From NCBI RefSeq assembly GCF_002090135.1, contig NZ_BBRL01000004.1, positions 1,178,001 through 1,242,000 of the forward strand: a stretch of DNA of 64,000 bases, in the 5' to 3' direction. Positions 1-64,000 of this stretch are shown here, piece after piece. The stretch comes from Demequina sp. NBRC 110055. GTDB lineage: Bacteria > Actinomycetota > Actinomycetes > Actinomycetales > Demequinaceae. Numbering within the stretch: position 1 is the stretch's first letter; each line of letters begins with the position of its first letter. The position numbers and the translations under genes were made by a program. Below the pieces are notes generated by a model. That model was given only the letters and a program-made list of their open reading frames with translations. It had not been told where the DNA came from and did not search any database.

Positions 1-1
1 G

Positions 2-76
2 CATGACGAGCTGCTCGCGACCTCGCCCACCTATCAAGAAATCGTCAGTACCCAGCTACGGGCGGAGGAGGCGTGA
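2..76 (+). CDS. C-terminal end of an ABC exporter subunit (5' truncated)
   Basis: The window opens inside a gene. Its last 24 codons read HDELLATSPTYQEIVSTQ followed by LRAEEA, ending at TGA 74-76. The HDELL...YxEI pattern is the usual tail of the nucleotide-binding domain in ABC exporters. The stop overlaps the next ABC gene as TGATG. The two are therefore probably translationally coupled and form a heterodimeric exporter. Only the tail is visible, so no catalytic motif can be checked. Confidence 0.75.
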   Translation, partial: HDELLATSPTYQEIVSTQLRAEEA

Positions 77-2142
77 TGGCCAAGCAGGACAAGACCACCG
101 CGCCGGTGCAGGACGCCGACACCAAGGCCGCGGCCCGTGCACGTCCGCGCGGCGGCGGCCCGGGCCCGATGGGTGGGGCGGGCATGCCCACCGAGAAGGC
201 GATGAACTTCAACGCCTCCCTCAAGCGCCTCTTCGGCGAACTCGCGCCGGAGCGTGCGCTGGTGGCCGTCGTCATCTTGCTCGGCGCTGCATCGGTGACG
301 CTCGCAGTGATCGGCCCCAAGATCCTCGGCAACGCCACCACGGTGATCTTCGAGGGCTTGGTGACGGGCACCGGCATCGACTTCGACAGCCTCCACCGCA
401 TCCTGCTGTGGGTGGTCGTGATCTATGTCGCCTCGTCCCTGTTGTCGCTGGCCCAGGGCTACATCCTCAACGGCGTGACGCAGCGCACCGTCTACCGGCT
501 GCGCGAACGCGTCGAGACCAAGATCCACCGCCTGCCCCTGAGCTACTTCGACAAGCATCAGCGCGGAGAGCTCCTCAGCCGCGTCACTAACGACATCGAC
601 AACGTGTCCCAGACGCTGCAGCAGACCCTGAGCCAGCTGTTTACCTCGGTGCTCACGGTGATCGGCGTGCTCGTGATGATGTTCGTGATCTCGCCGGTGC
701 TCGCGCTGGTCACCCTCGTGTCGATCCCGTTGACGCTGATCATCGTCACCCAGGTCGCCAAGCGCTCGCAGGTGAAGTTCGTCGCGCAATGGAAGCACAC
801 TGGAGAGCTCAACGGCCAGATCGAGGAGACCTACACCGGCCACTCGCTCGTGAAGGTGTTCGGCCGCCAGGCCCGCACGCAGGAGGAGTTCGACGCGAAG
901 AACGAGGAGCTCTACCAGGCCTCCTTCGGCGCGCAGTTTATCTCCGGCATCATCATGCCCGCCACGATGTTCGTGGGGAACCTCGTCTACGTGGCCGTGG
1001 CCGTGGTCGGCGGTGTGATGGTGGCCAACGGCTCGCTGCCCATCGGCGACATCCAGGCGTTCATTCAGTACACCCGCCAGTTCCAGCAGCCGCTCAGCCA
1101 ATTGGGCTCGATGTTCAACCTGTTGCAGTCGGGCGTCGCGTCGGCCGAACGCGTCTTCGAACTACTCGACGCCGACGACCAGAGCGACGACCTCGACCCC
1201 GCCGACACCCCGGCGCAGTTCCGCGGCCGCCTCGAGTTCGAGGACGTGAGGTTCTCTTACGAGGAGGACAAGCCGCTGATCACGGGGCTGTCGATGGTCG
1301 CGGAGCCGGGCAAGACGGTCGCGATCGTGGGGCCCACGGGCGCGGGCAAGACCACACTCGTGAACCTCATCATGCGCTTCTACGAGCTCGACGGCGGCCG
1401 CATCACGCTCGACGGCACGGACATCGCGCAGATGACCCGCGACGACCTCCGCCAGCGCACGGGCATGGTGTTGCAGGACGCGTGGCTGTTTGGCGGCACC
1501 ATCCGCGACAACATCGCGTACGGTCGCCCCACGGCCACGGAAGAGGAGATCCTCGACGCCGCGAAGGCCGCGTACGTGGACCGCTTCGTGCACTCGCTGC
1601 CCGAGGGCTACGACACGGTCCTGGACGACGACGCGACCAACGTGTCGGTGGGTGAGCGTCAGCTCATCACCATCGCGCGCGCCTTCGTGGCGCGGCCCAG
1701 TGTGCTGATCCTCGACGAGGCCACCAGCTCCGTCGACACGCGCACCGAGCTGCTCGTCCAGCAGGCCATGGCCGACCTGCGCAAGGACCGCACCAGCTTC
1801 GTCATCGCGCACCGCCTGTCGACCATCCGCGACGCCGATCTCATCCTCGTCATGGAGCACGGCGACATCGTGGAGCAGGGCAGCCACGACGAGCTGATCG
1901 CCGCGCACGGCGCCTATGCGAGGCTCTATGAGGCGCAGTTCGCGGCGCCGGTCGACGACGTCGACGACCCGCTCGGTGGCGGCATCAGTGACGAGGCTCT
2001 CGAGGAGCCGGCCGATGCGACGGTCGCCCCGATTCCCCCGGCTCCGGTCGAGGAGGGCGTCGTCCCTGAGGCGGCGCTACCGCAGGACTCACGGGTAACG
2101 GACCCCGAGCCGCGCGAGGGTGGGGGCGCGGCGAAGGCGTAA
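76..2142 (+). CDS. ABC exporter, fused membrane and ATPase domains
   Basis: A 688-residue half-transporter of the multidrug/lipid exporter type. Residues about 45-330 form the six-helix membrane domain. The ATPase domain follows, with Walker A GPTGAGKTT at about 419-427, the signature NVSVGERQL near 522 and Walker B VLILDEATSSVDT near 543. The signature is VSVGE rather than LSGGQ. In asymmetric exporters the two ATP sites often differ, and the upstream partner would supply the other site. After the ATPase domain comes an acidic, Pro/Ala-rich tail of roughly 60 residues that looks disordered. ATG 76 is chosen because GGAGG lies seven bases upstream; GTG 73 is also in frame. The substrate cannot be read from sequence. 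Confidence 0.88.
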   Translation: MAKQDKTTAPVQDADTKAAARARPRGGGPGPMGGAGMPTEKAMNFNASLKRLFGELAPERALVAVVILLGAASVTLAVIGPKILGNATTVIFEGLVTGTGIDFDSLHRILLWVVVIYVASSLLSLAQGYILNGVTQRTVYRLRERVETKIHRLPLSYFDKHQRGELLSRVTNDIDNVSQTLQQTLSQLFTSVLTVIGVLVMMFVISPVLALVTLVSIPLTLIIVTQVAKRSQVKFVAQWKHTGELNGQIEETYTGHSLVKVFGRQARTQEEFDAKNEELYQASFGAQFISGIIMPATMFVGNLVYVAVAVVGGVMVANGSLPIGDIQAFIQYTRQFQQPLSQLGSMFNLLQSGVASAERVFELLDADDQSDDLDPADTPAQFRGRLEFEDVRFSYEEDKPLITGLSMVAEPGKTVAIVGPTGAGKTTLVNLIMRFYELDGGRITLDGTDIAQMTRDDLRQRTGMVLQDAWLFGGTIRDNIAYGRPTATEEEILDAAKAAYVDRFVHSLPEGYDTVLDDDATNVSVGERQLITIARAFVARPSVLILDEATSSVDTRTELLVQQAMADLRKDRTSFVIAHRLSTIRDADLILVMEHGDIVEQGSHDELIAAHGAYARLYEAQFAAPVDDVDDPLGGGISDEALEEPADATVAPIPPAPVEEGVVPEAALPQDSRVTDPEPREGGGAAKA

Positions 2143-2143
2143 G

Positions 2144-2157
2144 CCACGGCATCGGCC
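2144..2157. repeat. Copy of the GGCCGATGCCGTGG 14-mer (intergenic)
   Basis: CCACGGCATCGGCC lies just after the ABC exporter stop. It is one of nine exact copies of this 14-mer in the window; all positions are in the findings. Confidence 0.7.
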
Positions 2158-2180
2158 ATCCGGACCGGCAACGACGAAGA

Positions 2181-2205
2181 CCGCCGCCCCCTCACGGGGC
2201 GGCGG
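2181..2205. terminator. Bidirectional hairpin between convergent genes
   Basis: CCGCCGCCCC and GGGGCGGCGG form a 10-bp perfect stem with a 5-base loop. It lies between the end of the ABC exporter and the end of the minus-strand sugar permease. There is no strong T-run, which is common for high-GC actinobacterial terminators. Confidence 0.65.
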
Positions 2206-2227
2206 CCTTCGCGCGAAGGTGGTGGCG

Positions 2228-3289
2228 TTAGCCTCCCGAGCCGGTGGACTCGCGGTTGGCGAAGCGCTGCTGCAGCATGACCGCGACGACGATGATGACG
2301 CCGCGCGCGACCAGCTGCACCGAGGACGACAGGTTGTTCTGGGTGAACACGTTGCTCAGCGTCGCGAACAGCAGCACGCCCAGGACGGTGCCGCCGATGG
2401 TGCCGCGGCCGCCGATCAGCAGCGTGCCGCCGACCACCACCGCGGCGATCGCGTCGAGTTCGTAGAGCATGCCATGCGTCGACGTGCCAGCTGTGGTGCG
2501 GGCCAGGGTCATGGTGGCGCCGATGCCCGCGCACGCGCCGGCGATCATGTACAGGTACACGGTGTGGCGCTTCACGGCGACGCCGGCGAGGCGGGCGGCG
2601 GTTTCGTTGCCACCGATCGCGACGGTGCGGCGGCCGAACGTGGTGCGGTTGAGGACGAACCAACCGGCGAGCGAGACGAGCGCGAAGATCCACACCACCC
2701 ACGAGACACCCAACAGGTCGCCGCGGAAGAAGTCGAGGAAGCCGTTGTTCGTGACGACCTGTGTGGAGCGTTGCGAGATGAGCTCGGCGAGGCCGCGCGC
2801 GGCGGCAAGCATGGCGACGGTCGCGATGAAGGCGACCACCTTGCCGTAGGCGATGATGAAGCCATTGGTCAGTCCCGCGAGAACGCCCACGGCGATGGCG
2901 ACGAACACCATGAGAGGCCAGAAGCCCTCGGAGGCGGTCTGGATCGCGCCCAGCGATGCGACAACAGAGGACAGGCCCAGCACCGAGCCGACCGACAGGT
3001 CGATGCCGCCGGCCGTAATGACGAACGTCATGCCGATCGACACCACGCCGATGACGGAGGCGTAGCGCAGGATCACGAACATGTTGTCGACGTTCATGAA
3101 GTTCTCGCCCGCGGTGATGGCACCGATGACGATCAGCAGGATCAACGCGACCACGAGGCCGATGCTGCGGCCGGCGGGGCCGCTGAAGAACTGCTTGAGG
3201 GGGTTGGCCTTGGGGGCGGAGCCCGCCGGGTCACCGGCGTTCTCGGTCGCCCCGGGGCGAGGCGCTGGGGTGGTGGTCTGCTCGCTCAC
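2228..3289 (-). CDS. Sugar ABC transporter permease, RbsC/MglC type
   Basis: A 353-residue inner-membrane permease of the branched-chain/ribose-type (BPD_transp_2) family. A Pro/Ala-rich cytoplasmic N-terminus of about 45 residues precedes eight to ten hydrophobic segments. The family stretch GMTFVITAGGIDLSVGS is intact around residues 90-106. The gene starts with GTG and its first bases overlap the ATPase stop (GTGA). The two are therefore translationally coupled. With the ATPase and the divergent binding lipoprotein it completes a CUT2-type sugar importer. The family is certain, but the sugar is unknown. Confidence 0.92.
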   Translation of the reverse strand: MSEQTTTPAPRPGATENAGDPAGSAPKANPLKQFFSGPAGRSIGLVVALILLIVIGAITAGENFMNVDNMFVILRYASVIGVVSIGMTFVITAGGIDLSVGSVLGLSSVVASLGAIQTASEGFWPLMVFVAIAVGVLAGLTNGFIIAYGKVVAFIATVAMLAAARGLAELISQRSTQVVTNNGFLDFFRGDLLGVSWVVWIFALVSLAGWFVLNRTTFGRRTVAIGGNETAARLAGVAVKRHTVYLYMIAGACAGIGATMTLARTTAGTSTHGMLYELDAIAAVVVGGTLLIGGRGTIGGTVLGVLLFATLSNVFTQNNLSSSVQLVARGVIIVVAVMLQQRFANRESTGSGG

Positions 3290-4806
3290 GCGGCACTTCC
3301 CTTCATGACCATGTCGAGCACGCCGTGCTCGTCGATGTCGGCGGTGGAACGCTCGGCGAGCACGTGCCCGTCGGCGATGATGAGGGCACGGTCGGCCAGG
3401 CCCAAGACCTCTTCGATCTCCGAGGAGACGACGAGGATGGCGGTGCCGGCGGCCGCAAGGTCGCGGATCAGCCCGTAGATCTCCACGCGGGCGCCCACGT
3501 CGACGCCCCGGGTGGGCTCGTCGAGGACCAGCACCTTGGTGCCGTGGATGAGCCAGCGCGCGAGCATGATCTTTTGCTGGTTGCCGCCCGACAGGGTGCG
3601 AGTGATGCGGTTCGGCTCGGCGGGACGCAGCTCGAGGGCCTTCATCTGCTCTTCGGTGGCGCGGCGCTCGGCGGCCTCGTCGAGCAGGCCGGCCTTCGCG
3701 AAGCGGCTGAACGTCGACAGCGTCGCATTGCGGTAGATAGGCTCCTCGAGCAGCAGGCCCTGGCTCTTGCGCTCCTCGGGGGACAGGCCCATGTCCGCGG
3801 CGACGGCCGCTCCGACGGAACCCGGCTTGAGGCGCCGACCGCCGACGGAGACGGTGCCGGAGGTGGGCTTGCGGTGGCCGTAGATGGTCTCGAGGATCTC
3901 CGAGCGGCCCGAGCCGACGAGTCCGGCGAGCCCGACGACCTCGCCCGCGCGCACGGTGAGGCTGACATCCTCGAAGACACCCGCGAGGGTGAGGCCTTCG
4001 ACCTCGAGCACCACGGGCGCGTCATCGGCGATGGGGGCGCGCTGGGGGAAGACGTGCGCGACGTCCGTGCCCGTCATGAGGGGAATCAGCTCGCGCGGGG
4101 GAGTCTGGGCGACCGGTAGGTTCGAGCCGACCGACGCGCCGTCCTTGAGCACGGTGATGCGGTCGCCGATGCGCTCGATCTCCTCGAGCCTGTGCGAGAT
4201 GTAGATGACGGCGATGCCCTGCGAGGTGAGCTCGTCGACCACGCGGAAGAGGTTATTGACCTCCTCCGAGTCCAGCACGGCGCTGGGCTCGTCCATGATC
4301 ATCAGCTTGATGTCGTGCGACAAGGCCCGAGCCATGGACACAATCTGCTTGTTGGCGGGCGACAGCGTCCCCACTTCGCGTGAGGGGGAGAGCTGAGGGT
4401 GCCCCAGGCGCTTCATCAGGTCGCGCGTGCGCTTGGCTGCCTCGCGCCGGCTAAGGACGCCGCCGCGCGCCAACTCGTGGCCCAGGTAGATGTTCTCGGC
4501 GATCGAGAGGCCGTCGACCACGTCGAGTTCCTGGTACATCGTGGCGATGCCCAGTTCGAGCGCGGCGACGGGATTCTCGATCGTCACCGGCTCGCCGTTC
4601 CACACGATCTCGCCCTCGTCGGGCTGGTGTGCTCCCGACAAGGTCTTGATCAGGGTCGACTTGCCGGCGCCGTTCTGGCCGAGCACGCAATGCACCTCTC
4701 CAGGGAGGACCTGGAGGTCGACTCCCTTGAGCGCGCGGGCGCTGCCAAAGGTCTTTACGAGGCCCCGAACCTCGAGTAATGACACGGGGTGGTCGTCTTC
4801 GATCAC
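3286..4806 (-). CDS. Sugar ABC transporter ATPase with two ATP-binding domains (RbsA/MglA type)
   Basis: About 506 residues, with two ABC domains in tandem as in RbsA, MglA and XylG. The first has Walker A GQNGAGKST and the degenerate signature LSPANKQ. The second has GLVGSGRSE in place of a canonical Walker A, and an intact signature LSGGNQQK. Asymmetry of this kind is normal for CUT2 importers. An open frame extends to 4869, but that N-terminus does not resemble the family. GTG 4806 is preferred because a TATGTT -10 box ends six bases upstream, which suggests a leaderless message. GTG 4785 (protein starting MSLLEVRGL) is the alternative. Confidence 0.88.
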   Translation of the reverse strand: MIEDDHPVSLLEVRGLVKTFGSARALKGVDLQVLPGEVHCVLGQNGAGKSTLIKTLSGAHQPDEGEIVWNGEPVTIENPVAALELGIATMYQELDVVDGLSIAENIYLGHELARGGVLSRREAAKRTRDLMKRLGHPQLSPSREVGTLSPANKQIVSMARALSHDIKLMIMDEPSAVLDSEEVNNLFRVVDELTSQGIAVIYISHRLEEIERIGDRITVLKDGASVGSNLPVAQTPPRELIPLMTGTDVAHVFPQRAPIADDAPVVLEVEGLTLAGVFEDVSLTVRAGEVVGLAGLVGSGRSEILETIYGHRKPTSGTVSVGGRRLKPGSVGAAVAADMGLSPEERKSQGLLLEEPIYRNATLSTFSRFAKAGLLDEAAERRATEEQMKALELRPAEPNRITRTLSGGNQQKIMLARWLIHGTKVLVLDEPTRGVDVGARVEIYGLIRDLAAAGTAILVVSSEIEEVLGLADRALIIADGHVLAERSTADIDEHGVLDMVMKGSAA

Positions 4807-4812
4807 GCGATG

Positions 4813-4843
4813 AACATAACACGGGGTCCTAGAGCCCTCGCAA
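4813..4843 (-). promoter_or_regulatory. Candidate leaderless promoter of the sugar ATPase/permease genes
   Basis: Read on the minus strand, TTGCGA is followed after 19 bases by TATGTT, and GTG 4806 begins six bases later. The spacer is long for sigma-70. The divergent binding-protein promoter shows the same 19-base spacing. Confidence 0.4.
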
Positions 4844-4902
4844 GGGGGGTGTGGCTGGAGTTCAGCCACGGCGTCGGCCGGATCTCCATCGTTGTGGTGC
4901 TG

Positions 4903-4916
4903 TTTACCAGGGTAAA
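4903..4916. promoter_or_regulatory. Candidate operator in the divergent sugar-transporter promoter region
   Basis: TTTACCAGGGTAAA is a perfect inverted repeat (TTTACC, two bases, GGTAAA) in otherwise GC-rich DNA. It lies midway between the divergent ATPase and binding-protein promoters. The ROK repressor at the end of the cassette is the obvious local candidate to bind it; that link is inference. Confidence 0.5.
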
Positions 4917-4985
4917 TGACCGACTCTGCCCCGAGGGCGGCGGGACGGTCGTTGCCGAATCGTTATGACGAGGGACAAACAAAAG

Positions 4986-5016
4986 TTGCACACATGGCGC
5001 CAAACCCTGCTAGCGT
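4986..5016 (+). promoter_or_regulatory. Candidate promoter of the sugar-binding lipoprotein gene
   Basis: TTGCAC is followed after 19 bases by TAGCGT. About 105 bases of leader follow before the start codon. The leader contains a weak hairpin (CCTCTC pairing with a GAGAGAGG tract, about 5045-5067). Confidence 0.4.
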
Positions 5017-5121
5017 GCGAGTGTCAGTGTGGACATCAGCAGCCCTCTCCCGAGGATGAGAGAGGCCCTGAGAAGCCGCATCGCTGGCAACGACGACAGT
5101 GATCCACATCAGGAGGAATCC

Positions 5122-6186
5122 ATGTACGCATCCCGCTCCACACGCATGCGGATGCTTGCCGCCGGCACCACCGCGATCGCCGCGGTCGCGCTCCTCGCCG
5201 GCTGCAGCTCCGACGACGACGGCTCGGCCGAGGAGAGCACCACCACCGCCGAGGCAGGCGGCACCGACGAGGGCGAAGAGTCCGGCTCGGGCGAGACGGT
5301 CGTGATCGGCTTCTCCGGTCCCGCCGCCGACCACGGCTGGCTGGGCGCGATCAACTCGGCCGCGCTCGCGCAGGCCGAGATGTATGACGACGTCGAGCTC
5401 AAGGTCGCCGAGGGCACCAACGACGCCAACCTGCAGATTAGCCAGGTCGAGACGTTCATCAACGACGGCGTCGACGCCATTGTGCTGCTGCCTACCGACG
5501 GCGCGGCCCTGACCGAAGCGGCCCTCAAGGCGATGGAGGCCGGCATCCCGGTCATTAACGTCGACCGCGAGTTCTCCTCGACCGACGCCGCGCGCGTCAC
5601 CATCCTGGGTGACAACTACGGCATGGGTGTGAGCGCCGGTACCTACATCTGTGAGCAGCTCGCGGGCCAGTCCGATGCCGTGGTGGCCGAGGTCGCCGGC
5701 ATCGACTCCCTGCCGCTCACCCAGGACCGCTCCGCGGGCTTCAACGACGCGCTCGCGGACTGCGGCCTGTCCGTGTCGGCTCGCGTGGCCGCCGACTTCA
5801 CCATCGCCGGCGGCCAGGAGGTCACTGCGGAGCTGCTCGCGGCCAACCCCGAGATCGACGCGCTGTGGAACCACGACGACGACCAGGGCATCGGCGTCCT
5901 CGCGGCCATCGACGAGGCCGGACGTGACGAGTTCTTCATGGTGGGCGGCGCCGGCTCGCTCAACGCCATGGAGGCCATCCAGGCGGGTGACTCGGTCCTC
6001 GAGGCCACCGTCATCTACCCGTCGACCCAGGCGGCGGACGGCATCGCGCTGGCCCGCCTCGTGGCTCAGGGCGCCGACATGTCCGACCTCGCGTCGCCCG
6101 GTGTCCCGCACCGGATCGTCCTCGACGCCCCGGTGGTGACCGCGGACAACGTCGACGACTACCTGGAGATCGGCTTCGAGTCCTAA
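5122..6186 (+). CDS. Periplasmic sugar-binding lipoprotein (RbsB-like)
   Basis: A 354-residue substrate-binding protein of the Peripla_BP_4 type. The signal peptide ends in the lipobox LLAGC, so the mature protein is lipid-anchored outside the membrane. A linker rich in Asp, Glu, Ser and Thr (about 28-60) leads to a two-lobed fold starting at VVIGFSGPAADHGW. ATG 5122 is chosen for the strong AGGAGGA at 5111-5117. It is transcribed away from the ATPase and permease genes and should deliver the sugar to them. The ligand is unknown; the dehydrogenase and isomerase downstream suggest a polyol or an uncommon sugar. Confidence 0.92.
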   Translation: MYASRSTRMRMLAAGTTAIAAVALLAGCSSDDDGSAEESTTTAEAGGTDEGEESGSGETVVIGFSGPAADHGWLGAINSAALAQAEMYDDVELKVAEGTNDANLQISQVETFINDGVDAIVLLPTDGAALTEAALKAMEAGIPVINVDREFSSTDAARVTILGDNYGMGVSAGTYICEQLAGQSDAVVAEVAGIDSLPLTQDRSAGFNDALADCGLSVSARVAADFTIAGGQEVTAELLAANPEIDALWNHDDDQGIGVLAAIDEAGRDEFFMVGGAGSLNAMEAIQAGDSVLEATVIYPSTQAADGIALARLVAQGADMSDLASPGVPHRIVLDAPVVTADNVDDYLEIGFES

Positions 6187-6271
6187 CCGGACCCCCGACG
6201 GTGCGGTGGTCGCGCGCAGACGCGACCACCGCATCGGCCGCCCCTTCTCCACCACAGAAAGCGAGAGCCAG

Positions 6272-7441
6272 ATGCCCGCGCCTATGCGCGTCGCCATGAT
6301 CGGCAATGGATTCATGGGCGCCGCACACTCCCAGGGCTGGAGGACAGCCCCCCGATTTTTCGACCTGCCGGCCACGCCCGAGATGGCGGTGATGGTGGGC
6401 CGCGACCCCAACAAGAACGCGCAGCTCGCCTCCACGTGGGGCTGGACCGAGGCTTCCGAGGACTTTGCGGCGACCATCGCCCGCGACGACATCGACATCG
6501 TTGACATCGTCACCCCCGGACACCTCCACTGCGACATGGCGATCGCCGCCCTCGAGGCCGGCAAGCACGTCTTGTGCGAGAAGCCGCTGGCCAACACCGT
6601 CGAGGAGGCTCGTCGGATGGCCGCTGCCGCCGCTGCCGCCGCCGAGCGCGGCGTCTTCGCGATGGTGGGCTTCACCTACCGCCGCATCCCCGCCGCCGCC
6701 TTTGCCAGGGATCTCGTGGCGCGCGGCGCCGTCGGCACCATCCGCCAGGTGCGCGCGCAGTACCTCCAGGATTGGCTGTCCGACCCCCAGGCGCCGCTCA
6801 CGTGGCGCATGGATAAGTCCAAGGCCGGGTCCGGAGCCCTGGGGGACATCGGTGCGCACGCGGTCGACCTCGCTCAGTTCATCACGGGCTCGTCCCTCGA
6901 GTCCGTCTCCGGCATCATCGAAACGTTCGTGAAGGAGCGGCCGATGCTCGGCGCGGGCCAGGGTCTGTCCGGTTCGGTGGGCGACGGCACGGGTCCCGTG
7001 ACGGTCGATGATTACGCGTCGTTTTCGGGGCGATTCGCCTCCGGCGCACTGGGCGCGTTCGAGGCCACACGCTTCGCGACGGGCCACAAGAACGGCCTGC
7101 GTATCGAGGTGGCGGGGGACCGCGGCGCGATCCTGTTCGACCTCGAGGACCTCAACGCGGTGCAGTATTACGACGCTACGGCGCCCGCGACCGAGCAGGG
7201 CTTTAAGCGCATCATCGTGACCGAGGCCGAGCATCCATATCTTTCGGCCTGGTGGCCGCCGGGTCACCTCCTGGGCTACGAGCATGGGTTCGTGCACCAG
7301 GCCAAGGACTTCGTCGAGGCGATCGCCGCGGGGGAGCAGCCGCGCCCGTCGTTCACGGAGGGCTACCAGGTGCAGCGGGTGCTGGACGCCGTCGAGCGCT
7401 CCGCCGAGGCGGGCTCGACCTGGCTCACCACCGCCGCCTGA
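6272..7441 (+). CDS. Gfo/Idh/MocA family sugar dehydrogenase
   Basis: A 389-residue NAD(P)-dependent oxidoreductase. The Rossmann motif GNGFMGAAH is at residues 11-19, and the family motif CEKPLAN, whose Lys is catalytic, lies near residue 102. The C-terminal part is the usual alpha/beta domain that carries the substrate pocket. ATG 6272 begins the conserved fold directly and is preceded by GAAAGCGAGAG. It lies between the binding protein and a TIM-barrel isomerase on the same strand, so it probably oxidises the imported sugar or polyol. The exact substrate is not determinable. Confidence 0.88.
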
Positions 7442-7472
7442 CACATACTTCACGGAAAGGATTGGACTGACA

Positions 7473-8477
7473 ATGACGCGACCGATCACCCTTTTCACTG
7501 GCCAGTGGGCCGACCTTCCGCTTGAGGAGGTGGCCCGGCTCGCCTCCGAGTGGGGCTACGACGGCCTCGAGTTGGCCTGCTGGGGCGACCACCTGGATCC
7601 GTGGCGGTGGGACGACGAGGAGTACGTGCAGGGCCGGCTCGACCTGCTCGAGCGCCACGGCCTGAAGCTTTACGCGATCTCCAACCATCTCAAGGGTCAG
7701 GCGGTCTGTGACGACCCTATTGATCATCGCCACCAAGACATCGTGGGCCCGCGCGTGTGGGGCGACGGCGACCCCGAAGGCGTGCGCGAGCGCGCCGCGG
7801 AGGAGATGAAGAACACCGCGCGGCTGGCACGGCGCCTGGGCGTCGACGTCGTCATCGGCTTCACCGGATCGTCGATCTGGAAGTACGTCGCGATGTTTCC
7901 GCCCGTCGGTCAAGACGCCATCGACGCGGGATACCAAGACTTCGCGGACCGCTGGAACCCCATCCTCGACGTGTTCGACGAGGAGGGCGTGAAGTTTGCG
8001 CACGAGGTTCACCCCAGCGAGATCGCGTACGACTACTGGACCACCGTGCGCACGCTCGAGGCCATCGGCCACCGGGAGGCCTTCGGCCTCAATTGGGACC
8101 CCAGCCACATGGTGTGGCAGGACCTCGACCCGGTGGGCTTCCTGTGGGACTTCAAGGACCGCATCTATCACGTCGACTGCAAGGACACCCGCAAGCGCAT
8201 GGTCAACGGCCGCAACGGCCGCCTGGGCTCGCACCTCGCGTGGGCCGATCCTCGCCGCGGCTGGGACTTCATCTCTACCGGCCACGGCGACGTGCCATGG
8301 GAGGACGCGTTCCGCATGCTGAGCCAGATCGGCTACGAGGGTCCCATCTCGGTCGAGTGGGAGGACGCCGGCATGGACCGGCTGCTCGGCGCGCCCGAGG
8401 CGCTCGAGTTCGTCCGTCGCCTGGCGTTCGACGCCCCCGACGCGGCCTTCGACGCCGCGTTCAGCACCAAGGACTGA
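7473..8477 (+). CDS. Sugar phosphate isomerase/epimerase family protein (AP endonuclease 2 fold)
   Basis: A 334-residue TIM-barrel protein. Acidic and His residues typical of the metal site are visible: HEVHPSE near residue 180, NWDPSH near 208 and [10 protein letters not shown] near 291. The family includes IolE, IolI and other sugar-processing enzymes, usually acting with Gfo/Idh/MocA dehydrogenases as here. ATG 7473 follows GGAAAGG and lies 31 bases after the dehydrogenase stop, so the two are probably co-transcribed. The reaction (isomerase, epimerase or dehydratase) cannot be assigned. Confidence 0.86.
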
Positions 8478-8500
8478 CCGACCCTTCGCAGGAGTCTGAT

Positions 8501-8535
8501 GTCGCGCCGGCCGGGCGTTGCTCGGTCGGCGCGAC
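8501..8535. terminator. Bidirectional hairpin between the isomerase and ROK genes
   Basis: GTCGCGCCG (8501-8509) pairs perfectly with CGGCGCGAC (8527-8535) across a 17-base loop. It sits between convergent gene ends. Confidence 0.6.
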
Positions 8536-8538
8536 GCG

Positions 8539-9732
8539 TTACGCGTTCTCGCGAATGAGTGCCTCGATGCTGTCCACCGACAGCACCTGCTGGATCGCCA
8601 TGGCCGAGGCTCCCGCCACCGCAGCATTGTCCGCGCCGCGCGAGCGCACAATCTGTAGTCCGCCAGAGGCCAACGGCGTCGACCGCGCGTAAATCACCTC
8701 GCGCGCACCCGCGAGGAGGTGCTCGCCTGCGTTCGCGATGGGTCCGCCCAACACGATGACCGCGGGGTTGATGAGGCTCACGCAGGTCGTGAGAACGCGG
8801 CCGATGATGCGGCCGGCATCCCGCACCGCGCGCACCGCCTCGATGTCACCGCGGGTCACCGCCGCGGCGACGTCCTGCGGGCCTGTGACGTCGAGGCCGG
8901 ACTCGCGCAGCCGCGCGGCGATGGCGGGGCCCGCGGCGATCGCCTCGAGGCAGCCCGTCGCTCCACATCGGCACGGGACGTCGTCGGCCTCGGGCACCCA
9001 CACGTGGCCGATGTCTCCAGCGATACCGAGCGCGCCGCGGTGCATGTGGCCGCTGGCAATAACGCCGGCGCCGATGCCCGTCGACACCTTCACGAAGAGC
9101 AGGTCGTCGACATCGGGGAAAAAGGCGTCGTGCTCGCCGACGGCCATGACGTTGACGTCGTTGTCGACCAAGGTCGGCACGCCAAAGGCGCGCGTGAGCA
9201 TGCCGGGCACGTCGAAGCGGTCCCAGCCGGGCATGATCGGCGGGTCGACGGGGAGGCCGGTGGTGTGCTCGACGGGGCCTGGCAGGCCGACGCCAATAGC
9301 GCGCAGGAACCCGGGCGCGGCGTCCAACGCTGCGACCAGGCGGGCGCCCTCCTCGATGACCCAGCCGAGGACGGCTTCTGGGCCCTCGGCTACGGCAATC
9401 GAGGCGACGGAGTCGGTGAGGAGCGTGCCCTGGAGGTCGCTGATGGCGATGTGCGCGTGGGTGGCGCCGATGTCCACGCCCAAGACCCCGTGCTGCGTAC
9501 CGTCGAAGGCGAACTGGCGAGACGGGCGTCCCCCCGTCGACGCGGCATCCGCCACCGGGGTGATCAGGCGCGTGCGCAAGAGCGCGTCGACCCTGGCGGC
9601 CACGGTGGAGCGGGCCAGTCCTGTGAGGGTTGCGAGCTCGGAGCGGGTGCGCGGGCGTCCATCGCGCAGAATCTGGAAGATCTCCGACTGCGCGGAACCG
9701 GTGAGGGTCTCCTGCCCGCGCTGGTCGATCAT
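8539..9732 (-). CDS. ROK family transcriptional repressor
   Basis: A 397-residue protein. Residues about 10-75 form a winged helix-turn-helix (SELATLTGLARSTVAARVDALL), followed by a ROK sugar-kinase-like domain. The phosphate-binding motif LGVDIGATHAHIAI and the zinc motif CRCGATGCLE are both intact. The winged helix marks it as a NagC/XylR-like regulator rather than a pure kinase. ATG 9732 gives the compact start MIDQRGQ; the open frame continues upstream without conserved sequence. It closes the sugar cassette and convergently faces it. It is therefore the likely ligand-responsive repressor of the importer and catabolic genes. Confidence 0.88.
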   Translation of the reverse strand: MIDQRGQETLTGSAQSEIFQILRDGRPRTRSELATLTGLARSTVAARVDALLRTRLITPVADAASTGGRPSRQFAFDGTQHGVLGVDIGATHAHIAISDLQGTLLTDSVASIAVAEGPEAVLGWVIEEGARLVAALDAAPGFLRAIGVGLPGPVEHTTGLPVDPPIMPGWDRFDVPGMLTRAFGVPTLVDNDVNVMAVGEHDAFFPDVDDLLFVKVSTGIGAGVIASGHMHRGALGIAGDIGHVWVPEADDVPCRCGATGCLEAIAAGPAIAARLRESGLDVTGPQDVAAAVTRGDIEAVRAVRDAGRIIGRVLTTCVSLINPAVIVLGGPIANAGEHLLAGAREVIYARSTPLASGGLQIVRSRGADNAAVAGASAMAIQQVLSVDSIEALIRENA

Positions 9733-9780
9733 CTCTCGATCGTATCGGACCGGGTGACCAAAGTGGGCCGTCCGCCACCG

Positions 9781-9827
9781 CACGGACGCGACTTATGTTC
9801 CGCGTTCGTCATAAGTGCGCCTCCGTG
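9781..9827. repeat. 47-bp imperfect inverted repeat
   Basis: CACGGACGCGACTTATG (9781-9797) and CATAAGTGCGCCTCCGTG (9810-9827) form a long stem with one mismatch and one bulge around a 12-base loop. It lies between the DUF389 gene end and the ROK gene start on the same strand. It could act as the DUF389 operon terminator. Size and layout resemble the 49-bp palindromes at 14 and 16 kb, but the sequence differs. Confidence 0.55.
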
Positions 9828-9838
9828 TGGGGGTCACG

Positions 9839-10879
9839 CTAGAAGTTATCGCGTTCGCCGCTCACGTCGAAGGTGTATGACGGGATGAATTCGAGCACGA
9901 TGTCGTCGGCATCGAGTCCGGCACTCTCCATGCCGGCGTAGACCTCATCGACGTCGGGCAACGGGGGAGTGCCCTTGACGACCACGTAGATGACGTTGTC
10001 CTCGCGCGGCGTGACCGAGACGACTGCCCAGCGGGTGTCCACCGTGAGGTCCTCGAGGTACGACTGCACCGACGCGATGCGGCCGCGGTCCTCGATGGCC
10101 TTCGCCGTCGACCACGCGAGCGGGCCGGACACGAGCAGCACCAGCGACGCGGTCGTGAGGTAAACACGGACGCGGCGGCGGCGCTCGGCCTCCATGTCCT
10201 CCACCTCGAGCAGCCTCAACTTCGAATACCCGTAGATCGCCATGACGATCGCGCCGGTCGCGAGGATCGCGGCCACGTTGGTCACGAAGAGCAGGAGCGC
10301 CCCCAGCGCCTGCGACCACGCGCCGGACTCGAGGGTGAGGCCCACCACGCACAGCGGCGGGACCAAGGAGATTGCGATGGCGACGCCTGGCAGCGTGTCC
10401 GAGATGTCGGAGCGCACCAGCGCTATCGATCCCACGACGCCCGTGGCGAGCGCCGCGAACAGGTCGACGAGCCCGGGCGACACGCGCCCCGCGATCTGAC
10501 CGTTCGTGGAGGCGAGCATGGGCTGCACGAGGAGGAGCCCCAGCAGGAAGCCGACGCCGACGGCCGCCGCCGCGCCCGCACACATGGTGGCGATCGAGCG
10601 GATGAGTTGGCGACGGTCTCCCAAGACTGTGGAGAGCATGGTCCCCTGGATGGGGCGCATGAGCGGCGCGACGATCATTGCGCCGATCACCGTGGCGGTC
10701 GAATCGGCCGCGATGCCCGCCGTCGCGATGGCCGCGGCAAGAATGAGGAGCAGCCAGAAGCGGGTGTACTGCGCGCGGACGCGGTCCCCCTCGAAGAGGA
10801 CCGCGTCGCGCATGTAGTCGACGCTATTGAGCTTCCCTGACCAGCGAGTTTCCCGAATCAGGGAAGCCCAACCGGTCAT
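9839..10879 (-). CDS. DUF389 membrane protein
   Basis: A 346-residue integral membrane protein. The DUF389 hallmark STATVIGAMIVAPLMRPI lies near residues 60-77 and is followed by several further transmembrane segments to about residue 245. The last ~90 residues are predicted soluble. The biochemical function of the family is unknown. The start ATG overlaps the stop of the SHOCT gene (ATGA), so the genes form an operon. No signal peptide is evident. Confidence 0.85.
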   Translation of the reverse strand: MTGWASLIRETRWSGKLNSVDYMRDAVLFEGDRVRAQYTRFWLLLILAAAIATAGIAADSTATVIGAMIVAPLMRPIQGTMLSTVLGDRRQLIRSIATMCAGAAAAVGVGFLLGLLLVQPMLASTNGQIAGRVSPGLVDLFAALATGVVGSIALVRSDISDTLPGVAIAISLVPPLCVVGLTLESGAWSQALGALLLFVTNVAAILATGAIVMAIYGYSKLRLLEVEDMEAERRRRVRVYLTTASLVLLVSGPLAWSTAKAIEDRGRIASVQSYLEDLTVDTRWAVVSVTPREDNVIYVVVKGTPPLPDVDEVYAGMESAGLDADDIVLEFIPSYTFDVSGERDNF

Positions 10880-11241
10880 CCGAGGAGCTTCGCCTTCGCG
10901 GCAGCGAACTCGTCGTCGCTGAGGATCCCTGCGTTCTTCATGTCGGCCAGCTTGGACAGCTGTGCCATGAGGTCGTCACCGGCCGAGGAGGCGGGTGCGG
11001 CAGGTGCCGCGGGTGCGGCCTGCTGGGCCGCGAGCTGCGCCTGCATGGCGGCCAGCTGAGCCTGGTTGTCCTGCACCTGCTGAGCCTGGGCCTGTTCAAC
11101 GTACTGCTGCTCCTGGCGGGCCTGCGCGCGGCCGGCCTGCCGGCGAGCGACGTTGCCGGACACCGCGGTGGCGGTGCCCGAGATGACGGCCGTGCGAGCC
11201 ATCGTGCCGATGAGGCCGGGGCGGCCAATCCTGCGGGGCAT
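10876..11241 (-). CDS. SHOCT-domain protein
   Basis: A 121-residue protein. A basic N-terminus (MPRRIGRPGLIGTMARTAV) leads into a Gln/Ala-rich helical stretch (about 38-85). The C-terminal SHOCT motif is a short helical module: LSKLADMKNAGILSDDEF, then AAKAKLLG. SHOCT modules occur at protein ends and may mediate oligomerisation; no enzyme activity is implied. ATG 11241 has GAGGAG upstream and lies one base after the previous stop. It is the middle gene of a three-gene minus-strand operon. Confidence 0.83.
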   Translation of the reverse strand: MPRRIGRPGLIGTMARTAVISGTATAVSGNVARRQAGRAQARQEQQYVEQAQAQQVQDNQAQLAAMQAQLAAQQAAPAAPAAPASSAGDDLMAQLSKLADMKNAGILSDDEFAAAKAKLLG

Positions 11242-11242
11242 G

Positions 11243-11686
11243 TTAGTTCTCCTCGTTTTCGAGCGCCTCGATCTCGGCGAGAACCTCGCTGACGACCGGG
11301 CCGGGGACGCGGATGGACTCGGCGAGTTCGCCGCCGGCGGCGAAGACGGCGTCACGCAGGGGCTTCACCCACGTGTGCTCGAACACCAGGATCGCCGCCG
11401 CGCCGCCCACGGGCAGTTCTCCCGCGAGTTCGTCGACGTCCTCCGCGGACACCAGGCCGTCGATGCGGTCCGCCAGTGCCGCGAGGCGCGACACCTCGGA
11501 GTCGTCGCCGACCTGGTCCAGCTCCAGATAGTCGAGCTCATCCTCGGCGGTGCGACGCACGAACAGGCCATCCACGATGCTGATGGTGCCGGCGTCGACC
11601 AGGGTGCCTAGCTCCTGGACGATCTCGCCCTTGAAGGTGCCGGACTCAAAGCCGATCACCACGATTTCGATGGGTCCGAGGGTCAT
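11243..11686 (-). CDS. DUF6325/DUF1269-like small acidic protein
   Basis: A 147-residue protein beginning MTLGPIEIVVIGFESGTFKG. It resembles actinobacterial proteins often found beside SHOCT proteins. The pattern is an alternating beta-alpha fold with many Glu and Asp. It has no transmembrane segment and no catalytic motif that I recognise. ATG 11686 has GAGAGGA about ten bases upstream. It is the first gene of the operon with the SHOCT and DUF389 genes. The family name rests on general resemblance. Confidence 0.7.
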   Translation of the reverse strand: MTLGPIEIVVIGFESGTFKGEIVQELGTLVDAGTISIVDGLFVRRTAEDELDYLELDQVGDDSEVSRLAALADRIDGLVSAEDVDELAGELPVGGAAAILVFEHTWVKPLRDAVFAAGGELAESIRVPGPVVSEVLAEIEALENEEN

Positions 11687-12054
11687 GGACCGCACATCCT
11701 CTCGTTGGTTGCCGACGCGCCGTCGGCGGCTCGTCAGCTTGAGGCTATTGCGCGGCGGTGGCGCCAGCAAGATGGACGCGCAGATTCCTCTGCTGTGGCA
11801 CCGTGACATCCGGGGCACCCGCAGGTTCGCGCGCGTGCGCCACGCCCGGACATCACGCTGGTTGAGCCGCCGAACCGCCGGGTGCTAACCTGGCCATGTT
11901 CCTCCCGGCAGACACAGGTCGCGGGTGAGGAACGATTCCCAGACTTTGAAGCGTCAGCGGACGACGGCGTACGCGCATACCCGGATGCTTTGAGGGGATC
12001 ACTCGCATTCACATTCTCTAGAGCCGCCCCGGCTCGTGCGAGGGAAGGAACAGT
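11687..12054 (+). promoter_or_regulatory. Rho upstream region with candidate promoter
   Basis: This 368-bp gap holds the divergent starts of the DUF6325-like operon and rho. For rho, TTGAGC (11862-11867) and TAACCT (11886-11891) are spaced 18 bases, leaving a leader of about 155 bases. A long rho leader is expected where Rho autoregulates by attenuation. AGGGAAGGA at 12041-12049 is the ribosome-binding site. I see no other gene in the gap. Confidence 0.45.
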
Positions 12055-13941
12055 GTGACCGACACCACCGTGGCCAGCGCGGACAACAGCGCGGCCCTCA
12101 GCGCCATGAAGCTCCCCCAGTTGCAGGCACTCGCCTCCGAACTGGGCGTCTCTGGCGTCAAGAAGATGCGTAAGGGTGACCTCATCGAGGCCATCAAGAA
12201 CGGCGGAGCCGCCCCGGCCAAGCCCGCCACCGCCCCGAAGAAGGAGCGGGCCTCGAAGGCCGGCGCCGCAGCCGCCAAGGCCGCCGCACCCGCCGCCGAT
12301 GCGTCCGGGCAGGCTTCCGAGCCTGCCCGCTCCGCCCAGGCGAGCGAGGCCGCGGCCCACGCCACGGCATCGGCCCCCGCCTCCGGCGAGGCGGCGGACA
12401 AGCCCGCCGCGCAGCGCTCGCGCCGCAGCCAGTCGCAGGGCGGCCAGCCTCAGAACGCGCGCCAGGACGGCCGCGACTCGCAGGCAGCCCAGGCCGACAC
12501 TCAGCGCCGCAACGAGCAGGACGACCGCTCCGAGCGAGCGCGCCGTGCCGCCGAGGCACTGCAGCTGCCCGGAGCCGAGAAGCCCGAGGCCAAGGACGCT
12601 CAGGACGACCGCCAGGGTGACAATCAGAACCGCGCGAGCGACGATGACGACGAGCGTGGTGGGCGCCGCCGCCGTGGCCGCGGTCGCGGCCGTGGGCGTG
12701 GCCGTGAGCGCGATGAGCAGGCTTCCGGCCAGGGAGGCCAGAGCCTGCGCCAGGACGAGGATGACGTCCACGACGACGATGAGTTGACGCCCGTCGGCGG
12801 CATCATCGACATTCTCGACAACTACGCTTTCGTACGCACCACCGGCTACCTCTCGGGCAAGTCGGACGTGTACGTGTCCATGAACCAGGTCAAGAAGTAC
12901 GGCCTGCGCAAGGGTGACGCGATCACTGGCGCCGTGCGTCCTCCCCGTCCGGGCGACCGCGGCCAGCGCCAGAAGTTCAACGCGCTGGCGCACGTCGAGA
13001 CGGTCAACGGTGTGACGCCCGAGGAGGCCAGGAACCGCAAGGAGTTCGGCGACCTCACCCCGCTGTACCCCCAGGAGCGTCTGCACCTCGAGACCGAGTC
13101 GCGCCTGCTGTCGACCCGCGTGATCGACATCGTCGCGCCCATCGGCAAGGGTCAGCGCGGCCTCATCGTGTCGCCGCCCAAGGCCGGCAAGACGCTGATC
13201 ATGCAGAACATCGCCAACGCGATCGCGGCGAACAACCCCGAGGTGCACCTCATGGTGGTCCTCGTCGACGAGCGCCCCGAGGAGGTCACCGACTTCCAGC
13301 GCTCGGTCAAGGGTGAGGTCATCGCGTCGACGTTCGACCGTCCCGCCTCCGACCACACCCAGGTTGCCGAGCTCGCGATCGAGCGCGCCAAGCGTCTGGT
13401 GGAGTTGGGCCAGGACGTCGTGGTGCTGCTCGACGGCATCACCCGCCTGGGTCGCGCTTACAACCTGTCCGCACCCGCATCGGGCCGCATCCTGTCCGGT
13501 GGCGTGGACTCGGCGGCGCTGTACCCGCCCAAGAAGTTCTTCGGCGCGGCGCGCAACATCGAGAACGGCGGCTCGCTGACCATCCTCGCGACCGCGCTCG
13601 TCGACACCGGCTCCAAGATGGACGAGGTGATCTTCGAGGAGTTCAAGGGCACCGGCAACATGGAGCTGCGCCTCTCGCGCCAGCTCGCGGACCGCCGCAT
13701 CTTCCCGGCCGTGGACGTGAACTCGTCCGGCACGCGCCGCGAGGAGATTCTGGTCTCGAACGAGGAACTCAAGGTCATGTGGAAGCTGCGCCGCGTGCTC
13801 ACCGCGCTCGACGCGCAGGCCGCGACCGAGCTGCTGCTGGGCAAGTTGCGCGAGAACAAGTCGAACGCCGAGTTCCTGATGCAGGTCGCCAAGACCACGC
13901 CGGGCAAGGACGACCTCGACAACGAGCTCACCACGAAGTAG
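12055..13941 (+). CDS. rho: Transcription termination factor Rho
   Basis: A 628-residue RNA-dependent ATPase that ends untranslated transcripts. Residues about 18-46 are the Rho N-terminal helical domain (KLPQLQALASELGVSG). A low-complexity insertion of about 190 residues, rich in Ala, Gln, Arg and Asp, follows and ends in an RGRGRGRGRGR tract. The cold-shock-like RNA-binding domain starts near 247 (GGIIDILDNYAFVRTTGYLS). The ATPase core has PPKAGKTLIM near 373. Long basic insertions are characteristic of actinobacterial Rho and are thought to widen RNA binding. The start is GTG with a good ribosome-binding site. A 14-mer repeat copy lies inside the insertion (12362-12375). Confidence 0.97.
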   Translation: MTDTTVASADNSAALSAMKLPQLQALASELGVSGVKKMRKGDLIEAIKNGGAAPAKPATAPKKERASKAGAAAAKAAAPAADASGQASEPARSAQASEAAAHATASAPASGEAADKPAAQRSRRSQSQGGQPQNARQDGRDSQAAQADTQRRNEQDDRSERARRAAEALQLPGAEKPEAKDAQDDRQGDNQNRASDDDDERGGRRRRGRGRGRGRGRERDEQASGQGGQSLRQDEDDVHDDDELTPVGGIIDILDNYAFVRTTGYLSGKSDVYVSMNQVKKYGLRKGDAITGAVRPPRPGDRGQRQKFNALAHVETVNGVTPEEARNRKEFGDLTPLYPQERLHLETESRLLSTRVIDIVAPIGKGQRGLIVSPPKAGKTLIMQNIANAIAANNPEVHLMVVLVDERPEEVTDFQRSVKGEVIASTFDRPASDHTQVAELAIERAKRLVELGQDVVVLLDGITRLGRAYNLSAPASGRILSGGVDSAALYPPKKFFGAARNIENGGSLTILATALVDTGSKMDEVIFEEFKGTGNMELRLSRQLADRRIFPAVDVNSSGTRREEILVSNEELKVMWKLRRVLTALDAQAATELLLGKLRENKSNAEFLMQVAKTTPGKDDLDNELTTK

Positions 13942-13979
13942 GCGGCACGCGGCCCCGACGGACCGCGCTGCTCTCGCCA

Positions 13980-14018
13980 GGGCCCCGGAGCCTTCCCTTG
14001 TGGGAGGCGCCGGGGCCC
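13980..14018 (+). terminator. Hairpin after rho
   Basis: The arms 13980-13997 and 14002-14018 (GGGCCCCGG...CCGGGGCCC) form a stem of about 17 bp with one bulge and a 4-base loop, 39 bases after the rho stop. Confidence 0.7.
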
Positions 14019-14061
14019 TCGCGTCTTTCTGCCCCGAGCCGCCCCGCGCGCCTCGCTCCTG

Positions 14062-14110
14062 GCGGGACATGAGGGTCGAAAATCGCCCGAATCCGACCTT
14101 CATGTCCCGC
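14062..14110. repeat. 49-bp palindromic repeat, copy 1
   Basis: Arms GCGGGACATGAGGGTCG (14062-14078) and CGACCTTCATGTCCCGC (14094-14110) pair at 16 of 17 positions. The 15-base loop is AAAATCGCCCGAATC. Copy 2 at 16445-16493 is almost identical, including the loop, and a half copy lies at 15433-15450. Confidence 0.85.
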
Positions 14111-14120
14111 TACGAGGCAC

Positions 14121-14615
14121 TCACCGGTCCACGACGGCCGATGCCAGCGTGTCCTCAAGCGCGGCCCGCGCCTTCGCATAGCGCGACCGCGCTGGCGAGG
14201 CTTTCGTGCCCAGGACGCATGCTGCGTCGACGATCGAGAGACCTTCCCAGTGAATGAGCTCGACGAGTTCGCGTTGGGGCTCCGGGAGGGACGCGATCGC
14301 GGCACGCACGTCGAGGACGAGCGCCTCGTCGGTGTCGGGCGGTGCCACGGCGAGTACCGCTACGCGCTCCGTCAGTCTCAACCGGCGCGATTCGTCGCGC
14401 CTGTGCCCGCGGAGGCACATCCGCGCGATCCCGAAGAGCCATAGGCGCGTCTGGCCGTCCTCGCTCGGCGCATCGGCTCGCCGTCGCCAGGCCACGAGCA
14501 TGGTCTCGCCCAACAGGTCGGCGGCGGCATCGGGGGAGCGGCGCTGGAGGTAGCGGAGGATGTCGGGCCCGTGCGTGTGCAGGTCGCCCGCGAACTGATC
14601 GTCGGCGGCACTCAC
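14121..14615 (-). CDS. ECF-like RNA polymerase sigma factor
   Basis: A 164-residue sigma-70 family protein. Region 2 is recognisable at about 30-65 (DLLGETMLVAWRRR ... WLFGIARMCLRGHRR). Region 4 lies at about 105-155 (LPEPQRELVELIHWEGLSI), with a helix-turn-helix. It lacks regions 1 and 3, as ECF factors do. The GTG start overlaps the stop of the upstream gene (GAGTGAGTG). The upstream gene encodes a membrane-anchored protein that may be its anti-sigma partner. The usual order is sigma first, so the reversed order here is noteworthy. The target promoters are unknown. Confidence 0.8.
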   Translation of the reverse strand: MSAADDQFAGDLHTHGPDILRYLQRRSPDAAADLLGETMLVAWRRRADAPSEDGQTRLWLFGIARMCLRGHRRDESRRLRLTERVAVLAVAPPDTDEALVLDVRAAIASLPEPQRELVELIHWEGLSIVDAACVLGTKASPARSRYAKARAALEDTLASAVVDR

Positions 14616-15325
14616 TCGCCCACCTCGCAGGCTGAGTCCGGGACAAGATCGCTGAGTGGGTCGACGAGGTCGGACTCAAGGCCATCCAGGATGAGCCGGG
14701 AGTAGGCGTGCTCGAATGTTTCGTTGGTATGAGTCGAGGTCATGGGCACGCCCTCGAGCTCCGATGTGCCAGCGTCGAGGTCGAGGCGTGCGATTTCGTC
14801 GTAGGCGAGCTCGATCCACGAGGCCCACGTGCTTCTGTCTGCGATCTCCTGCTTGCGCTCGTCCTCGTCGTACCGTGCCATGAACTCGGCGCGCACTGCG
14901 CCACCGTCGGCCTCGAGCAACGATGCGGGATCGCTCAGCCGCGAGCGGATCTCGGTTTCCTGCGCCTTGGAAAGCTCAGATGTCACGAGACGCGCCGCGC
15001 AGCGGTAGCCATCGGCATCCGTATAGGTCCACTCGATCTGAGCGGGCATCGCGTTCCACTGCTCGGTGGAGAGCATGAATGGATCTGGCTCGGTACGCCT
15101 ATCCGGGAGTACCGCTGCGGCCCCCGCTCCTCCTAGGGCGATTACCGCTACCGCGGCGCCCGTCCATAGCGCGCGGCGTCGCCAGCGCCGGCGTGGAGTG
15201 GCCGCGGCGCGCGCCTCGTCGACGAGCGCGCTGATTGCTGCGTCCATCGCGGGCCCGTCAGGCGTGGACGGAGGCGCCGATCGCGCGAGCAGGTGGTCAA
15301 GGTCGTTCATCGGTGATGCATTCAT
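14612..15325 (-). CDS. Single-pass membrane protein, possible anti-sigma factor
   Basis: A 237-residue protein. An N-terminal cytoplasmic part of about 48 residues contains a basic cluster (PRRRWRRR) directly before one transmembrane helix (about 51-70). An acidic extracytoplasmic domain of about 165 residues with two Cys follows. This topology fits a membrane anti-sigma or sensor, and the gene is translationally coupled to the ECF sigma gene. No zinc-type anti-sigma motif (HxxxCxxC) is present, so the role is inference. ATG 15325 is very close to AAGGGG; ATG 15310 is an alternative start. Confidence 0.65.
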   Translation of the reverse strand: MNASPMNDLDHLLARSAPPSTPDGPAMDAAISALVDEARAAATPRRRWRRRALWTGAAVAVIALGGAGAAAVLPDRRTEPDPFMLSTEQWNAMPAQIEWTYTDADGYRCAARLVTSELSKAQETEIRSRLSDPASLLEADGGAVRAEFMARYDEDERKQEIADRSTWASWIELAYDEIARLDLDAGTSELEGVPMTSTHTNETFEHAYSRLILDGLESDLVDPLSDLVPDSACEVGE

Positions 15326-15432
15326 ACCCCTTCATGCCGGGAGTGGGGTCAATCGTCCATGCGCGTTGGCCACAAGTGCGCCGGCGCGAGGGCGAAGGGT
15401 GGGGCCACGGGGATGTGCGTGAATCGAACTCC

Positions 15433-15450
15433 GGCCTTCATGTCCCGCTA
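15433..15450. repeat. Half copy of the 49-bp palindrome, overlapping a stop codon
   Basis: CCTTCATGTCCCGCTACG matches the right arm and flank of copy 1 exactly over 18 bases. On the minus strand it supplies the last codons and the TGA stop (15438-15440) of the DUF559 gene. A matching left arm is not present nearby. Confidence 0.7.
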
Positions 15451-16379
15451 CGGCGTGCAAGACGACCGGCCACGGTCCGCAGGACGCGCTCGCGGCACCA
15501 CTCGGGACGTTGCGTGATGTCGTTCCAGCCAAAGCGCACCACCGAATACCCGGCGGCGGTGAGGTCGGTCTGCCGGTTCCTGTCGTCATTGCGAGCTCTG
15601 ACGGTGGAGTGGAACCGGTCGCCGTCGAGCTCCACCACGACCATGGCGCGGCGATGCAGCATGTCGACGACGGCGCGACGTGGGCCGAACACGAGCGGAA
15701 CCTGCCACTCAAACTCCCTGAACCTCGCGTCAGCAAACGTCTCGTACTTGGCACGCACCTCCAACGGCGACGTTGCGCCATCGCGGAACCAGTTAAGTAC
15801 TTGCTGCAACGCGCTTCGTGACGGGACGCGGTGGGCCTGTGCGAGAGTGCTGGATAACTGGCGGGCGGTGCACACCTTTGTCCAGAGTGCTTGCCAGAGG
15901 AAGTCGAGCCGGTCGCCCGGCGAGCCGACCCGCCATGCGTCGAGGACCGCGTCTTGGGGGACGGTGCAGCCGATCATCTTCGGATAGCTCTTGCGCGTGA
16001 CGCTGTCGCCCTGAATGGTGCGTACCCAGGAAGGGGCTCGCGGGCGGCGCCCATTGATGACTCGCACGTGGGCGACGGCAGGCACGGGCATCGATGGTGC
16101 ATACAAGTGGACAGCCAGCGGGCCGGTGACCAGCCCGGCGGGGTGCCACAGGTTGAGTGCCTCGCCCATGACCACCGGGTGCGCGCGGTGCGCACGACCG
16201 CAGTACACGCCCGGAAGAATCCGCTCCGCGTTGCCGTCATGTACGACGCGCTCGAGCGCGACCCGCGACCAACCGGACACCAAATCCGACCTCGTGAAGG
16301 CATGTGCGTTCGATGCGAGGAATTCGGCGAGCGGTCGATCGCGTGCCATGAGGTCGAGGATGAGGCGCACAACGGCCAT
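15438..16379 (-). CDS. AbiEi-like and DUF559 (Vsr-like endonuclease) domain protein
   Basis: A 313-residue protein. The N-terminal ~90 residues resemble the winged-helix AbiEi antitoxin-type domain (FLASNAHAFTRSDLVSGWS ... ILPGVYCG). The last ~110 residues match DUF559, a relative of the Vsr/PD-(D/E)XK nucleases. The core VVVELDGDRFHS is followed by a conserved R/D pattern and by LTAAGYSVVRFGWNDI. Such proteins are common and variable in Micrococcales; their function is not established. ATG 16379 has GGAAGG eight bases upstream. A half copy of the 49-bp palindrome forms its 3' end, and a full copy lies 65 bases upstream. Confidence 0.8.
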   Translation of the reverse strand: MAVVRLILDLMARDRPLAEFLASNAHAFTRSDLVSGWSRVALERVVHDGNAERILPGVYCGRAHRAHPVVMGEALNLWHPAGLVTGPLAVHLYAPSMPVPAVAHVRVINGRRPRAPSWVRTIQGDSVTRKSYPKMIGCTVPQDAVLDAWRVGSPGDRLDFLWQALWTKVCTARQLSSTLAQAHRVPSRSALQQVLNWFRDGATSPLEVRAKYETFADARFREFEWQVPLVFGPRRAVVDMLHRRAMVVVELDGDRFHSTVRARNDDRNRQTDLTAAGYSVVRFGWNDITQRPEWCRERVLRTVAGRLARRSGT

Positions 16380-16762
16380 CCGACCACCTTCCCGCAGCCT
16401 TCAGAAGCGTTCGGCGCGATCTGTGGACAACGCCGCGCGTCCCAGCGGGACATGAGGGTCGAAAATGGCCCGAATCCGACCCTCATGTCCCGCCAGAATC
16501 CACGGGGCGCATGCGGCCGCCAGCCCCCGCGACTGTGAGGTTTCTGAGAGCGCAAGTCAGATGTTGAATACCCCACAAACCAGGACATTCGCCCCGAACG
16601 GGTGCTACGTCTATTCCCCAGGTCGTGACGATGCGACCTCCGATGGGGACGCCACAGCCCTCATCGAGGCGTCACGCACCAAGGCGGGCCAACCGGACCC
16701 GCCTGGCACGATGCCGGGACCACCACGAGCGGCTCTGGCATCCGATACGCACGGAGGAATGG
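16380..16762. other. Non-coding interval between the DUF559 gene and the M6 protease gene
   Basis: 383 bp separate two divergent genes. It holds the 49-bp palindrome copy 2 near the left end. The remaining ~270 bp are less GC-rich around 16556-16622 and presumably carry the protease promoter, but I see no convincing -35/-10 pair. No small gene with a credible ribosome-binding site is evident. Confidence 0.5.
16445..16493. repeat. 49-bp palindromic repeat, copy 2
   Basis: Arms GCGGGACATGAGGGTCG (16445-16461) and CGACCCTCATGTCCCGC (16477-16493) pair perfectly over 17 bp around AAAATGGCCCGAATC. Only two bases differ from copy 1 (one in the loop, one in the right arm). Loop conservation argues for a true repeat family rather than two chance terminators. 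Confidence 0.88.
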
Positions 16763-19111
16763 ATGCGAAAGACCATGCTGGCGGCGACCACAGTTGCGCT
16801 TCTGGGAGGGAGCATGTTCGCCGTCCCCGCGGCCCACGCCGCGCCTAGCGCCAACGGCGCCCCACCGGAGGATCCGGTCGCGAGCGAAGCCGTTCAGAGC
16901 GACAACATGCCGAACCCCCTCGACGAGAAGCGCTCGGCGCTGCGCGAGAGCGCGGTGGCCCAGGTCCTCACCGGTGACCTAGAGACCGAGCAGCGCGGTG
17001 CAAGCACTGTCGCGAAGGTCGGCGAGGAAGCCGTTGCGGCGACGAATCCCAACGCCCGCGGTGCCAAGGGCGGCACGAAGACGAAGGACCAGTACGTCGA
17101 GCTGTCCCGCGAGGCGACCGACCGGATCTTCGTGATTCTCGCCGAGTTCGGCGACGAGCAGCTCGACGGCATCGAGCCTGCCGAGGATGCGCAGCGCACC
17201 GAGGGCCCGCTCCACAACGAGATCCCGGCCCCCGACCGCAAGGTCGACAACTCCACCGTGTGGCAGGCCGACTACGACCAGGGCCACTACCAGGACCTGT
17301 ACTTCGGCGACGACGAGTCGCTGCGGGAGTACTACGAGACGCAGTCTTCGGGCCGCTACAGCGTGGACGGCACCGTGACGGACTGGGTCAAGGTCGACTA
17401 CTCGCAGGCCCGCTACGGCACCGACGCCTGTGGCTCGAACGTCTGCAGCACGGTCTGGGACCTGGTGAAGGACGCCGCCAACGTTTGGTACGAGGACCAG
17501 CTTGCCCAGGGCCGCTCCGAGGAGGAGGTGAACGCGGACCTGCAGTCGTTCGACGTGTGGGACCGCTACGACTTCGACGGCGACGGCGACTTCAATGAGC
17601 CGGACGGTTACATCGACCACTTCCAGATCGTCCACGCGGGTGGAGACCAGGCCGATGGCGACCCCATCTACGGCTCGGACGCCATCTGGTCCCACCGCTG
17701 GTACGCCTTCGCCAACACCATCGGCCTGGCGGGCCCGTCGAGCAACCCCCTGGGTGGCACCGAGATCGGCACGTCCGGCGTGTGGATCGGCGACTACACC
17801 ATCCAGCCTGAAAACGGCGGGCGCAGCGTGTTCTACCACGAGTACGGCCACGACCTGGGGCTCCCGGACGACTACAACGTGCTGTCCGGCGGTGACAACA
17901 ACAACGAGCACTGGACGCTGATGGCGCAGAGTCGGCTCAACGCTAAGAGGGACGGCGGGCTCGGCGAGCGCGGCGGCGACCTGGGCGCGTGGAACAAGCT
18001 CCAGTTGGGCTGGCTCGACTACGAGTACGTGACCGCGGGAACTAAGAAGAAGGTCGATCTTGGCCCCGCCGAGTACAACTCGAAGAAGCCCCAGTCCCTC
18101 ATCGTGGGCCTGCCGCCCAAGACGGTCACGGTCGACCTGGGCGCGCCGGCCAGCGGTGAAGGCCAGTGGTACTCCGGAACGGGCGACGACCTCTCCAGCA
18201 CCCTTACCCGCGACCTCACCGTCCCTGCCGAGGGTGCAGAACTCACATTCCAGGCCCGCTACGACATCGAGACCGGCTACGACTACTTCTACGTCGAGGT
18301 CGACTCGGGTTCGGGCTACGTGCCGATCGAGGGAAGCCTCACCACAACGGAGGACATCTTCGCGACGGACGGCACCCAGGCCGACTGGATGGACGCCAGC
18401 TATGACCTCACCGCCTTCGCCGGACAGGACGTGAGCCTCCGCCTGCGCTACATGACCGACGGTGGAGTCGCGGGTAACGACCCCGACGTGGTCGACGGCA
18501 TCTTCCTCGACGACATCGCGGTGGAGGGCGTCTTCTCGGACGATGCCGAGTCAGCAGACAACGGTTGGGTCGCCGACGGCTTCGCGATCGTGGGGGAGGA
18601 GTCCACCGAGGACTACCCGCACTTCTATATCGCGGCGAACCGTAGTTACACCTCGTACGACAAGTACCTCGAGACCGGGCCGTACTTCTTCGGCTATGGC
18701 GAGTCCAAGCCCGACCTGGTGGACCACTACGCCTACCAGGAGGGTCTGCTGATCTCGTACTGGGACACCTCGTACTCGGACAACGACACCTTCGCCCACC
18801 CGGGCAGTGGTCGCAACCTCTACATCGATGCGCACCCCACTCCGCTCAAGGACGTCAACGGCGACCTGTGGCGGGCTCGCGTGCAGGTCTATGACGCCCC
18901 GTTCGGGCTGACTCGCACGGACGGCATGACCCTCCATGTCGATGGCGTGAGGAGCAAGATCAAGGGCCAGGCCGGCAACCGGGTGTTCGATGACACCGAC
19001 CAGTACTGGTTCGAGGAGCTGCCCAACCACGGCGTGAAGCTCCCCGCGACAGGTACCCAGATCAAGGTGCTCAAGCAGAAGGGCACCTCGATGACGGTGG
19101 CGGTCTCCTAG
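16763..19111 (+). CDS. Secreted M6-family metalloprotease (immune inhibitor A type)
   Basis: A 782-residue exported protease. The signal peptide MRKTMLAATTVALLGGSMFA ends near AHA, and a propeptide of roughly 100-150 residues follows. The zinc motif HEYGHDLGLPDDYN near residue 359 is the M6 signature. A jelly-roll/MAM-like region (about 460-600, two copies of a VDSGSGYVP-type pattern) and a C-terminal domain follow, as in Bacillus InhA. It should act outside the cell on proteins. ATG 16763 follows GGAGGAAT. The gene stands alone, with a strong hairpin after it. Confidence 0.92.
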   Translation: MRKTMLAATTVALLGGSMFAVPAAHAAPSANGAPPEDPVASEAVQSDNMPNPLDEKRSALRESAVAQVLTGDLETEQRGASTVAKVGEEAVAATNPNARGAKGGTKTKDQYVELSREATDRIFVILAEFGDEQLDGIEPAEDAQRTEGPLHNEIPAPDRKVDNSTVWQADYDQGHYQDLYFGDDESLREYYETQSSGRYSVDGTVTDWVKVDYSQARYGTDACGSNVCSTVWDLVKDAANVWYEDQLAQGRSEEEVNADLQSFDVWDRYDFDGDGDFNEPDGYIDHFQIVHAGGDQADGDPIYGSDAIWSHRWYAFANTIGLAGPSSNPLGGTEIGTSGVWIGDYTIQPENGGRSVFYHEYGHDLGLPDDYNVLSGGDNNNEHWTLMAQSRLNAKRDGGLGERGGDLGAWNKLQLGWLDYEYVTAGTKKKVDLGPAEYNSKKPQSLIVGLPPKTVTVDLGAPASGEGQWYSGTGDDLSSTLTRDLTVPAEGAELTFQARYDIETGYDYFYVEVDSGSGYVPIEGSLTTTEDIFATDGTQADWMDASYDLTAFAGQDVSLRLRYMTDGGVAGNDPDVVDGIFLDDIAVEGVFSDDAESADNGWVADGFAIVGEESTEDYPHFYIAANRSYTSYDKYLETGPYFFGYGESKPDLVDHYAYQEGLLISYWDTSYSDNDTFAHPGSGRNLYIDAHPTPLKDVNGDLWRARVQVYDAPFGLTRTDGMTLHVDGVRSKIKGQAGNRVFDDTDQYWFEELPNHGVKLPATGTQIKVLKQKGTSMTVAVS

Positions 19112-19124
19112 CGACCCCTTCCTA

Positions 19125-19174
19125 CGAGCCGCGGGGCGCCCGGATTGCTTGATTTTCGGGCACCCCGTGGCTCG
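19125..19174 (+). terminator. Hairpin after the M6 protease gene
   Basis: CGAGCCGCGGGGCGCCCG and CGGGCACCCCGTGGCTCG pair with two mismatches around a 14-base loop containing TTGATTTT. Confidence 0.7.
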
Positions 19175-19193
19175 GTTCGCGCGCGCGGGGGGC

Positions 19194-19207
19194 GGCCGAT
19201 GCCGTGG
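19194..19207. repeat. Copy of the GGCCGATGCCGTGG 14-mer (intergenic)
   Basis: An exact copy lies in the 235-bp gap upstream of rpmE; it has no pairing partner nearby. Confidence 0.7.
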
Positions 19208-19346
19208 CCAGCCTGGTCGCCCGACGTGCCCGACGTCACACGCGGCTCGCCACCCCTTGACGACCGTGGCACAATAGAACGCTGGCCGTCCGGTTCACCG
19301 ACCGCGAAGTACGCGCAAGGACCCGGAGGCACTCTTAAGGGAGATC

Positions 19347-19556
19347 ATGAAGAAGGACATCCACCCCGAGTACGTGGCCACCACTGTCACGTGCACCTGC
19401 GGCAACACCTTTGAGACCAACTCGACCGTCAAGAGCGGCGAGATCTCGGTTGAGGTCTGCTCGGCTTGCCACCCGTTCTACACCGGCAAGCAGAAGATCA
19501 TGGACACCGGTGGCCGCGTCGCGCGCTTCCAGAAGCGCTACGGCAACCAGAAGTAA
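19347..19556 (+). CDS. rpmE: 50S ribosomal protein L31
   Basis: 69 residues starting [19 protein letters not shown]. The Cys pairs CTCG (C16, C18) and CSAC (C37, C40) are present. This is therefore the zinc-binding C+ form of L31, which is typically replaced by a Cys-free paralogue under zinc limitation. ATG 19347 is preceded by AAGGGAGAT. It lies upstream of prfA and prmC, as in many actinobacteria. Confidence 0.97.
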
Positions 19557-19580
19557 CCCGAAGCCTTACCCGACGACGAC

Positions 19581-20666
19581 GTGGCCGAAGCCTTCGCAGC
19601 AGTCCAGCCTCTGCTGGACGAGTACACCGATATCGAGCGTCAGCTCGCCGACCCCTCCATCCACGCGGATGCCGGGAAGTCGCGCACGCTGGGCCGTCGG
19701 TTCGCGGAGCTCGGCCGCGTCGTCGCCGCGCATCGGGCCTGGGAGACCGCCCAGGACGACCTTGAGGCAGCACGGGAGATGGCCGGTGCCGACCCCGAGT
19801 TCGCCGCCGAGGTCCCGGCGCTGGAGCAGGCGGCCGAGCAGGCCACCGAGACCCTGCGCCGCATTCTTATCCCTCGCGACCCCGACGACGCCCGCGACGT
19901 GATCCTCGAGATCAAGTCCGGCGAGGGTGGCGAGGAGTCTGCGCTGTTCGCGGGCGACCTGCTCAAGATGTACCTCAAGTACGCGGAGTCGAAGGGCTGG
20001 AAGGCCGAGATCCTCGAGGCCACCGAGACCGACATGGGCGGCTACAAGGACCTCTCGGTCGCCGTGAAGGCCAAAGGCTCCGTCGAGCCCGAGGACGGCG
20101 TGTGGGCCCACCTCAAGTACGAGGGCGGTGTGCACCGCGTGCAGCGTGTGCCCGCGACCGAGTCGCAGGGCCGCATCCACACCTCCGCCGCCGGTGTGCT
20201 CGTGTACCCCGAGGCGGAAGAGGTTGAGGACGTCGAGCTCGACATGAACGACGTGCGCGTCGACGTCTACCGCTCCTCGGGACCGGGCGGCCAGTCGGTG
20301 AACACCACCGACTCCGCCGTGCGCCTCACGCACCTGCCCACGGGCATCGTGGTCAGCTGCCAGAACGAGAAGAGCCAGCTTCAGAACAAGGAGTCGGCCA
20401 TGCGCATCCTGCGTGCCCGCCTGCTCGCCGCCCAGAAGGAAGCGGCGGAGGCCGAGGCCCAGGACATGCGCAAGTCGCAGGTGCGCACCGTCGACCGTTC
20501 GGAGCGTATTCGCACCTACAATTTCCCCGAAAACCGCATCGCCGACCATCGCACCGGGTACAAGGCGTACAACCTTGACCACGTCCTGGCAGGAGACCTG
20601 CAGCCCGTGATCCAGTCAGCCATCGATGCCGACGAGGCCGCTCGCCTCGCCGCTCACGAGGCGTAA
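19581..20666 (+). CDS. prfA: Peptide chain release factor 1
   Basis: A 361-residue release factor. The peptidyl-tRNA hydrolysis motif GGQ lies in [17 protein letters not shown] (about 233-249). The stop-codon reading tripeptide is PAT (VPATESQGR), the RF1 form that reads UAA and UAG. GTG 19581 is the only possible start, because the rpmE stop lies in frame eight codons upstream. No clear Shine-Dalgarno is present, so translation probably depends on coupling to rpmE. PrmC, encoded directly downstream, methylates the GGQ glutamine. Confidence 0.96.
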
Positions 20667-21563
20667 TTGCCTACCGTCGGAGCACGACTCAAGGAGATCA
20701 CGCGCCGTTTGGCCGATGCGGGGGTTCCCTCGCCTGAGGCCGATGCCGTGGTCCTCATGGCGCACACCTTCAAGTGGGAGCCGGGAGAGGTCCGTACCGC
20801 CGCCGCGCGTGACGACCACTGGCCCCTCGACCCGCTTGATCACGACCTCCTCGAGGCCCGCGTGGCCCGTCGTGTCGGCCGTGAGCCGCTGCAACACATC
20901 ACGGGCAAGGCGTACTTCCGCAATCTGGACCTCCAGGTCGGGGCGGGCGTCTTCGTGCCGCGTCCCGAGACCGAGGTGGTCGCCCAGGCCGCCATCGACG
21001 CGGCCCGCGCGGCAACCCCTGGCAAGGACGGCAAGGTCCGCGTCACCGACCTATGCGCCGGGTCGGGCGCCATCGGCCTGTCGATCGCGGATGAGGTCCC
21101 GAACGCCGAGGTGTCGATGGTCGAGGCCTCCGAGGGCGCCCTCGTCTACCTGCGCATCAACGCGCGCGGCATGCGCGCCGAGGTGCGCGAGCGCACGCGA
21201 ACGCTGCTGGGCGACGCGAAGCGTTGCCTGCACCTGTTCGAGGGCTGCGCGGACGTCATCGTCAGCAACCCGCCGTACATCCCGCCGGACGGCGTGCCTC
21301 GCGACGTCGAGGTGCGCGAGTACGACCCGCCGGAGGCGCTGTACGGCATGGGCGAGGACGGCCTTGATCTGCCCCGCGCGATCATCGACGAGGCCGCGCG
21401 CCTGCTGCGCGTGGGCGGCACGCTCATCATGGAGCACGCCGAGAACCAGGGAGCGGCGCTCAGGGAACACTGCGAGCGCTCCGAGTTCTGGGATGGAGCC
21501 CGTACCGAGCAGGACCTGACGGGACGCGACCGCATGCTCATCGTGACTCGCGTGGGTGTCTGA
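20667..21563 (+). CDS. prmC: Release factor glutamine methyltransferase
   Basis: A 298-residue SAM-dependent methyltransferase. The SAM motif VTDLCAGSGAIGLSIA and the catalytic NPPY in DVIVSNPPYIPPDGVP are intact. It methylates the Gln of the GGQ motif in RF1 and RF2. The TTG start directly abuts the prfA stop with no gap, and TTG is used rarely here. The gene also overlaps the next start by eight bases, so prfA, prmC and tsaC are tightly coupled. Confidence 0.95.
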   Translation: MPTVGARLKEITRRLADAGVPSPEADAVVLMAHTFKWEPGEVRTAAARDDHWPLDPLDHDLLEARVARRVGREPLQHITGKAYFRNLDLQVGAGVFVPRPETEVVAQAAIDAARAATPGKDGKVRVTDLCAGSGAIGLSIADEVPNAEVSMVEASEGALVYLRINARGMRAEVRERTRTLLGDAKRCLHLFEGCADVIVSNPPYIPPDGVPRDVEVREYDPPEALYGMGEDGLDLPRAIIDEAARLLRVGGTLIMEHAENQGAALREHCERSEFWDGARTEQDLTGRDRMLIVTRVGV

Positions 21564-22257
21564 GACACTACCTCTCGTGATCTACCCGTGCTCTGACCCT
21601 GCCACCTGGGGTCCCAGCCTCGACGCCGCCGTCGACGCGGTCAGCCGGGGCGCCGTCATCGTGCTGCCCACTGACACCGTCTACGGCGTCGGCGCCGACG
21701 CCTTCAATCCGCAGGCCGTCGCTGCTGTCCTGGCCGCAAAGGGCCGCGGACGCCAGATGCCGCCGCCCGTCCTGATCCCGGACGCTCGCACCGTCGACGG
21801 ACTGGGCTACGACGTGCCGGATGCCGCCCGTGCCCTCATGGAGGCCTGTTGGCCCGGCGCCCTCACGGTCATCGTGCAAGCCCAGCCGTCGCTGGCCTGG
21901 GACCTCGGCGACACCCACGGAACCGTGGCGCTGCGGATGCCGGATCACCCGGCTGCCCTCGCGCTGCTGAAGCGCACCGGCCCGCTCGCGGTGACCAGTG
22001 CCAACAAGACCGGACAGCCTGCGGCGACCACGGCATCGGACGCGCTCGAGCAATTGGGCGACGCGGTCGCCGTCTACCTCGACGGCGGCGACGCCCCGCT
22101 GGGCACAGCGTCGACCATCGTCGACGCGACCGACCCCGCGGGTCTGAAGGTCGTGCGCGACGGCGGCATCAGCCGCGATCGGCTCGTCGAGATCGCGGGC
22201 GCCGCGGCGTTCGCGCCCGAGCCCGCGGCGGCCGATGCCCCGGAGGCCGACGGGTGA
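21556..22257 (+). CDS. L-threonylcarbamoyladenylate synthase (TsaC/Sua5/YrdC family)
   Basis: A 233-residue enzyme making threonylcarbamoyl-AMP for the t6A37 modification of ANN-decoding tRNAs. The family core VLPTDTVYGVGADAFNP and KGRGRQMPPPVLI (the KxR ligand region) are near residues 35-75, followed by LAVTSANKTGQPA. A C-terminal tail rich in Ala and Glu replaces the Sua5 domain, so this is the short TsaC-like form. The GTG start overlaps prmC, and the stop overlaps the next gene as GTGA. Confidence 0.93.
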   Translation: MSETLPLVIYPCSDPATWGPSLDAAVDAVSRGAVIVLPTDTVYGVGADAFNPQAVAAVLAAKGRGRQMPPPVLIPDARTVDGLGYDVPDAARALMEACWPGALTVIVQAQPSLAWDLGDTHGTVALRMPDHPAALALLKRTGPLAVTSANKTGQPAATTASDALEQLGDAVAVYLDGGDAPLGTASTIVDATDPAGLKVVRDGGISRDRLVEIAGAAAFAPEPAAADAPEADG

Positions 22258-23516
22258 AGGTTTACCTCACGCTCTTGGTGATCGCGGCGCTCGTTGCGTA
22301 CGCCACGACACCGGCGATGAGGCACCTCGCGTTCCGTGTGGGGGCCGTGACGGCCGTGCGAGACCGTGACGTCCACAAGCTGCCCACCGCGCGACTGGGG
22401 GGTGTGGCGATCTTCCTCGGGCTCGCTGGAGGTATCGCGGTCTCGAGCAATATCCCGTTCCTCACACCCGTCTTCGAAACCTCGTCGGCCGCGTGGAGCG
22501 TGCTCGCGGGAGCGGGGCTCGTGTGTCTGCTTGGCCTCGCCGACGACATCTGGGACCTCGACTGGATGGCCAAGCTCGCGGGCCAGGTGCTCGCCGCGCT
22601 GATCATGGCGTGGGGCGGAGTTCAGCTGGTCTCGGTGCCCATCTTCGGCCTCACCATCGGCAGCTCGTACCTGTCGCTCGCCGCGACCGTGATCGTGGTG
22701 GTCGTGGCGATGAACGCCGTGAACTTTGTCGATGGCCTCGACGGTCTCGCGGCAGGGGTCATCGCGATCGGCGGCGCGGCCTTCCTCACGTACACCTACG
22801 TGCTCGCCCGCTCGGCGTCACCGGGCGACTATTCGTCGCTCGCCTCGCTCGTGCTGGCGGTGCTGGTCGGCGCATGCCTCGGCTTTCTGCCCCACAACCT
22901 GCACCCCGCCCGGATCTTCATGGGCGACTCGGGCTCGATGGTGCTGGGACTCGTCATCGCCGGCGCCGCGATCATCGTCACCGGCCAGATCGACCCCGAG
23001 GTGGTCTCGCAGCGCGAGCGCATTCCCGCCTTTATCCCCATCGTGTTGCCCCTCATGGTCGTGGCCGTACCGCTGATCGACATGACCGCTGCCGTGATCA
23101 GGCGCACGCTCAAGGGGCACAGTCCCTTCATGCCCGACGCCCACCACCTCCACCACGTGCTGCTGCGCGCGGGCCACTCTCACCGGTGGGCGGTCTCCGT
23201 CCTGTACCTGTGGACGTTCGTGCTGTCGTTCGGCACCGTCTCGCTCGTGTTCTTGCCTCTGGGAGTGGCGCTCGTCCTCGCGGGCGTGGCGCTTGCGATC
23301 GTGGGCCTCGTCACCTTCTCCCCGCCGCTCAGGCGGCGCCTGTCGCGAGGCTGGCGCGCCGCCGGCAGGGGAGTGAAGCCTTTGCAGCGGCTGACGCCGG
23401 AGGGGCGACGGGCCGATGCAGACGACGAGCCCGCCTCGCCCGAGCGCGAGGTCAGTGATCGTGATGACCCGGCCACGGCATCGGCCATCCGCACCCCGTC
23501 CCCCGAGGAGAAGTAG
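22254..23516 (+). CDS. Undecaprenyl-phosphate GlcNAc-1-phosphate transferase (WecA/TagO family)
   Basis: A 420-residue polytopic membrane enzyme of the MraY/WecA superfamily, with about ten helices. Catalytic landmarks are GLADDIWD (Asp-Asp), NFVDGLDGLAAG, FMGDSGSMVLG and the HHLHH motif near 300. It should attach a sugar-1-phosphate to the C55 lipid carrier to begin a cell-wall polymer. Its place between tsaC and the atp operon is typical of actinobacteria. A charged, disordered tail of about 70 residues follows and contains a 14-mer repeat copy (23473-23486). The GTG start overlaps the preceding stop. Confidence 0.92.
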   Translation: MKVYLTLLVIAALVAYATTPAMRHLAFRVGAVTAVRDRDVHKLPTARLGGVAIFLGLAGGIAVSSNIPFLTPVFETSSAAWSVLAGAGLVCLLGLADDIWDLDWMAKLAGQVLAALIMAWGGVQLVSVPIFGLTIGSSYLSLAATVIVVVVAMNAVNFVDGLDGLAAGVIAIGGAAFLTYTYVLARSASPGDYSSLASLVLAVLVGACLGFLPHNLHPARIFMGDSGSMVLGLVIAGAAIIVTGQIDPEVVSQRERIPAFIPIVLPLMVVAVPLIDMTAAVIRRTLKGHSPFMPDAHHLHHVLLRAGHSHRWAVSVLYLWTFVLSFGTVSLVFLPLGVALVLAGVALAIVGLVTFSPPLRRRLSRGWRAAGRGVKPLQRLTPEGRRADADDEPASPEREVSDRDDPATASAIRTPSPEEK

Positions 23517-23926
23517 TGAACGAGGAATCGCGCACCTACCGTCGCGCGCTGCGCGTCACCGTCATCGTCATCGTCGCGCTCGCCGTCATCGCCGTGCCCG
23601 TCGGGCTGCTGGTCGCGGGCACCGCCGGGCTCATCGCCGCGGAGACCGGCGTGCTCGTCGCGGCCCTCGCGGGCCTCACGACGCAGGTCGCGATGGTGAT
23701 CGCGCATGACAAGCCCGCGCACGTCATGGCGGGTTACGTGGGTGGCTCGTGGCTGGCCAAGATGCTCATCATTGTCATCGCGCTTGTCGTGCTTGCGGGT
23801 ATCGACGGCTTTCATCGGGAGCTGTTCGCCGCCTTCGCCGTCACCGGCGTCATCGCGACGCTTGTGGTTGACTTCTCGGTAATCCGTTCCGCACGCATCC
23901 CGTACGTCGACGGAGGGTCGAAGTAG
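23516..23926 (+). CDS. Small membrane protein in the AtpI position
   Basis: A 136-residue protein with four hydrophobic segments and a basic N-terminus (MNEESRTYRRALR). Its location immediately before atpB matches AtpI/UncI proteins, which assist c-ring assembly. The sequence is divergent, so the assignment rests mainly on position and topology. The GTG start shares its G with the preceding TAG stop. Confidence 0.7.
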   Translation: MNEESRTYRRALRVTVIVIVALAVIAVPVGLLVAGTAGLIAAETGVLVAALAGLTTQVAMVIAHDKPAHVMAGYVGGSWLAKMLIIVIALVVLAGIDGFHRELFAAFAVTGVIATLVVDFSVIRSARIPYVDGGSK

Positions 23927-23940
23927 GACGTTTCATGCGT

Positions 23941-23946
23941 TAGGAT
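23941..23946 (+). promoter_or_regulatory. Possible -10 box upstream of atpB
   Basis: TAGGAT lies 75 bases before atpB in the only sizeable gap upstream of the ATP synthase genes. No good -35 is seen, so this is a weak call. Confidence 0.3.
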
Positions 23947-24020
23947 TCCTACGCATCACGGTCCCCGGCGTGCTCGGCAGCCCCGCCCGCGCGTGCTCCA
24001 CAACACCAGGAGAAATTTCT

Positions 24021-25764
<1,744 letters not shown>

Positions 25765-25769
25765 GCCCG

Positions 25770-26582
25770 ATGCGTGGAACCAGTCAGGCCTCGCACGACG
25801 CGGTGATCCGGGAGTTTGACCCGATCGTCACCGCGGCGGGTGAGGATGGGCTCACGATTGCTGAGCACCTGTTCGTCGTGGTCGACGCGCTCGACTCGTC
25901 GGGCTCGCTGCGCCGTGCGCTCACCGACCCTGCCCGCCCCGGCAAGGACAAGGCCTCGCTGGTGAAGCAGCTGTTCGGGTCTCTCGAGCCCCGTGCGGTC
26001 GACATCGTGGCGGCCTTCGCCGAGTCCCGCTGGTCCGGCGAGGCCGACCTCGCCGAGTCCATCGAGGACGCCGGCGAGATGGCGCTGTTCGCCTACTCCG
26101 AGTCCCAGGGCACGCTGTCCTCGGTCGAGGAGGAGCTGTTCCGGGTCGAGCGACTGCTGGTCGCGAACCGCGAACTGCTCATCGCGGGCTCGAACCGCTC
26201 GGCGACCAAGGAGCAGCGACTGCAGCTGCTCGAGGACACGCTGGGCGGCAAGCTGCTACCGACGACGCACGCGCTGCTCGCGCGTGCGGTCGGCGTGCCG
26301 CGCGGACGGCGCCTGATCCCCGCGATCAACGCGCTGCTCGAGCAGGCGGCCGAGCGCCGTGGACGCGTCGTCGCGTCCGTGACGGCCTCGGTCGAGCTGT
26401 CCGCCGCGCAGCGTGAGCGGCTGGCGGGCATCCTCGCCAAGGCGTACGGTCGCGAGATCAAGATCAACGTCGCCGTGGACCCCGAGGTCCTGGGCGGCAT
26501 CCGAGTTCAGGTCGGGTCAGAGGTGGTCGACGGCACCATCCTCAGCAAGCTCGACGACGCACGACGACGACTCGTCGGCTAG
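25770..26582 (+). CDS. atpH: ATP synthase F1 subunit delta
   Basis: A 270-residue stator subunit. It is longer than the ~177 residues of the E. coli protein because of the N-terminal extension usual in actinobacteria. The C-terminal OSCP motif [20 protein letters not shown] is intact. It links subunit b to the top of the alpha3beta3 head. Confidence 0.95.
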
Positions 26583-26628
26583 CACAGACGACCACCGCCT
26601 ATCCGGCGGTAGTGACAGGAGAAAAGAC

Positions 26629-28263
26629 ATGGCTGAGTTGACGATCAGTCCGGAGGAGATCCGGAGTGCGCTCGACAGCTACGTGAAGTCGTACGAGCCG
26701 TCCGGCGTCGTGCGCGAAGAGGTGGGCCGCGTCACGCTGGCCGCCGACGGCATCGCGAACGTCGAGGGCCTTCCCGGCTGCATGGCGAACGAGCTGCTGC
26801 GCTTCGAAGACGGCACCCTGGGCCTCGCCCTGAACCTCGACGTGCGCGAGATCGGTGTCGTGGTGCTCGGTGAGTTCACCGGCATCGAAGAGGGCCAGGA
26901 GGTCCACCGCACCGGAGAGGTCCTCTCCGTCGCCGTGGGTGACGGCTACCTCGGTCGCGTGGTTGACCCGCTGGGTAACCCCATCGACGGCCTGGGTGAG
27001 ATCGAGACCGTGGGCCGTCGTGCCCTCGAGCTCCAGGCGCCCGGCGTCATGGACCGCAAGTCGGTCCACGAGCCGCTGCAGACCGGCCTCAAGTCCATCG
27101 ACGCGATGATCCCGATCGGTCGCGGCCAGCGCCAGCTGATCATCGGTGACCGCCAGACCGGTAAGACCGCGATCGCGATCGACACGATCATCAACCAGAA
27201 GGCCAACTGGGACTCGGGCGACCCGACCAAGCAGGTGCGTTGCATCTACGTGGCCATCGGTCAGAAGGGCTCGACCATCGCCTCCGTGCGTGGCGCCCTC
27301 GAGGAGGCCGGCGCGCTCGAGTACACGACGATCGTCGCCGCCCCCGCCTCGGACCCCGCGGGCTTCAAGTACCTCGCCCCGTACACCGGCTCGGCCATCG
27401 GCCAGCACTGGATGTACGACGGCAAGCACGTCCTCATCGTCTTCGATGACCTGTCCAAGCAGGCCGAGGCGTACCGTGCCGTGTCGCTGCTGCTGCGCCG
27501 CCCGCCGGGCCGCGAGGCTTACCCCGGCGACGTGTTCTACCTGCACTCCCGCCTGCTCGAGCGTTGCGCGAAGCTGTCGGACGACATGGGCGCTGGCTCG
27601 ATGACGGGTCTGCCTGTCATCGAGACGAAGGCCAACGACGTCTCGGCGTACATTCCGACCAACGTCATCTCCATCACGGACGGCCAGATCTTCCTGCAGT
27701 CCGACCTGTTCAACGCCAACCAGCGCCCCGCAATCGACGTCGGTATCTCCGTGTCCCGCGTGGGTGGTTCGGCGCAGGTCAAGGCGATGAAGAAGGTCTC
27801 GGGAACGCTCAAGATCGATCTCGCCCAGTACCGCTCGCTCGAGGCCTTCGCGATGTTTGCATCCGACCTCGACGCGGCGTCGCGCCAGCAGCTGACGCGT
27901 GGTGCTCGCCTCATGGAGCTGCTCAAGCAGGCCCAGTACACCCCGTACCCGGTGGAGGAGCAGGTCGTCTCGATCTGGGCAGGCACCAAGGGCAAGCTCG
28001 ACAAGATCCCTGTGGCCGACGTGCTGCGCTTCGAGCGCGAGATGATCGACCACCTGCGTCGCGGCACCTCGGTGCTGTCGGACATCGCCTCGACGGGTCA
28101 GCTGTCGGACGACAACGAGCAGACGCTGCACACCGAGGTCGACTCGTTCGTCTCGACGTTCCTCGAGTCCGAGGGCACTGAGCTCACCACCTCCGCCTCG
28201 ATCGAGGGCGGCGGCGAGGCTCAGGTCGAGCAGGAGCAGATCGTCGCAAAGAAGAAGAAGTAG
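26629..28263 (+). CDS. atpA: ATP synthase F1 subunit alpha
   Basis: A 544-residue non-catalytic nucleotide-binding subunit. The P-loop [13 protein letters not shown] is near residue 174 and the family motif [19 protein letters not shown] near 366. The C-terminal ~35 residues are acidic and end in a Lys run (KKKK), as in other actinobacterial alpha subunits. ATG 26629 follows AGGAGAAAAG. A small hairpin (ACCGCC/GGCGGT) lies in the 46-bp gap after atpH. Confidence 0.97.
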
Positions 28264-28266
28264 CCG

Positions 28267-29160
28267 ATGGGTGGACAGCAGCGCGTCTACCGGCAGCGGA
28301 TCCGGTCGACACAGTCGTTGAAGAAGATCTTCCGTGCGATGGAGCTCATTGCGGCTTCACGCATCGGCAAGGCTCGCGACCGTGTCACCGCCGCCGCCCC
28401 GTACTCGCGCGCCATCACACGGGCCATCAGCGCCGTGGCGACCCACTCGAGCATCGATCACCCGCTCACCACCGAGCGCACGGACACCAACCGCGTGGCC
28501 GTGCTCGTCATTACCGCTGACCGCGGTATGGCGGGCGCGTACTCCGCGAACGTCCTGCGTGAGGGTGAGCGCCTTGCCGAGCGTCTGCGCGGCGAGGGCA
28601 AGGAGATCGTCCCGTTCGCGTTCGGCCGCCGTGGCGTGGGCTACTTCAAGTTCCGCAAGCGCGAACTGGCGGGCGAGTGGCAGGGAGAGTCGGACGCCCC
28701 GACTCTCGCCACCGCCCAGGAGATCGCGCGGGCCCTGTACGGCGCCTTCACGGCGTCGGCCGACGAGGGTGGTGTGAGCGAGCTTCACATCGTCTACACG
28801 CACTTCTCGTCGATGGTGTCGCAGGAGCCGCGCGTCATCCGGCTGCTCCCGATCGAGCTTGTCTCGGGTGTCGCTGAGCCGGGCGAGGACGTCGAGCCCC
28901 TGTACGAGTTCGAGCCCAGCGCCGAGCAGGTACTGGACTCTCTGCTCCCGCGCTACATCGAGTCCCGCATCCACGCGTGCATGCTTCAGGGCGCCGCATC
29001 CGAGCTGGCCAACCGCCAGCGCGCGATGCACACCGCCGTGGAGAACGCGGAGGACATCATTCGCCAGTACACCAGGCTCGCCAACTCGGCGCGCCAGGCC
29101 GAGATCACCCAGGAAATCAGCGAGATCGTCTCGGGCGCCGATGCGCTCGCGGCCTCGTGA
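28267..29160 (+). CDS. atpG: ATP synthase F1 subunit gamma
   Basis: A 297-residue central shaft. The N-terminal helix [20 protein letters not shown] and the C-terminal helix ([20 protein letters not shown]) are well conserved. It lies three bases after atpA. Its length is normal for actinobacteria. Confidence 0.96.
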
Positions 29161-30663
<1,503 letters not shown>

Positions 30664-30665
30664 TC

Positions 30666-30932
30666 ATGGCCGATGCCCTGACCGTCGACATCGTCGCGCC
30701 GGACCACGTGATGTGGTCCGGCTCGGCGAGCCGCGTTATCGCGCCGTCCGTCGAGGGTGAGATCGGTCTGCTCGCCAACCACGAGCCGATCCTCTCGATC
30801 CTCAAGGCCGGCACGATCCGCGTGACCAGCGACAACGAGAAGCACGAGTTCCCCGTCACGGGTGGTTTCGTGTCGTTCGACCACAACACGATCACCATCG
30901 TCGCCGACCCCGTGGTGCCCGACGAGGACTGA
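30666..30932 (+). CDS. atpC: ATP synthase F1 subunit epsilon (short form)
   Basis: 88 residues, covering only the N-terminal beta-sandwich domain (VDIVAPDHVMWSG ... GGFVSFDHNTITIVAD). The C-terminal helical hairpin that inhibits hydrolysis in E. coli epsilon (about 138 residues) is absent. Short epsilon subunits occur in several actinobacteria. Here inhibition by an extended C-terminus cannot operate. It is the last gene of the operon. Confidence 0.94.
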   Translation: MADALTVDIVAPDHVMWSGSASRVIAPSVEGEIGLLANHEPILSILKAGTIRVTSDNEKHEFPVTGGFVSFDHNTITIVADPVVPDED

Positions 30933-30948
30933 TCCGGTTTTTTGTGAG

Positions 30949-30975
30949 GGGCCGCCCGGCGATGCCGGGCGGCCC
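30949..30975 (+). terminator. Terminator of the ATP synthase operon
   Basis: GGGCCGCCCGGC, GAT loop, GCCGGGCGGCCC: a 12-bp perfect stem followed by TTT, 16 bases after the atpC stop. Confidence 0.85.
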
Positions 30976-31030
30976 TTTGCATGCCCTCTGCGCTGCCTCG
31001 TGAGAGGGCTGGCCCCGGGTCTGAAGCCCC

Positions 31031-31036
31031 TATCCT
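31031..31036 (+). promoter_or_regulatory. -10 box for a leaderless nucS transcript
   Basis: TATCCT ends seven bases before the GTG start of nucS, and there is no Shine-Dalgarno. The spacing suggests transcription begins at the start codon. Confidence 0.5.
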
Positions 31037-31043
31037 GGTGGGC

Positions 31044-31739
31044 GTGAGAGTTGTGATCGCCCGCTGCGCCGCCCGCTACTCCGGAAGGCTCAGCGCGCAC
31101 CTGCCGTTGGCAACGAGGGCAATCATGCTCAAGGCCGATGGCTCGGTGCTGCTGCACTCGGACGGCGGGTCCTACAAGCCGCTGAACTGGATGGGCCCGC
31201 CGTGCACCACGCGCGAGGTCGCGCCGTCCGAGGCGCAGACGGAGGCCGGCGTCGAGGCCGTCTGGACGGTTCAGCACGACAAGACCGACGACCGCCTCGA
31301 GATCGAGATTTACGAGGTGCTCGCCGACACCCAACATGACCTAGGCGTCGACCCCGGGCTCATCAAGGACGGCGTCGAGGCACACCTTCAGGAGCTGCTC
31401 GCGGAGCAGATCGCCCTGCTCGGTGACGGTCACACGCTGGTCAGGCGCGAGTACATGACGGCGATCGGCCCTGTCGACATCCTCGCGAAGTCGCCCTCGG
31501 GCGGCTCCGTCGCGGTCGAAATCAAGCGCCGCGGCGAGATCGACGGCGTGGAGCAGCTCACGCGCTACCTCGAACTGATGAACCGCGACCCGTTGCTGAG
31601 CCCCGTCGAGGGCGTGTTCGCCGCGCAGGAGATTAAGCCCCAGGCGCGCGTGCTGGCCCAGGATCGGGGGATTCGCTGCCTGATTCTCGACTACGACGCG
31701 ATGCGCGGCGCCGAGGACCCCACCACGCGCCTGTTCTAG
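31044..31739 (+). CDS. nucS: Mismatch-specific endonuclease NucS/EndoMS
   Basis: A 231-residue nuclease that cleaves both strands at mismatches. It serves as the non-canonical mismatch repair enzyme in actinobacteria, which lack MutS/MutL. The catalytic motif is visible in [11 protein letters not shown] and [20 protein letters not shown] (Asp, Glu, Lys, Gln). The C-terminus TTRLF resembles the beta-clamp-binding tail known for this family. GTG 31044 is preferred; it matches the family N-terminus (VRVVIARC) and the -10 box position. Its stop overlaps that of the convergent esterase within CTAG. Confidence 0.94.
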
Positions 31740-32509
31740 GTCGCCAACAGAGGGTCGAGCCAGTCCAAGACCCGCGGGATCTGCTCGTCCCATGCGGGCC
31801 AGTCGTGGGCGCCGGGGGACTCCGAGTACTCCAGCCCCAGCCCGGCCTCGTCGCAGGCCCGCGCGAACGTGCGGCTCTCTTCAAGCAGGAAGTCCTCCGT
31901 GCCGCACCAGGCCCACAGACGCGGCACCGCGGCGGGGGAGGACGCGCGTGCCAGTGCGACGACGTCCTCGCCCGCCTCTCGTGCCGCCTGAGGGGAGCCG
32001 AAGGTGCGGCGCCATTCCTCGGGCGCCAGGTTCGGCTTGGCCGTGACGTCGAGGCCGCCGGAGAGGCTTGCGGCGGCCGCGTAGCGGTCGGGGTAGGAAA
32101 GCGCGGCCTTCATGGCTCCGTAGCCGCCCATCGACAGTCCCGCGATGAACGTGTCCTCGCGCCGAGTCGACAGGGGGAAGAAGGCCTGCATCGCCCGCGG
32201 GAGCTCGTCGACCAGGAAGTCGCGATAGCGGTAGCCGTCGGCCTGGTTGGCGTAATACGACCGGTGGACCGCGGGCATCACGACCGCGAGGCGTCTATGC
32301 GCCACATACCGTTCGAGCGCGGTGTATCGGGTCCACGACGAATCGTCCTGAGAGAGCCCGTGCAACAGGTACAACACGGGGAGCGTGGCGCCGGGCGGGC
32401 CGGGCGCGGCCGGGACGCCTGCCTCCGTCGCGGGCTCGGGCAACAGCACCGTGGCGGTCGTCGACAAGCCAAGCGTGTCGGAAAAGAACCGGCAGGTAAG
32501 CAGCGCCAT
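31736..32509 (-). CDS. Alpha/beta hydrolase of the esterase D / S-formylglutathione hydrolase-like family
   Basis: A 257-residue serine hydrolase. The oxyanion region [14 protein letters not shown] precedes the nucleophile elbow [11 protein letters not shown] (Ser near 122). The Asp and His are probably in [10 protein letters not shown] and [12 protein letters not shown]. The family covers acetyl-xylan/feruloyl esterases and mycolyltransferase-like enzymes. No signal peptide is seen, so it is probably cytoplasmic. ATG 32509 follows GGAGGT at a 5-base spacing. It is divergent from the beta-glucosidase gene and may serve sugar-ester processing. Confidence 0.87.
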
Positions 32510-32681
32510 AGGTGACCTCCTGACGGCAGTCTGCCAGGAGCATCGGCCGTCGGGAAGGGCCGGGCCGCCGCGCGTGGTGCGGGCGATCGATAGATTGACC
32601 GCGCGGCAGGTGCGCCCCGCGAGGCGGAAGCCGCGCGGACGGGCGACTACCGCATCAGCCCTACCGACTGGTAGAAAATCG

Positions 32682-32700
32682 CGAAACGTTTCGTTAGACT
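32682..32700 (+). promoter_or_regulatory. LacI-type operator and -10 box of the beta-glucosidase gene
   Basis: CGAAACGTTTCG (32682-32693) is a perfect 12-bp palindrome with a central CG, the form favoured by LacI-family regulators. It is followed directly by TTAGACT; TAGACT (32695-32700) ends seven bases before ATG 32708. A repressor bound here would block the promoter. The regulator gene is not adjacent. Confidence 0.65.
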
Positions 32701-32707
32701 GGATCGC

Positions 32708-34174
32708 ATGACAACGACGCCTGCGAAGTTCCCCGACGGCTTCCTCCTTGGAGCCGCGACCGCCTCCTATCAGATCGAGGGCGGTGCCCACGAGGGCGGC
32801 CGCGGCCTGTCGATCTGGGACACCTTCTGCGCCACCCCCGACAAGGTCGTGGGCGGTGACAACGGTGACGTGGCTTGTGATCACTTCCACCGCTGGGAAG
32901 AGGACATCGACATGATGGCCGAGCTGGGTCTGGAGGCGTACCGCTTCTCGATCGCCTGGCCGCGCGTGCAGCCGGGCGGCACCGGCGAGTTCAACGCGGA
33001 GGGCATCGCGTTCTACCGCGGCATCGTCGATCGCCTGAAGGACAAGGGCATCACGCCCCTCATCACGCTGTACCACTGGGACCTTCCCCAGGAGCTCGAG
33101 GACAACGGCGGCTGGCTCAGCCGTGACACCGTCGACGCCTTCGTGCCCTACGCCGTCCGGATGGTCGAGGAGTTCGGCGCGGACGTCGAGATGTGGACCA
33201 CCTTCAACGAGCCGTGGGTCAGCTCGTTCGTGGGCTACGGCGCCGGCGCGCACGCCCCGGGCCACGCCGACGACGTCGAGGCACTCACGGCGGCGCACCA
33301 CCTGAACCTCGCGCACGCTCGCGCGTACGACGCGATGAAGGCCGTCAACGCCGACATCCAGATCGGTCTGGTCAACAACTGCCACACGCCGCGCCCCTGG
33401 GACCCGTCCAACCCCAAGGATCTCGCTGCCGCCGCGCACATCGACGCGCTGGCCAACACCTTCTTCCACGAGCCCTTCATCCAGGGCACCTACCCCGCGG
33501 TGCTGAAGCCCAACACGGCCCACCTCACCGACTGGGGGTTCGTACACGACGGTGACCTGGAGGAGATGAAGGGCCGCATCGACTGGTTCGGCGTCAACTA
33601 CTACGCGTCGCACCTGGTGCGCCACAACGCCCACAAGGCCGCGGCTCAGTCCGAGCTCGCGACCCTCGCGGACGGGCACAAGGCCGGCGCCAACTCGCCG
33701 TGGCCCGGCGACGAGGAGATCGAGTTCATGCCGCTCACGGGCAAGCACACCGCGATGGGCTGGAACGTCGACCCCTCCGCGCTGCACGCCCACCTGCTGA
33801 AGACCTACCGCGAGACGGGCAAGCCGCTGTACGTCACCGAGAACGGCTCGGCGTGGGACGACGTGGTGGACGCCGACGGCCGCGTGCGCGACACCGACCG
33901 CATCGAGTACTTCGAGGGCCACCTGGACGCCGTGCTGAAGGCCGTCGCCGAGGGCGCGGACGTCCGCGGCTACATGGCCTGGTCGCTCATGGATAACTTC
34001 GAGTGGGCGCAGGGCTACGCCAAGCGCTTCGGCATCGTGCGGGTCGACTACAACACCCTCGAGCGTCGCTGGAAGGACTCGGCGTACTACTACCGCGAGG
34101 TGCTGCGCCGCCGCGAGGTGGTCCCCGCCGCGGAGGCGGACGCGCTCGCCGACACCCCGCCGCGCCACTTCTAG
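32708..34174 (+). CDS. GH1 family beta-glucosidase
   Basis: A 488-residue cytoplasmic beta-glycosidase. The N-terminal GH1 signature FPDGFLLGAATASYQIEGG is intact. The acid/base Glu lies in TTFNEPW near residue 168 and the nucleophile in YVTENGSAW near 377. The reaction is retaining hydrolysis of beta-glucosides such as cellobiose. Some members also act on galactosides or fucosides. The gene is monocistronic under a LacI-type operator and apparently leaderless. There is no signal peptide. Confidence 0.95.
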   Translation: MTTTPAKFPDGFLLGAATASYQIEGGAHEGGRGLSIWDTFCATPDKVVGGDNGDVACDHFHRWEEDIDMMAELGLEAYRFSIAWPRVQPGGTGEFNAEGIAFYRGIVDRLKDKGITPLITLYHWDLPQELEDNGGWLSRDTVDAFVPYAVRMVEEFGADVEMWTTFNEPWVSSFVGYGAGAHAPGHADDVEALTAAHHLNLAHARAYDAMKAVNADIQIGLVNNCHTPRPWDPSNPKDLAAAAHIDALANTFFHEPFIQGTYPAVLKPNTAHLTDWGFVHDGDLEEMKGRIDWFGVNYYASHLVRHNAHKAAAQSELATLADGHKAGANSPWPGDEEIEFMPLTGKHTAMGWNVDPSALHAHLLKTYRETGKPLYVTENGSAWDDVVDADGRVRDTDRIEYFEGHLDAVLKAVAEGADVRGYMAWSLMDNFEWAQGYAKRFGIVRVDYNTLERRWKDSAYYYREVLRRREVVPAAEADALADTPPRHF

Positions 34175-34272
34175 GCAGGCGAGTGGGCCGGCCGCCACAC
34201 CGGCAGCCGCGCGGGTAGCCACACCGGCAGCCCCGCCGGTGGCCAGCGCTCCGCGCGCATGAGTGACGCATC

Positions 34273-34329
34273 GACGGGCCTGACTGCAGAAATCTGCACT
34301 CAGGCCCGTCGTGCTGTCATCTGACGGGC
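34273..34329. repeat. 57-bp two-hairpin element, copy 1
   Basis: Three heptamers are spaced GACGGGC, 24 bases, GCCCGTC, 12 bases, GACGGGC. The 24-base segment is itself a hairpin (CTGA..TGCAGA/TCTGCA..TCAG). It lies about 100 bases after the beta-glucosidase stop. A copy of identical length and layout occurs at 62736-62792 in the opposite orientation. Confidence 0.7.
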
Positions 34330-34376
34330 CCGACGGACGCGTGGGCATCAACGCGAGGCGCCTTCCGAGCCGCCCG

Positions 34377-34382
34377 TAGACT
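34377..34382 (+). promoter_or_regulatory. -10 box of an apparently leaderless gene
   Basis: TAGACT ends seven bases before ATG 34390, with no Shine-Dalgarno between. Spacing and sequence match the beta-glucosidase promoter. Confidence 0.5.
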
Positions 34383-34389
34383 GGGCCGC

Positions 34390-34701
34390 ATGCCCAAGTC
34401 CCGCCGCTCGCGCAAGCGTCCGTACGGGCAGCCGCACGAGGAGTTGGACGTCGAGCGGCTCTCGGGGAGCATGGGCGGCCGGCGCGAAAGGGGCCCCGGC
34501 GGCGAGGAGTACCTCGTCGCGACCCCGCGGCCCAGCGAGAAGACCTACACGTGCCCCGGCTGCTCGCAGGAGATCGACGGCCAGAGCGTGCACGTGGTCG
34601 CGTGGCCCGCGGACGGACTCTTCGGACCAGACGCCGCCGCGGCCCAGCGCCGCCACTGGCACACGCACTGTTGGAACACGTTCGGGAGGACACGTGGCTG
34701 A
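34390..34701 (+). CDS. Small putative zinc-binding protein
   Basis: 103 residues. The first 35 residues are very basic (MPKSRRSRKRPYGQPH). A single C55xxC58 pair and a His/Cys cluster (H89-W-H-T-H-C94) follow, and together they could bind one zinc ion. Comparable small proteins are conserved in actinobacteria without known function. The stop overlaps the start of the next hydrolase gene by eight bases, so the two are co-translated. Confidence 0.75.
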   Translation: MPKSRRSRKRPYGQPHEELDVERLSGSMGGRRERGPGGEEYLVATPRPSEKTYTCPGCSQEIDGQSVHVVAWPADGLFGPDAAAAQRRHWHTHCWNTFGRTRG

Positions 34702-35479
34702 CGACGCCGCCCAGACCAGCGACCACGCGAGCGAGGCCCCGGCCGCTGGCATGGAGGAGATCCGTGCCATGACCGTGCTGCCCGCCACGCGCGAGCACAT
34801 CACGCTGACCACGGAAGACGGCCTCACGCTGGTGGGTGAACTGGCGTTGCCGCCGGACGGTCGCCCACCCGTCGCCACCCTCGTCACCCTGCACCCGCTG
34901 CCCACGCACGGCGGCTTCATGGACTCCCACGTGTACCGCAAGGCCGCCTGGCGCCTGCCGTACCTCGCGGACATCGCCGTGCTGCGCTTCAACACCCGCG
35001 GCACCCACTCGCCCCGAGGAACCTCGGAGGGAGAGTTCGGCGAGGGCGTCACCGAGGCCGCCGACCTGCGCGCGGCCGTCGCCTTTGCCGTCGAGCGCGG
35101 GCTGCCGCGCCGGTGGCTCGTGGGCTGGTCGTTCGGCACGGAGCTCGCCCTCATGCACGGCGCCGACCAGGACGTCGAGGGCGCGATTCTGCTCAGTCCG
35201 CCCCTGCACCGCGCCCAGCCCGACGACCTCGAGCGCTGGGCCGCGACCGGCCGCCCCGTCACGGCGCTCGTGCCGGAGCTCGACGACTTCCTGCAACCCG
35301 ACGAGGCACGCGAGCGGTTTGCGCCGCTAGCCCAGCTCGACCTCATCGCGGTCGAGGGCGCGAAACACCTGTGGGTCGGGGAGAAGTACGTCAGACTGGT
35401 GCTCGACGCCATCGTCGACCGAGTCGCCCCTGGTGTCGCGCCGCTGCCCACCGCCGTCCCAAGCGAGGTGCTCGCATGA
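34694..35479 (+). CDS. Alpha/beta hydrolase
   Basis: A 261-residue hydrolase of the short dienelactone-hydrolase/esterase type. LVTLHPLPTHGG is the oxyanion region and GWSFGTELA the nucleophile elbow (Ser near 144). A His is available in EGAKHLWVGEKYV. The GTG start overlaps the zinc-protein gene, and the first ~25 residues are unlike the family. ATG codons at 34751 or 34769 are alternative starts. The ATGA overlap with the next hydrolase shows a three-gene operon. The substrate is unknown. Confidence 0.82.
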   Translation: MADDAAQTSDHASEAPAAGMEEIRAMTVLPATREHITLTTEDGLTLVGELALPPDGRPPVATLVTLHPLPTHGGFMDSHVYRKAAWRLPYLADIAVLRFNTRGTHSPRGTSEGEFGEGVTEAADLRAAVAFAVERGLPRRWLVGWSFGTELALMHGADQDVEGAILLSPPLHRAQPDDLERWAATGRPVTALVPELDDFLQPDEARERFAPLAQLDLIAVEGAKHLWVGEKYVRLVLDAIVDRVAPGVAPLPTAVPSEVLA

Positions 35480-36216
35480 CCGGAACCCCCATCGTCTTCC
35501 TCAACGCCTTCCCCGTCGACCGCGCACAGTGGGAGGGGCTGCTGTCCGTCCTCGGCTCCGACGTCCGCGGCGACGTGATCACCTTCGACATGCCCGGCAT
35601 CGGCGAGATGCCACTCCCGGACGACGAGCCGAGCCTCGAGCTGATCGCCGACGCCGCCGTGCTGGCCATGCGCGAGGCGACCGGCGAGGACAAGGCGCAC
35701 TGGATCGGCTGTTCCATGGGCGGCTACGTCGCCATGGCGGTCGTCGAGAGGCATCCCGATGCCGTGGCCGGCCTTGGCCTCATCGCCACCAAGGCGCTCG
35801 CGGACACCGAGGAGGCGGCCGCTAAGCGCCGCGCGCTCGCGGACGCCGTCGAGCATCGCGACAGCGTCGAGGACGCCGCCACGATGGCCGAGGGTCTCAT
35901 CGGCACCGAGGGAGCGCGCCGCGAGGAGCTCGTCGAATGGGTGGCCCGCAACATCGCCCGCCACCACGGCGAGGGGGTCGCGTGGGGTCAGAGGGCGATG
36001 GCGGAGCGGCCCGACCGCACCGAGGTGTTGCGTTCCGTGGATGGCCCGGCCGTGGTGATCGCGGGGGAGAAGGACGCCGTGGTGCCGCGCGAGGCTATTG
36101 ACGCGATGGCCGAGGCGCTCGGCGTGGAGCCCGTCGTCATCGAGGGTGTGGGGCACCTGGCCGCGTTCGAGGACCCGGCCGCGGTGGCCAGGGCCCTCGC
36201 CCCGCTGCTCGTGTAG
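35476..36216 (+). CDS. Alpha/beta hydrolase
   Basis: A 246-residue alpha/beta-fold hydrolase. NAFPVDRAQWEGLL forms the oxyanion strand, GCSMGGYVAM holds the Ser nucleophile (near 78), and AGEKDAVVP and GVGHLAAFEDP carry Asp and His. The cap domain lies at about 105-170. It resembles 3-oxoadipate enol-lactonase and peroxidase-like members. The catabolic context is missing, so no substrate is assigned. ATG 35476 overlaps the previous stop (ATGA). Confidence 0.85.
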   Translation: MTGTPIVFLNAFPVDRAQWEGLLSVLGSDVRGDVITFDMPGIGEMPLPDDEPSLELIADAAVLAMREATGEDKAHWIGCSMGGYVAMAVVERHPDAVAGLGLIATKALADTEEAAAKRRALADAVEHRDSVEDAATMAEGLIGTEGARREELVEWVARNIARHHGEGVAWGQRAMAERPDRTEVLRSVDGPAVVIAGEKDAVVPREAIDAMAEALGVEPVVIEGVGHLAAFEDPAAVARALAPLLV

Positions 36217-36222
36217 GCGCCG

Positions 36223-36642
36223 CTAACTCCAGGAGTTTCCCGCCTCGAGGCGCTGCTGCAGGGCCTGGCGCATGGGCATGGACTCGCCGTCTCGCCCGCC
36301 CTTGCCCAATTCGAGCGGCGGCTCGGCCGGCGGCACCTGAGCGCCGCTCAGGCGCCCGCGCAGGCTCGACGGCACCGAGAGCACGTAGAACTCGCCGTCG
36401 ACGCCGACCGCGACCGAGCGATCGTGCTTGAGGTACCAGCCGGTGAGATCCGTGCGGTAGCGGGCCTTCCCGTCATACGTGCGCGCCGTGAGCCGCTCGG
36501 GCTCGACGCCCGCCGCGACGGCATCGGCCACGAACTCGCGCACGAGCGCCGCCGCCTGCGCCACCTCGGCTAGCCGACGCCGCTCCATGGCGTCGGCCTG
36601 CGCGAGGCGGCGGTAGGTGGCGTCGTCGCGAGAGGCGTCCAC
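36223..36642 (-). CDS. Uncharacterised protein downstream of the hendecad coiled-coil gene
   Basis: A 139-residue soluble protein that I do not recognise. It begins MDASRDDATYRRLAQADAME, with an N-terminal helical part (to about 45). A beta-rich middle follows (YDGKARYRTDLTGWYLKHD, VAVGVDGEFYVLSVP), then a Pro-rich link and a short C-terminal helix. The middle segment resembles small domains that bind or sense a ligand, but no motif is decisive. The GTG start is five bases after the coiled-coil gene stop, so the two are co-transcribed and may act together. It ends six bases from the convergent hydrolase. Confidence 0.75.
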   Translation of the reverse strand: MDASRDDATYRRLAQADAMERRRLAEVAQAAALVREFVADAVAAGVEPERLTARTYDGKARYRTDLTGWYLKHDRSVAVGVDGEFYVLSVPSSLRGRLSGAQVPPAEPPLELGKGGRDGESMPMRQALQQRLEAGNSWS

Positions 36643-36647
36643 AGGGG

Positions 36648-39488
36648 TCAGTCCGCGGTTGCCGCAGCCTCGGCGGCCTCGTGCTCCTGGCGCAGGGCCG
36701 ATGCCTTGGCGAGGCCAGCGATCGGGTCGGCACCCAGGAGGTTGCGCAACTCGTCGAGGTAGCCGGTGATGGACTCGCGCTGACGGTTGAGCTCGTCGAC
36801 CTCGCGCGCGGCCATCGTGCGCTCACGCTCGGCGTCGGAGACGGCCTCCGAGATGATCGCCTCGGCGTGTTCGCGGGCCTCGGAGACGATCTCGTCGGCG
36901 TTGTTGCGCGCGTTGGTGAGCAGCGTCTGGGCGTGGACCTCGGCGTCGCGGCGCGTGACCTCGGCGCGCTCCAGCGCGCTCGACAGCCGCTCCTCGGCCT
37001 CGTCGGCGCGCACACGCGCGTCCTCGACCATGGCGGCGGTCTCGGCCTTCGCCTCCTCGTGACGCGCCGTGAGGTCCTTCTCGGCCGCTTCGCGGCGCTG
37101 CGCGATCTCGATCTGCAGGTCCTCGCGGGCGCGGCGGGCCTCCTCGCGGGCGGCGTCGGCATCGGCGTTACCGTCGGCGCGCGCCTGGTCGGCGTCACGC
37201 TGGGCGATGCCCATGACGTGCTTGGCCTCCTGCTGCGCGGCGGTGAGGCGCTCCTCGGCCTCGTCGTGTGCCGCCTGCACGGTGCGGGCGGCGTCGCGGT
37301 CGGCGCCCTCGCGTGTCGACAGGGCGTACGCGTCGGCCTCCCGGCGGGTGGTCTCGTCGTAAGCGTCGACCTCGGTGCGGGTCGTCGCCGCGTAGTCGTC
37401 CGCTTCGCGGCGAGCGGCGGCGGCGTCATCGTCGGCCGCGGTGCGCGTTGCAGCGTCGTACTCATCGGCGGCGCGACGCGTGGCCTGGTCGTACAGGTCC
37501 GCGTCCTTGCGCAGCTGCCGGCTCGCGGTTTCGGCGGCCGAGCGGGTCGCATCCGCGTAGTCCTCGGCCCCCTTGCGGGTGGCGGCGTCGTACTCGTCGG
37601 CCGCCGCGCGGGTGTCGGCTCCGTAGGTGTCGGCTTCGGCGCGGGTAAGGGCGCTGTAGTCGTCGGCGGCGGTGCGGGTCTCGGCGCTGTACTCGTCCGC
37701 GGCGCCGTGGGTGGCGTCACGGTAGTCGTCGGCGTCGCGGCGCGTGACGCCCGCGTACTCGTCCGCCTCGCCCTGCACCCGCTCGCGGTAGGTGTCGGCC
37801 TCAGTGCTGGTGGCGGCGCGGTAGTCGTCGGCCTCGGCGCGGGTGGCGGCGTCGTACTCATCGGCCGCCGCGCGCGTGTCCTCCGAGTACGTGTCCGCTT
37901 CGGCGCGCGTGCGCCGCCCGTAGCGGTCCGCGTCGGACTGGGTGGCCTCGCGGTACGCGTCCGCGTCGGCGCGGGTCGCCTCGGAGTACGTGTCAGCCCC
38001 CACGCGGGCGTCGAGCGCGTAGGCGTCGGCCTCTGCCGTGGTGAGCGAGCGATAGTCGTCGGCCTCTGCACGCGTGACGTGACGGTACTCATCGGCCTCG
38101 GACCGTACGGCCTCGAGGTGAGCCTCGGCATCGGCCCGCGTGGCCTCGTCGTACGCGTCGGCAGCCTCGCGCGCGTCGCGGGCGTCCTCATCCGCCTCGG
38201 TCCTTGCGGTGGCCGCGTACTCGTCGGCACCGGCGCGGGTGGCGCGGTCGTAGTCGTCGGCCGCAGCCTCGACCTCGGCGCGGTGGGCGGCGGCGGCCGC
38301 GGTGACCTCGTCCAGGTGCGTCTGCGCGGCGGCGCGCACGTCGGCGGCGTCGGACTCGGCGCTCTCACGGGTCGCGGCGTCGTAGGCATCGGCATCGGCG
38401 CGCGTGCCGGCCGAGTAGCGTTCCGCCTCCTCGCGGGTGGCGCGGTCGTAGGCGTCGGCCTCGCCGCGAGTCCCGGTCGCGTAGTCCTCCGCATCGGCCC
38501 GCATGGCCTCGTCGTATTCGTCGGTGTCAGCGCGCAGCGACGCCACCTCGGCGGCGACCGCCGCTCGCAGGTCGCGCGCATCGGTCTCGGCCGATGCCCG
38601 GGTCGCGTCGGCCTCCCGGTTCGCCTGGGTGAGGAAGGCGTGGGCCTCGTTACGCAGGTTGGCGGCGTCGGCCTCTGCCGTCGTACGAATGTCGGACGCC
38701 TCCGCGTCGGCCGCGGACTTGGCATCGCGTGCCTCGCCCTCGAGGCGCTTGGCCTCCGCGCGGGCCTCGGCGAGCTCCCGCTCCGCCTCGGCCAGCACGC
38801 GGTCGGCCTCCGCGGCCGCGTCGGCGGCGGTCGTGTCCGCCTCGGCGCGCGCGGCCTCGAGCAGCTCCTGCGCCTCACGCTGGGCGGCGACGCGGGTCTC
38901 GGTGGCTTCGCGTTCCGCCGTGGCACGCAGGGCGTGAGCCTCACGGTCGGCGCCGGCCTTCAGCTCGGCGACCTCGGCGTCGATTCCGGCCTTGACGCGC
39001 TCGGCGTCGCGGCGGGCCTTCTCGACCGTCTCGGCGGCCGCGCGCTGGGCCGCCTCCTTGACCCCGGTGGCCTCGTGCTCGGAGGCGGTGCGAATCTCCT
39101 CGGCCTCGCGGCGGCTCTGCGCGAGGATCTCGGCGACCTCGTTGTCGGCGCGGGCGCGCAGCTGCTGCGCGGCGACCTGGGCGCGGGCGACGGTGTCCTG
39201 GGCGTGGGTGTTGGCACGCGCGACGACGTCGGAAGACTGCTCCTCGGCCGAGCGCAGCAGCTGCTCGACGCGGGCGCCCAGACCCTTGTAGGTGGGCTGC
39301 TCCGACTCGCGCAGGCTCTTTTGTGCCTCGTCGAGCGACGTACGGGTCGTGTCGGCGTCCTTGCGTGCCTGCTCGGCCGCCTCGCGAGCCTCCTTGACCG
39401 CATCCTCAAGTCGCGCCACGTGGGCGGCGACCGCCTCGCGGTCGTAGCCGCGCATGGCAACGGGGAACGGAAGGTTGTCCTCTGGCAT
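36648..39488 (-). CDS. Giant hendecad-repeat coiled-coil protein with DivIVA-like N-terminus
   Basis: 946 residues, almost all helical. The start MPEDNLPFPVAMRGYDREAV resembles the membrane-targeting tip of DivIVA and of Streptomyces Scy/FilP-type scaffold proteins. Residues about 25-324 are a mixed heptad/hendecad coiled coil rich in Ala, Glu and Arg. Residues 325-731 hold 37 consecutive 11-residue units with consensus Y-x-x-A-T-R-x-x-A-D-x. Residues 732-946 are a further coiled coil ending in a Glu/Ala tail. ATG 39488 is chosen for AAGGAG five bases upstream; GTG 39494 is also in frame. A cytoskeletal or polar scaffold role is inferred. LEA-like protectants also use 11-residue repeats. No enzymatic motif is present. 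Confidence 0.85.
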   Translation of the reverse strand: MPEDNLPFPVAMRGYDREAVAAHVARLEDAVKEAREAAEQARKDADTTRTSLDEAQKSLRESEQPTYKGLGARVEQLLRSAEEQSSDVVARANTHAQDTVARAQVAAQQLRARADNEVAEILAQSRREAEEIRTASEHEATGVKEAAQRAAAETVEKARRDAERVKAGIDAEVAELKAGADREAHALRATAEREATETRVAAQREAQELLEAARAEADTTAADAAAEADRVLAEAERELAEARAEAKRLEGEARDAKSAADAEASDIRTTAEADAANLRNEAHAFLTQANREADATRASAETDARDLRAAVAAEVASLRADTDEYDEAMRADAEDYATGTRGEADAYDRATREEAERYSAGTRADADAYDAATRESAESDAADVRAAAQTHLDEVTAAAAAHRAEVEAAADDYDRATRAGADEYAATARTEADEDARDAREAADAYDEATRADAEAHLEAVRSEADEYRHVTRAEADDYRSLTTAEADAYALDARVGADTYSEATRADADAYREATQSDADRYGRRTRAEADTYSEDTRAAADEYDAATRAEADDYRAATSTEADTYRERVQGEADEYAGVTRRDADDYRDATHGAADEYSAETRTAADDYSALTRAEADTYGADTRAAADEYDAATRKGAEDYADATRSAAETASRQLRKDADLYDQATRRAADEYDAATRTAADDDAAAARREADDYAATTRTEVDAYDETTRREADAYALSTREGADRDAARTVQAAHDEAEERLTAAQQEAKHVMGIAQRDADQARADGNADADAAREEARRAREDLQIEIAQRREAAEKDLTARHEEAKAETAAMVEDARVRADEAEERLSSALERAEVTRRDAEVHAQTLLTNARNNADEIVSEAREHAEAIISEAVSDAERERTMAAREVDELNRQRESITGYLDELRNLLGADPIAGLAKASALRQEHEAAEAAATAD
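37296..38516 (-). repeat. 37 tandem 33-bp coding units (11-residue hendecads)
   Basis: The 1221 bases equal exactly 37 units of 33 bp with no insertion or deletion. Thirty units begin with Tyr; the others begin with Asp, His or Ala. Units 19-21 and 27-29 are closely alike at protein level, which suggests segmental duplication of an eight-unit block. Most units differ at DNA level, so the array is old but still under repeat-type selection. Confidence 0.85.
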
Positions 39489-39575
39489 TGTCACTCCTTG
39501 GGCGCGGCCGTCTGAATGGCGTGCGCAGTCCGCTCCAGGGTAATGGGCGCGGCCCGAGGCACAAAGCCGCGAACT

Positions 39576-39604
39576 GGGACGTTGGGGCCTGTGTCTCCTA
39601 GAGT
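39576..39604 (+). promoter_or_regulatory. Candidate promoter of the 39.6-42.5 kb operon
   Basis: GGGACG and TAGAGT are spaced 17 bases. The start of the first gene follows 26 bases later, with AAGGAGGA between. The 141-bp gap is shared with the divergent coiled-coil gene. Confidence 0.45.
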
Positions 39605-39629
39605 GGACAAGAACATAAGGAGGACCGAC

Positions 39630-40577
39630 GTGAGTGTGAGGACGACCGCGCTGATCGCGGGCGTGATCGGAGTGCTGCTGTTAGCAGCGGGTCTGATCGC
39701 CGATGCGCAGCGGCCGCCGCGCGAAGTCAGCGCCGAAGCAGAGCTCAGCACCGCGGTGGTGGTGTACAGCCCCGAGATGATCGCCTTTGCCGCGGACAGC
39801 ACCATCGGGATTGAGGGTGACGGCGACCTCGTCGCCGTCACGGCCCGGCCCGTCGATGCCGATGCCTGGCTCGCCGAGCGCGAGGCGACCGCCGTCACCG
39901 GCCTACCGGAGTGGGAGGTGCTGTCGACTGAGGCATATGCGGCCGGCGCCGCGACCTCCCCCAGCCCGTCGCCGTCGGCCTCCGCGAGCGCCTCCGCGAG
40001 CGCCTCCGCCGAGCCGAGCGCCTCCGCCTCCGCGGAGGAATCTGCCGATGCCGAGGCAAGCCCCTCCGCATCGGCCTCGCCGAGCGCCGAGCCCGAGGTG
40101 GACCTGCTCACCGAGACGTCGACGGATCACTGGCGCGAACAGTGGGACGGCACCGACCGGCTCGAGATCGTCGCGTCGGACGTCCCCGACGGTGAGGTGT
40201 TGGTGGTGATGGCCCGCGACGGGTCCGCGCTGTCGAGCACCGACGTCGGCTTCGAGCGCGAGGTCAACGACGGCTGGATCACCCCGCTGATCTGGTGGGG
40301 CATCGTCCTCACGGTCGTCGGCGTCATCGCTCTCATCCTGCGCTTCCTCGACCTGCGTCCCGTCCAGGCTCGTTACGAGGAGTGGGTGGCCTCCCGCCAG
40401 CGCACCGGCGACGACGAGGACGACGCCCGTCCCGGCTCGCGACGTGCGCGCCGTGCGGCCGGTGAGCACCTGCCCGAGGCGAGCCTCGACGACGAGCCGG
40501 CCACGGCATCGGCCGCCTCCCCACCCACCGAGCCCACGCCCGACGACCCGACCACGGACAAGGAGGACCGCGCATGA
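39630..40577 (+). CDS. Two-TM membrane protein with Ser/Ala-rich linker
   Basis: A 315-residue unrecognised protein. One N-terminal membrane helix (about 7-25) leads to an extracytoplasmic part of about 190 residues. That part contains a low-complexity segment (about 108-155) of SPS, SAS and SAE repeats encoded by near-identical GCCTCCGCG units. A second membrane helix (about 218-240) precedes a charged cytoplasmic tail with a 14-mer repeat copy (40501-40514). The GTG start has AAGGAGGA upstream. The lipoprotein gene overlaps its stop (ATGA). The architecture suggests an envelope protein; no known domain is seen. Confidence 0.78.
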   Translation: MSVRTTALIAGVIGVLLLAAGLIADAQRPPREVSAEAELSTAVVVYSPEMIAFAADSTIGIEGDGDLVAVTARPVDADAWLAEREATAVTGLPEWEVLSTEAYAAGAATSPSPSPSASASASASASAEPSASASAEESADAEASPSASASPSAEPEVDLLTETSTDHWREQWDGTDRLEIVASDVPDGEVLVVMARDGSALSSTDVGFEREVNDGWITPLIWWGIVLTVVGVIALILRFLDLRPVQARYEEWVASRQRTGDDEDDARPGSRRARRAAGEHLPEASLDDEPATASAASPPTEPTPDDPTTDKEDRA

Positions 40578-41554
40578 ACCGCATCGTGAAGGCGACCGGG
40601 CTCGCCGCCGCGTCCGCCCTGGTACTGACGGGCTGCGTCGCCGAGGTGCCGGCGCCCGTGACGTCCGCGCCGCCGCTGGCCGAGGCCGCCACGCTGCTCG
40701 ACGCCCAGTCCTCGCGCGTGATCGCGGACACCATGGACGAGCTGGCAAAGGCCGACGAGGAGAAGGACGCCGACCTGCTGACCGACCGGGTGGGCGGCGA
40801 CGCCGTCACCATCCGCGAGGCGCAATACACGCGCGCCGACGATGACGACGAGACCCCGGTGGCGCTACCGAGCGACCAGCAGGCGGTCTATGTGTCCGCC
40901 GCGGACACCTGGCCACGCACCCTCGCGACGGTCTCGGAGCAGGCGTCCGAGGACGAGACCCCGGTGATGTACCTGTGGGTGCAGGAGTCCATCGACGACG
41001 ACTACCAACTGCGAGGCTGGGCGCATATGATCCCCGGCGCCACCGTGCCCGCCATGCCAGGGAGCACCACGGGAGCCGAGCAGTTGACGCTCGAGGACGA
41101 CGCGCTCGACCCGACGGCCGATGCCGTGCTGACCGACTACCTCACGCTGCTACGCGAGGGGGCGGACTCCGACCTCGACGAGAACTTCGGCGAGGACTCC
41201 TACCGGGCGCAGTTGTTTGCCGCGCGCGACACCCTCACCGAGGCCGCCGAGGAACAGGACGGCGAGTACGTCGACACCATCCAGACGGTCACGGACGACA
41301 CCTATGTGATGGGCACGGCCGACGGCGGCGCGCTGGTGTTTGCGCCGCTCGAGATCACCTCGTCGTTTACGGTCGAGGATGCGACGGTGTCGATCTCCGA
41401 GGCCGATGAGCCGCTGCTGGACGGCGAGCTCGACGACACGGTGACGCATCACTATCTCGACATGATCGTGCTCGCCATCCCCGGGCCCGATGCGGAGGGG
41501 CTTCCCACCGTCGTCGCGGCCGACCACAACCTGATCCAGGTCTCCGACAGCTAG
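40574..41554 (+). CDS. Uncharacterised lipoprotein
   Basis: A 326-residue protein with signal peptide and lipobox LVLTGC, so it is anchored to the outer face of the membrane. The mature part is acidic, with a mixed alpha/beta pattern, and contains VMYLWVQESIDDDYQLRGWA. No catalytic motif is recognised. It is translationally coupled to the two-TM protein (ATGA) and followed after six bases by the YbbN-like gene. The three are probably one operon, and the two envelope proteins may form a complex. Confidence 0.8.
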   Translation: MNRIVKATGLAAASALVLTGCVAEVPAPVTSAPPLAEAATLLDAQSSRVIADTMDELAKADEEKDADLLTDRVGGDAVTIREAQYTRADDDDETPVALPSDQQAVYVSAADTWPRTLATVSEQASEDETPVMYLWVQESIDDDYQLRGWAHMIPGATVPAMPGSTTGAEQLTLEDDALDPTADAVLTDYLTLLREGADSDLDENFGEDSYRAQLFAARDTLTEAAEEQDGEYVDTIQTVTDDTYVMGTADGGALVFAPLEITSSFTVEDATVSISEADEPLLDGELDDTVTHHYLDMIVLAIPGPDAEGLPTVVAADHNLIQVSDS

Positions 41555-41560
41555 GAAGTG

Positions 41561-42478
41561 ATGACTGAAAAGCCCGAGGTGCCGCTGCGCGGCGCCCCCG
41601 ACCTGTCCCAGTTCGCCCAGCCCGCCCCGGCCGCTTCCGCGCCGGGCGCGGCCGGTGCCGCGGAGTTGCCCGCGCCCATCGACGTCACCGAGGCGAACCT
41701 CAACGACCTCGCCCAGCAGTCGACCGAGGTGCCGGTCGTCATCGTGTTCCTGTCGTCGGCCTCGCCGGCGTCGCGCGAACTCGTGGAGCGCATCCGGACG
41801 GTGGCGGGCTCCTACGAGGGTCGATTCGTCGTCGGGCGCTGCGACATCGACGTGCAGGGCGGCATCGCTCAGGCGTTGCAGATCACCGCGGTGCCGACGG
41901 CCGTCGCGCTCATCGCCGGCCGGCCCGCGCCGCTGTTCCAGGGCAATGCCGAGGAGGCGCAGATTCGCGACGTGCTGAACCAGGTGCTCGAGGTCGCCCA
42001 GCAGCACGGCGTGACCGGCACCGTGGCCGCTGCGGCCCCGGCCGCCGAGTCCGAGCCGGAGCCGCTGCCGCCGCTGCATCAGGAGGCCTACGACGCGATC
42101 GAGCGCGAGGACTACGACGCGGCCATCGCCGCGTACGACCAGGCGCTGCGCGAGAACCCCAAGGACCACGACGCCAAGGCCGGACGTGCCCAGGTGGCGC
42201 TGATGCAGCGCACCCGCACCCTCGACCTCGCGGCGGCGCGCAAGGCTGCGGCCGATGCGCCCACGGATGTCGACGCGCAAATGGCCGTCGCCGACCTGGA
42301 CGTGGTCGGCGGCCAGGTGGAGGACGCGTTCGCCCGCCTCATCGACGCCGTGCGCGGCTCAGCCGGGGACGAGCGCGAGAAGGTGCGTCTGCGCCTGGTC
42401 GAGCTCTTCGACGTGCTCGGCACGGCCGACCCGCGCGTGGCCGACGCCAGGCGTGCGCTGTCGGCGGCGCTCTTCTAG
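41561..42478 (+). CDS. YbbN-like thioredoxin-fold protein with TPR domain, lacking the CxxC site
   Basis: A 305-residue cytoplasmic protein. A disordered Ala/Pro N-terminus of about 40 residues precedes a thioredoxin fold (about 45-145), with VPVVIVFLSSASPASRELV where thioredoxins have WCxxC. No Cys is present at the active site, so it cannot be a redox enzyme. The C-terminal ~130 residues are tetratricopeptide-like helices (YDAAIAAYDQALRENPKDHD). Actinobacterial YbbN/CnoX homologues act as chaperedoxin-like holdases; that is the likely role here. ATG 41561 is chosen; GTG 41558 is an alternative. Confidence 0.88.
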   Translation: MTEKPEVPLRGAPDLSQFAQPAPAASAPGAAGAAELPAPIDVTEANLNDLAQQSTEVPVVIVFLSSASPASRELVERIRTVAGSYEGRFVVGRCDIDVQGGIAQALQITAVPTAVALIAGRPAPLFQGNAEEAQIRDVLNQVLEVAQQHGVTGTVAAAAPAAESEPEPLPPLHQEAYDAIEREDYDAAIAAYDQALRENPKDHDAKAGRAQVALMQRTRTLDLAAARKAAADAPTDVDAQMAVADLDVVGGQVEDAFARLIDAVRGSAGDEREKVRLRLVELFDVLGTADPRVADARRALSAALF

Positions 42479-42491
42479 CGGTCCGCGTCCG

Positions 42492-42544
42492 CGCCCCCGC
42501 TGCCAGGCAGTCCCGATACCCCGGGGCCGCCCGGCGCGGGGGCG
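42492..42544. terminator. Bidirectional terminator between the ybbN-like gene and glgB
   Basis: CGCCCCCGC (42492-42500) pairs with GCGGGGGCG (42536-42544). The long intervening segment holds GCCAGGC and CCCCGGGG sub-stems. It sits between convergent gene ends. Confidence 0.6.
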
Positions 42545-42553
42545 TTGTCGCGT

Positions 42554-44725
42554 CTAGTCGCGATGCGGGCGCAGGAACACGGCGCCGAGCGCCGGCAGGC
42601 GCACGATGGCGCTGTGGTCCTGCGATCCGGCGGCAATCGGTTCGGCCTGAACGCGGCCAAGGTTGCCCACGCCGGAGCCGCCATAGAGCTCCGAGTCCGT
42701 GTTGAGCACCTCGTCCCACGCGCCGCCGGCGGGCAGGCCCAGGCGGTAGCCCTCGTGGGCGCTGCCCGAGAAGTTCACGACCACGGCCACGGGCTCCCCG
42801 CGGGAGTCCCACCGCAGGAACGAGATGGTGTTGCGACCGGAGTCGTCCGCGTCGATCCATGTGAAGCCCTGGGGGTCCGTGTCACGTTCCCACAGCGCGG
42901 GCGTCACCTTGTAGAGCCCGTTGAGGTCGCGCACGAGGTCCTGCACACCCTGGTTGAGCGGGTCGTCGAGGTGCCACCAGTCGAGGGAACGACCCTCGGA
43001 CCATTCGGCCTCTTGGCCGATCTCCGCGCCCATGAAGATGAGCTGCTTACCGGGATGAGCCCACTGGTAGGCCAGGAGCGCCCTGACCCCGGCGAGCTTC
43101 TGCCAGTGATCGCCCGGCATACGCTGCACCAGCGAGCCCTTGCCGTGCACTACCTCGTCGTGGCTGAGGGGCAGCATGAACTGCTCCGAGAAGGCGTACA
43201 TGAGCGAGAACGTCAGCGTGTGGTGGTGGTAGTGGCGGTTGATCGGCTCCTCGCCGAGGTAGCGCAGGGTGTCGTTCATCCAGCCCATGTTCCACTTCAG
43301 GCCGAAGCCTAGGCCGCCGCCTGTCGTGGGCGCGGTGACGCCCGGCCACGCGGTGGACTCCTCGGCGATCATGACGATGCCGGGATTGGTGCGGTAGGCG
43401 GTGGCGTTGGCCTCTTGCAAGAACGCGATGGCGTCGAGGTTCTCGCGGCCGCCGTGGATGTTGGGGCGCCACTGACCGGCACGGCGCGAGTAGTCGAGGT
43501 AGAGCATCGACGCAACGGCGTCGACGCGCAGGCCGTCGGCGTGAAACTCCTCGAGCCAGTACACCGCGTTGGCGACCAGGAAGTTGCGCACCTCGGGGCG
43601 TCCGAAGTCGAAGATGAAGGTACCCCAGTCGGGCTGTTCGCCGCGCAGCGGGTCCGGGTGCTCGTACAGCGGGGTGCCGTCAAAGCGGCCCAGCGCCCAT
43701 TCGTCCTTGGGGAAGTGGCCCGGGACCCAGTCGAGCAGGACGCCGATGCCGTGGCGGTGGAGCGTGTCCACGAGGTGGCGCAGCTCGTCGGGCGAACCGA
43801 AGCGAGAGGTGGGGGCGTAGTAGGACGTCACCTGGTAGCCCCACGACCCGCCGAAGGGGTGCTCCATGACGGGCATGAACTCCACGTGGGTGAAGCCCAT
43901 GCGCGTCACGTACTCGACGAGCTGGTCGGCCATCTCGCGGTAGCCCAAGCCCTGGCGCCACGAGCCCAGGTGGACCTCATAGACGCTCATGGGCGCGCGG
44001 TGCGCCTCGGACTGGGCGCGTCGGATCATCCAGTCGTCATCGCTCCATGAGTAGGACGACTCGGCGACGATGGATGCGGTCTGCGGCGGCACCTCGGTGG
44101 CGCGCGCCATCGGGTCGGCCTTCTGGCGCCACGTGCCGTCCTTGCCGAGGATCTCGAACTTGTAAATGGTGCCGGCGGAGGTGCCCGGCACGAAGAGCTC
44201 CCAGACGCCCGAGGAGCCGAGCGAGCGCATCGCGTGCGCCGTGCCGTTCCAGTAGTTGAAATCGCCGACGACGCGCACCGCGCGAGCATTCGGTGCCCAC
44301 ACGGCAAAGGACACTCCCTCGACATCCCCGAGCACGGATGGGTAGCGGCGCACGTTGGCGCCCAGGACGTCCCATAGGCGCTCGTGGCGTCCCTCGCGGA
44401 TCAGGTGGAGGTCGAGCTCGCCGAGCGTGGGCAGGAAGCGGTAGGGGTCGTCCTGCGTCAGTGTCGTGTCGTCGTAGGTGACGTGCACCCGGTAGTCGGG
44501 AGTCTCCTCGCCGGGAACTTCGGTGCGCCATACGCCATCGGCCTCGTGGATGGCGTCGAAGGTGCCCTCGAGAGTCTCGATGCTCACCGCGCGCGCCAGC
44601 GGGCGCAGCACGCGGATCGAAACCCCCGCGTCGTGCACGTGGGGGCCCAGCACCGCGTGGGGTTCGTGATGCGTTCCCGCCGCGATCTCCTTGAGCACGA
44701 CCGTGTCGATTCCTCGGTCAGCCAC
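42554..44725 (-). CDS. glgB: 1,4-alpha-glucan branching enzyme
   Basis: A 723-residue GH13 enzyme that introduces alpha-1,6 branches into glycogen. The N-terminal CBM48 modules precede the catalytic barrel. Barrel motifs include [27 protein letters not shown] (Asp nucleophile), the Glu acid/base in MIAEEST and [10 protein letters not shown]. The start is GTG, with AAGGCGG upstream. It lies directly downstream of glgE on the same strand. GlgE and GlgB together build alpha-glucan from maltose-1-phosphate. Confidence 0.95.
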
Positions 44726-44769
44726 GGTTCACCGCCTTCCGTTCGTCGTGTGGTGAGGGACAACAACGC

Positions 44770-46770
44770 TCATGGGGTCCTCACTTCCGCCACATGCGCC
44801 ATCGTCACGGCCGGGTCGAGTCTGACGTAGAACTCGCGGCCCCAGGTGAAGGTCTCGTCCGTCAGCGCGTCGTCGACGACGATGCGGGCGTCGTCGGTCA
44901 GGCCGATGGCCTCCATATCCAGCCGGATGATCGCGTCGTGCGCGACGTGCGGCTCGAAGCTGACGGCGACGATGACCGTGTCGGGCTTGCCCGTCGGCGA
45001 CTGGTTGGCCGGCACATGCCGCGAGTAGCACAGGATGAACGGGTTGGAGCTTTCATGCACCGTCAGCCCGCGTAGGCGTCGCAGCGCGACGTGCCTGTTG
45101 CGCGCGGCATTGACGCGCGTGATGACCTCGCGGACGCCGTACGCGTCCGCCTGGGACCAGTCGCGGTGCTTGAACTCGTACTTCTCGTTGTCGATCTGTT
45201 CCTCGACGCCGGGTCGCGGCACGTTCTCGACCAACTCGTAGCCGGTGTAGATGCCATAGGAGGGCGATCCGGTGCCGGCGAGCACGGCGCGTGCCTGATA
45301 CAGCGGCGCGCCGCCGGCCTGCATGTCAGGCGTCAGGATGTCGTGCGTGGTGGGCCAGAAGTTGGGGCGCATATAGAACGAGCCCTCGCCAGAGACCTCC
45401 TCGAGGTACTCGGCCATCTCCTCCGCGGTGGGTCGCCACGTGAAGTACGTATAGGACTGGTGGAACCCGATCTTCGCCAGCGTATGCATCATTGCGGGCC
45501 GCGTGAACGCCTCGGCGAGGAAGATGACGTCGGGGTGGCGACGAGCGACGTCGGCGAGCAGTCGTTCCCAAAACGTCAGCGGCTTGGTGTGGGGGTTGTC
45601 GACCCTGAAGAGCGTGACGCCGGCGTCGATCCATACCTGGAGGACGTCGCGAACGGCCTGGTAGATGCCCTCGGGGTCATTGTCGAAGTTCAGGGGGTAG
45701 ATGTCCTGATACTTCTTGGGAGGGTTCTCCGCGTAGGCGATGGTGCCGTCGAGCCGGGTGGTGAACCACTCGGGGTGTTCGGTGACCCACGGGTGGTCGG
45801 GGGAGCACTGCAGGGCGAGGTCGAGCGCGACCTCGAGCCCGTTGTCGGCCGCCGCCTTCACGAAGTTCTTGAACTGACGCATGGTGCCCAGGTCGGGGTG
45901 GATCGCGTCGTGGCCACCCTCGGCGGCGCCGATCGCGTAGGGGCTACCTGGGTCGGTCGGCTCCGCGGTCAGCGAGTTGTTGCGCCCCTTGCGGTGCGTC
46001 AGTCCGATGGGGTGGATGGGGGTGAGGTAGACCACGTCGAAACCCATCGCCGCGATATCCGGCAGACGCTTGGCGGCGGTCGTGAAGGTTCCCGACTTCC
46101 ACACGTCCGTCTTGGCGTTGTAGCGCGCCCCCTCGGAACGCGGGAAGATCTCGTACCACGCCGAGACCAGCGCCTTCTCGCGCTGCACCAGCAGGGGGTA
46201 CTCCCGCGACGGGCTGACCCAGTCGCGCAGCGGGCGTTCCGTGAGCTCGTCCCGTACCGCATCGTCGAGAGCGGGCGCGAGTCGCTGTGCGGGCGTCAGC
46301 TCGCGGTTCTGGAGCGCGGCGATGGCCGCGGCGAGGAGGTCCTTACGGGCTGCCTTGCGGCGGACCTCCGTCAGCGCTCGGGTGAGCACCTCGACGCCCT
46401 CGTCCAGCATCAGTTGCACATCGACGCCGGCCGCCACCTTGACCTCGGCAGCGTGAGCCCAGGTCGTGTACGGGCTCGACCACGCCTCGACTCGGAAGGT
46501 GTGCATGCCCTCCAGATACGGGATGTACACGCCCTCGTACAGCGAGTTGCCGAAGTCCTTCAGGGGCATCGGCCGGACGTCACGCTTGCCGTCAGGCCGG
46601 GTGACGACGATGGTCGCGCCCTCGGCGTCGTGACCCTCACGAAAGATGGTGGCGGTGATGGGGACGGCCTCGCCGACGACCGCCTTCGCGGGCCATCGGC
46701 CTTCTTCGAGGGCGGGGCTCACGCCCACGACCGGGATCCGTCCAACTGACAATTCACCTGGGAAGGCCAT
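44770..46770 (-). CDS. glgE: Alpha-1,4-glucan:maltose-1-phosphate maltosyltransferase
   Basis: A 666-residue GH13_3 enzyme that adds maltose units from maltose-1-phosphate to alpha-1,4-glucan. The N-terminal domain begins GRIPVVGVSPALEEGRWPAK. The catalytic Asp lies in LFRVDNPHTKP near 391 and the general acid Glu in FLAEAFTRPAM near 419. GlgE marks the trehalose-to-glucan route found mainly in actinobacteria. It is followed after 44 bases by glgB. The gene for the galactan LacI regulator lies upstream on the same strand with a 132-bp gap. Confidence 0.95.
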   Translation of the reverse strand: MAFPGELSVGRIPVVGVSPALEEGRWPAKAVVGEAVPITATIFREGHDAEGATIVVTRPDGKRDVRPMPLKDFGNSLYEGVYIPYLEGMHTFRVEAWSSPYTTWAHAAEVKVAAGVDVQLMLDEGVEVLTRALTEVRRKAARKDLLAAAIAALQNRELTPAQRLAPALDDAVRDELTERPLRDWVSPSREYPLLVQREKALVSAWYEIFPRSEGARYNAKTDVWKSGTFTTAAKRLPDIAAMGFDVVYLTPIHPIGLTHRKGRNNSLTAEPTDPGSPYAIGAAEGGHDAIHPDLGTMRQFKNFVKAAADNGLEVALDLALQCSPDHPWVTEHPEWFTTRLDGTIAYAENPPKKYQDIYPLNFDNDPEGIYQAVRDVLQVWIDAGVTLFRVDNPHTKPLTFWERLLADVARRHPDVIFLAEAFTRPAMMHTLAKIGFHQSYTYFTWRPTAEEMAEYLEEVSGEGSFYMRPNFWPTTHDILTPDMQAGGAPLYQARAVLAGTGSPSYGIYTGYELVENVPRPGVEEQIDNEKYEFKHRDWSQADAYGVREVITRVNAARNRHVALRRLRGLTVHESSNPFILCYSRHVPANQSPTGKPDTVIVAVSFEPHVAHDAIIRLDMEAIGLTDDARIVVDDALTDETFTWGREFYVRLDPAVTMAHVAEVRTP

Positions 46771-46902
46771 AGAGCGAACCTACCGGTGTTCGGGCGCCGG
46801 GGATACCCGCCACGGGGTGGGTCGTCCCAGGGTTGCGCCCTGGTGGACGCTTCCAACGATGGAAGTCGGCCGATGCCGGCGCGGGGTGGTCAGGGACGTC
46901 AC

Positions 46903-47934
46903 CTAGGCGCTGGCGCGGCGCACCAGGGTGGCGGGGAGCGTCACGGAATCCGGCTCGCGCCCGGCCACGGTGTCGAGCAGGAGTCGCACCATATGCGCGG
47001 AAATCTCGTCGAAGGGCTGGTGCATGGTGGTGAGCGGGGGGTCGAAGGACTCGGCGAATCCCGAGTCGTCGAAGCCGACCACAGCCACGTCCTGAGGAAC
47101 CCGCCGGCCCGCCTTGCGCAGCGTGGCGATCGCGCCGGCCGCCATGCGGTCGGAGGCGGCAAACACGGCATCGATCGAGGGATCGGTGGCGAGCAGTCGT
47201 TCCATGGCCTCGGCCCCGGACTCCAGGGAGAAATCGCCGCGCTCGACTAGCGCCGCGTCGAACCGGTCGCTCATGGCATCGCGATATCCGTCCACGCGGA
47301 AGCGTCCACCAGGAGTGTCTTCGGGGCCCGCAATCATGGCAATGCGGCGATGGCCGGCGGCGATGAGGTGCTCCGTGGCCGTGCGAGCCGAGCCGGCTTC
47401 GTCGACCGAGACGGTCGGAATCTGCCCTTGGTGCCCCAGGGGAATGCCACACGCGACGGTGGGGATCCCGGTCGCGATGAGCGTCTCCAACAGGGGGTCC
47501 TGCGCGTGCGAGGAGATCAAGAGGACCCCATCGACGTGCCCGGCGCCGACGAAGTGCGCGACGTTCTCGCGCTCCTCGGCCGTGCCGGCGACGAGGAGCA
47601 CGAGCGTCTTGTGGCGCGCCGCGAGTGCCTCGGCTGCTCCCCGCAGTAGCAGGGCGAACGTGGGGTCGGCGAACAGCAGGTGCTGGGGCTCGGTCAACAG
47701 GAAGGCGACGGAATCCGAACGCCCCGTCGCGAGCGAGCGGGCGTGAGTGTTGGCGTAGTAGCCGGTGGCCTCGATGGCCTGTTCGACCTTCGCGCGAGCC
47801 TCGGGCGACACCCAGTGCCCGCCGTTGATCACGCGCGACACTGTGCCGCGTGACACGCCGGCCTGCGCCGCGACGTCGCGGATGGTCGGTTTGCGGCGCG
47901 CCAGGCGTGCAGCAGCTCCCTCGGTCTGTTCCAC
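46903..47934 (-). CDS. LacI family regulator of the galactan locus (GanR-like)
   Basis: A 343-residue regulator. The helix-turn-helix and hinge are at the N-terminus (TIRDVAAQAGVSRGTVSRVI, about 16-35), followed by a periplasmic-binding-protein fold that binds the inducer. It is divergent from the GH42 gene across 293 bp containing two near-consensus LacI operators. It therefore probably represses the GH42 gene and itself. The locus content matches the Bacillus gan system, whose GanR is a LacI-type repressor. The inducer is probably a galacto-oligosaccharide; this is inference. Confidence 0.9.
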   Translation of the reverse strand: MEQTEGAAARLARRKPTIRDVAAQAGVSRGTVSRVINGGHWVSPEARAKVEQAIEATGYYANTHARSLATGRSDSVAFLLTEPQHLLFADPTFALLLRGAAEALAARHKTLVLLVAGTAEERENVAHFVGAGHVDGVLLISSHAQDPLLETLIATGIPTVACGIPLGHQGQIPTVSVDEAGSARTATEHLIAAGHRRIAMIAGPEDTPGGRFRVDGYRDAMSDRFDAALVERGDFSLESGAEAMERLLATDPSIDAVFAASDRMAAGAIATLRKAGRRVPQDVAVVGFDDSGFAESFDPPLTTMHQPFDEISAHMVRLLLDTVAGREPDSVTLPATLVRRASA

Positions 47935-47981
47935 GATTCATGAGCCTAGCGCGCGTGAGACGCCTGTGCGCCAGCACCATA

Positions 47982-47995
47982 TGCAAGCGGTTACA
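47982..47995. promoter_or_regulatory. LacI-family operator 1
   Basis: TGCAAGCGGTTACA fits the LacI-family half-site pattern TGnAAnCGnTnnCA with the central CG. It lies 48 bases before the regulator start, in position to control the regulator promoter. Confidence 0.75.
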
Positions 47996-48049
47996 GTTGG
48001 ATTACAAACCTGACGAGCGGTCGCAAGGCCGGTGGCGGCCGGGTAAAAA

Positions 48050-48063
48050 TGTAAACGGTTCCA
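48050..48063. promoter_or_regulatory. LacI-family operator 2
   Basis: TGTAAACGGTTCCA fits the same pattern as operator 1. The two are 68 bp apart centre to centre, about 6.5 helical turns, so looping would place them on roughly opposite faces. Confidence 0.75.
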
Positions 48064-48150
48064 TCGCGATGAGCGCGCGCATCACAGATGCGTCACGGTT
48101 TCATCACGATCGCACCGCCAGATTGCCAAACCGTCGGCAAGGAGTCAGAC

Positions 48151-48164
48151 TGGGACCGGTCACA
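48151..48164. promoter_or_regulatory. Second-type operator upstream of the GH42 gene
   Basis: TGGGACCGGTCACA is one base from the perfect palindrome TGGGACCGGTCCCA found at 54330-54343 before the galactanase gene. It lies inside a 20-bp imperfect palindrome (48148-48167). It resembles the CebR-type operators of LacI-family sugar regulators. Confidence 0.55.
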
Positions 48165-48227
48165 GTCCCCGACCAAGAGTGACCAGCACGTATTGCGGCC
48201 GCGCGCCGCTCGATCCAATGGAGTGTC

Positions 48228-50249
48228 ATGACGCAGTCTTCCTGGCCCGCTCTCGAAGGCCTGGCCTACGGCGGGGATTACAACCCCGAGCAGTGGTCGC
48301 GCGAGGTGTGGAACGAGGACGTCGCGTTGATGCGCGAGGCGGGCGTCAACCTGGTCTCCGTTGGCATCTTCTCGTGGGCGATGCTTGAGCCCAAGGAGGG
48401 GCTGTACGACTTCTCCTGGATGGATGACCTGCTCGACCTGTTGCACGCCAATGGCATCGCGGTCGACCTTGGCACCCCGTCGGTGTCTCCGCCGGCGTGG
48501 TTCTTCCACATGTACCCCGAGTCGCGGGTCGTGACGAGGGACGGCACCGTGATGGGCTTCGGTTCGCGGGGCATGGCCTCCCACGCGTCGACCGAGTACC
48601 GCGAGGCCATCGCCCGGATGGCGGCCGAGCTTGCGCGCCACTACGCGGATCACCCCGCCGTGGTCATGTGGCACGTCCACAACGAGTACGGCGTGCCGGT
48701 GGGCGAGGACTTCGGCCCCCGCTCGGTGGCTGCCTGGCGCCTGTGGCTGCAGGGCAGGTACGGGACCCTCGAGGCTCTCAACGCCGCCTGGGGTACCGCG
48801 TTCTGGGGTCAGCGTTACGGCGACTGGGAGCACGTGGTGGCCCCCGCGGCGACTCCCACGATCGCGAACCCTGCGATGAAGCTCGACTGGGCCCGCTTCA
48901 CGGACGACCAGCTGCGCGAGTGCTTCCGCATCGAGCGCGACGCGATCCGCCAGTACTCCGACAAGCCGGTGACCACCAACTTCATGGCTCACCAGTCGTG
49001 GAACACGGACCTGTGGAAGTGGGCCCGGGAGGTCGACGTCGTCTCCGATGACCACTACCTGTGGTCGCCCGACCCCGACGCTCACGTGGGGCTGGCGCTG
49101 TCCGCCGACCTCACCCGCTCGGTGGGCGGCGGCAACCCCTGGATCCTCATGGAGCACTCGAGCTCAGCCGTGAACTGGCAGGGCCGCAACATCGCCAAAC
49201 GCCCCGGCGAGGAGCGTCGCAACGCGTTGACCCACGTGGGCCGCGGCGCGGACGGCATCCTGTTCTTCCAGTGGCGGGCTTCGCGCTCGGGAGCCGAGAA
49301 GTTCCACTCGGCCATGCTTCCCCACGCGGGCAAGGACTCGCGGGTCTTCCGCGAGGTGACGCAGCTGGGTCAGGACCTCAAAGACATCGCGGAGCTGCGC
49401 GGCTCGCGCGTCGTGGCCGACGTCGCTGTCCTGTACGACTGGGAGTCGCTGTGGGCGCACGACCTCGAGTGGCGCCCCAGCGACGACATGCAGTTCCGCG
49501 AGCGCATGCGCGCCTACTACGAGCGCCTGTGGCGCGATAACGTCGCTGTCGACTTTGTGCACCCAGAGGCGGACCTCTCCGCGTACCGACTCGTGGTGGC
49601 ACCCACCTCGTACCTCCTCACGGCACGGGCCGGCGAGAACCTCACCGCCTACGTGGCCCAGGGCGGCACGCTGCTGGTCGGCGCCTTCTCCGCCATCGTG
49701 AACGAGAACGACGCCGTGCATGAGGGCGGTTTCGGCGCGCCCCTCAAGGACGCCCTGGGCCTCACGGTCGAGGAGTTCCTGCCACTGCGTGAGGGCGAGA
49801 CCTGCGCGGTCGAGTTCGACGGCACGCAGCTACCCACGGATGCCTGGGCCGAGGACATCGCGCTCGCGGGCGCCGAGGTGCGCGGCACCTTTGCGGGCGG
49901 CCCCGGCGCTGGCCTTGCCGCCGTCACTCGCCACACCCACGGCAACGGAGTCGCCTGGTACGTCGGCACGCGCTTCGGCGTCGAGGCGCTCAAGGCCGTG
50001 ACGGACCAGGTCTACGCCGACGCGGGCGTCGTGCTCTCCGGCGGCCCCGAGGGGCTCGAGACCATGACCCGCCGCGGCGCCACCCACGACTTCGTCATCG
50101 CGGTCAACCACCGCGAGACGGACACCAGCCTGTCGATCACGGGCACCAACCTGCTGGACGGTGCCGAGATCGAGGGACACCTCCACCTCCCGGCCGGCGA
50201 CGTCGCCGTCGTCCGCGTCGCGAGGGAGAACCCGGGGGGTGGTGCCTGA
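48228..50249 (+). CDS. ganA: GH42 family beta-galactosidase
   Basis: A 673-residue cytoplasmic beta-galactosidase. The GH42 N-terminus GLAYGGDYNPEQW is followed by the acid/base Glu in WHVHNEYG near 153 and the nucleophile Glu in WILMEHSSSAVNW near 309. The middle trimerisation domain (about 395-610) and the C-terminal beta domain follow. GH42 enzymes cleave galacto-oligosaccharides imported after galactan breakdown. It is the first gene of the galactan locus on the plus strand. ATG 48228 follows GGAG. The symbol rests on the gan-like gene content. Confidence 0.93.
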   Translation: MTQSSWPALEGLAYGGDYNPEQWSREVWNEDVALMREAGVNLVSVGIFSWAMLEPKEGLYDFSWMDDLLDLLHANGIAVDLGTPSVSPPAWFFHMYPESRVVTRDGTVMGFGSRGMASHASTEYREAIARMAAELARHYADHPAVVMWHVHNEYGVPVGEDFGPRSVAAWRLWLQGRYGTLEALNAAWGTAFWGQRYGDWEHVVAPAATPTIANPAMKLDWARFTDDQLRECFRIERDAIRQYSDKPVTTNFMAHQSWNTDLWKWAREVDVVSDDHYLWSPDPDAHVGLALSADLTRSVGGGNPWILMEHSSSAVNWQGRNIAKRPGEERRNALTHVGRGADGILFFQWRASRSGAEKFHSAMLPHAGKDSRVFREVTQLGQDLKDIAELRGSRVVADVAVLYDWESLWAHDLEWRPSDDMQFRERMRAYYERLWRDNVAVDFVHPEADLSAYRLVVAPTSYLLTARAGENLTAYVAQGGTLLVGAFSAIVNENDAVHEGGFGAPLKDALGLTVEEFLPLREGETCAVEFDGTQLPTDAWAEDIALAGAEVRGTFAGGPGAGLAAVTRHTHGNGVAWYVGTRFGVEALKAVTDQVYADAGVVLSGGPEGLETMTRRGATHDFVIAVNHRETDTSLSITGTNLLDGAEIEGHLHLPAGDVAVVRVARENPGGGA

Positions 50250-50262
50250 TCGCCACCTCCAC

Positions 50263-50290
50263 CGTGCCGTGACGCAGTCGTCACGGCACG
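50263..50290 (+). terminator. Hairpin after the GH42 gene
   Basis: CGTGCCGTGACG, CAGT loop, CGTCACGGCACG: a 12-bp perfect stem 13 bases after the stop. It should separate the GH42 transcript from the transporter genes. Confidence 0.75.
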
Positions 50291-50313
50291 ACACCCCGGA
50301 CCAGCACCATCAG

Positions 50314-50334
50314 CGAGCGGCACGGTGCCGCTCG
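50314..50334. promoter_or_regulatory. 21-bp palindrome upstream of the galactan transporter genes
   Basis: CGAGCGGCAC, G, GTGCCGCTCG is a perfect palindrome with almost no loop, 75 bases before the binding-protein start. The lack of a loop favours a protein-binding site over a terminator; no regulator is assigned. Confidence 0.45.
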
Positions 50335-50408
50335 TGAGCACAACGGTCGTCACCTCAGGCGCCTCGAAGCAGAGGCGGATGACGACCCCCACTTCGGAAG
50401 GAAACATC

Positions 50409-51683
50409 ATGCGCAAGCAGATCGGAATGGGAGCCGCGTTCGTCGCGACCGCTGCGCTCCTGGCCGCGTGCAGCTCGGACCCCGAGCCCGCGGAGACCGC
50501 CAGCACCGAGCCGACCGCCACGGCCTCGGAGACCTCGGAGGCGATCGACGCCTCGGGTCAGACCCTGACCATCTGGACCGACGCCGAGCGTGAGGGCGCC
50601 ATCCAGACCGTCGCCGACACGTTCGAGGCCGAGACCGGCGCGACCGTCGAGATCGTCCAGAAGAACTTCGAGGACCTGCGCAACGACTTCATCGCCCAGG
50701 TCCCCACCGGCGAGGGCCCCGACATCACCGTCGGCGCTCACGACTGGGCCGGCGCGCTCGTGGAGGCCGGTGTGGTCAACACGGTCGACCTCGGCGAGAC
50801 CGCGGACGACTTCGAGCAGGTCGCCATCGACGCCTTCACGTACGACGGCCAGCTGTACGGCCTGCCCTACGCGACCGAGGCCATCGCGCTCATCCAGAAC
50901 GCCGACCTCGTCGGTGACACCGCCCCCACCACGTGGGACGAGATGATCGCGATGTCCGAGGAGGCCGGCTTCGAGGACCGCCCGTTCATCCTGTTCACGA
51001 ACGGCACCTCCGGTGACGGCTACAGTGCGTACCCGCTGCAGACCTCGTTCGGCGCCCCCGTGTTCGTCCAGGACGAGTCGGGCTCGTACACCGCCGAGGT
51101 CGGCATGGGCGGCGAGGCCGGCCAGGCCTTCGCGCAGTTCCTGTACGACAACGGCTCGGCCGGTACCGGTTACTTCTCGGACACCATCGACTACGACACC
51201 TCGAACCAGCTGTTCGCCGATGGTGAGTCGCCGTTCATCCTCCAGGGTCCCTGGATGCCGTTCTTCGACGACGACTCGATGAACCTGGTCGTCTCGCCCA
51301 TGGTCTCCGCCGGTGGCGAGACCGCCGCCCCGTTCGTGGGTGTGCAGGGCTTCTACGTGTCCTCGCAGTCGGAGAACACGCTGCTGGCCAACCAGTTCCT
51401 CACCAACTACATGGCCACTGAGGACGCCCAGCGCGCCCTGTACGAGGCCGACCCTCGCCTGCCTGCGCTGACCGCGCTGGCCGAGGAGTTCTCGTCCGAC
51501 CCCATCACCGCCGGCTTCGTCGCCTCTGCGTCGCAGGGCGTGCCGATGCCGTCGATCCCGCAGATGGGTGACGTGTGGGACTTCTGGAACGCCGCCGAGA
51601 TCCAGCTCATCACGGGCACCGCGGATGACCCCGCCGGTACCTGGGACTCGATGGTCTCGGAGCTCGAGGCCGCCATCGGCTAA
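50409..51683 (+). CDS. ganS: Galacto-oligosaccharide-binding lipoprotein of an ABC importer
   Basis: A 424-residue extracellular solute-binding protein of the MalE type. The signal peptide ends in lipobox LLAAC, followed by a Thr/Glu/Ala-rich linker. The fold starts at LTIWTDAEREGAIQTVADTF. ATG 50409 follows GGAAGGAA. It is followed by MalF- and MalG-type permeases, a CUT1 importer. Because GH42 and GH53 genes flank the transporter, the ligand is probably beta-1,4-galacto-oligosaccharide, as for Bacillus GanSPQ. A maltose specificity cannot be excluded, since alpha-glucan genes also flank the locus. No ATPase gene is present, so a shared MsmX/MsiK-type ATPase is expected. Confidence 0.88.
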   Translation: MRKQIGMGAAFVATAALLAACSSDPEPAETASTEPTATASETSEAIDASGQTLTIWTDAEREGAIQTVADTFEAETGATVEIVQKNFEDLRNDFIAQVPTGEGPDITVGAHDWAGALVEAGVVNTVDLGETADDFEQVAIDAFTYDGQLYGLPYATEAIALIQNADLVGDTAPTTWDEMIAMSEEAGFEDRPFILFTNGTSGDGYSAYPLQTSFGAPVFVQDESGSYTAEVGMGGEAGQAFAQFLYDNGSAGTGYFSDTIDYDTSNQLFADGESPFILQGPWMPFFDDDSMNLVVSPMVSAGGETAAPFVGVQGFYVSSQSENTLLANQFLTNYMATEDAQRALYEADPRLPALTALAEEFSSDPITAGFVASASQGVPMPSIPQMGDVWDFWNAAEIQLITGTADDPAGTWDSMVSELEAAIG

Positions 51684-51690
51684 GGTCCGA

Positions 51691-51726
51691 AGGGAGGACG
51701 GGTCGGCTCGCCGGCTCGTCCTCCCT
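51691..51726 (+). terminator. Intercistronic hairpin between binding protein and permease genes
   Basis: AGGGAGGACG pairs with CGTCCTCCCT, with a further GGC...GCC stem in the 16-base middle segment. Such hairpins commonly stabilise or attenuate transcripts so that the binding protein is made in excess of the permeases. Confidence 0.7.
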
Positions 51727-51778
51727 CTCCCCGCCGGGCGCGCCCGGCACTGACAACGACGACACAGCAGGAGAGACA

Positions 51779-53386
51779 ATGGCCCACGATGACGCGGTCG
51801 CGGTGAAGGAGCCTCAGGCTCCGAAGGAGTCGCACGCCCGGCGCTGGAGCGGACTCGGCGGAGGGTTCATCGCCAAGCTGCTGCTGATGGCGTTGGTGAA
51901 CGCGCTGGCGCTCACCATCATCATGTCGGCATGGAACGCCGAGGCCTGGGCGATCCTGACGCTGTCGATCGTCCTCATCGTCGCCGCCGACATCATCTAC
52001 TTCGCCAAGCGCACCCTGCCGCTGAAGTACCTGTATCCCGGCCTGGTCTTCCTGGCCATCTTCCAACTGTTTACGCTGGCCTACACCGGCTACGTCGCGT
52101 TCACGAACTACGGCACCGGGCACGCCGGGTCGCAGCAGCAGGCCGTCGAGGCCACGCTGATCCAAAACGAGCGCCGCGTCGACGGCACGCCCACCGTGCC
52201 GCTCAGCATCGTCCGCGACGGCGACACGCTCGGCTTCGCCGTCACCCAGGACGGCATCGTCTCGGTCGGCACCGAGGATGACGTTCTCGAGCCCGTCGGC
52301 GGCGCCGTCGTGGACGCCAACGGACGCGCCACCGAGGTGCCCGGCTGGGAGGTCGTCTCCCAAAACGAACTGTTCTCCGACCAGGACCTGCAGCAGGCGG
52401 TCATCGACCTGCGCGTCCCGGTCTCCGACGAGGCGGAAGACGGGTCGATGCGCACCCGCGATGGCTCGTCCGGCGCCGTCTACCAGTCGTCCATCGAATG
52501 GGATGACGAGGCTCAGACCTTCACCGACAAGGAAACGGGCACCGTCTACTACGCGGACCAGGAGACCGGCAACTTCGTCGCCGATGACGGTTCGCGCCTT
52601 CCCACCGGCTGGTCCGTGACCGTCGGCTTCGACAACTTCGTGCGCGCCGTCACCGACCAGAACCTCGCGGGCCCGCTCCTGAAGGTCACCCTGTGGACCT
52701 TCGCCTTCGCGGTCCTGACGGTGCTCACGAGCTTCGGCCTCGGCCTGCTCTTCGCCCTCATCTACAACGACGACCGCATCCGTGGCCGCAAGTGGATGCG
52801 CACCGTGTTCATCCTCCCCTACGCCTTCCCCGCGTTCATGTCGGCCCTGCTGTGGCGAGGCATGCTCAACCGCGAGTTCGGCATCATCAACGACTGGTTC
52901 TTCTTCGGCGCCGACATCAACTGGCTCGGCGACCCCCTGCTGGCCAAGCTCGCGATCCTGTGGGTCAACCTCTGGCTCAGCTACCCCTATTGGTTCCTGG
53001 TCTGCACCGGCGCGCTGCAGGCGCTTCCTAGCGAGACCATGGAGGCCTCGCGCATGGACGGCGCGGGCCGGTGGCGCCAGTTCCGCTCCATCACGCTGCC
53101 GCTGCTGATGGTGTCGACCGCGCCTCTCGCGATCTCCTCATTCGCGTTCAACTTCAACAACTTCACGATCATCTACATGCTGACCGAGGGTGGGCCACCC
53201 TTCCCCGGCACCTCCGGGTTGGGCTCGACGGACATCCTCATCTCCGCGATCTACAACATCTCGGGCGTCTCCGGCGGATCCGCTGACTACGGTCTCGCCT
53301 CCGCGCTGTCCATCATCGTGTTCATCGTCGTCGGCATTATCTCGGCGATCGCCTTCCGCCAGACCCGCAAGCTCGAGGAGATCTAG
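51779..53386 (+). CDS. ganP: Sugar ABC transporter permease, MalF type
   Basis: A 535-residue permease. Three N-terminal membrane helices are followed by a large extracytoplasmic loop (about 115-295), as in MalF. Five further helices follow, with the EAA motif EASRMDGAGRWRQFRSITLP near residue 420 that contacts the ATPase. It lies 95 bases after the binding-protein gene across the intercistronic hairpin. ATG has GGAGAGAC upstream. It pairs with the MalG-type permease immediately downstream. Confidence 0.92.
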   Translation: MAHDDAVAVKEPQAPKESHARRWSGLGGGFIAKLLLMALVNALALTIIMSAWNAEAWAILTLSIVLIVAADIIYFAKRTLPLKYLYPGLVFLAIFQLFTLAYTGYVAFTNYGTGHAGSQQQAVEATLIQNERRVDGTPTVPLSIVRDGDTLGFAVTQDGIVSVGTEDDVLEPVGGAVVDANGRATEVPGWEVVSQNELFSDQDLQQAVIDLRVPVSDEAEDGSMRTRDGSSGAVYQSSIEWDDEAQTFTDKETGTVYYADQETGNFVADDGSRLPTGWSVTVGFDNFVRAVTDQNLAGPLLKVTLWTFAFAVLTVLTSFGLGLLFALIYNDDRIRGRKWMRTVFILPYAFPAFMSALLWRGMLNREFGIINDWFFFGADINWLGDPLLAKLAILWVNLWLSYPYWFLVCTGALQALPSETMEASRMDGAGRWRQFRSITLPLLMVSTAPLAISSFAFNFNNFTIIYMLTEGGPPFPGTSGLGSTDILISAIYNISGVSGGSADYGLASALSIIVFIVVGIISAIAFRQTRKLEEI

Positions 53387-53388
53387 CC

Positions 53389-54279
53389 ATGAGTGAGATC
53401 ACCGCCCAGGCACCCGCCCGCCGCAACCCCAGCCGCCGCTCGCGGTGGTGGGCAGAGGTCGGCTGGAAGTATCCCGTCGCCGCGATCATCATCTTCTACG
53501 CGGCCTTCCCGCTGGTCTACGTCTTGTCGGCATCGCTGTCGTCGTCGGGCACCCTGTCCTCCACGAGCGCACTGTTTTCCGACCTGTCGTTCAGCAACTA
53601 CGCAGCACTGTCCGACACCTCGTACTGGACGTGGGTGTGGAACACGCTGATCGTCGGCGGGGCCTCGGCCCTGGGCGCCGTCCTCATGGGCGCCTGCGCG
53701 GCCTACGCCTTCTCGCGCTTCCGCTTCAAGGGCCGCCGCGGGGGACTGACCACCCTGCTGATCGTGCAGATGTTCCCGCAGACGGTCGCCTTCGTGTCCG
53801 TCTTCCTCCTGCTGACGGCGCTGGGAAACGTGATCCCCGCCCTCGGCATCAACTCGAAGATCGCCCTGATCTGCGTGTACCTGGGCGGGGCGCTGGGGGC
53901 CAACACGTTCCTCATGTACGGCTTCTTCAACACCATCCCGCAGGACATCGACGAGTCCGCGAAGGTCGACGGCGCCACCCATGCGCAGATCTTCTGGAAG
54001 CTCATCATGCCGCTCGTGACCCCCATCCTCGCCGTGGTGGGCTTGCTGGCCTTCATCTCGGCCTTCGGCGACTTCATCCTCGCCAAGATCGTGCTGGTCT
54101 CTCAGGATCAATGGACCCTCGCGGTCGGCATGTACCAGTGGGTGTCGAACCAGCTCAGCGCCAACTGGGGACTGTTCTCCGCCGGCGCGGTGATCGCGTC
54201 GATCCCGGTGCTCATCATCTTCTTGTCGCTCCAGAAGTACATCGTGGGCGGCCTCACCGCGGGCTCGGTCAAGGGATAA
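53389..54279 (+). CDS. ganQ: Sugar ABC transporter permease, MalG type
   Basis: A 296-residue permease with six membrane helices. The EAA motif is ESAKVDGATHAQIFWKLIMP near residue 188. It starts two bases after the MalF-type gene and completes the CUT1 membrane complex. It is the last transporter gene before the galactanase. Confidence 0.93.
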   Translation: MSEITAQAPARRNPSRRSRWWAEVGWKYPVAAIIIFYAAFPLVYVLSASLSSSGTLSSTSALFSDLSFSNYAALSDTSYWTWVWNTLIVGGASALGAVLMGACAAYAFSRFRFKGRRGGLTTLLIVQMFPQTVAFVSVFLLLTALGNVIPALGINSKIALICVYLGGALGANTFLMYGFFNTIPQDIDESAKVDGATHAQIFWKLIMPLVTPILAVVGLLAFISAFGDFILAKIVLVSQDQWTLAVGMYQWVSNQLSANWGLFSAGAVIASIPVLIIFLSLQKYIVGGLTAGSVKG

Positions 54280-54317
54280 CCCCGGGCCGATGCTCCTTCC
54301 GCACGAGCGTTTCGCAG

Positions 54318-54355
54318 CCTTCTCACCGTTGGGACCGGTCCCACCGGTGAGAAGG
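54318..54355. promoter_or_regulatory. 38-bp near-perfect palindrome containing a LacI-type operator
   Basis: Outer arms CCTTCTCACCG (54318-54328) and CGGTGAGAAGG (54345-54355) flank the inner palindrome GGGACCGGTCCC. Eighteen of nineteen base pairs match and there is no loop. The core TGGGACCGGTCCCA (54330-54343) resembles CebR-type operators and recurs before the GH42 gene. It may serve both as a 3' hairpin for the permease gene and as an operator for the galactanase gene. Confidence 0.6.
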
Positions 54356-54488
54356 TATGTGTGCGCCCCAGGCGGGACGGCGGCGTCACGCGACGCCGCC
54401 GAGTACCCCTCGGCGCCGTAGGCGCCTCCGCGCCGCCCGGCGCACCATGGCAGTACCTCAGGTCAATGTGGATCGAAAGGACAACGCG

Positions 54489-57400
54489 ATGGCACAGTTG
54501 CGATCACGACTGGGAGCGGTCACGGCGGTAGCCGTGATGGGCGCCCTCACCGCCGCGGGAACGTCCAGCGCGGCGCTGGCCGCCGACCAACCCGCCGAGG
54601 CGGGCATCACCGTCCCCAAGGTCGAAGGGATGGGGGAGGACTGGATCAACGGCGTCGACGTCTCCTCGGTGCTGTCGCTCGAGGAGTCCGGCGTGGTGTT
54701 CCGCGACGACGCCGGTGACCCAGGAGACCTCTTCGAGATTCTCGCCGACCACGGCGTGAACTGGGTGCGCGTGCGCGTGTGGAACGACCCCTACAACGCC
54801 GAGGGCCAGGGCTATGGCGCCGGAAACGTCGACGCCGACCGGGCCACCGAGATCGCCGAGCGCGCCACCGATGCGGGCATGCAGGTGCTCGTGAACTTCC
54901 ATTACTCGGACTTCTGGGCCCACCCGGGCCAGCAGATCCTTCCCAAGGCGTGGTCGGGGGACACGCTCGACGAGATCGTGACCGACGTCCACGACTACAC
55001 CGCCGCGACCCTCACGCAGATGGCGGACGCGGGAGTCGACGTCGGCATGGTGCAGGTGGGAAACGAGACCACCGGTGGCCAGATCGCCGGCACCACCTCG
55101 AACTCTTCCTGGTCCGACACGTCGCAGATCTTCCAGGCCGGTTCGACCGCAGTGCGTGAGGTGTACCCGGACGCGAAGGTTGCGGTGCACTTCACGAACC
55201 CCGAGCGCGGCGCCTACCCCGGCTATGCGCAGCGGCTCGCGGACAACGGCGTCGACTACGACGTGTTCCTCAGCTCGTACTACCCGTACTGGCACGGCAC
55301 GCTCGAGAACCTGACGAGCACTCTGTCGGAGGTGGCGACCACCTTCGACAAGGAGGTCGCCGTCGCCGAGGTCTCGTGGGCGCACACGCTCGAGGACGGC
55401 GACGGTCACACGAACGTGATCTATAGCGACTATGACCAGTACTCCACGTCCGTGCAGGGGCAGGCGCTCGCGGTCCGTGATGTGATGCAGGCAGTCGCGA
55501 ACGTCGACGAGGGTCGAGGCATCGGCACGTTCTACTGGGAGCCCGCATGGCTGCCCGTGGGTCCGGCCGACCAGGTTGACGCCAACGCCGTGCTGTGGGA
55601 GCAGTACGGTTCCGGCTGGGCGACCTCAGCCTCCTACGAGTACATCCACGACGAGTACTACGGCGGCTCGGCCTGGGACAACCAGGCCATGTTCGCGTTC
55701 GACGGTACGCCCCTCGAGTCGCTCAACGTCTACCAGTACGCCGTCAACGGCACCGTGGGTCCGCGCGAGCTCGACGGCGTCATCGCGCCCGAACTCTCCG
55801 TCGCGGACGGCGACACCATCACCCTTCCCTCGTCCGTCAAGGTGCGCTACACCGATGGCGTCACCGAGACCCAGGACGTGACCTGGACCTACCGCGACGG
55901 CTGGATCCAAGGTCCCGGCACCTACACCGTGCGCGGCGTCACCTCAGCGGGTGTCGATGCCACCGCCACGGTCACGGTGCTTCCCGAGGGCGGCGCCGGC
56001 ACCAACGTGGTGGTTAACGGTGGCTTTGAGGACGGGGTCGCGCCGTGGACCGGAAGCGGCAACGGCTACACCATCTCCGCCGCCGACGATCCCTACGACA
56101 ACTCGAAGCGCTCGCTCCACTTCTACAGCGCCAACCCGGTGAAGTTCACGGTCCAGCAGACCGTCTCCGGCCTCGCGCCGGGCCAATACCGGATGTCCGC
56201 GCAGGCGCAGGGACGCGCCGGCGACCAGGTCGTCATCTCCGCCTCATCGGGGATCTCAACCGTGTCCGCGACGGCCACGCTCGACGCCTGGACGAACTGG
56301 CAGAACCCCACCACGGCGCCGCTGAGCGTCGCCGCCGACGGCACCGCGGTGGTTTCCATCGCCGTTGACGCCGCCGCGGGCGCGTGGGGCACCGTGGACG
56401 AGGTGATTCTCGCCGAGGTGGTCGACAGCGAGCCGGTCGACACCGCCGCGCTTTCCGAGGCCGCCGAGCAGGCGGCCGCGATCGATCTCGACGGTTACAC
56501 CGCCGTCTCGGCCCTCGCCGTGCGCCGCGGGCTCGACCGTGCGGACCTCATTCTGGGCTCACCCGAGCCCAGCCAGGCCTCGGCGGACGCCGCCACGGCG
56601 GCGCTCGCCGACGCGGTCGACGGCCTCACCGAGGGTGACAGCTCCATTCCCGATCCTTCCGTGCGGCCCGTCACCGTGAGCGTCGTCGACGGCGACGAGA
56701 TCGGCCTGCCCGCGACCGTCACGGTGGTGGCGTACGACGACTCGACGAGCATCGAAGCGGTGACATGGCACGACGTGCTGGACCTCATCGACGGACCCGG
56801 CGAGTACACCGTGTACGGCGAGAGTGAGAACGGTTGGCCCGCCACCGCGACCGTCACGGTGACGGCCCGCAACTGGATCGTCAACGGCGGCTTCGAGGCA
56901 GGCGTCGACGACCCGTCGCCGTGGGTCATCGAGGCCGGTGACACCTGGCCTAGCGCCGACGACGGTACCGCGTGGGTCGCGGCCTATGGCGACCTCGAAG
57001 GCTCCTACGCCCTCAACGGCTGGTCCAACGGTGCCGCCGCCTCCGGCTTCTGGATCTCAGCGAAGCAGAGCACCGCGACGCTTCCCGCGGGTACCTATGC
57101 GCTCAGCGCGCGCTCGGCGGGCGGCGGCGCCGACGGCGCCTCGGACACGACCTACGAACTGGGTGCCTGGGATGGCACCTCCACGCACACCGACACCCTC
57201 GCGCTGCCGGGCTGGCCCGACCACGACGAGGCGAGCGTGACGTTCACCCTCGCCGAGCCGTCCACGGCCGACGTGTGGGTCTCGGCGGACCTCGTCCCCG
57301 GTGACTGGTCGTACGTCGACGACGTGAGGCTGGTGCGCGTCGAGCAGTCGGTTGGCGACACCGGCGTGCTCGCCGAGGCGCTGGCGGCGGCGGCCGACGT

Positions 57401-57881
57401 GGACCGCGCGGCCTACACCGAGGACAGCCTCGCGCGCCTCGACCTGGCAGCCGAGCGTGGAGCCCTCCTGATGGTGTCGCAGCGCTCCACCCAGGACCAG
57501 GTCGAGTCTGCGGTGCACGATCTCGCCTTCGCGACCACCACGCTCGCGTATGACGCCGAGCCGATCTGTGAGATCTCGTACAAGGTCAATGGACGCTGGC
57601 CCGGCGGCTTCAACGCTCAGGTATGGATCGCCAACGTCTCGGACGAGAATATCGACGGCTGGGACCTCTCGTGGAGCTTCGCGGGCGGCGAGACGATCAC
57701 GAACCTGTGGAGCGGAACCGAGCAGCAAAGTGGCGGCGACGTCACCGTGGAAGCGATGCCGTGGAACTCGGTGATACGACCCGGCAAGAAGCTGACCTTC
57801 GGGTTCATCGGAGCCGCCGATGATGCGCGGAGCATCGAGGAGTTCGTCCTGAACCACTCGGCCTGCGCTGCGACCCCGTAA
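54489..57881 (+). CDS. ganB: Secreted modular GH53 endo-beta-1,4-galactanase with CBM2
   Basis: 1130 residues. The signal peptide covers about 1-31. The GH53 barrel (about 45-400) has the acid/base Glu in VQVGNETTGG near 192 and the nucleophile in AVAEVSWAH near 294. An Ig-like domain (about 430-500), a carbohydrate-binding-like beta domain (about 505-645, starting NVVVNGGFEDG) and a helical spacer follow. The same three-part unit is repeated (about 725-1020, NWIVNGGFEAG). A C-terminal CBM2-type domain (about 1027-1130) has Cys near both ends. It cleaves beta-1,4-galactan of pectin outside the cell. ATG 54489 follows GAAAGGA. The repeated unit indicates internal duplication. Confidence 0.93.
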   Translation: MAQLRSRLGAVTAVAVMGALTAAGTSSAALAADQPAEAGITVPKVEGMGEDWINGVDVSSVLSLEESGVVFRDDAGDPGDLFEILADHGVNWVRVRVWNDPYNAEGQGYGAGNVDADRATEIAERATDAGMQVLVNFHYSDFWAHPGQQILPKAWSGDTLDEIVTDVHDYTAATLTQMADAGVDVGMVQVGNETTGGQIAGTTSNSSWSDTSQIFQAGSTAVREVYPDAKVAVHFTNPERGAYPGYAQRLADNGVDYDVFLSSYYPYWHGTLENLTSTLSEVATTFDKEVAVAEVSWAHTLEDGDGHTNVIYSDYDQYSTSVQGQALAVRDVMQAVANVDEGRGIGTFYWEPAWLPVGPADQVDANAVLWEQYGSGWATSASYEYIHDEYYGGSAWDNQAMFAFDGTPLESLNVYQYAVNGTVGPRELDGVIAPELSVADGDTITLPSSVKVRYTDGVTETQDVTWTYRDGWIQGPGTYTVRGVTSAGVDATATVTVLPEGGAGTNVVVNGGFEDGVAPWTGSGNGYTISAADDPYDNSKRSLHFYSANPVKFTVQQTVSGLAPGQYRMSAQAQGRAGDQVVISASSGISTVSATATLDAWTNWQNPTTAPLSVAADGTAVVSIAVDAAAGAWGTVDEVILAEVVDSEPVDTAALSEAAEQAAAIDLDGYTAVSALAVRRGLDRADLILGSPEPSQASADAATAALADAVDGLTEGDSSIPDPSVRPVTVSVVDGDEIGLPATVTVVAYDDSTSIEAVTWHDVLDLIDGPGEYTVYGESENGWPATATVTVTARNWIVNGGFEAGVDDPSPWVIEAGDTWPSADDGTAWVAAYGDLEGSYALNGWSNGAAASGFWISAKQSTATLPAGTYALSARSAGGGADGASDTTYELGAWDGTSTHTDTLALPGWPDHDEASVTFTLAEPSTADVWVSADLVPGDWSYVDDVRLVRVEQSVGDTGVLAEALAAAADVDRAAYTEDSLARLDLAAERGALLMVSQRSTQDQVESAVHDLAFATTTLAYDAEPICEISYKVNGRWPGGFNAQVWIANVSDENIDGWDLSWSFAGGETITNLWSGTEQQSGGDVTVEAMPWNSVIRPGKKLTFGFIGAADDARSIEEFVLNHSACAATP

Positions 57882-57889
57882 CCCCACTC

Positions 57890-57937
57890 GGCCGATGCCG
57901 TGGCGAGCCCCGTACGGGCCTCGCCACGGCATCGGCC
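57890..57937. terminator. Bidirectional terminator made of two inverted 14-mer copies
   Basis: GGCCGATGCCGTGGCGAG (57890-57907) pairs perfectly over 18 bp with CTCGCCACGGCATCGGCC (57920-57937). The loop contains CCCGTACGGG. It lies between convergent ganB and glgX, and both arms begin with the repeated 14-mer. Confidence 0.85.
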
Positions 57938-57946
57938 ATGCGTGGC

Positions 57947-60088
57947 TTAGGACCGCCGCGAGAGCAGCACGCGCAGCGTGCGGGGCTCAAGCACCTGCTC
58001 CTCGCCGGGCTTGACAATCTCGCTGGGAACGCCAACAGGGGACTCCCACGCCGAGTCCCACACAATCTCCCAGTCGGGGCCGTCGTCGGGCGGAGTCACC
58101 ACCGTCGCGGCATCGTTGGAGCCGTTGACGATGAGCAGGGCATCGGGCTCGTCGCGGTCGGACAGGGAGCGCATGAACTGCAGGACGCGCGTGGCCGGGT
58201 CCTCCCACCAGTCCTCGCTTTCGGGTTCGCCGCTCGCGGCAAACCACGCGGAGTCGGCACGCGGGTTGTCGTCGTCGGGGTGAGGATCGCGCCCTTCATA
58301 GAACTCGGCGGGGCGCAGCACGCGGTTCTCGCGACGTAGGGCGACCACGTGCTGCACGGTGGCGCGCAGGTCCGCCTGCCACGGGTGGAGTCCCCAATCA
58401 AGCCACGAGATTTCATTGTCCTGGCAGTACGCGTTGTTGTTGCCGCCCTGGGTGTTGCCGATTTCGTCGCCGGCCAGCAGCATCGGCGTCCCCGCGCTCA
58501 GGAGCGTGGTGCCCAGGAGGTTACGCATGGCGCGCCGACGCATCGCGTTGATGTCCGCGTCGCTGGTCTCACCCTCGAATCCGTGGTTCCACGAGCGGTT
58601 ATTGTCCGTACCGTCCCGGTTGTCCTCGCCATTGGCCTCGTTGTGCTTGCCGTTGTAGGTGGTGAGGTCGTACGTCGTGAAGCCGTCGTGGCAGGCGACG
58701 AAGTTCACCGAGGCCATGGGCCCGCGCATGAGGGGCGGCTCGGAGTGGCCGAACAGGTCCGACGAGCCCGCGAGCCGTGTCGCGAGCTCGGGAGCCGTGG
58801 GGTGGCTGCGGGCGCCCTTGGCCATGTCTCCCAGCCAGAACGAGCGCACCTTGTCGCGGAAGCGGTCGTTCCATTCGGCCATGGGCGCGGGGAAGTTGCC
58901 CACCTGCCAGCCGCCCATGCCGGTGTCCCAGGGCTCCGCGATGAGCTTCGAACCGCCCAGCAGCGGGTCCATGGTGAGGGCCACCAGGAAGGGGTGGCGA
59001 GTAGAAAAGCCGTGCCCGGTGCGCCCCAGCGTCGCCGCGAGATCGAAGCGGAAGCCGTCGACACCCACCTCCTCGACCCAGTAGCGCAAGGAGTCCAGCG
59101 TCATCTGCACCACGCGCGAGTGCGAGAAATCCAGGGTGTTGCCGGTCCCCGTGGTGTCGTCGTAGTGGCCGGGGGAGTGTGGCTGATGACGGTAGTAGGC
59201 GTGGTTGTCGAGCCCGCGCCATGACAGCGTTCGGTCACCCCAGCCGGCTTCGGCGGTGTGGTTGTAGACGACGTCGAGGATGACCTCGAGCCCGGCCTGG
59301 TGGAGTAGGTCCACCATGCCCACGAACTCGTCGAGCACCCCCTGGGCGCCCTTCGCGCGTGCATCCTCGGTCGCGTAGGCGGCGTGCGGGGCGAAGAAGC
59401 CCATGGTCGAGTAGCCCCAGTAGTTGGTGAGGTCCATGTTCTCGAGATGCGGCTCGGACGCGAATGCGTGCACGGGCAGGAGTTCGACAGTGGTGATCCC
59501 CAGCGACACGAGGTACTCGATCGATGCCGGGTGGGCGAGGCCCGCGTACGTGCCGCGCAGGTGCTCGGGCACATCCGACATCTGCTGGGTGAAACCCTTG
59601 ACGTGCAGCTCGTAGACCACGGTGTCTTCCCAGGGGATCTGGGGGCGGGGGGTCTGCCAGGAGCCGCCGGGCTCCGCCGTCACCACCGAGCGCGGCACCA
59701 GCGGTGCGGTATCCGTGTCGTCCTTGTTCGACAGCAGGGCCTGCGCACGCGGGTCATTCATCGGCGTGAGGTGGCCCTCGATGCCTCGCGCGTAGGGATC
59801 CAGCAGGAGTTTCGCGGGGTTGTAGCGGTGGCCCTTCTTAGGCGCCCACGGTCCGTGAGCGCGGAAGCCGTAGTGCTGCCCCTCGGCCATGCCGGGGACG
59901 AAGGCGTGCCACACGCCGGCCTTAGGGCCGAACAACTCCACGCGGGTCTCGGCGCCGCTCGCATCGAACAGGCACAGCTCCACGGCCGTGGCGTGTCCGG
60001 CGTAGACGCCGACGACTGCGCCGTCGTCCACGAGGTGGACGCCCAGGCGGTGTGGGGTGGGGGACGGGGTGACTCCCTCGATGCTCAT
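57947..60088 (-). CDS. glgX: Glycogen debranching enzyme GlgX
   Basis: A 713-residue GH13_11 isoamylase-type enzyme that removes alpha-1,6 branches from phosphorylase-limit glycogen. The N-terminal CBM48-like domain begins PHRLGVHLVDDGAVVGVYAG. Barrel motifs are VVYNHTAEAG, GFRFDLAATLGR (Asp nucleophile), LIAEPWD (Glu) and NFVACHDGFTTYDL (His-Asp). It is convergent with the galactanase. It complements GlgE and GlgB in alpha-glucan turnover. Confidence 0.95.
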   Translation of the reverse strand: MSIEGVTPSPTPHRLGVHLVDDGAVVGVYAGHATAVELCLFDASGAETRVELFGPKAGVWHAFVPGMAEGQHYGFRAHGPWAPKKGHRYNPAKLLLDPYARGIEGHLTPMNDPRAQALLSNKDDTDTAPLVPRSVVTAEPGGSWQTPRPQIPWEDTVVYELHVKGFTQQMSDVPEHLRGTYAGLAHPASIEYLVSLGITTVELLPVHAFASEPHLENMDLTNYWGYSTMGFFAPHAAYATEDARAKGAQGVLDEFVGMVDLLHQAGLEVILDVVYNHTAEAGWGDRTLSWRGLDNHAYYRHQPHSPGHYDDTTGTGNTLDFSHSRVVQMTLDSLRYWVEEVGVDGFRFDLAATLGRTGHGFSTRHPFLVALTMDPLLGGSKLIAEPWDTGMGGWQVGNFPAPMAEWNDRFRDKVRSFWLGDMAKGARSHPTAPELATRLAGSSDLFGHSEPPLMRGPMASVNFVACHDGFTTYDLTTYNGKHNEANGEDNRDGTDNNRSWNHGFEGETSDADINAMRRRAMRNLLGTTLLSAGTPMLLAGDEIGNTQGGNNNAYCQDNEISWLDWGLHPWQADLRATVQHVVALRRENRVLRPAEFYEGRDPHPDDDNPRADSAWFAASGEPESEDWWEDPATRVLQFMRSLSDRDEPDALLIVNGSNDAATVVTPPDDGPDWEIVWDSAWESPVGVPSEIVKPGEEQVLEPRTLRVLLSRRS

Positions 60089-60197
60089 GCCCTCATTGTG
60101 CCTGGAAGGTGTGACAGCGCCACCTATGCCCGCGTGTCGGATCCGTCACCACACCATCGCTTGCGTCTGAGGAAGCACCTGTGCCTACGGTGGACCG

Positions 60198-60899
60198 ATG
60201 CGCGCAAGGAGTCTGCTGTGGATGCGGCGCGAGGCGTGGGGCTTCGCGGCCGGATCGGTGCTGTTCATCGTCGCCGCGTACACGCACACCATGGCGGTCA
60301 TCGGCACCGTCGCGACCAACCTCGTCTACCTGTGCGGCTCTGCGCTATTTACCTGGGCCGCCATCGAACAGTTGCGGCTCGACGGGCGCCGCGTCCCCCA
60401 CCGTGGGTCGACCCCAGGCAATCTTGCGGATTGGTGGGCGGCGGCGACACGGCTGCTCGGTGGGGTGCTCTTCAATGTGTCGATCCTGGGTTCGCTGATC
60501 GCGTCCCTGACCGACATCGACGCCGGGGATGTGGTGTGGACCAGCGCGCCCTGGGGCTCGGCCGCCTACGTCGCCGCCGCTACCCTCGCCCTCGTCGCCG
60601 TGTCCAAGCGCGAACAGCTGTGGGACCCGCGCGCCCGCACGCCGGCGACCACGTGGCTGACCATGCTCGGGTCGCTCTCGTTCGCAGCGGCCTCGGTGAT
60701 CGACTACGCGCTACCGCCGGGCGAGCAGCGGCCCCTCGCGGGCGGGATCGCCGCGGCCACGATGACTGGTGCGGTGGCGTTTATCGCCGCCACCCTCGCC
60801 TCGCACGCCTCCGAGGCCGCTCAACGGCGCGACGAAAGGCCGGAGCAGAAGCGAAAGGCGGCCGACGGCCCCCACGACGGCAGGCTCAGTTCGGGGTGA
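60198..60899 (+). CDS. YrhK-like membrane protein
   Basis: A 233-residue protein with six or so hydrophobic segments in two blocks and a charged C-terminal tail (about 205-233). The first block (GFAAGSVLFIVAAYTHTMAV) resembles the YrhK domain, whose function is unknown. TACGGT lies six bases before ATG 60198, so the message may be leaderless. The gene is divergent from glgX, and no partner is evident. Confidence 0.7.
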   Translation: MRARSLLWMRREAWGFAAGSVLFIVAAYTHTMAVIGTVATNLVYLCGSALFTWAAIEQLRLDGRRVPHRGSTPGNLADWWAAATRLLGGVLFNVSILGSLIASLTDIDAGDVVWTSAPWGSAAYVAAATLALVAVSKREQLWDPRARTPATTWLTMLGSLSFAAASVIDYALPPGEQRPLAGGIAAATMTGAVAFIAATLASHASEAAQRRDERPEQKRKAADGPHDGRLSSG

Positions 60900-60934
60900 A
60901 CCGTCCCGCCGCCAAGACCGGGACACCCGTCCCG

Positions 60935-60963
60935 CTGACGCCGCGAGGGACGTTGGTTAGGCT
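60935..60963 (+). promoter_or_regulatory. Promoter of etfBA
   Basis: CTGACG and TAGGCT are spaced 17 bases, close to the sigma-70 ideal. TAGGCT ends six bases before ATG 60970, without a Shine-Dalgarno, which suggests a leaderless transcript. Confidence 0.6.
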
Positions 60964-60969
60964 CGTGGC

Positions 60970-61758
60970 ATGCGCATTCTGGTCACGGTCAAGCACGTCC
61001 CCGACCTGCAGTCGCAGCGGTCCTTCACCGGCGGCCGTGTGACGCGCACGGCGGACGACGGCACCATGAACGAGCTCGACGAGCATGCCGTTGAGGCCGC
61101 CCTCCAGCTCGTGGAGGCCGCGGGCGAGGGTGAGGTCTACGCCCTCACCGTGGGTGGGGCCGATGCGGTGGTCGCCGTCCGTAAGGCCCTTCAGTTGGGA
61201 GTGCAACACGCGATCCACGTCTCGGACGACGCCATCGCGGACTCGGACGTCTTCGGCACCGCGAAGGTGATGGCTGCTGCTGTTCGCAAGGTGCAGGACG
61301 AGGCGCCCCTCGACCTCGTGATCACGGGCATGGCGGCCCTCGACGGTCTCACGTCGATGCTGCCCACGGCGCTCGCGGCCGAGCTCGACTGGTCCCAGGC
61401 GACCCTGGCATCGGCCGTCTCCGTGGCTGGCGGCGAGGTGACTGTCGAGCGCCACCTCGCCGACGCGCACGAGACCGTTGTCGCGCCGCTACCCGCGGTC
61501 GTCTCGGTGACCGATGAGGCGAACAAGCCGCGCTATCCCAACTTCAAGCTCATCATGGCGGCGCGCAAGGCGCCGGTGGCCCTGTGGTCACTCGCGGATC
61601 TGGGCGTGGATCCCGCGAGCGTGGGCAGGGAGGGTGCGCGCACCGTCGTCGTGGACGCGTCGCCTGCGCCGCCGCGCGAGAACCGCGTGACCGTCACGGA
61701 CACGGGGGACGGCGGCACACAGCTGGCCGACTTCCTCATCGAAAAGGGGCTCGCATGA
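60970..61758 (+). CDS. etfB: Electron transfer flavoprotein subunit beta
   Basis: A 262-residue ETF beta subunit (ILVTVKHVPDLQSQRSFTGG ... YALTVGGADAVVAVRKALQL). It binds AMP and pairs with EtfA to pass electrons from acyl-CoA dehydrogenases to an ETF:quinone oxidoreductase. The AMP-binding part VITGMAALDGLTSMLP is intact near residue 117. The stop overlaps the etfA start (ATGA). Confidence 0.95.
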   Translation: MRILVTVKHVPDLQSQRSFTGGRVTRTADDGTMNELDEHAVEAALQLVEAAGEGEVYALTVGGADAVVAVRKALQLGVQHAIHVSDDAIADSDVFGTAKVMAAAVRKVQDEAPLDLVITGMAALDGLTSMLPTALAAELDWSQATLASAVSVAGGEVTVERHLADAHETVVAPLPAVVSVTDEANKPRYPNFKLIMAARKAPVALWSLADLGVDPASVGREGARTVVVDASPAPPRENRVTVTDTGDGGTQLADFLIEKGLA

Positions 61759-62702
61759 CCACCGTCGCCGTCCTCATCGATCACCGCGACGGTGAGGTGA
61801 CGCGCCCGGCCCTTGAGGCGCTCACACTCGCCCGCTCGCTCGGCACTCCCGTGGCGGTGTGGCTCGGGAGCGTGCCGTCGGCCGATGCCGTGGCCCTCGT
61901 AGGGGACTACGGCGCCACCGAGGTGCGGGTCGTCGACGCGGAGATGCGGCTCGCGGGCCATGCGGCGGCCGCGTTGGGGGCCGCGTTGGAGGACGCGGAC
62001 GTGGTGGTCGTCATCTCGACATTCGTCACCAAGGAGATCGTCACGCGCCTGGCGATGGCCACGGGCGCTGGCGTCGTCGTCGACGCGGCGGGCGCCGAGA
62101 TCGTCGACGGTCGGGTCGAGACGGTGCAGACCGTGTTTGCGGCGACGTGGAACGTGCGCACGCGCATCCACACGGAACGCGCCATCGTGGGCATCCGGCC
62201 CAACACCACGCAGGCGGTGCCTGCCGACACTCCCGGCGACGCGGTGATCGTTCCCGTCACGGTGGATCGTCCCGCCACACGCGAGCGCGTAGTGGCGGTC
62301 GAGCCGGTCGAGCGGGGCGCGGGCGTGCCGCTCGCGGAGGCGCCCGTCGTGGTCTCCGGCGGGCGAGGCACCGGCGGAGACTATGCGCTCGTGACCGAGC
62401 TCGCCGAGCTGCTGGGCGGCGCGGTAGGTGCCTCGCGTGACGCGACCGACGAAGGCTGGATCAGCCACGAGCACATGGTGGGTCAGACCGGCACGACGGT
62501 GACCCCAGCGCTGTACGTGGCGGCGGGCATCTCCGGCGCCGTGCACCATCGCGGAGGGATGCAGGCGTCCGGCACCATTGTGTGCATCAACCTGGATCCC
62601 GATGCGCCCATCTTCGAGATCTCCGACTTCGGAGTGGTGGGCTCGCTTTTCGACGTCATCCCGCAGGCCATCGCGCGGATCAGGGAGCACCGCGCCGGCT
62701 GA
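61755..62702 (+). CDS. etfA: Electron transfer flavoprotein subunit alpha
   Basis: A 315-residue ETF alpha subunit. The C-terminal FAD domain has GGRGTGGDYALV, followed by VGQTGTTVTPALYVAAGISG and CINLDPDAPIFEISDFGVVG. The usual Ser-Arg near the flavin (SRAVVDAGW in many homologues) reads SRDATDEGW here. ATG 61755 is chosen for the overlap with etfB; the open frame further upstream runs inside etfB. A copy of the 14-mer repeat is inside the gene (61880-61893). Confidence 0.95.
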   Translation: MTTVAVLIDHRDGEVTRPALEALTLARSLGTPVAVWLGSVPSADAVALVGDYGATEVRVVDAEMRLAGHAAAALGAALEDADVVVVISTFVTKEIVTRLAMATGAGVVVDAAGAEIVDGRVETVQTVFAATWNVRTRIHTERAIVGIRPNTTQAVPADTPGDAVIVPVTVDRPATRERVVAVEPVERGAGVPLAEAPVVVSGGRGTGGDYALVTELAELLGGAVGASRDATDEGWISHEHMVGQTGTTVTPALYVAAGISGAVHHRGGMQASGTIVCINLDPDAPIFEISDFGVVGSLFDVIPQAIARIREHRAG

Positions 62703-62735
62703 TCGCTCGCGGCGCTCGCCCGCGCCTGCACTGAC

Positions 62736-62792
62736 GCCCGTCAATGTGCGATATGACGGGCTGCACCGCGGAACTCTCCGCACCGACCCGTC
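62736..62792. repeat. 57-bp two-hairpin element, copy 2
   Basis: GCCCGTC, 12 bases, GACGGGC, then a hairpin (GCGGA/TCCGC), then CCCGTC. The total of 57 bp and the internal spacing equal the reverse complement of the element at 34273-34329, while the stem sequences differ. It lies between convergent etfA and the short-chain dehydrogenase gene. Confidence 0.7.
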
Positions 62793-62832
62793 GATCGGCG
62801 AGACGACGGGCGGGAGCGCCCGCTGTGTGCGG

Positions 62833-63657
62833 TCAGCCGCGCGTGTCGACGGAGAGGCCCAGGTCCTCCCAGCGCGCGGCCTCATCGGCGAGTGCCTGCG
62901 CCTTGGCCGCACCCTGTGTGAGGGCGTGGCGGCCGGCGAGCAGGTGCAGTGGGGGAGCGTCCATGGTGGCGATCTGGAGCATGACGCGAGCCAGCGCGTG
63001 CGGGTCGCCGGGCTGGTTGCCCGGAAGGCGGTCGATGCGCTCCCAATAGGGTTCCATGACCTCGGCGTAGTCGGGGTGAATGTCTCGCACCTTCGCGCCC
63101 GAAGGGATCCACTGGGACACGATGGGGCCGGGCTCGATGATCGACACCTTGATCCCCAGGTGCGCGACCTCCTTGGCGAGCGACTCCATGAAGCCCGACA
63201 CGGCCCACTTGGACGCGCAGTAGTAGCCCATGCCTGCCGATCCGCGGACGCCGGCGATCGAGGAGATGGTGATGACGTGGCCGGAGCGCTGCTCGCGCAG
63301 GTGCGGCAACAGTGCCGTGGTGAGGTCCGCGGCGCCCCAGAAGTTGGTGTCGAGGACCCGGCGTGCCTCGACGGGGTCGGACTCTTCGATGGTGGAGAAG
63401 TAGCCGATGCCCGCGTTGTTGACGAGCACGTCGATGGGCCCGGCCTCAGTGGCCTGCGCGACGGCGGCGGCGATGCTGTCGGGATCCGTGACGTCGAGCG
63501 CGAGCGCCGTCACCGTGTCCGGGTGTGCGGCGACCAGCTCATCGAGCGTCTCGGGCCGGCGTGCGGTCGCGATCACGGTATGGCCCGCGTCGGCGGCCGC
63601 GGCGGCGAGCGCGTGACCAATGCCCGTCGAGCAGCCGGAGATAAACCAGGTGGCCAT
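62833..63657 (-). CDS. Short-chain dehydrogenase/reductase
   Basis: A 274-residue classical SDR. The cofactor motif is SGCSTGIGHALA (TGxxxGxG type) at about 7-18. VLVNNAGIGYF (NNAG), the catalytic Ser in ITISSIAG and YYCASK (YxxxK) near 147 are all present. TARRPET after beta-2 suggests NADP preference. SDRs of this subtype act on diverse alcohols and ketones, and the substrate is unknown. The gene is monocistronic. Confidence 0.88.
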   Translation of the reverse strand: MATWFISGCSTGIGHALAAAAADAGHTVIATARRPETLDELVAAHPDTVTALALDVTDPDSIAAAVAQATEAGPIDVLVNNAGIGYFSTIEESDPVEARRVLDTNFWGAADLTTALLPHLREQRSGHVITISSIAGVRGSAGMGYYCASKWAVSGFMESLAKEVAHLGIKVSIIEPGPIVSQWIPSGAKVRDIHPDYAEVMEPYWERIDRLPGNQPGDPHALARVMLQIATMDAPPLHLLAGRHALTQGAAKAQALADEAARWEDLGLSVDTRG

Positions 63658-63737
63658 GGGAATCCTTTCGCTGTCCTCACCTCAGCCTAGGTGGCGCGCG
63701 ACTCAGGAGTCGGACCCCGTAGTCCCGCATGTCACGC

Positions 63738-63755
63738 AGTGTTTACGTAGTGTTT
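63738..63755 (+). promoter_or_regulatory. 11-bp-phased direct repeat upstream of the nuclease-like gene
   Basis: AGTGTTT ACGT AGTGTTT: two identical 7-mers with an 11-bp period, lying 34 bp upstream of a TAGCGT -10 box (63790-63795). OmpR/PhoB-family response regulators bind such direct repeats. The assignment is inference. Confidence 0.45.
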
Positions 63756-63824
63756 TCCGGCTCGCAACGGCCCCTTTGCTGTGTCCAGTTAGCGTGGCGG
63801 GGCACCTACTAGCAGGGAGAATCC

Positions 63825-64000
63825 ATGCGCATGCGCGCCACAACGGTCGCGGCCGTGACAGCATTGGGGGTGGGCGCAGCAGCCCTCCCCGCGACTGCCG
63901 CCGAGGAGACCGTCTACGCCAGCGACCTCATCATCAGTGAGTACGTCGAGGGATCGGGCTACAACAAAGCTATCGAGGTATACAACGGCACGGGAGCCGC
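63825..64000 (+). CDS. Secreted lamin-tail-domain protein, probably an extracellular nuclease (3' truncated)
   Basis: The window ends inside this gene after 58 codons. A signal peptide ([20 protein letters not shown], cleaved near ATA) precedes [20 protein letters not shown]. This is the start of a lamin-tail domain, which in bacteria often heads ExeM/NucH-like secreted nucleases or phosphoesterases. ATG 63825 follows AGGGAGA. The catalytic part is outside the window, so the nuclease call is inference from domain habit. Confidence 0.75.

Follow-up and report, generated by a model that had tools for sequence, protein, structure and literature searches.

Sequence comparison indicates that the long coiled-coil gene at positions 36648..39488 (minus strand) of the window (the whole stretch of DNA analysed, 64,000 nucleotides) from Demequina sp. 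NBRC 110055 is the Demequina orthologue of FilP, located at the ancestral filP position. By sequence, its product has a DivIVA-like tip, conserved ends, a rod built from whole hendecads and an aromatic slot; we consider it probable that this FilP acts as a polar scaffold with a spacing set by rod length. FilP (SCO5396 in Streptomyces coelicolor; AbpS in S. reticuli) is a model bacterial intermediate-filament-like protein and is widespread in actinobacteria. The features are as follows.

30981..31739, plus strand: NucS, flank marker of the filP locus
36223..36642, minus strand: 139-aa gene, conserved neighbour and likely partner, 5 bp downstream of filP
36648..39488, minus strand: filP orthologue, 946 aa from ATG (based on the open reading frame, codon-position GC and relatives)
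36702..37166, minus strand: conserved C-terminal helical domain (residues 775-929; mean column identity 81%)
37167..37295, minus strand: post-ladder rod (residues 732-774)
37296..38516, minus strand: aromatic ladder of 37 hendecads, position 1 being Tyr in 30 of them (residues 325-731)
38517..38852, minus strand: less regular rod, N-terminal of the ladder (residues 213-324)
38853..39290, minus strand: conserved first coil, opening with the invariant break PTYKGLG (residues 67-212)
39291..39488, minus strand: DivIVA-like tip (MRGYDREAVAAH at residues 12-23) and short heptad-like coil (residues 1-66)
41558..42478, plus strand: thioredoxin-TPR protein, which we take to be YbbN-like, the other flank marker of the filP locus

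The GC content at codon position 3 of the minus-strand frame is 0.906. A 944-aa open frame on the plus strand was rejected as a wrong-strand reading, given the codon-position GC and the occurrence of the minus-strand protein in relatives. An upstream GTG at 39494 would extend the protein to 948 aa (36648-39494); the ATG is the start used by relatives.

The orthology assignment rests on three lines of evidence. The gene is bracketed by NucS and YbbN in 12/12 genomes having both markers, its own included (13 were given; G044 has no YbbN). The profile of the N-terminal domain (A3) matches the 312-aa FilP-type ORF in 3/3 loci (4-5e-13), as does that of the C-terminal domain (A2; 4e-7 to 4e-5), the domain order being the same as here. 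A Streptomyces-type FilP query against the Demequina genome finds this gene alone (2.0e-8). We assume that loci L208-L210 are from Streptomyces, based on their N-termini and the gene order FilP-Scy-glyoxalase-fold-thiolase. The relation to FilP and Scy proposed in the original prediction can thus be specified as FilP orthology.

The predicted DivIVA-like tip is supported by RG[YF]D in 40/40 Demequinaceae (all as RG[YF]DxxAV), with Pfam DivIVA (PF05103) below its threshold (17.3 vs 28 bits); the curated cut-off of the Wag31 model was missed too (20 vs 260 bits). Streptomyces-type FilP itself is below the Pfam DivIVA threshold (26.9 vs 28 bits). The protein is not DivIVA itself, since the genome has a separate 291-aa DivIVA over the Pfam cut-off (contig C7). 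The N-domain profile was also run against PDB sequences; its three matches are at the level of chance, the best being 1kfm (lipoprotein, E 0.045); GpsB (4ug3, E 0.22) is among them and is aligned at its RGY motif. The strict motif of the FilP/Scy group, GY[DN]xx[QE]V[DN] (PMC9858780), occurs in Streptomyces-type FilP and in 0/40 Demequinaceae. We read this absence as a derived loss within an orthologous group; it calls for caution. Another feature of the FilP group, a heptad-like tip coil followed by a hendecad rod, is found in the window protein: the hydrophobic period is 3.51 (heptad-like) in residues 13-66, 3.66-3.67 in residues 67-212 and in the ladder, and 3.60, less clear, in residues 213-324. 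The 11-residue periodicity thus extends outside the ladder.

Scy (SCO5397) was considered as well. If the gene were a Scy orthologue, its product would be a large polar-growth organiser in its own right, which would fit the chain length and the hendecads; a Scy-type query matches the gene at 1.7e-6, and A2 weakly picks up Scy in 1/3 loci. We regard this as very improbable. The FilP query is stronger (2.0e-8), and A3 has no match to Scy at 1e-3, yet matches FilP. Scy is said to begin immediately before RGYD (PMC9858780), whereas 12 residues precede RGYD in the window protein. The 51-residue repeat described for Scy (excerpt of PMC3718342) is not seen, the ladder consisting of uniform 11-residue units. 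Furthermore, a scy gene would lie next to filP, but this gene has the 139-aa gene on one side and, on the other, a divergent gene for a membrane protein.

A recount of residues 325-731 (ATG numbering) agrees with the original prediction: they are exactly 37 x 11 residues, in frame and without indel, with Tyr (30), Asp (3), His (3) or Ala (1) at position 1. Among the 33 Tyr of the protein, 30 are in one of the 11 phases (binomial 2.6e-27, corrected for 11 phases), and the ladder score is 23, compared to a maximum of 4 among 10,000 shuffles. The consensus derived from Demequina relatives (514 Tyr units, duplicate loci counted twice, see below) is Y-x-x-x-T(.64)-R(.77)-x-x-A(.91)-D(.82)-x, and the proposed unit YxxATRxxADx comes close to it. 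AF2 predicts helices at residues 17-62 and 67-919. The expected helix, rather than disorder, is thus obtained as secondary structure, but with low confidence within the ladder (pLDDT 38-72 by ten-residue blocks), and this single-chain model cannot show pairing.

Group 3 LEA proteins have an 11-residue helical periodicity, and the original prediction held desiccation protection or membrane coating to be the main alternative. A LEA-like or apolipoprotein-like amphipathic 11-mer protein would account for the periodicity and for a Pfam Apolipoprotein score of 40.1 bits. This score is, however, far under the cut-off (90 bits), and the same model is also matched by a Scy-type rod, at 17.0 bits. No LEA model is listed for the protein at E up to 1. 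Given the strongly acidic ladder (net charge -57 across 407 residues), the FilP locus and the end domains, we see next to no chance for a membrane coat or drying protectant.

Rod length was compared between relatives. A match was found in 45 other genomes, and loci were taken from 42 (G035, G039 and G040, with broken contigs, were left out); the Demequinaceae tables keep 40 of 42 Demequinaceae (L037 and L063, with a frame split within the gene, are absent). The duplicate loci L153/L192 and L157/L184 count once in the 58-rod and 35-rod tallies and twice in the 45-rod phase, 514-unit consensus, neighbour-gene and sparse-pattern tallies. The rod of the window protein has 565 aa (51 hendecads plus 4, thus 4 mod 11, the value that applies to it in a quick tree without bootstrap). 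In Demequinaceae, unbroken proteins have 443 to 1182 residues and rods 23 to 799 residues, three of the rods having just 23-27. Between the ladder and each of its two nearest relatives there is a single 11-aa indel; with four further relatives, the gaps total 44-88, every one a multiple of 11. Outside Demequinaceae, 55/58 distinct rods of at least 16 aa are 5 mod 11, with ten lengths represented, and 35/58 have 247 aa; this set omits rods of 0-1 residues (L199, L200, L208-L210, L213, L214), where the two end profiles meet or overlap. Repeat number thus varies between related genomes, as the original prediction had proposed to examine, and the rod evolves almost exclusively through gain or loss of whole 11-residue units.

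Over 37 long Demequina rods (the window protein itself is not among them), Tyr is in one phase in 612/619 cases, Trp in 82/86 and Phe in 29/73. By these counts, the ladder is aromatic and not Tyr-specific, and in most Demequina one slot is aromatic in most units of the rod middle. The ladder is missing in 4/37 rods and is therefore not essential to the family. Of the original Tyr ladder, the regular one-phase slot stands while the Tyr specificity does not; homologues without Tyr periodicity, named there as evidence against it, exist in part (these four). The family constant is the hendecad register rather than Tyr. A ladder serving as a phosphorylation platform that regulates assembly would explain regular Tyr beside Arg and Asp, but the slot of relatives also holds Trp (82), Phe (29) and His, so that this can hardly be its main role.

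A sparse version of the pattern exists outside Demequina. In Cellulomonadaceae and relatives, 186/193 Tyr are in one phase (45 rods, duplicates counted twice). In Cellulomonas-type rods, aromatics of the ladder phase occur almost only at units 2, 5, 8, 11 and 15, those at units 2 and 11 being kept in 35/35 distinct 247-residue rods. By this comparison, an older, sparse pattern has been filled in specifically in the Demequina lineage to give its ladder.

The repeats might also have drifted neutrally. The rod would then need helicity alone, and unequal recombination of 33-bp units would have fixed aromatic type and copy number without functional meaning. Unit types do switch between lineages (Tyr, Tyr plus Trp, Glu-Leu, His-rich), although both ends are conserved throughout; the rods range as widely as given above, and the DNA contains 33- and 66-bp arrays. 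On the other hand, no position is better conserved than the slot when near species with units diverged elsewhere are compared: between the window protein and L031, identity over aligned units is 1.00 at position 1 and only 0.41-0.51 at positions 3, 4, 7 and 11. Tyr, Trp and Phe interchange within the slot, and units 2 and 11 are kept as described. We thus judge neutral drift unlikely, though less so than the other alternatives.

The adjacent position points to a location for the ring. In Demequina, position 2 is Val, Thr, Ile or Leu in 70/723 aromatic vs 228/472 acidic units; in Cellulomonas-like rods, it is so in 16/177 vs 473/572 (the sequences counted are related, so their p-values cannot be treated as independent tests). 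Ala at position 2 is enriched with aromatics in Cellulomonas-like rods (0.80 vs 0.15) but not inside Demequina (0.44 vs 0.44). The loss of Val/Thr/Ile/Leu at position 2 where an aromatic is present suggests a place for the ring within the seam of the helices. Two registers are possible, with seam positions 1, 5 and 9 (Tyr inside) or 2, 5 and 9 (Tyr at the edge). The loss at position 2 tentatively favours the former.

For FilP function, we propose the following. Two chains would form a parallel coiled coil that is nearly straight and about 130 nm long (from the textbook helix rise, about 1.6 nm per 11-residue unit). Tyr, Trp and Phe rings would replace position-2 Val/Thr in the hydrophobic seam, where they would strengthen the pairing of helices or their bundling side by side. 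The number of units would set rod length and, hence, filament spacing, giving the rod a putative ruler role. As for Streptomyces FilP, DivIVA would recruit the tip at growing poles, and rod ends would join into an intermediate-filament-like scaffold (excerpts of PMC6599971 and PMC4255298). We found no experiments on any Demequina FilP. The aromatic strip might instead bind beta-glucan or another linear polysaccharide, as cellulose affinity is reported for FilP, Scy and DivIVA coiled coils (excerpt of PMC6224456). However, aromatic residues are unnamed in that excerpt, no ladder of this kind is needed for the binding by Streptomyces FilP, and the protein is presumed to be cytoplasmic, so that we give this little credence.

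It is tempting to speculate further on the scaffold reading. Aromatic residues (Tyr, or Tyr together with Trp) would line the seam almost without a break, with a ring per 1.6 nm over ~60 nm, single-hendecad changes would tune the spacing as a quantised, evolvable pole ruler, and this type of coiled coil would be previously undescribed. We offer this only tentatively.

The 139-aa gene, which the original prediction had suggested as encoding a partner, is kept beside filP in relatives, and its product is a likely FilP partner. A PDB sequence search gave nothing convincing (best E 0.3), and Pfam on 55 relatives returned stray matches only. The predicted fold has 0 matches in Foldseek at E up to 0.001 and 0/136 at Z 2 or more in a second comparison, making this a candidate partner with an unmatched predicted fold.

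Beyond the original prediction, the analysis adds whole-hendecad length change, the aromatic slot, the filled-in ladder, the position-2 loss, ladder-less rods and the conservation of the 139-residue neighbour. Demequinaceae orthologues, with like ends, rods varying in 11-residue steps and different unit types, are a natural graded series; besides the window type it includes a short-ladder type (MAG Soudan), the Glu-Leu type of D. aurantiaca and an almost rod-less type (HGW-4). It makes testable if the length of the rod determines the filament repeat and the size of the polar zone, and how an aromatic hendecad seam affects coiled-coil geometry.

With Streptomyces FilP, the Demequina protein shares the NucS-filP-YbbN bracket, the RG[YF]D tip, the first coil and the C-terminal helical region in equal order. 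Streptomyces-type FilP (311-312 aa) has no inserted rod, whereas the window protein has one of 565 aa, with the 37-unit aromatic ladder, between the conserved domains, and its tip motif continues AV-A rather than QV-D. FilP-family proteins of Cellulomonadaceae and relatives agree in gene neighbours, in their end domains and in the register of the hendecads, but have mostly fixed 247-aa rods with sparse aromatics. DivIVA/Wag31 is similar in the glycine-aromatic-Asp tip followed by a coil (sub-threshold profile). With group 3 LEA proteins the periodicity is alike, but the Demequina protein has conserved end domains and the FilP locus. Scy is also a very long chain of mostly hendecad-type coiled coil; it differs in repeat length, and the uniform units with an aromatic slot are a property of the Demequina protein.

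On sequence evidence, the ORF of 946 residues on the minus strand of the window is a filP gene. Its coding on this strand is backed by codon-position GC. It lies among the following features:

36648-39488, minus strand: filP orthologue, 946 residues
36223-36642, same strand as filP: conserved 139-aa neighbour protein, found 3' of filP
39516-40577: putative membrane protein, divergent neighbour of filP, with a long Ser/Ala/Glu-rich low-complexity stretch
40574-41554: weak match to the SCO2278 lipoprotein family (42 bits against a cut-off of 210)

The gene order is ATP synthase - NucS - filP - YbbN-like - GlgB - GlgE, and filP is bracketed by NucS and the YbbN-like gene in all 12 genomes having both (13 given). 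The adjacency of the divergent membrane protein gene to filP is kept across Demequina; the gene at 40574-41554 keeps its place in Demequina and in Cellulomonas-like loci.

A family-level search found filP in 46 of 47 genomes, including its own (2.82 Mb, 14 contigs; Demequina is placed in the Micrococcales). Alignment of relatives delimits two conserved blocks, residues 1-212 (N-domain) and 775-929 (C-domain). The closest named relatives of the N-domain are from Demequina strains (top identity 96%), and its profile matches in 177 of 297 genomes within the order (threshold 0.001) and in 78 of 296 across the class (threshold 1e-8). Three genomes that share a genus (6.8-9.2 Mb) carry the match as a 311-312-aa ORF adjoining a 1281-1293-aa ORF, beyond which lie a 146-aa ORF with a glyoxalase fold and, on the opposite strand, a thiolase. 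We take the first two ORFs to be Streptomyces FilP and Scy, and the 146-aa ORF to be methylmalonyl-CoA epimerase. Both profiles match this Streptomyces-type FilP in conserved order (N-domain 4-5e-13, C-domain 4e-7 to 4e-5). The Scy-type ORF had no N-domain match at 1e-3 in the three loci, and the C-domain profile touched it weakly in one of them. Searched against the Demequina genome, the FilP-type query matched solely the window gene (2.0e-8), which the Scy-type query matched more weakly (1.7e-6). A separate DivIVA of 291 aa is also encoded. PMC9858780 and PMC4255298 are consistent with the FilP-Scy arrangement in the three genomes.

The ladder of 37 exact 11-residue units was confirmed: residues 325-731 contain no indel, and position 1 is Tyr in 30 of 37 units. 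These are 30 of the 33 Tyr of the protein, sharing one of 11 phases (2.6e-27); the ladder score is 23, whereas 10,000 shuffles never exceeded 4. The slot is aromatic rather than Tyr-specific. Among 37 other Demequina rods (the span between the conserved blocks) longer than 100 residues, one hendecad phase holds 612/619 Tyr, 82/86 Trp and 29/73 Phe, Trp occurring mostly within the clade of D. silvatica, D. maris and D. soli. At least five aromatic units are present in 33 of these rods. Four of the 37 (L052, L053, L068 and L070) lack the ladder, which in part bears out the counter-evidence envisaged in the original prediction, homologues without Tyr periodicity; those of D. aurantiaca and D. oxidasica (L052, L053) have Glu-Leu units instead. 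The rod in the Demequinaceae MAG Ww84 (L068:7144-10179) consists of RIAxERxEHES hendecads; 26 of its 35 His share one phase, a His ladder in a register differing from the aromatic slot.

The ladder looks like an older, sparse pattern filled in, as judged from occupancy in Cellulomonas-like rods. In 45 of these, 186 of 193 Tyr share one phase. The position-1 residues of 35 distinct rods of 247 residues are summarized here; only four further position-1 aromatics occur outside these units.

Position-1 residues in 35 distinct rods of 247 residues
Unit 2: Tyr 35/35
Unit 5: Tyr 22/35, plus 4 Phe, 2 His
Unit 8: Tyr 23/35, plus 5 Phe, 1 Trp, 4 His
Unit 11: Tyr 35/35
Unit 15: Tyr 32/35, plus 2 Phe, 1 His

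Position 2 changes with the aromatic residue. In Cellulomonas-like rods, V/T/I/L occupies it in 473/572 acidic-type but 16/177 aromatic units; the Demequina figures are 228/472 and 70/723. At position 5, Leu/Ile/Val/Met also drops in Demequina (266/472 versus 153/723). All these counts are taken over related sequences, and their p-values are not independent tests. Ala at position 2 rises with the aromatic residue in Cellulomonas-like rods (141/177 versus 84/572 acidic-type units) but not in Demequina (317/723 versus 209/472). Read most simply, these shifts suggest that the ring occupies the place in the hydrophobic seam otherwise filled by position 2.

Rod length is quantised. Outside the Demequinaceae, 55 of 58 distinct rods of at least 16 residues, measured between the conserved blocks, are 5 mod 11, with ten lengths from 16 to 313; the exceptions are L188, L198 and L202. 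The 40 Demequinaceae rods leave remainders of 4 (16 loci), 7 (13), 0 (7), 5 (2), 1 (1) and 3 (1). The first three classes contain 11, 7 and 5 distinct lengths, and the classes mostly agree with a quick tree made without bootstrap. Unbroken Demequinaceae FilP proteins have 443 to 1182 residues, the shortest (L067:6968-8299, MAG HGW-Actinobacteria-4) being almost without a rod and having a Pro/Tyr/Thr-rich C-terminal tail. The ladder differs from each of its two nearest relatives by a single 11-residue indel, and gap sums to four further relatives are 55, 44, 66 and 88. Over units aligned with the relative L031, identity is 1.00 at position 1, 0.95 at position 9, 0.84 at positions 6 and 10, and just 0.41-0.51 at positions 3, 4, 7 and 11. 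Assembly collapse could mimic such length differences; it is unlikely because the 33- and 66-bp DNA repeats are divergent, most rows having 62-82% matches, and because single-contig genomes (G004, G034, G037) supply three of the intact relatives. In one Demequina FilP (L049:8355-10745), a 22-residue double unit (YFSAKTAEADE-LHGAKVTEADR) is repeated nearly unaltered, which looks like recent amplification. The filP frame is split within the gene in L063:9257-11308 and L037:7476-10299 (D. sediminis, complete genome; D. litorisediminis), through either sequencing error or a real break.

Helical periods are 3.51 (residues 13-66), 3.66-3.67 (67-212 and the ladder) and 3.60 (213-324). AF2 predicts helices at 17-62 and 67-919 with a break at 63-66. 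This favours helix over disorder, but pLDDT in ten-residue blocks is only 38-72 across the ladder, compared to 70-91 over 71-280 and 72-91 over 741-910. By analogy with Streptomyces FilP, the protein would form a rod about 130 nm long, its repeat set by the unit number. The proposed DivIVA-like character of the N-terminus (tip sequence MRGYDREAVAAH) is supported, if below the profile threshold: Pfam DivIVA scores 17.3 here and 26.9 in Streptomyces-type FilP, against a cut-off of 28. RG[YF]DxxAV occurs in 40/40 Demequinaceae FilP, and the strict motif from the literature, GY[DN]xx[QE]V[DN], in 0/40.

The neighbour gene expected to be co-transcribed proved to be conserved, and its product is a likely FilP partner. 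In 42/42 Demequinaceae and 50/67 other family loci, some of which end early, filP is followed by a homologue in the same orientation, and the protein occurs from Demequinaceae to Cellulomonas and further families. Its model (pLDDT 93.1) has a 42-residue helix (2-43) and a small mixed, beta-containing domain; sequence, profile and fold searches gave no convincing match in PDB or Pfam.

Among the papers listed in literature searches, titles and abstract openings mention neither an aromatic FilP ladder nor variation in FilP unit number, subscription journals being mostly outside this scope. The original paper on the Scy repeat is reportedly that of Walshaw in 2010. FilP in Demequina is to be expected, since PMC4255298 describes its orthologues as occurring very widely among actinobacteria. 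That the length varies is already known, because PMC9858780 gives a range from <200 to >1000 residues for FilP/Scy-group proteins and describes the expansion of FilP by hendecads.
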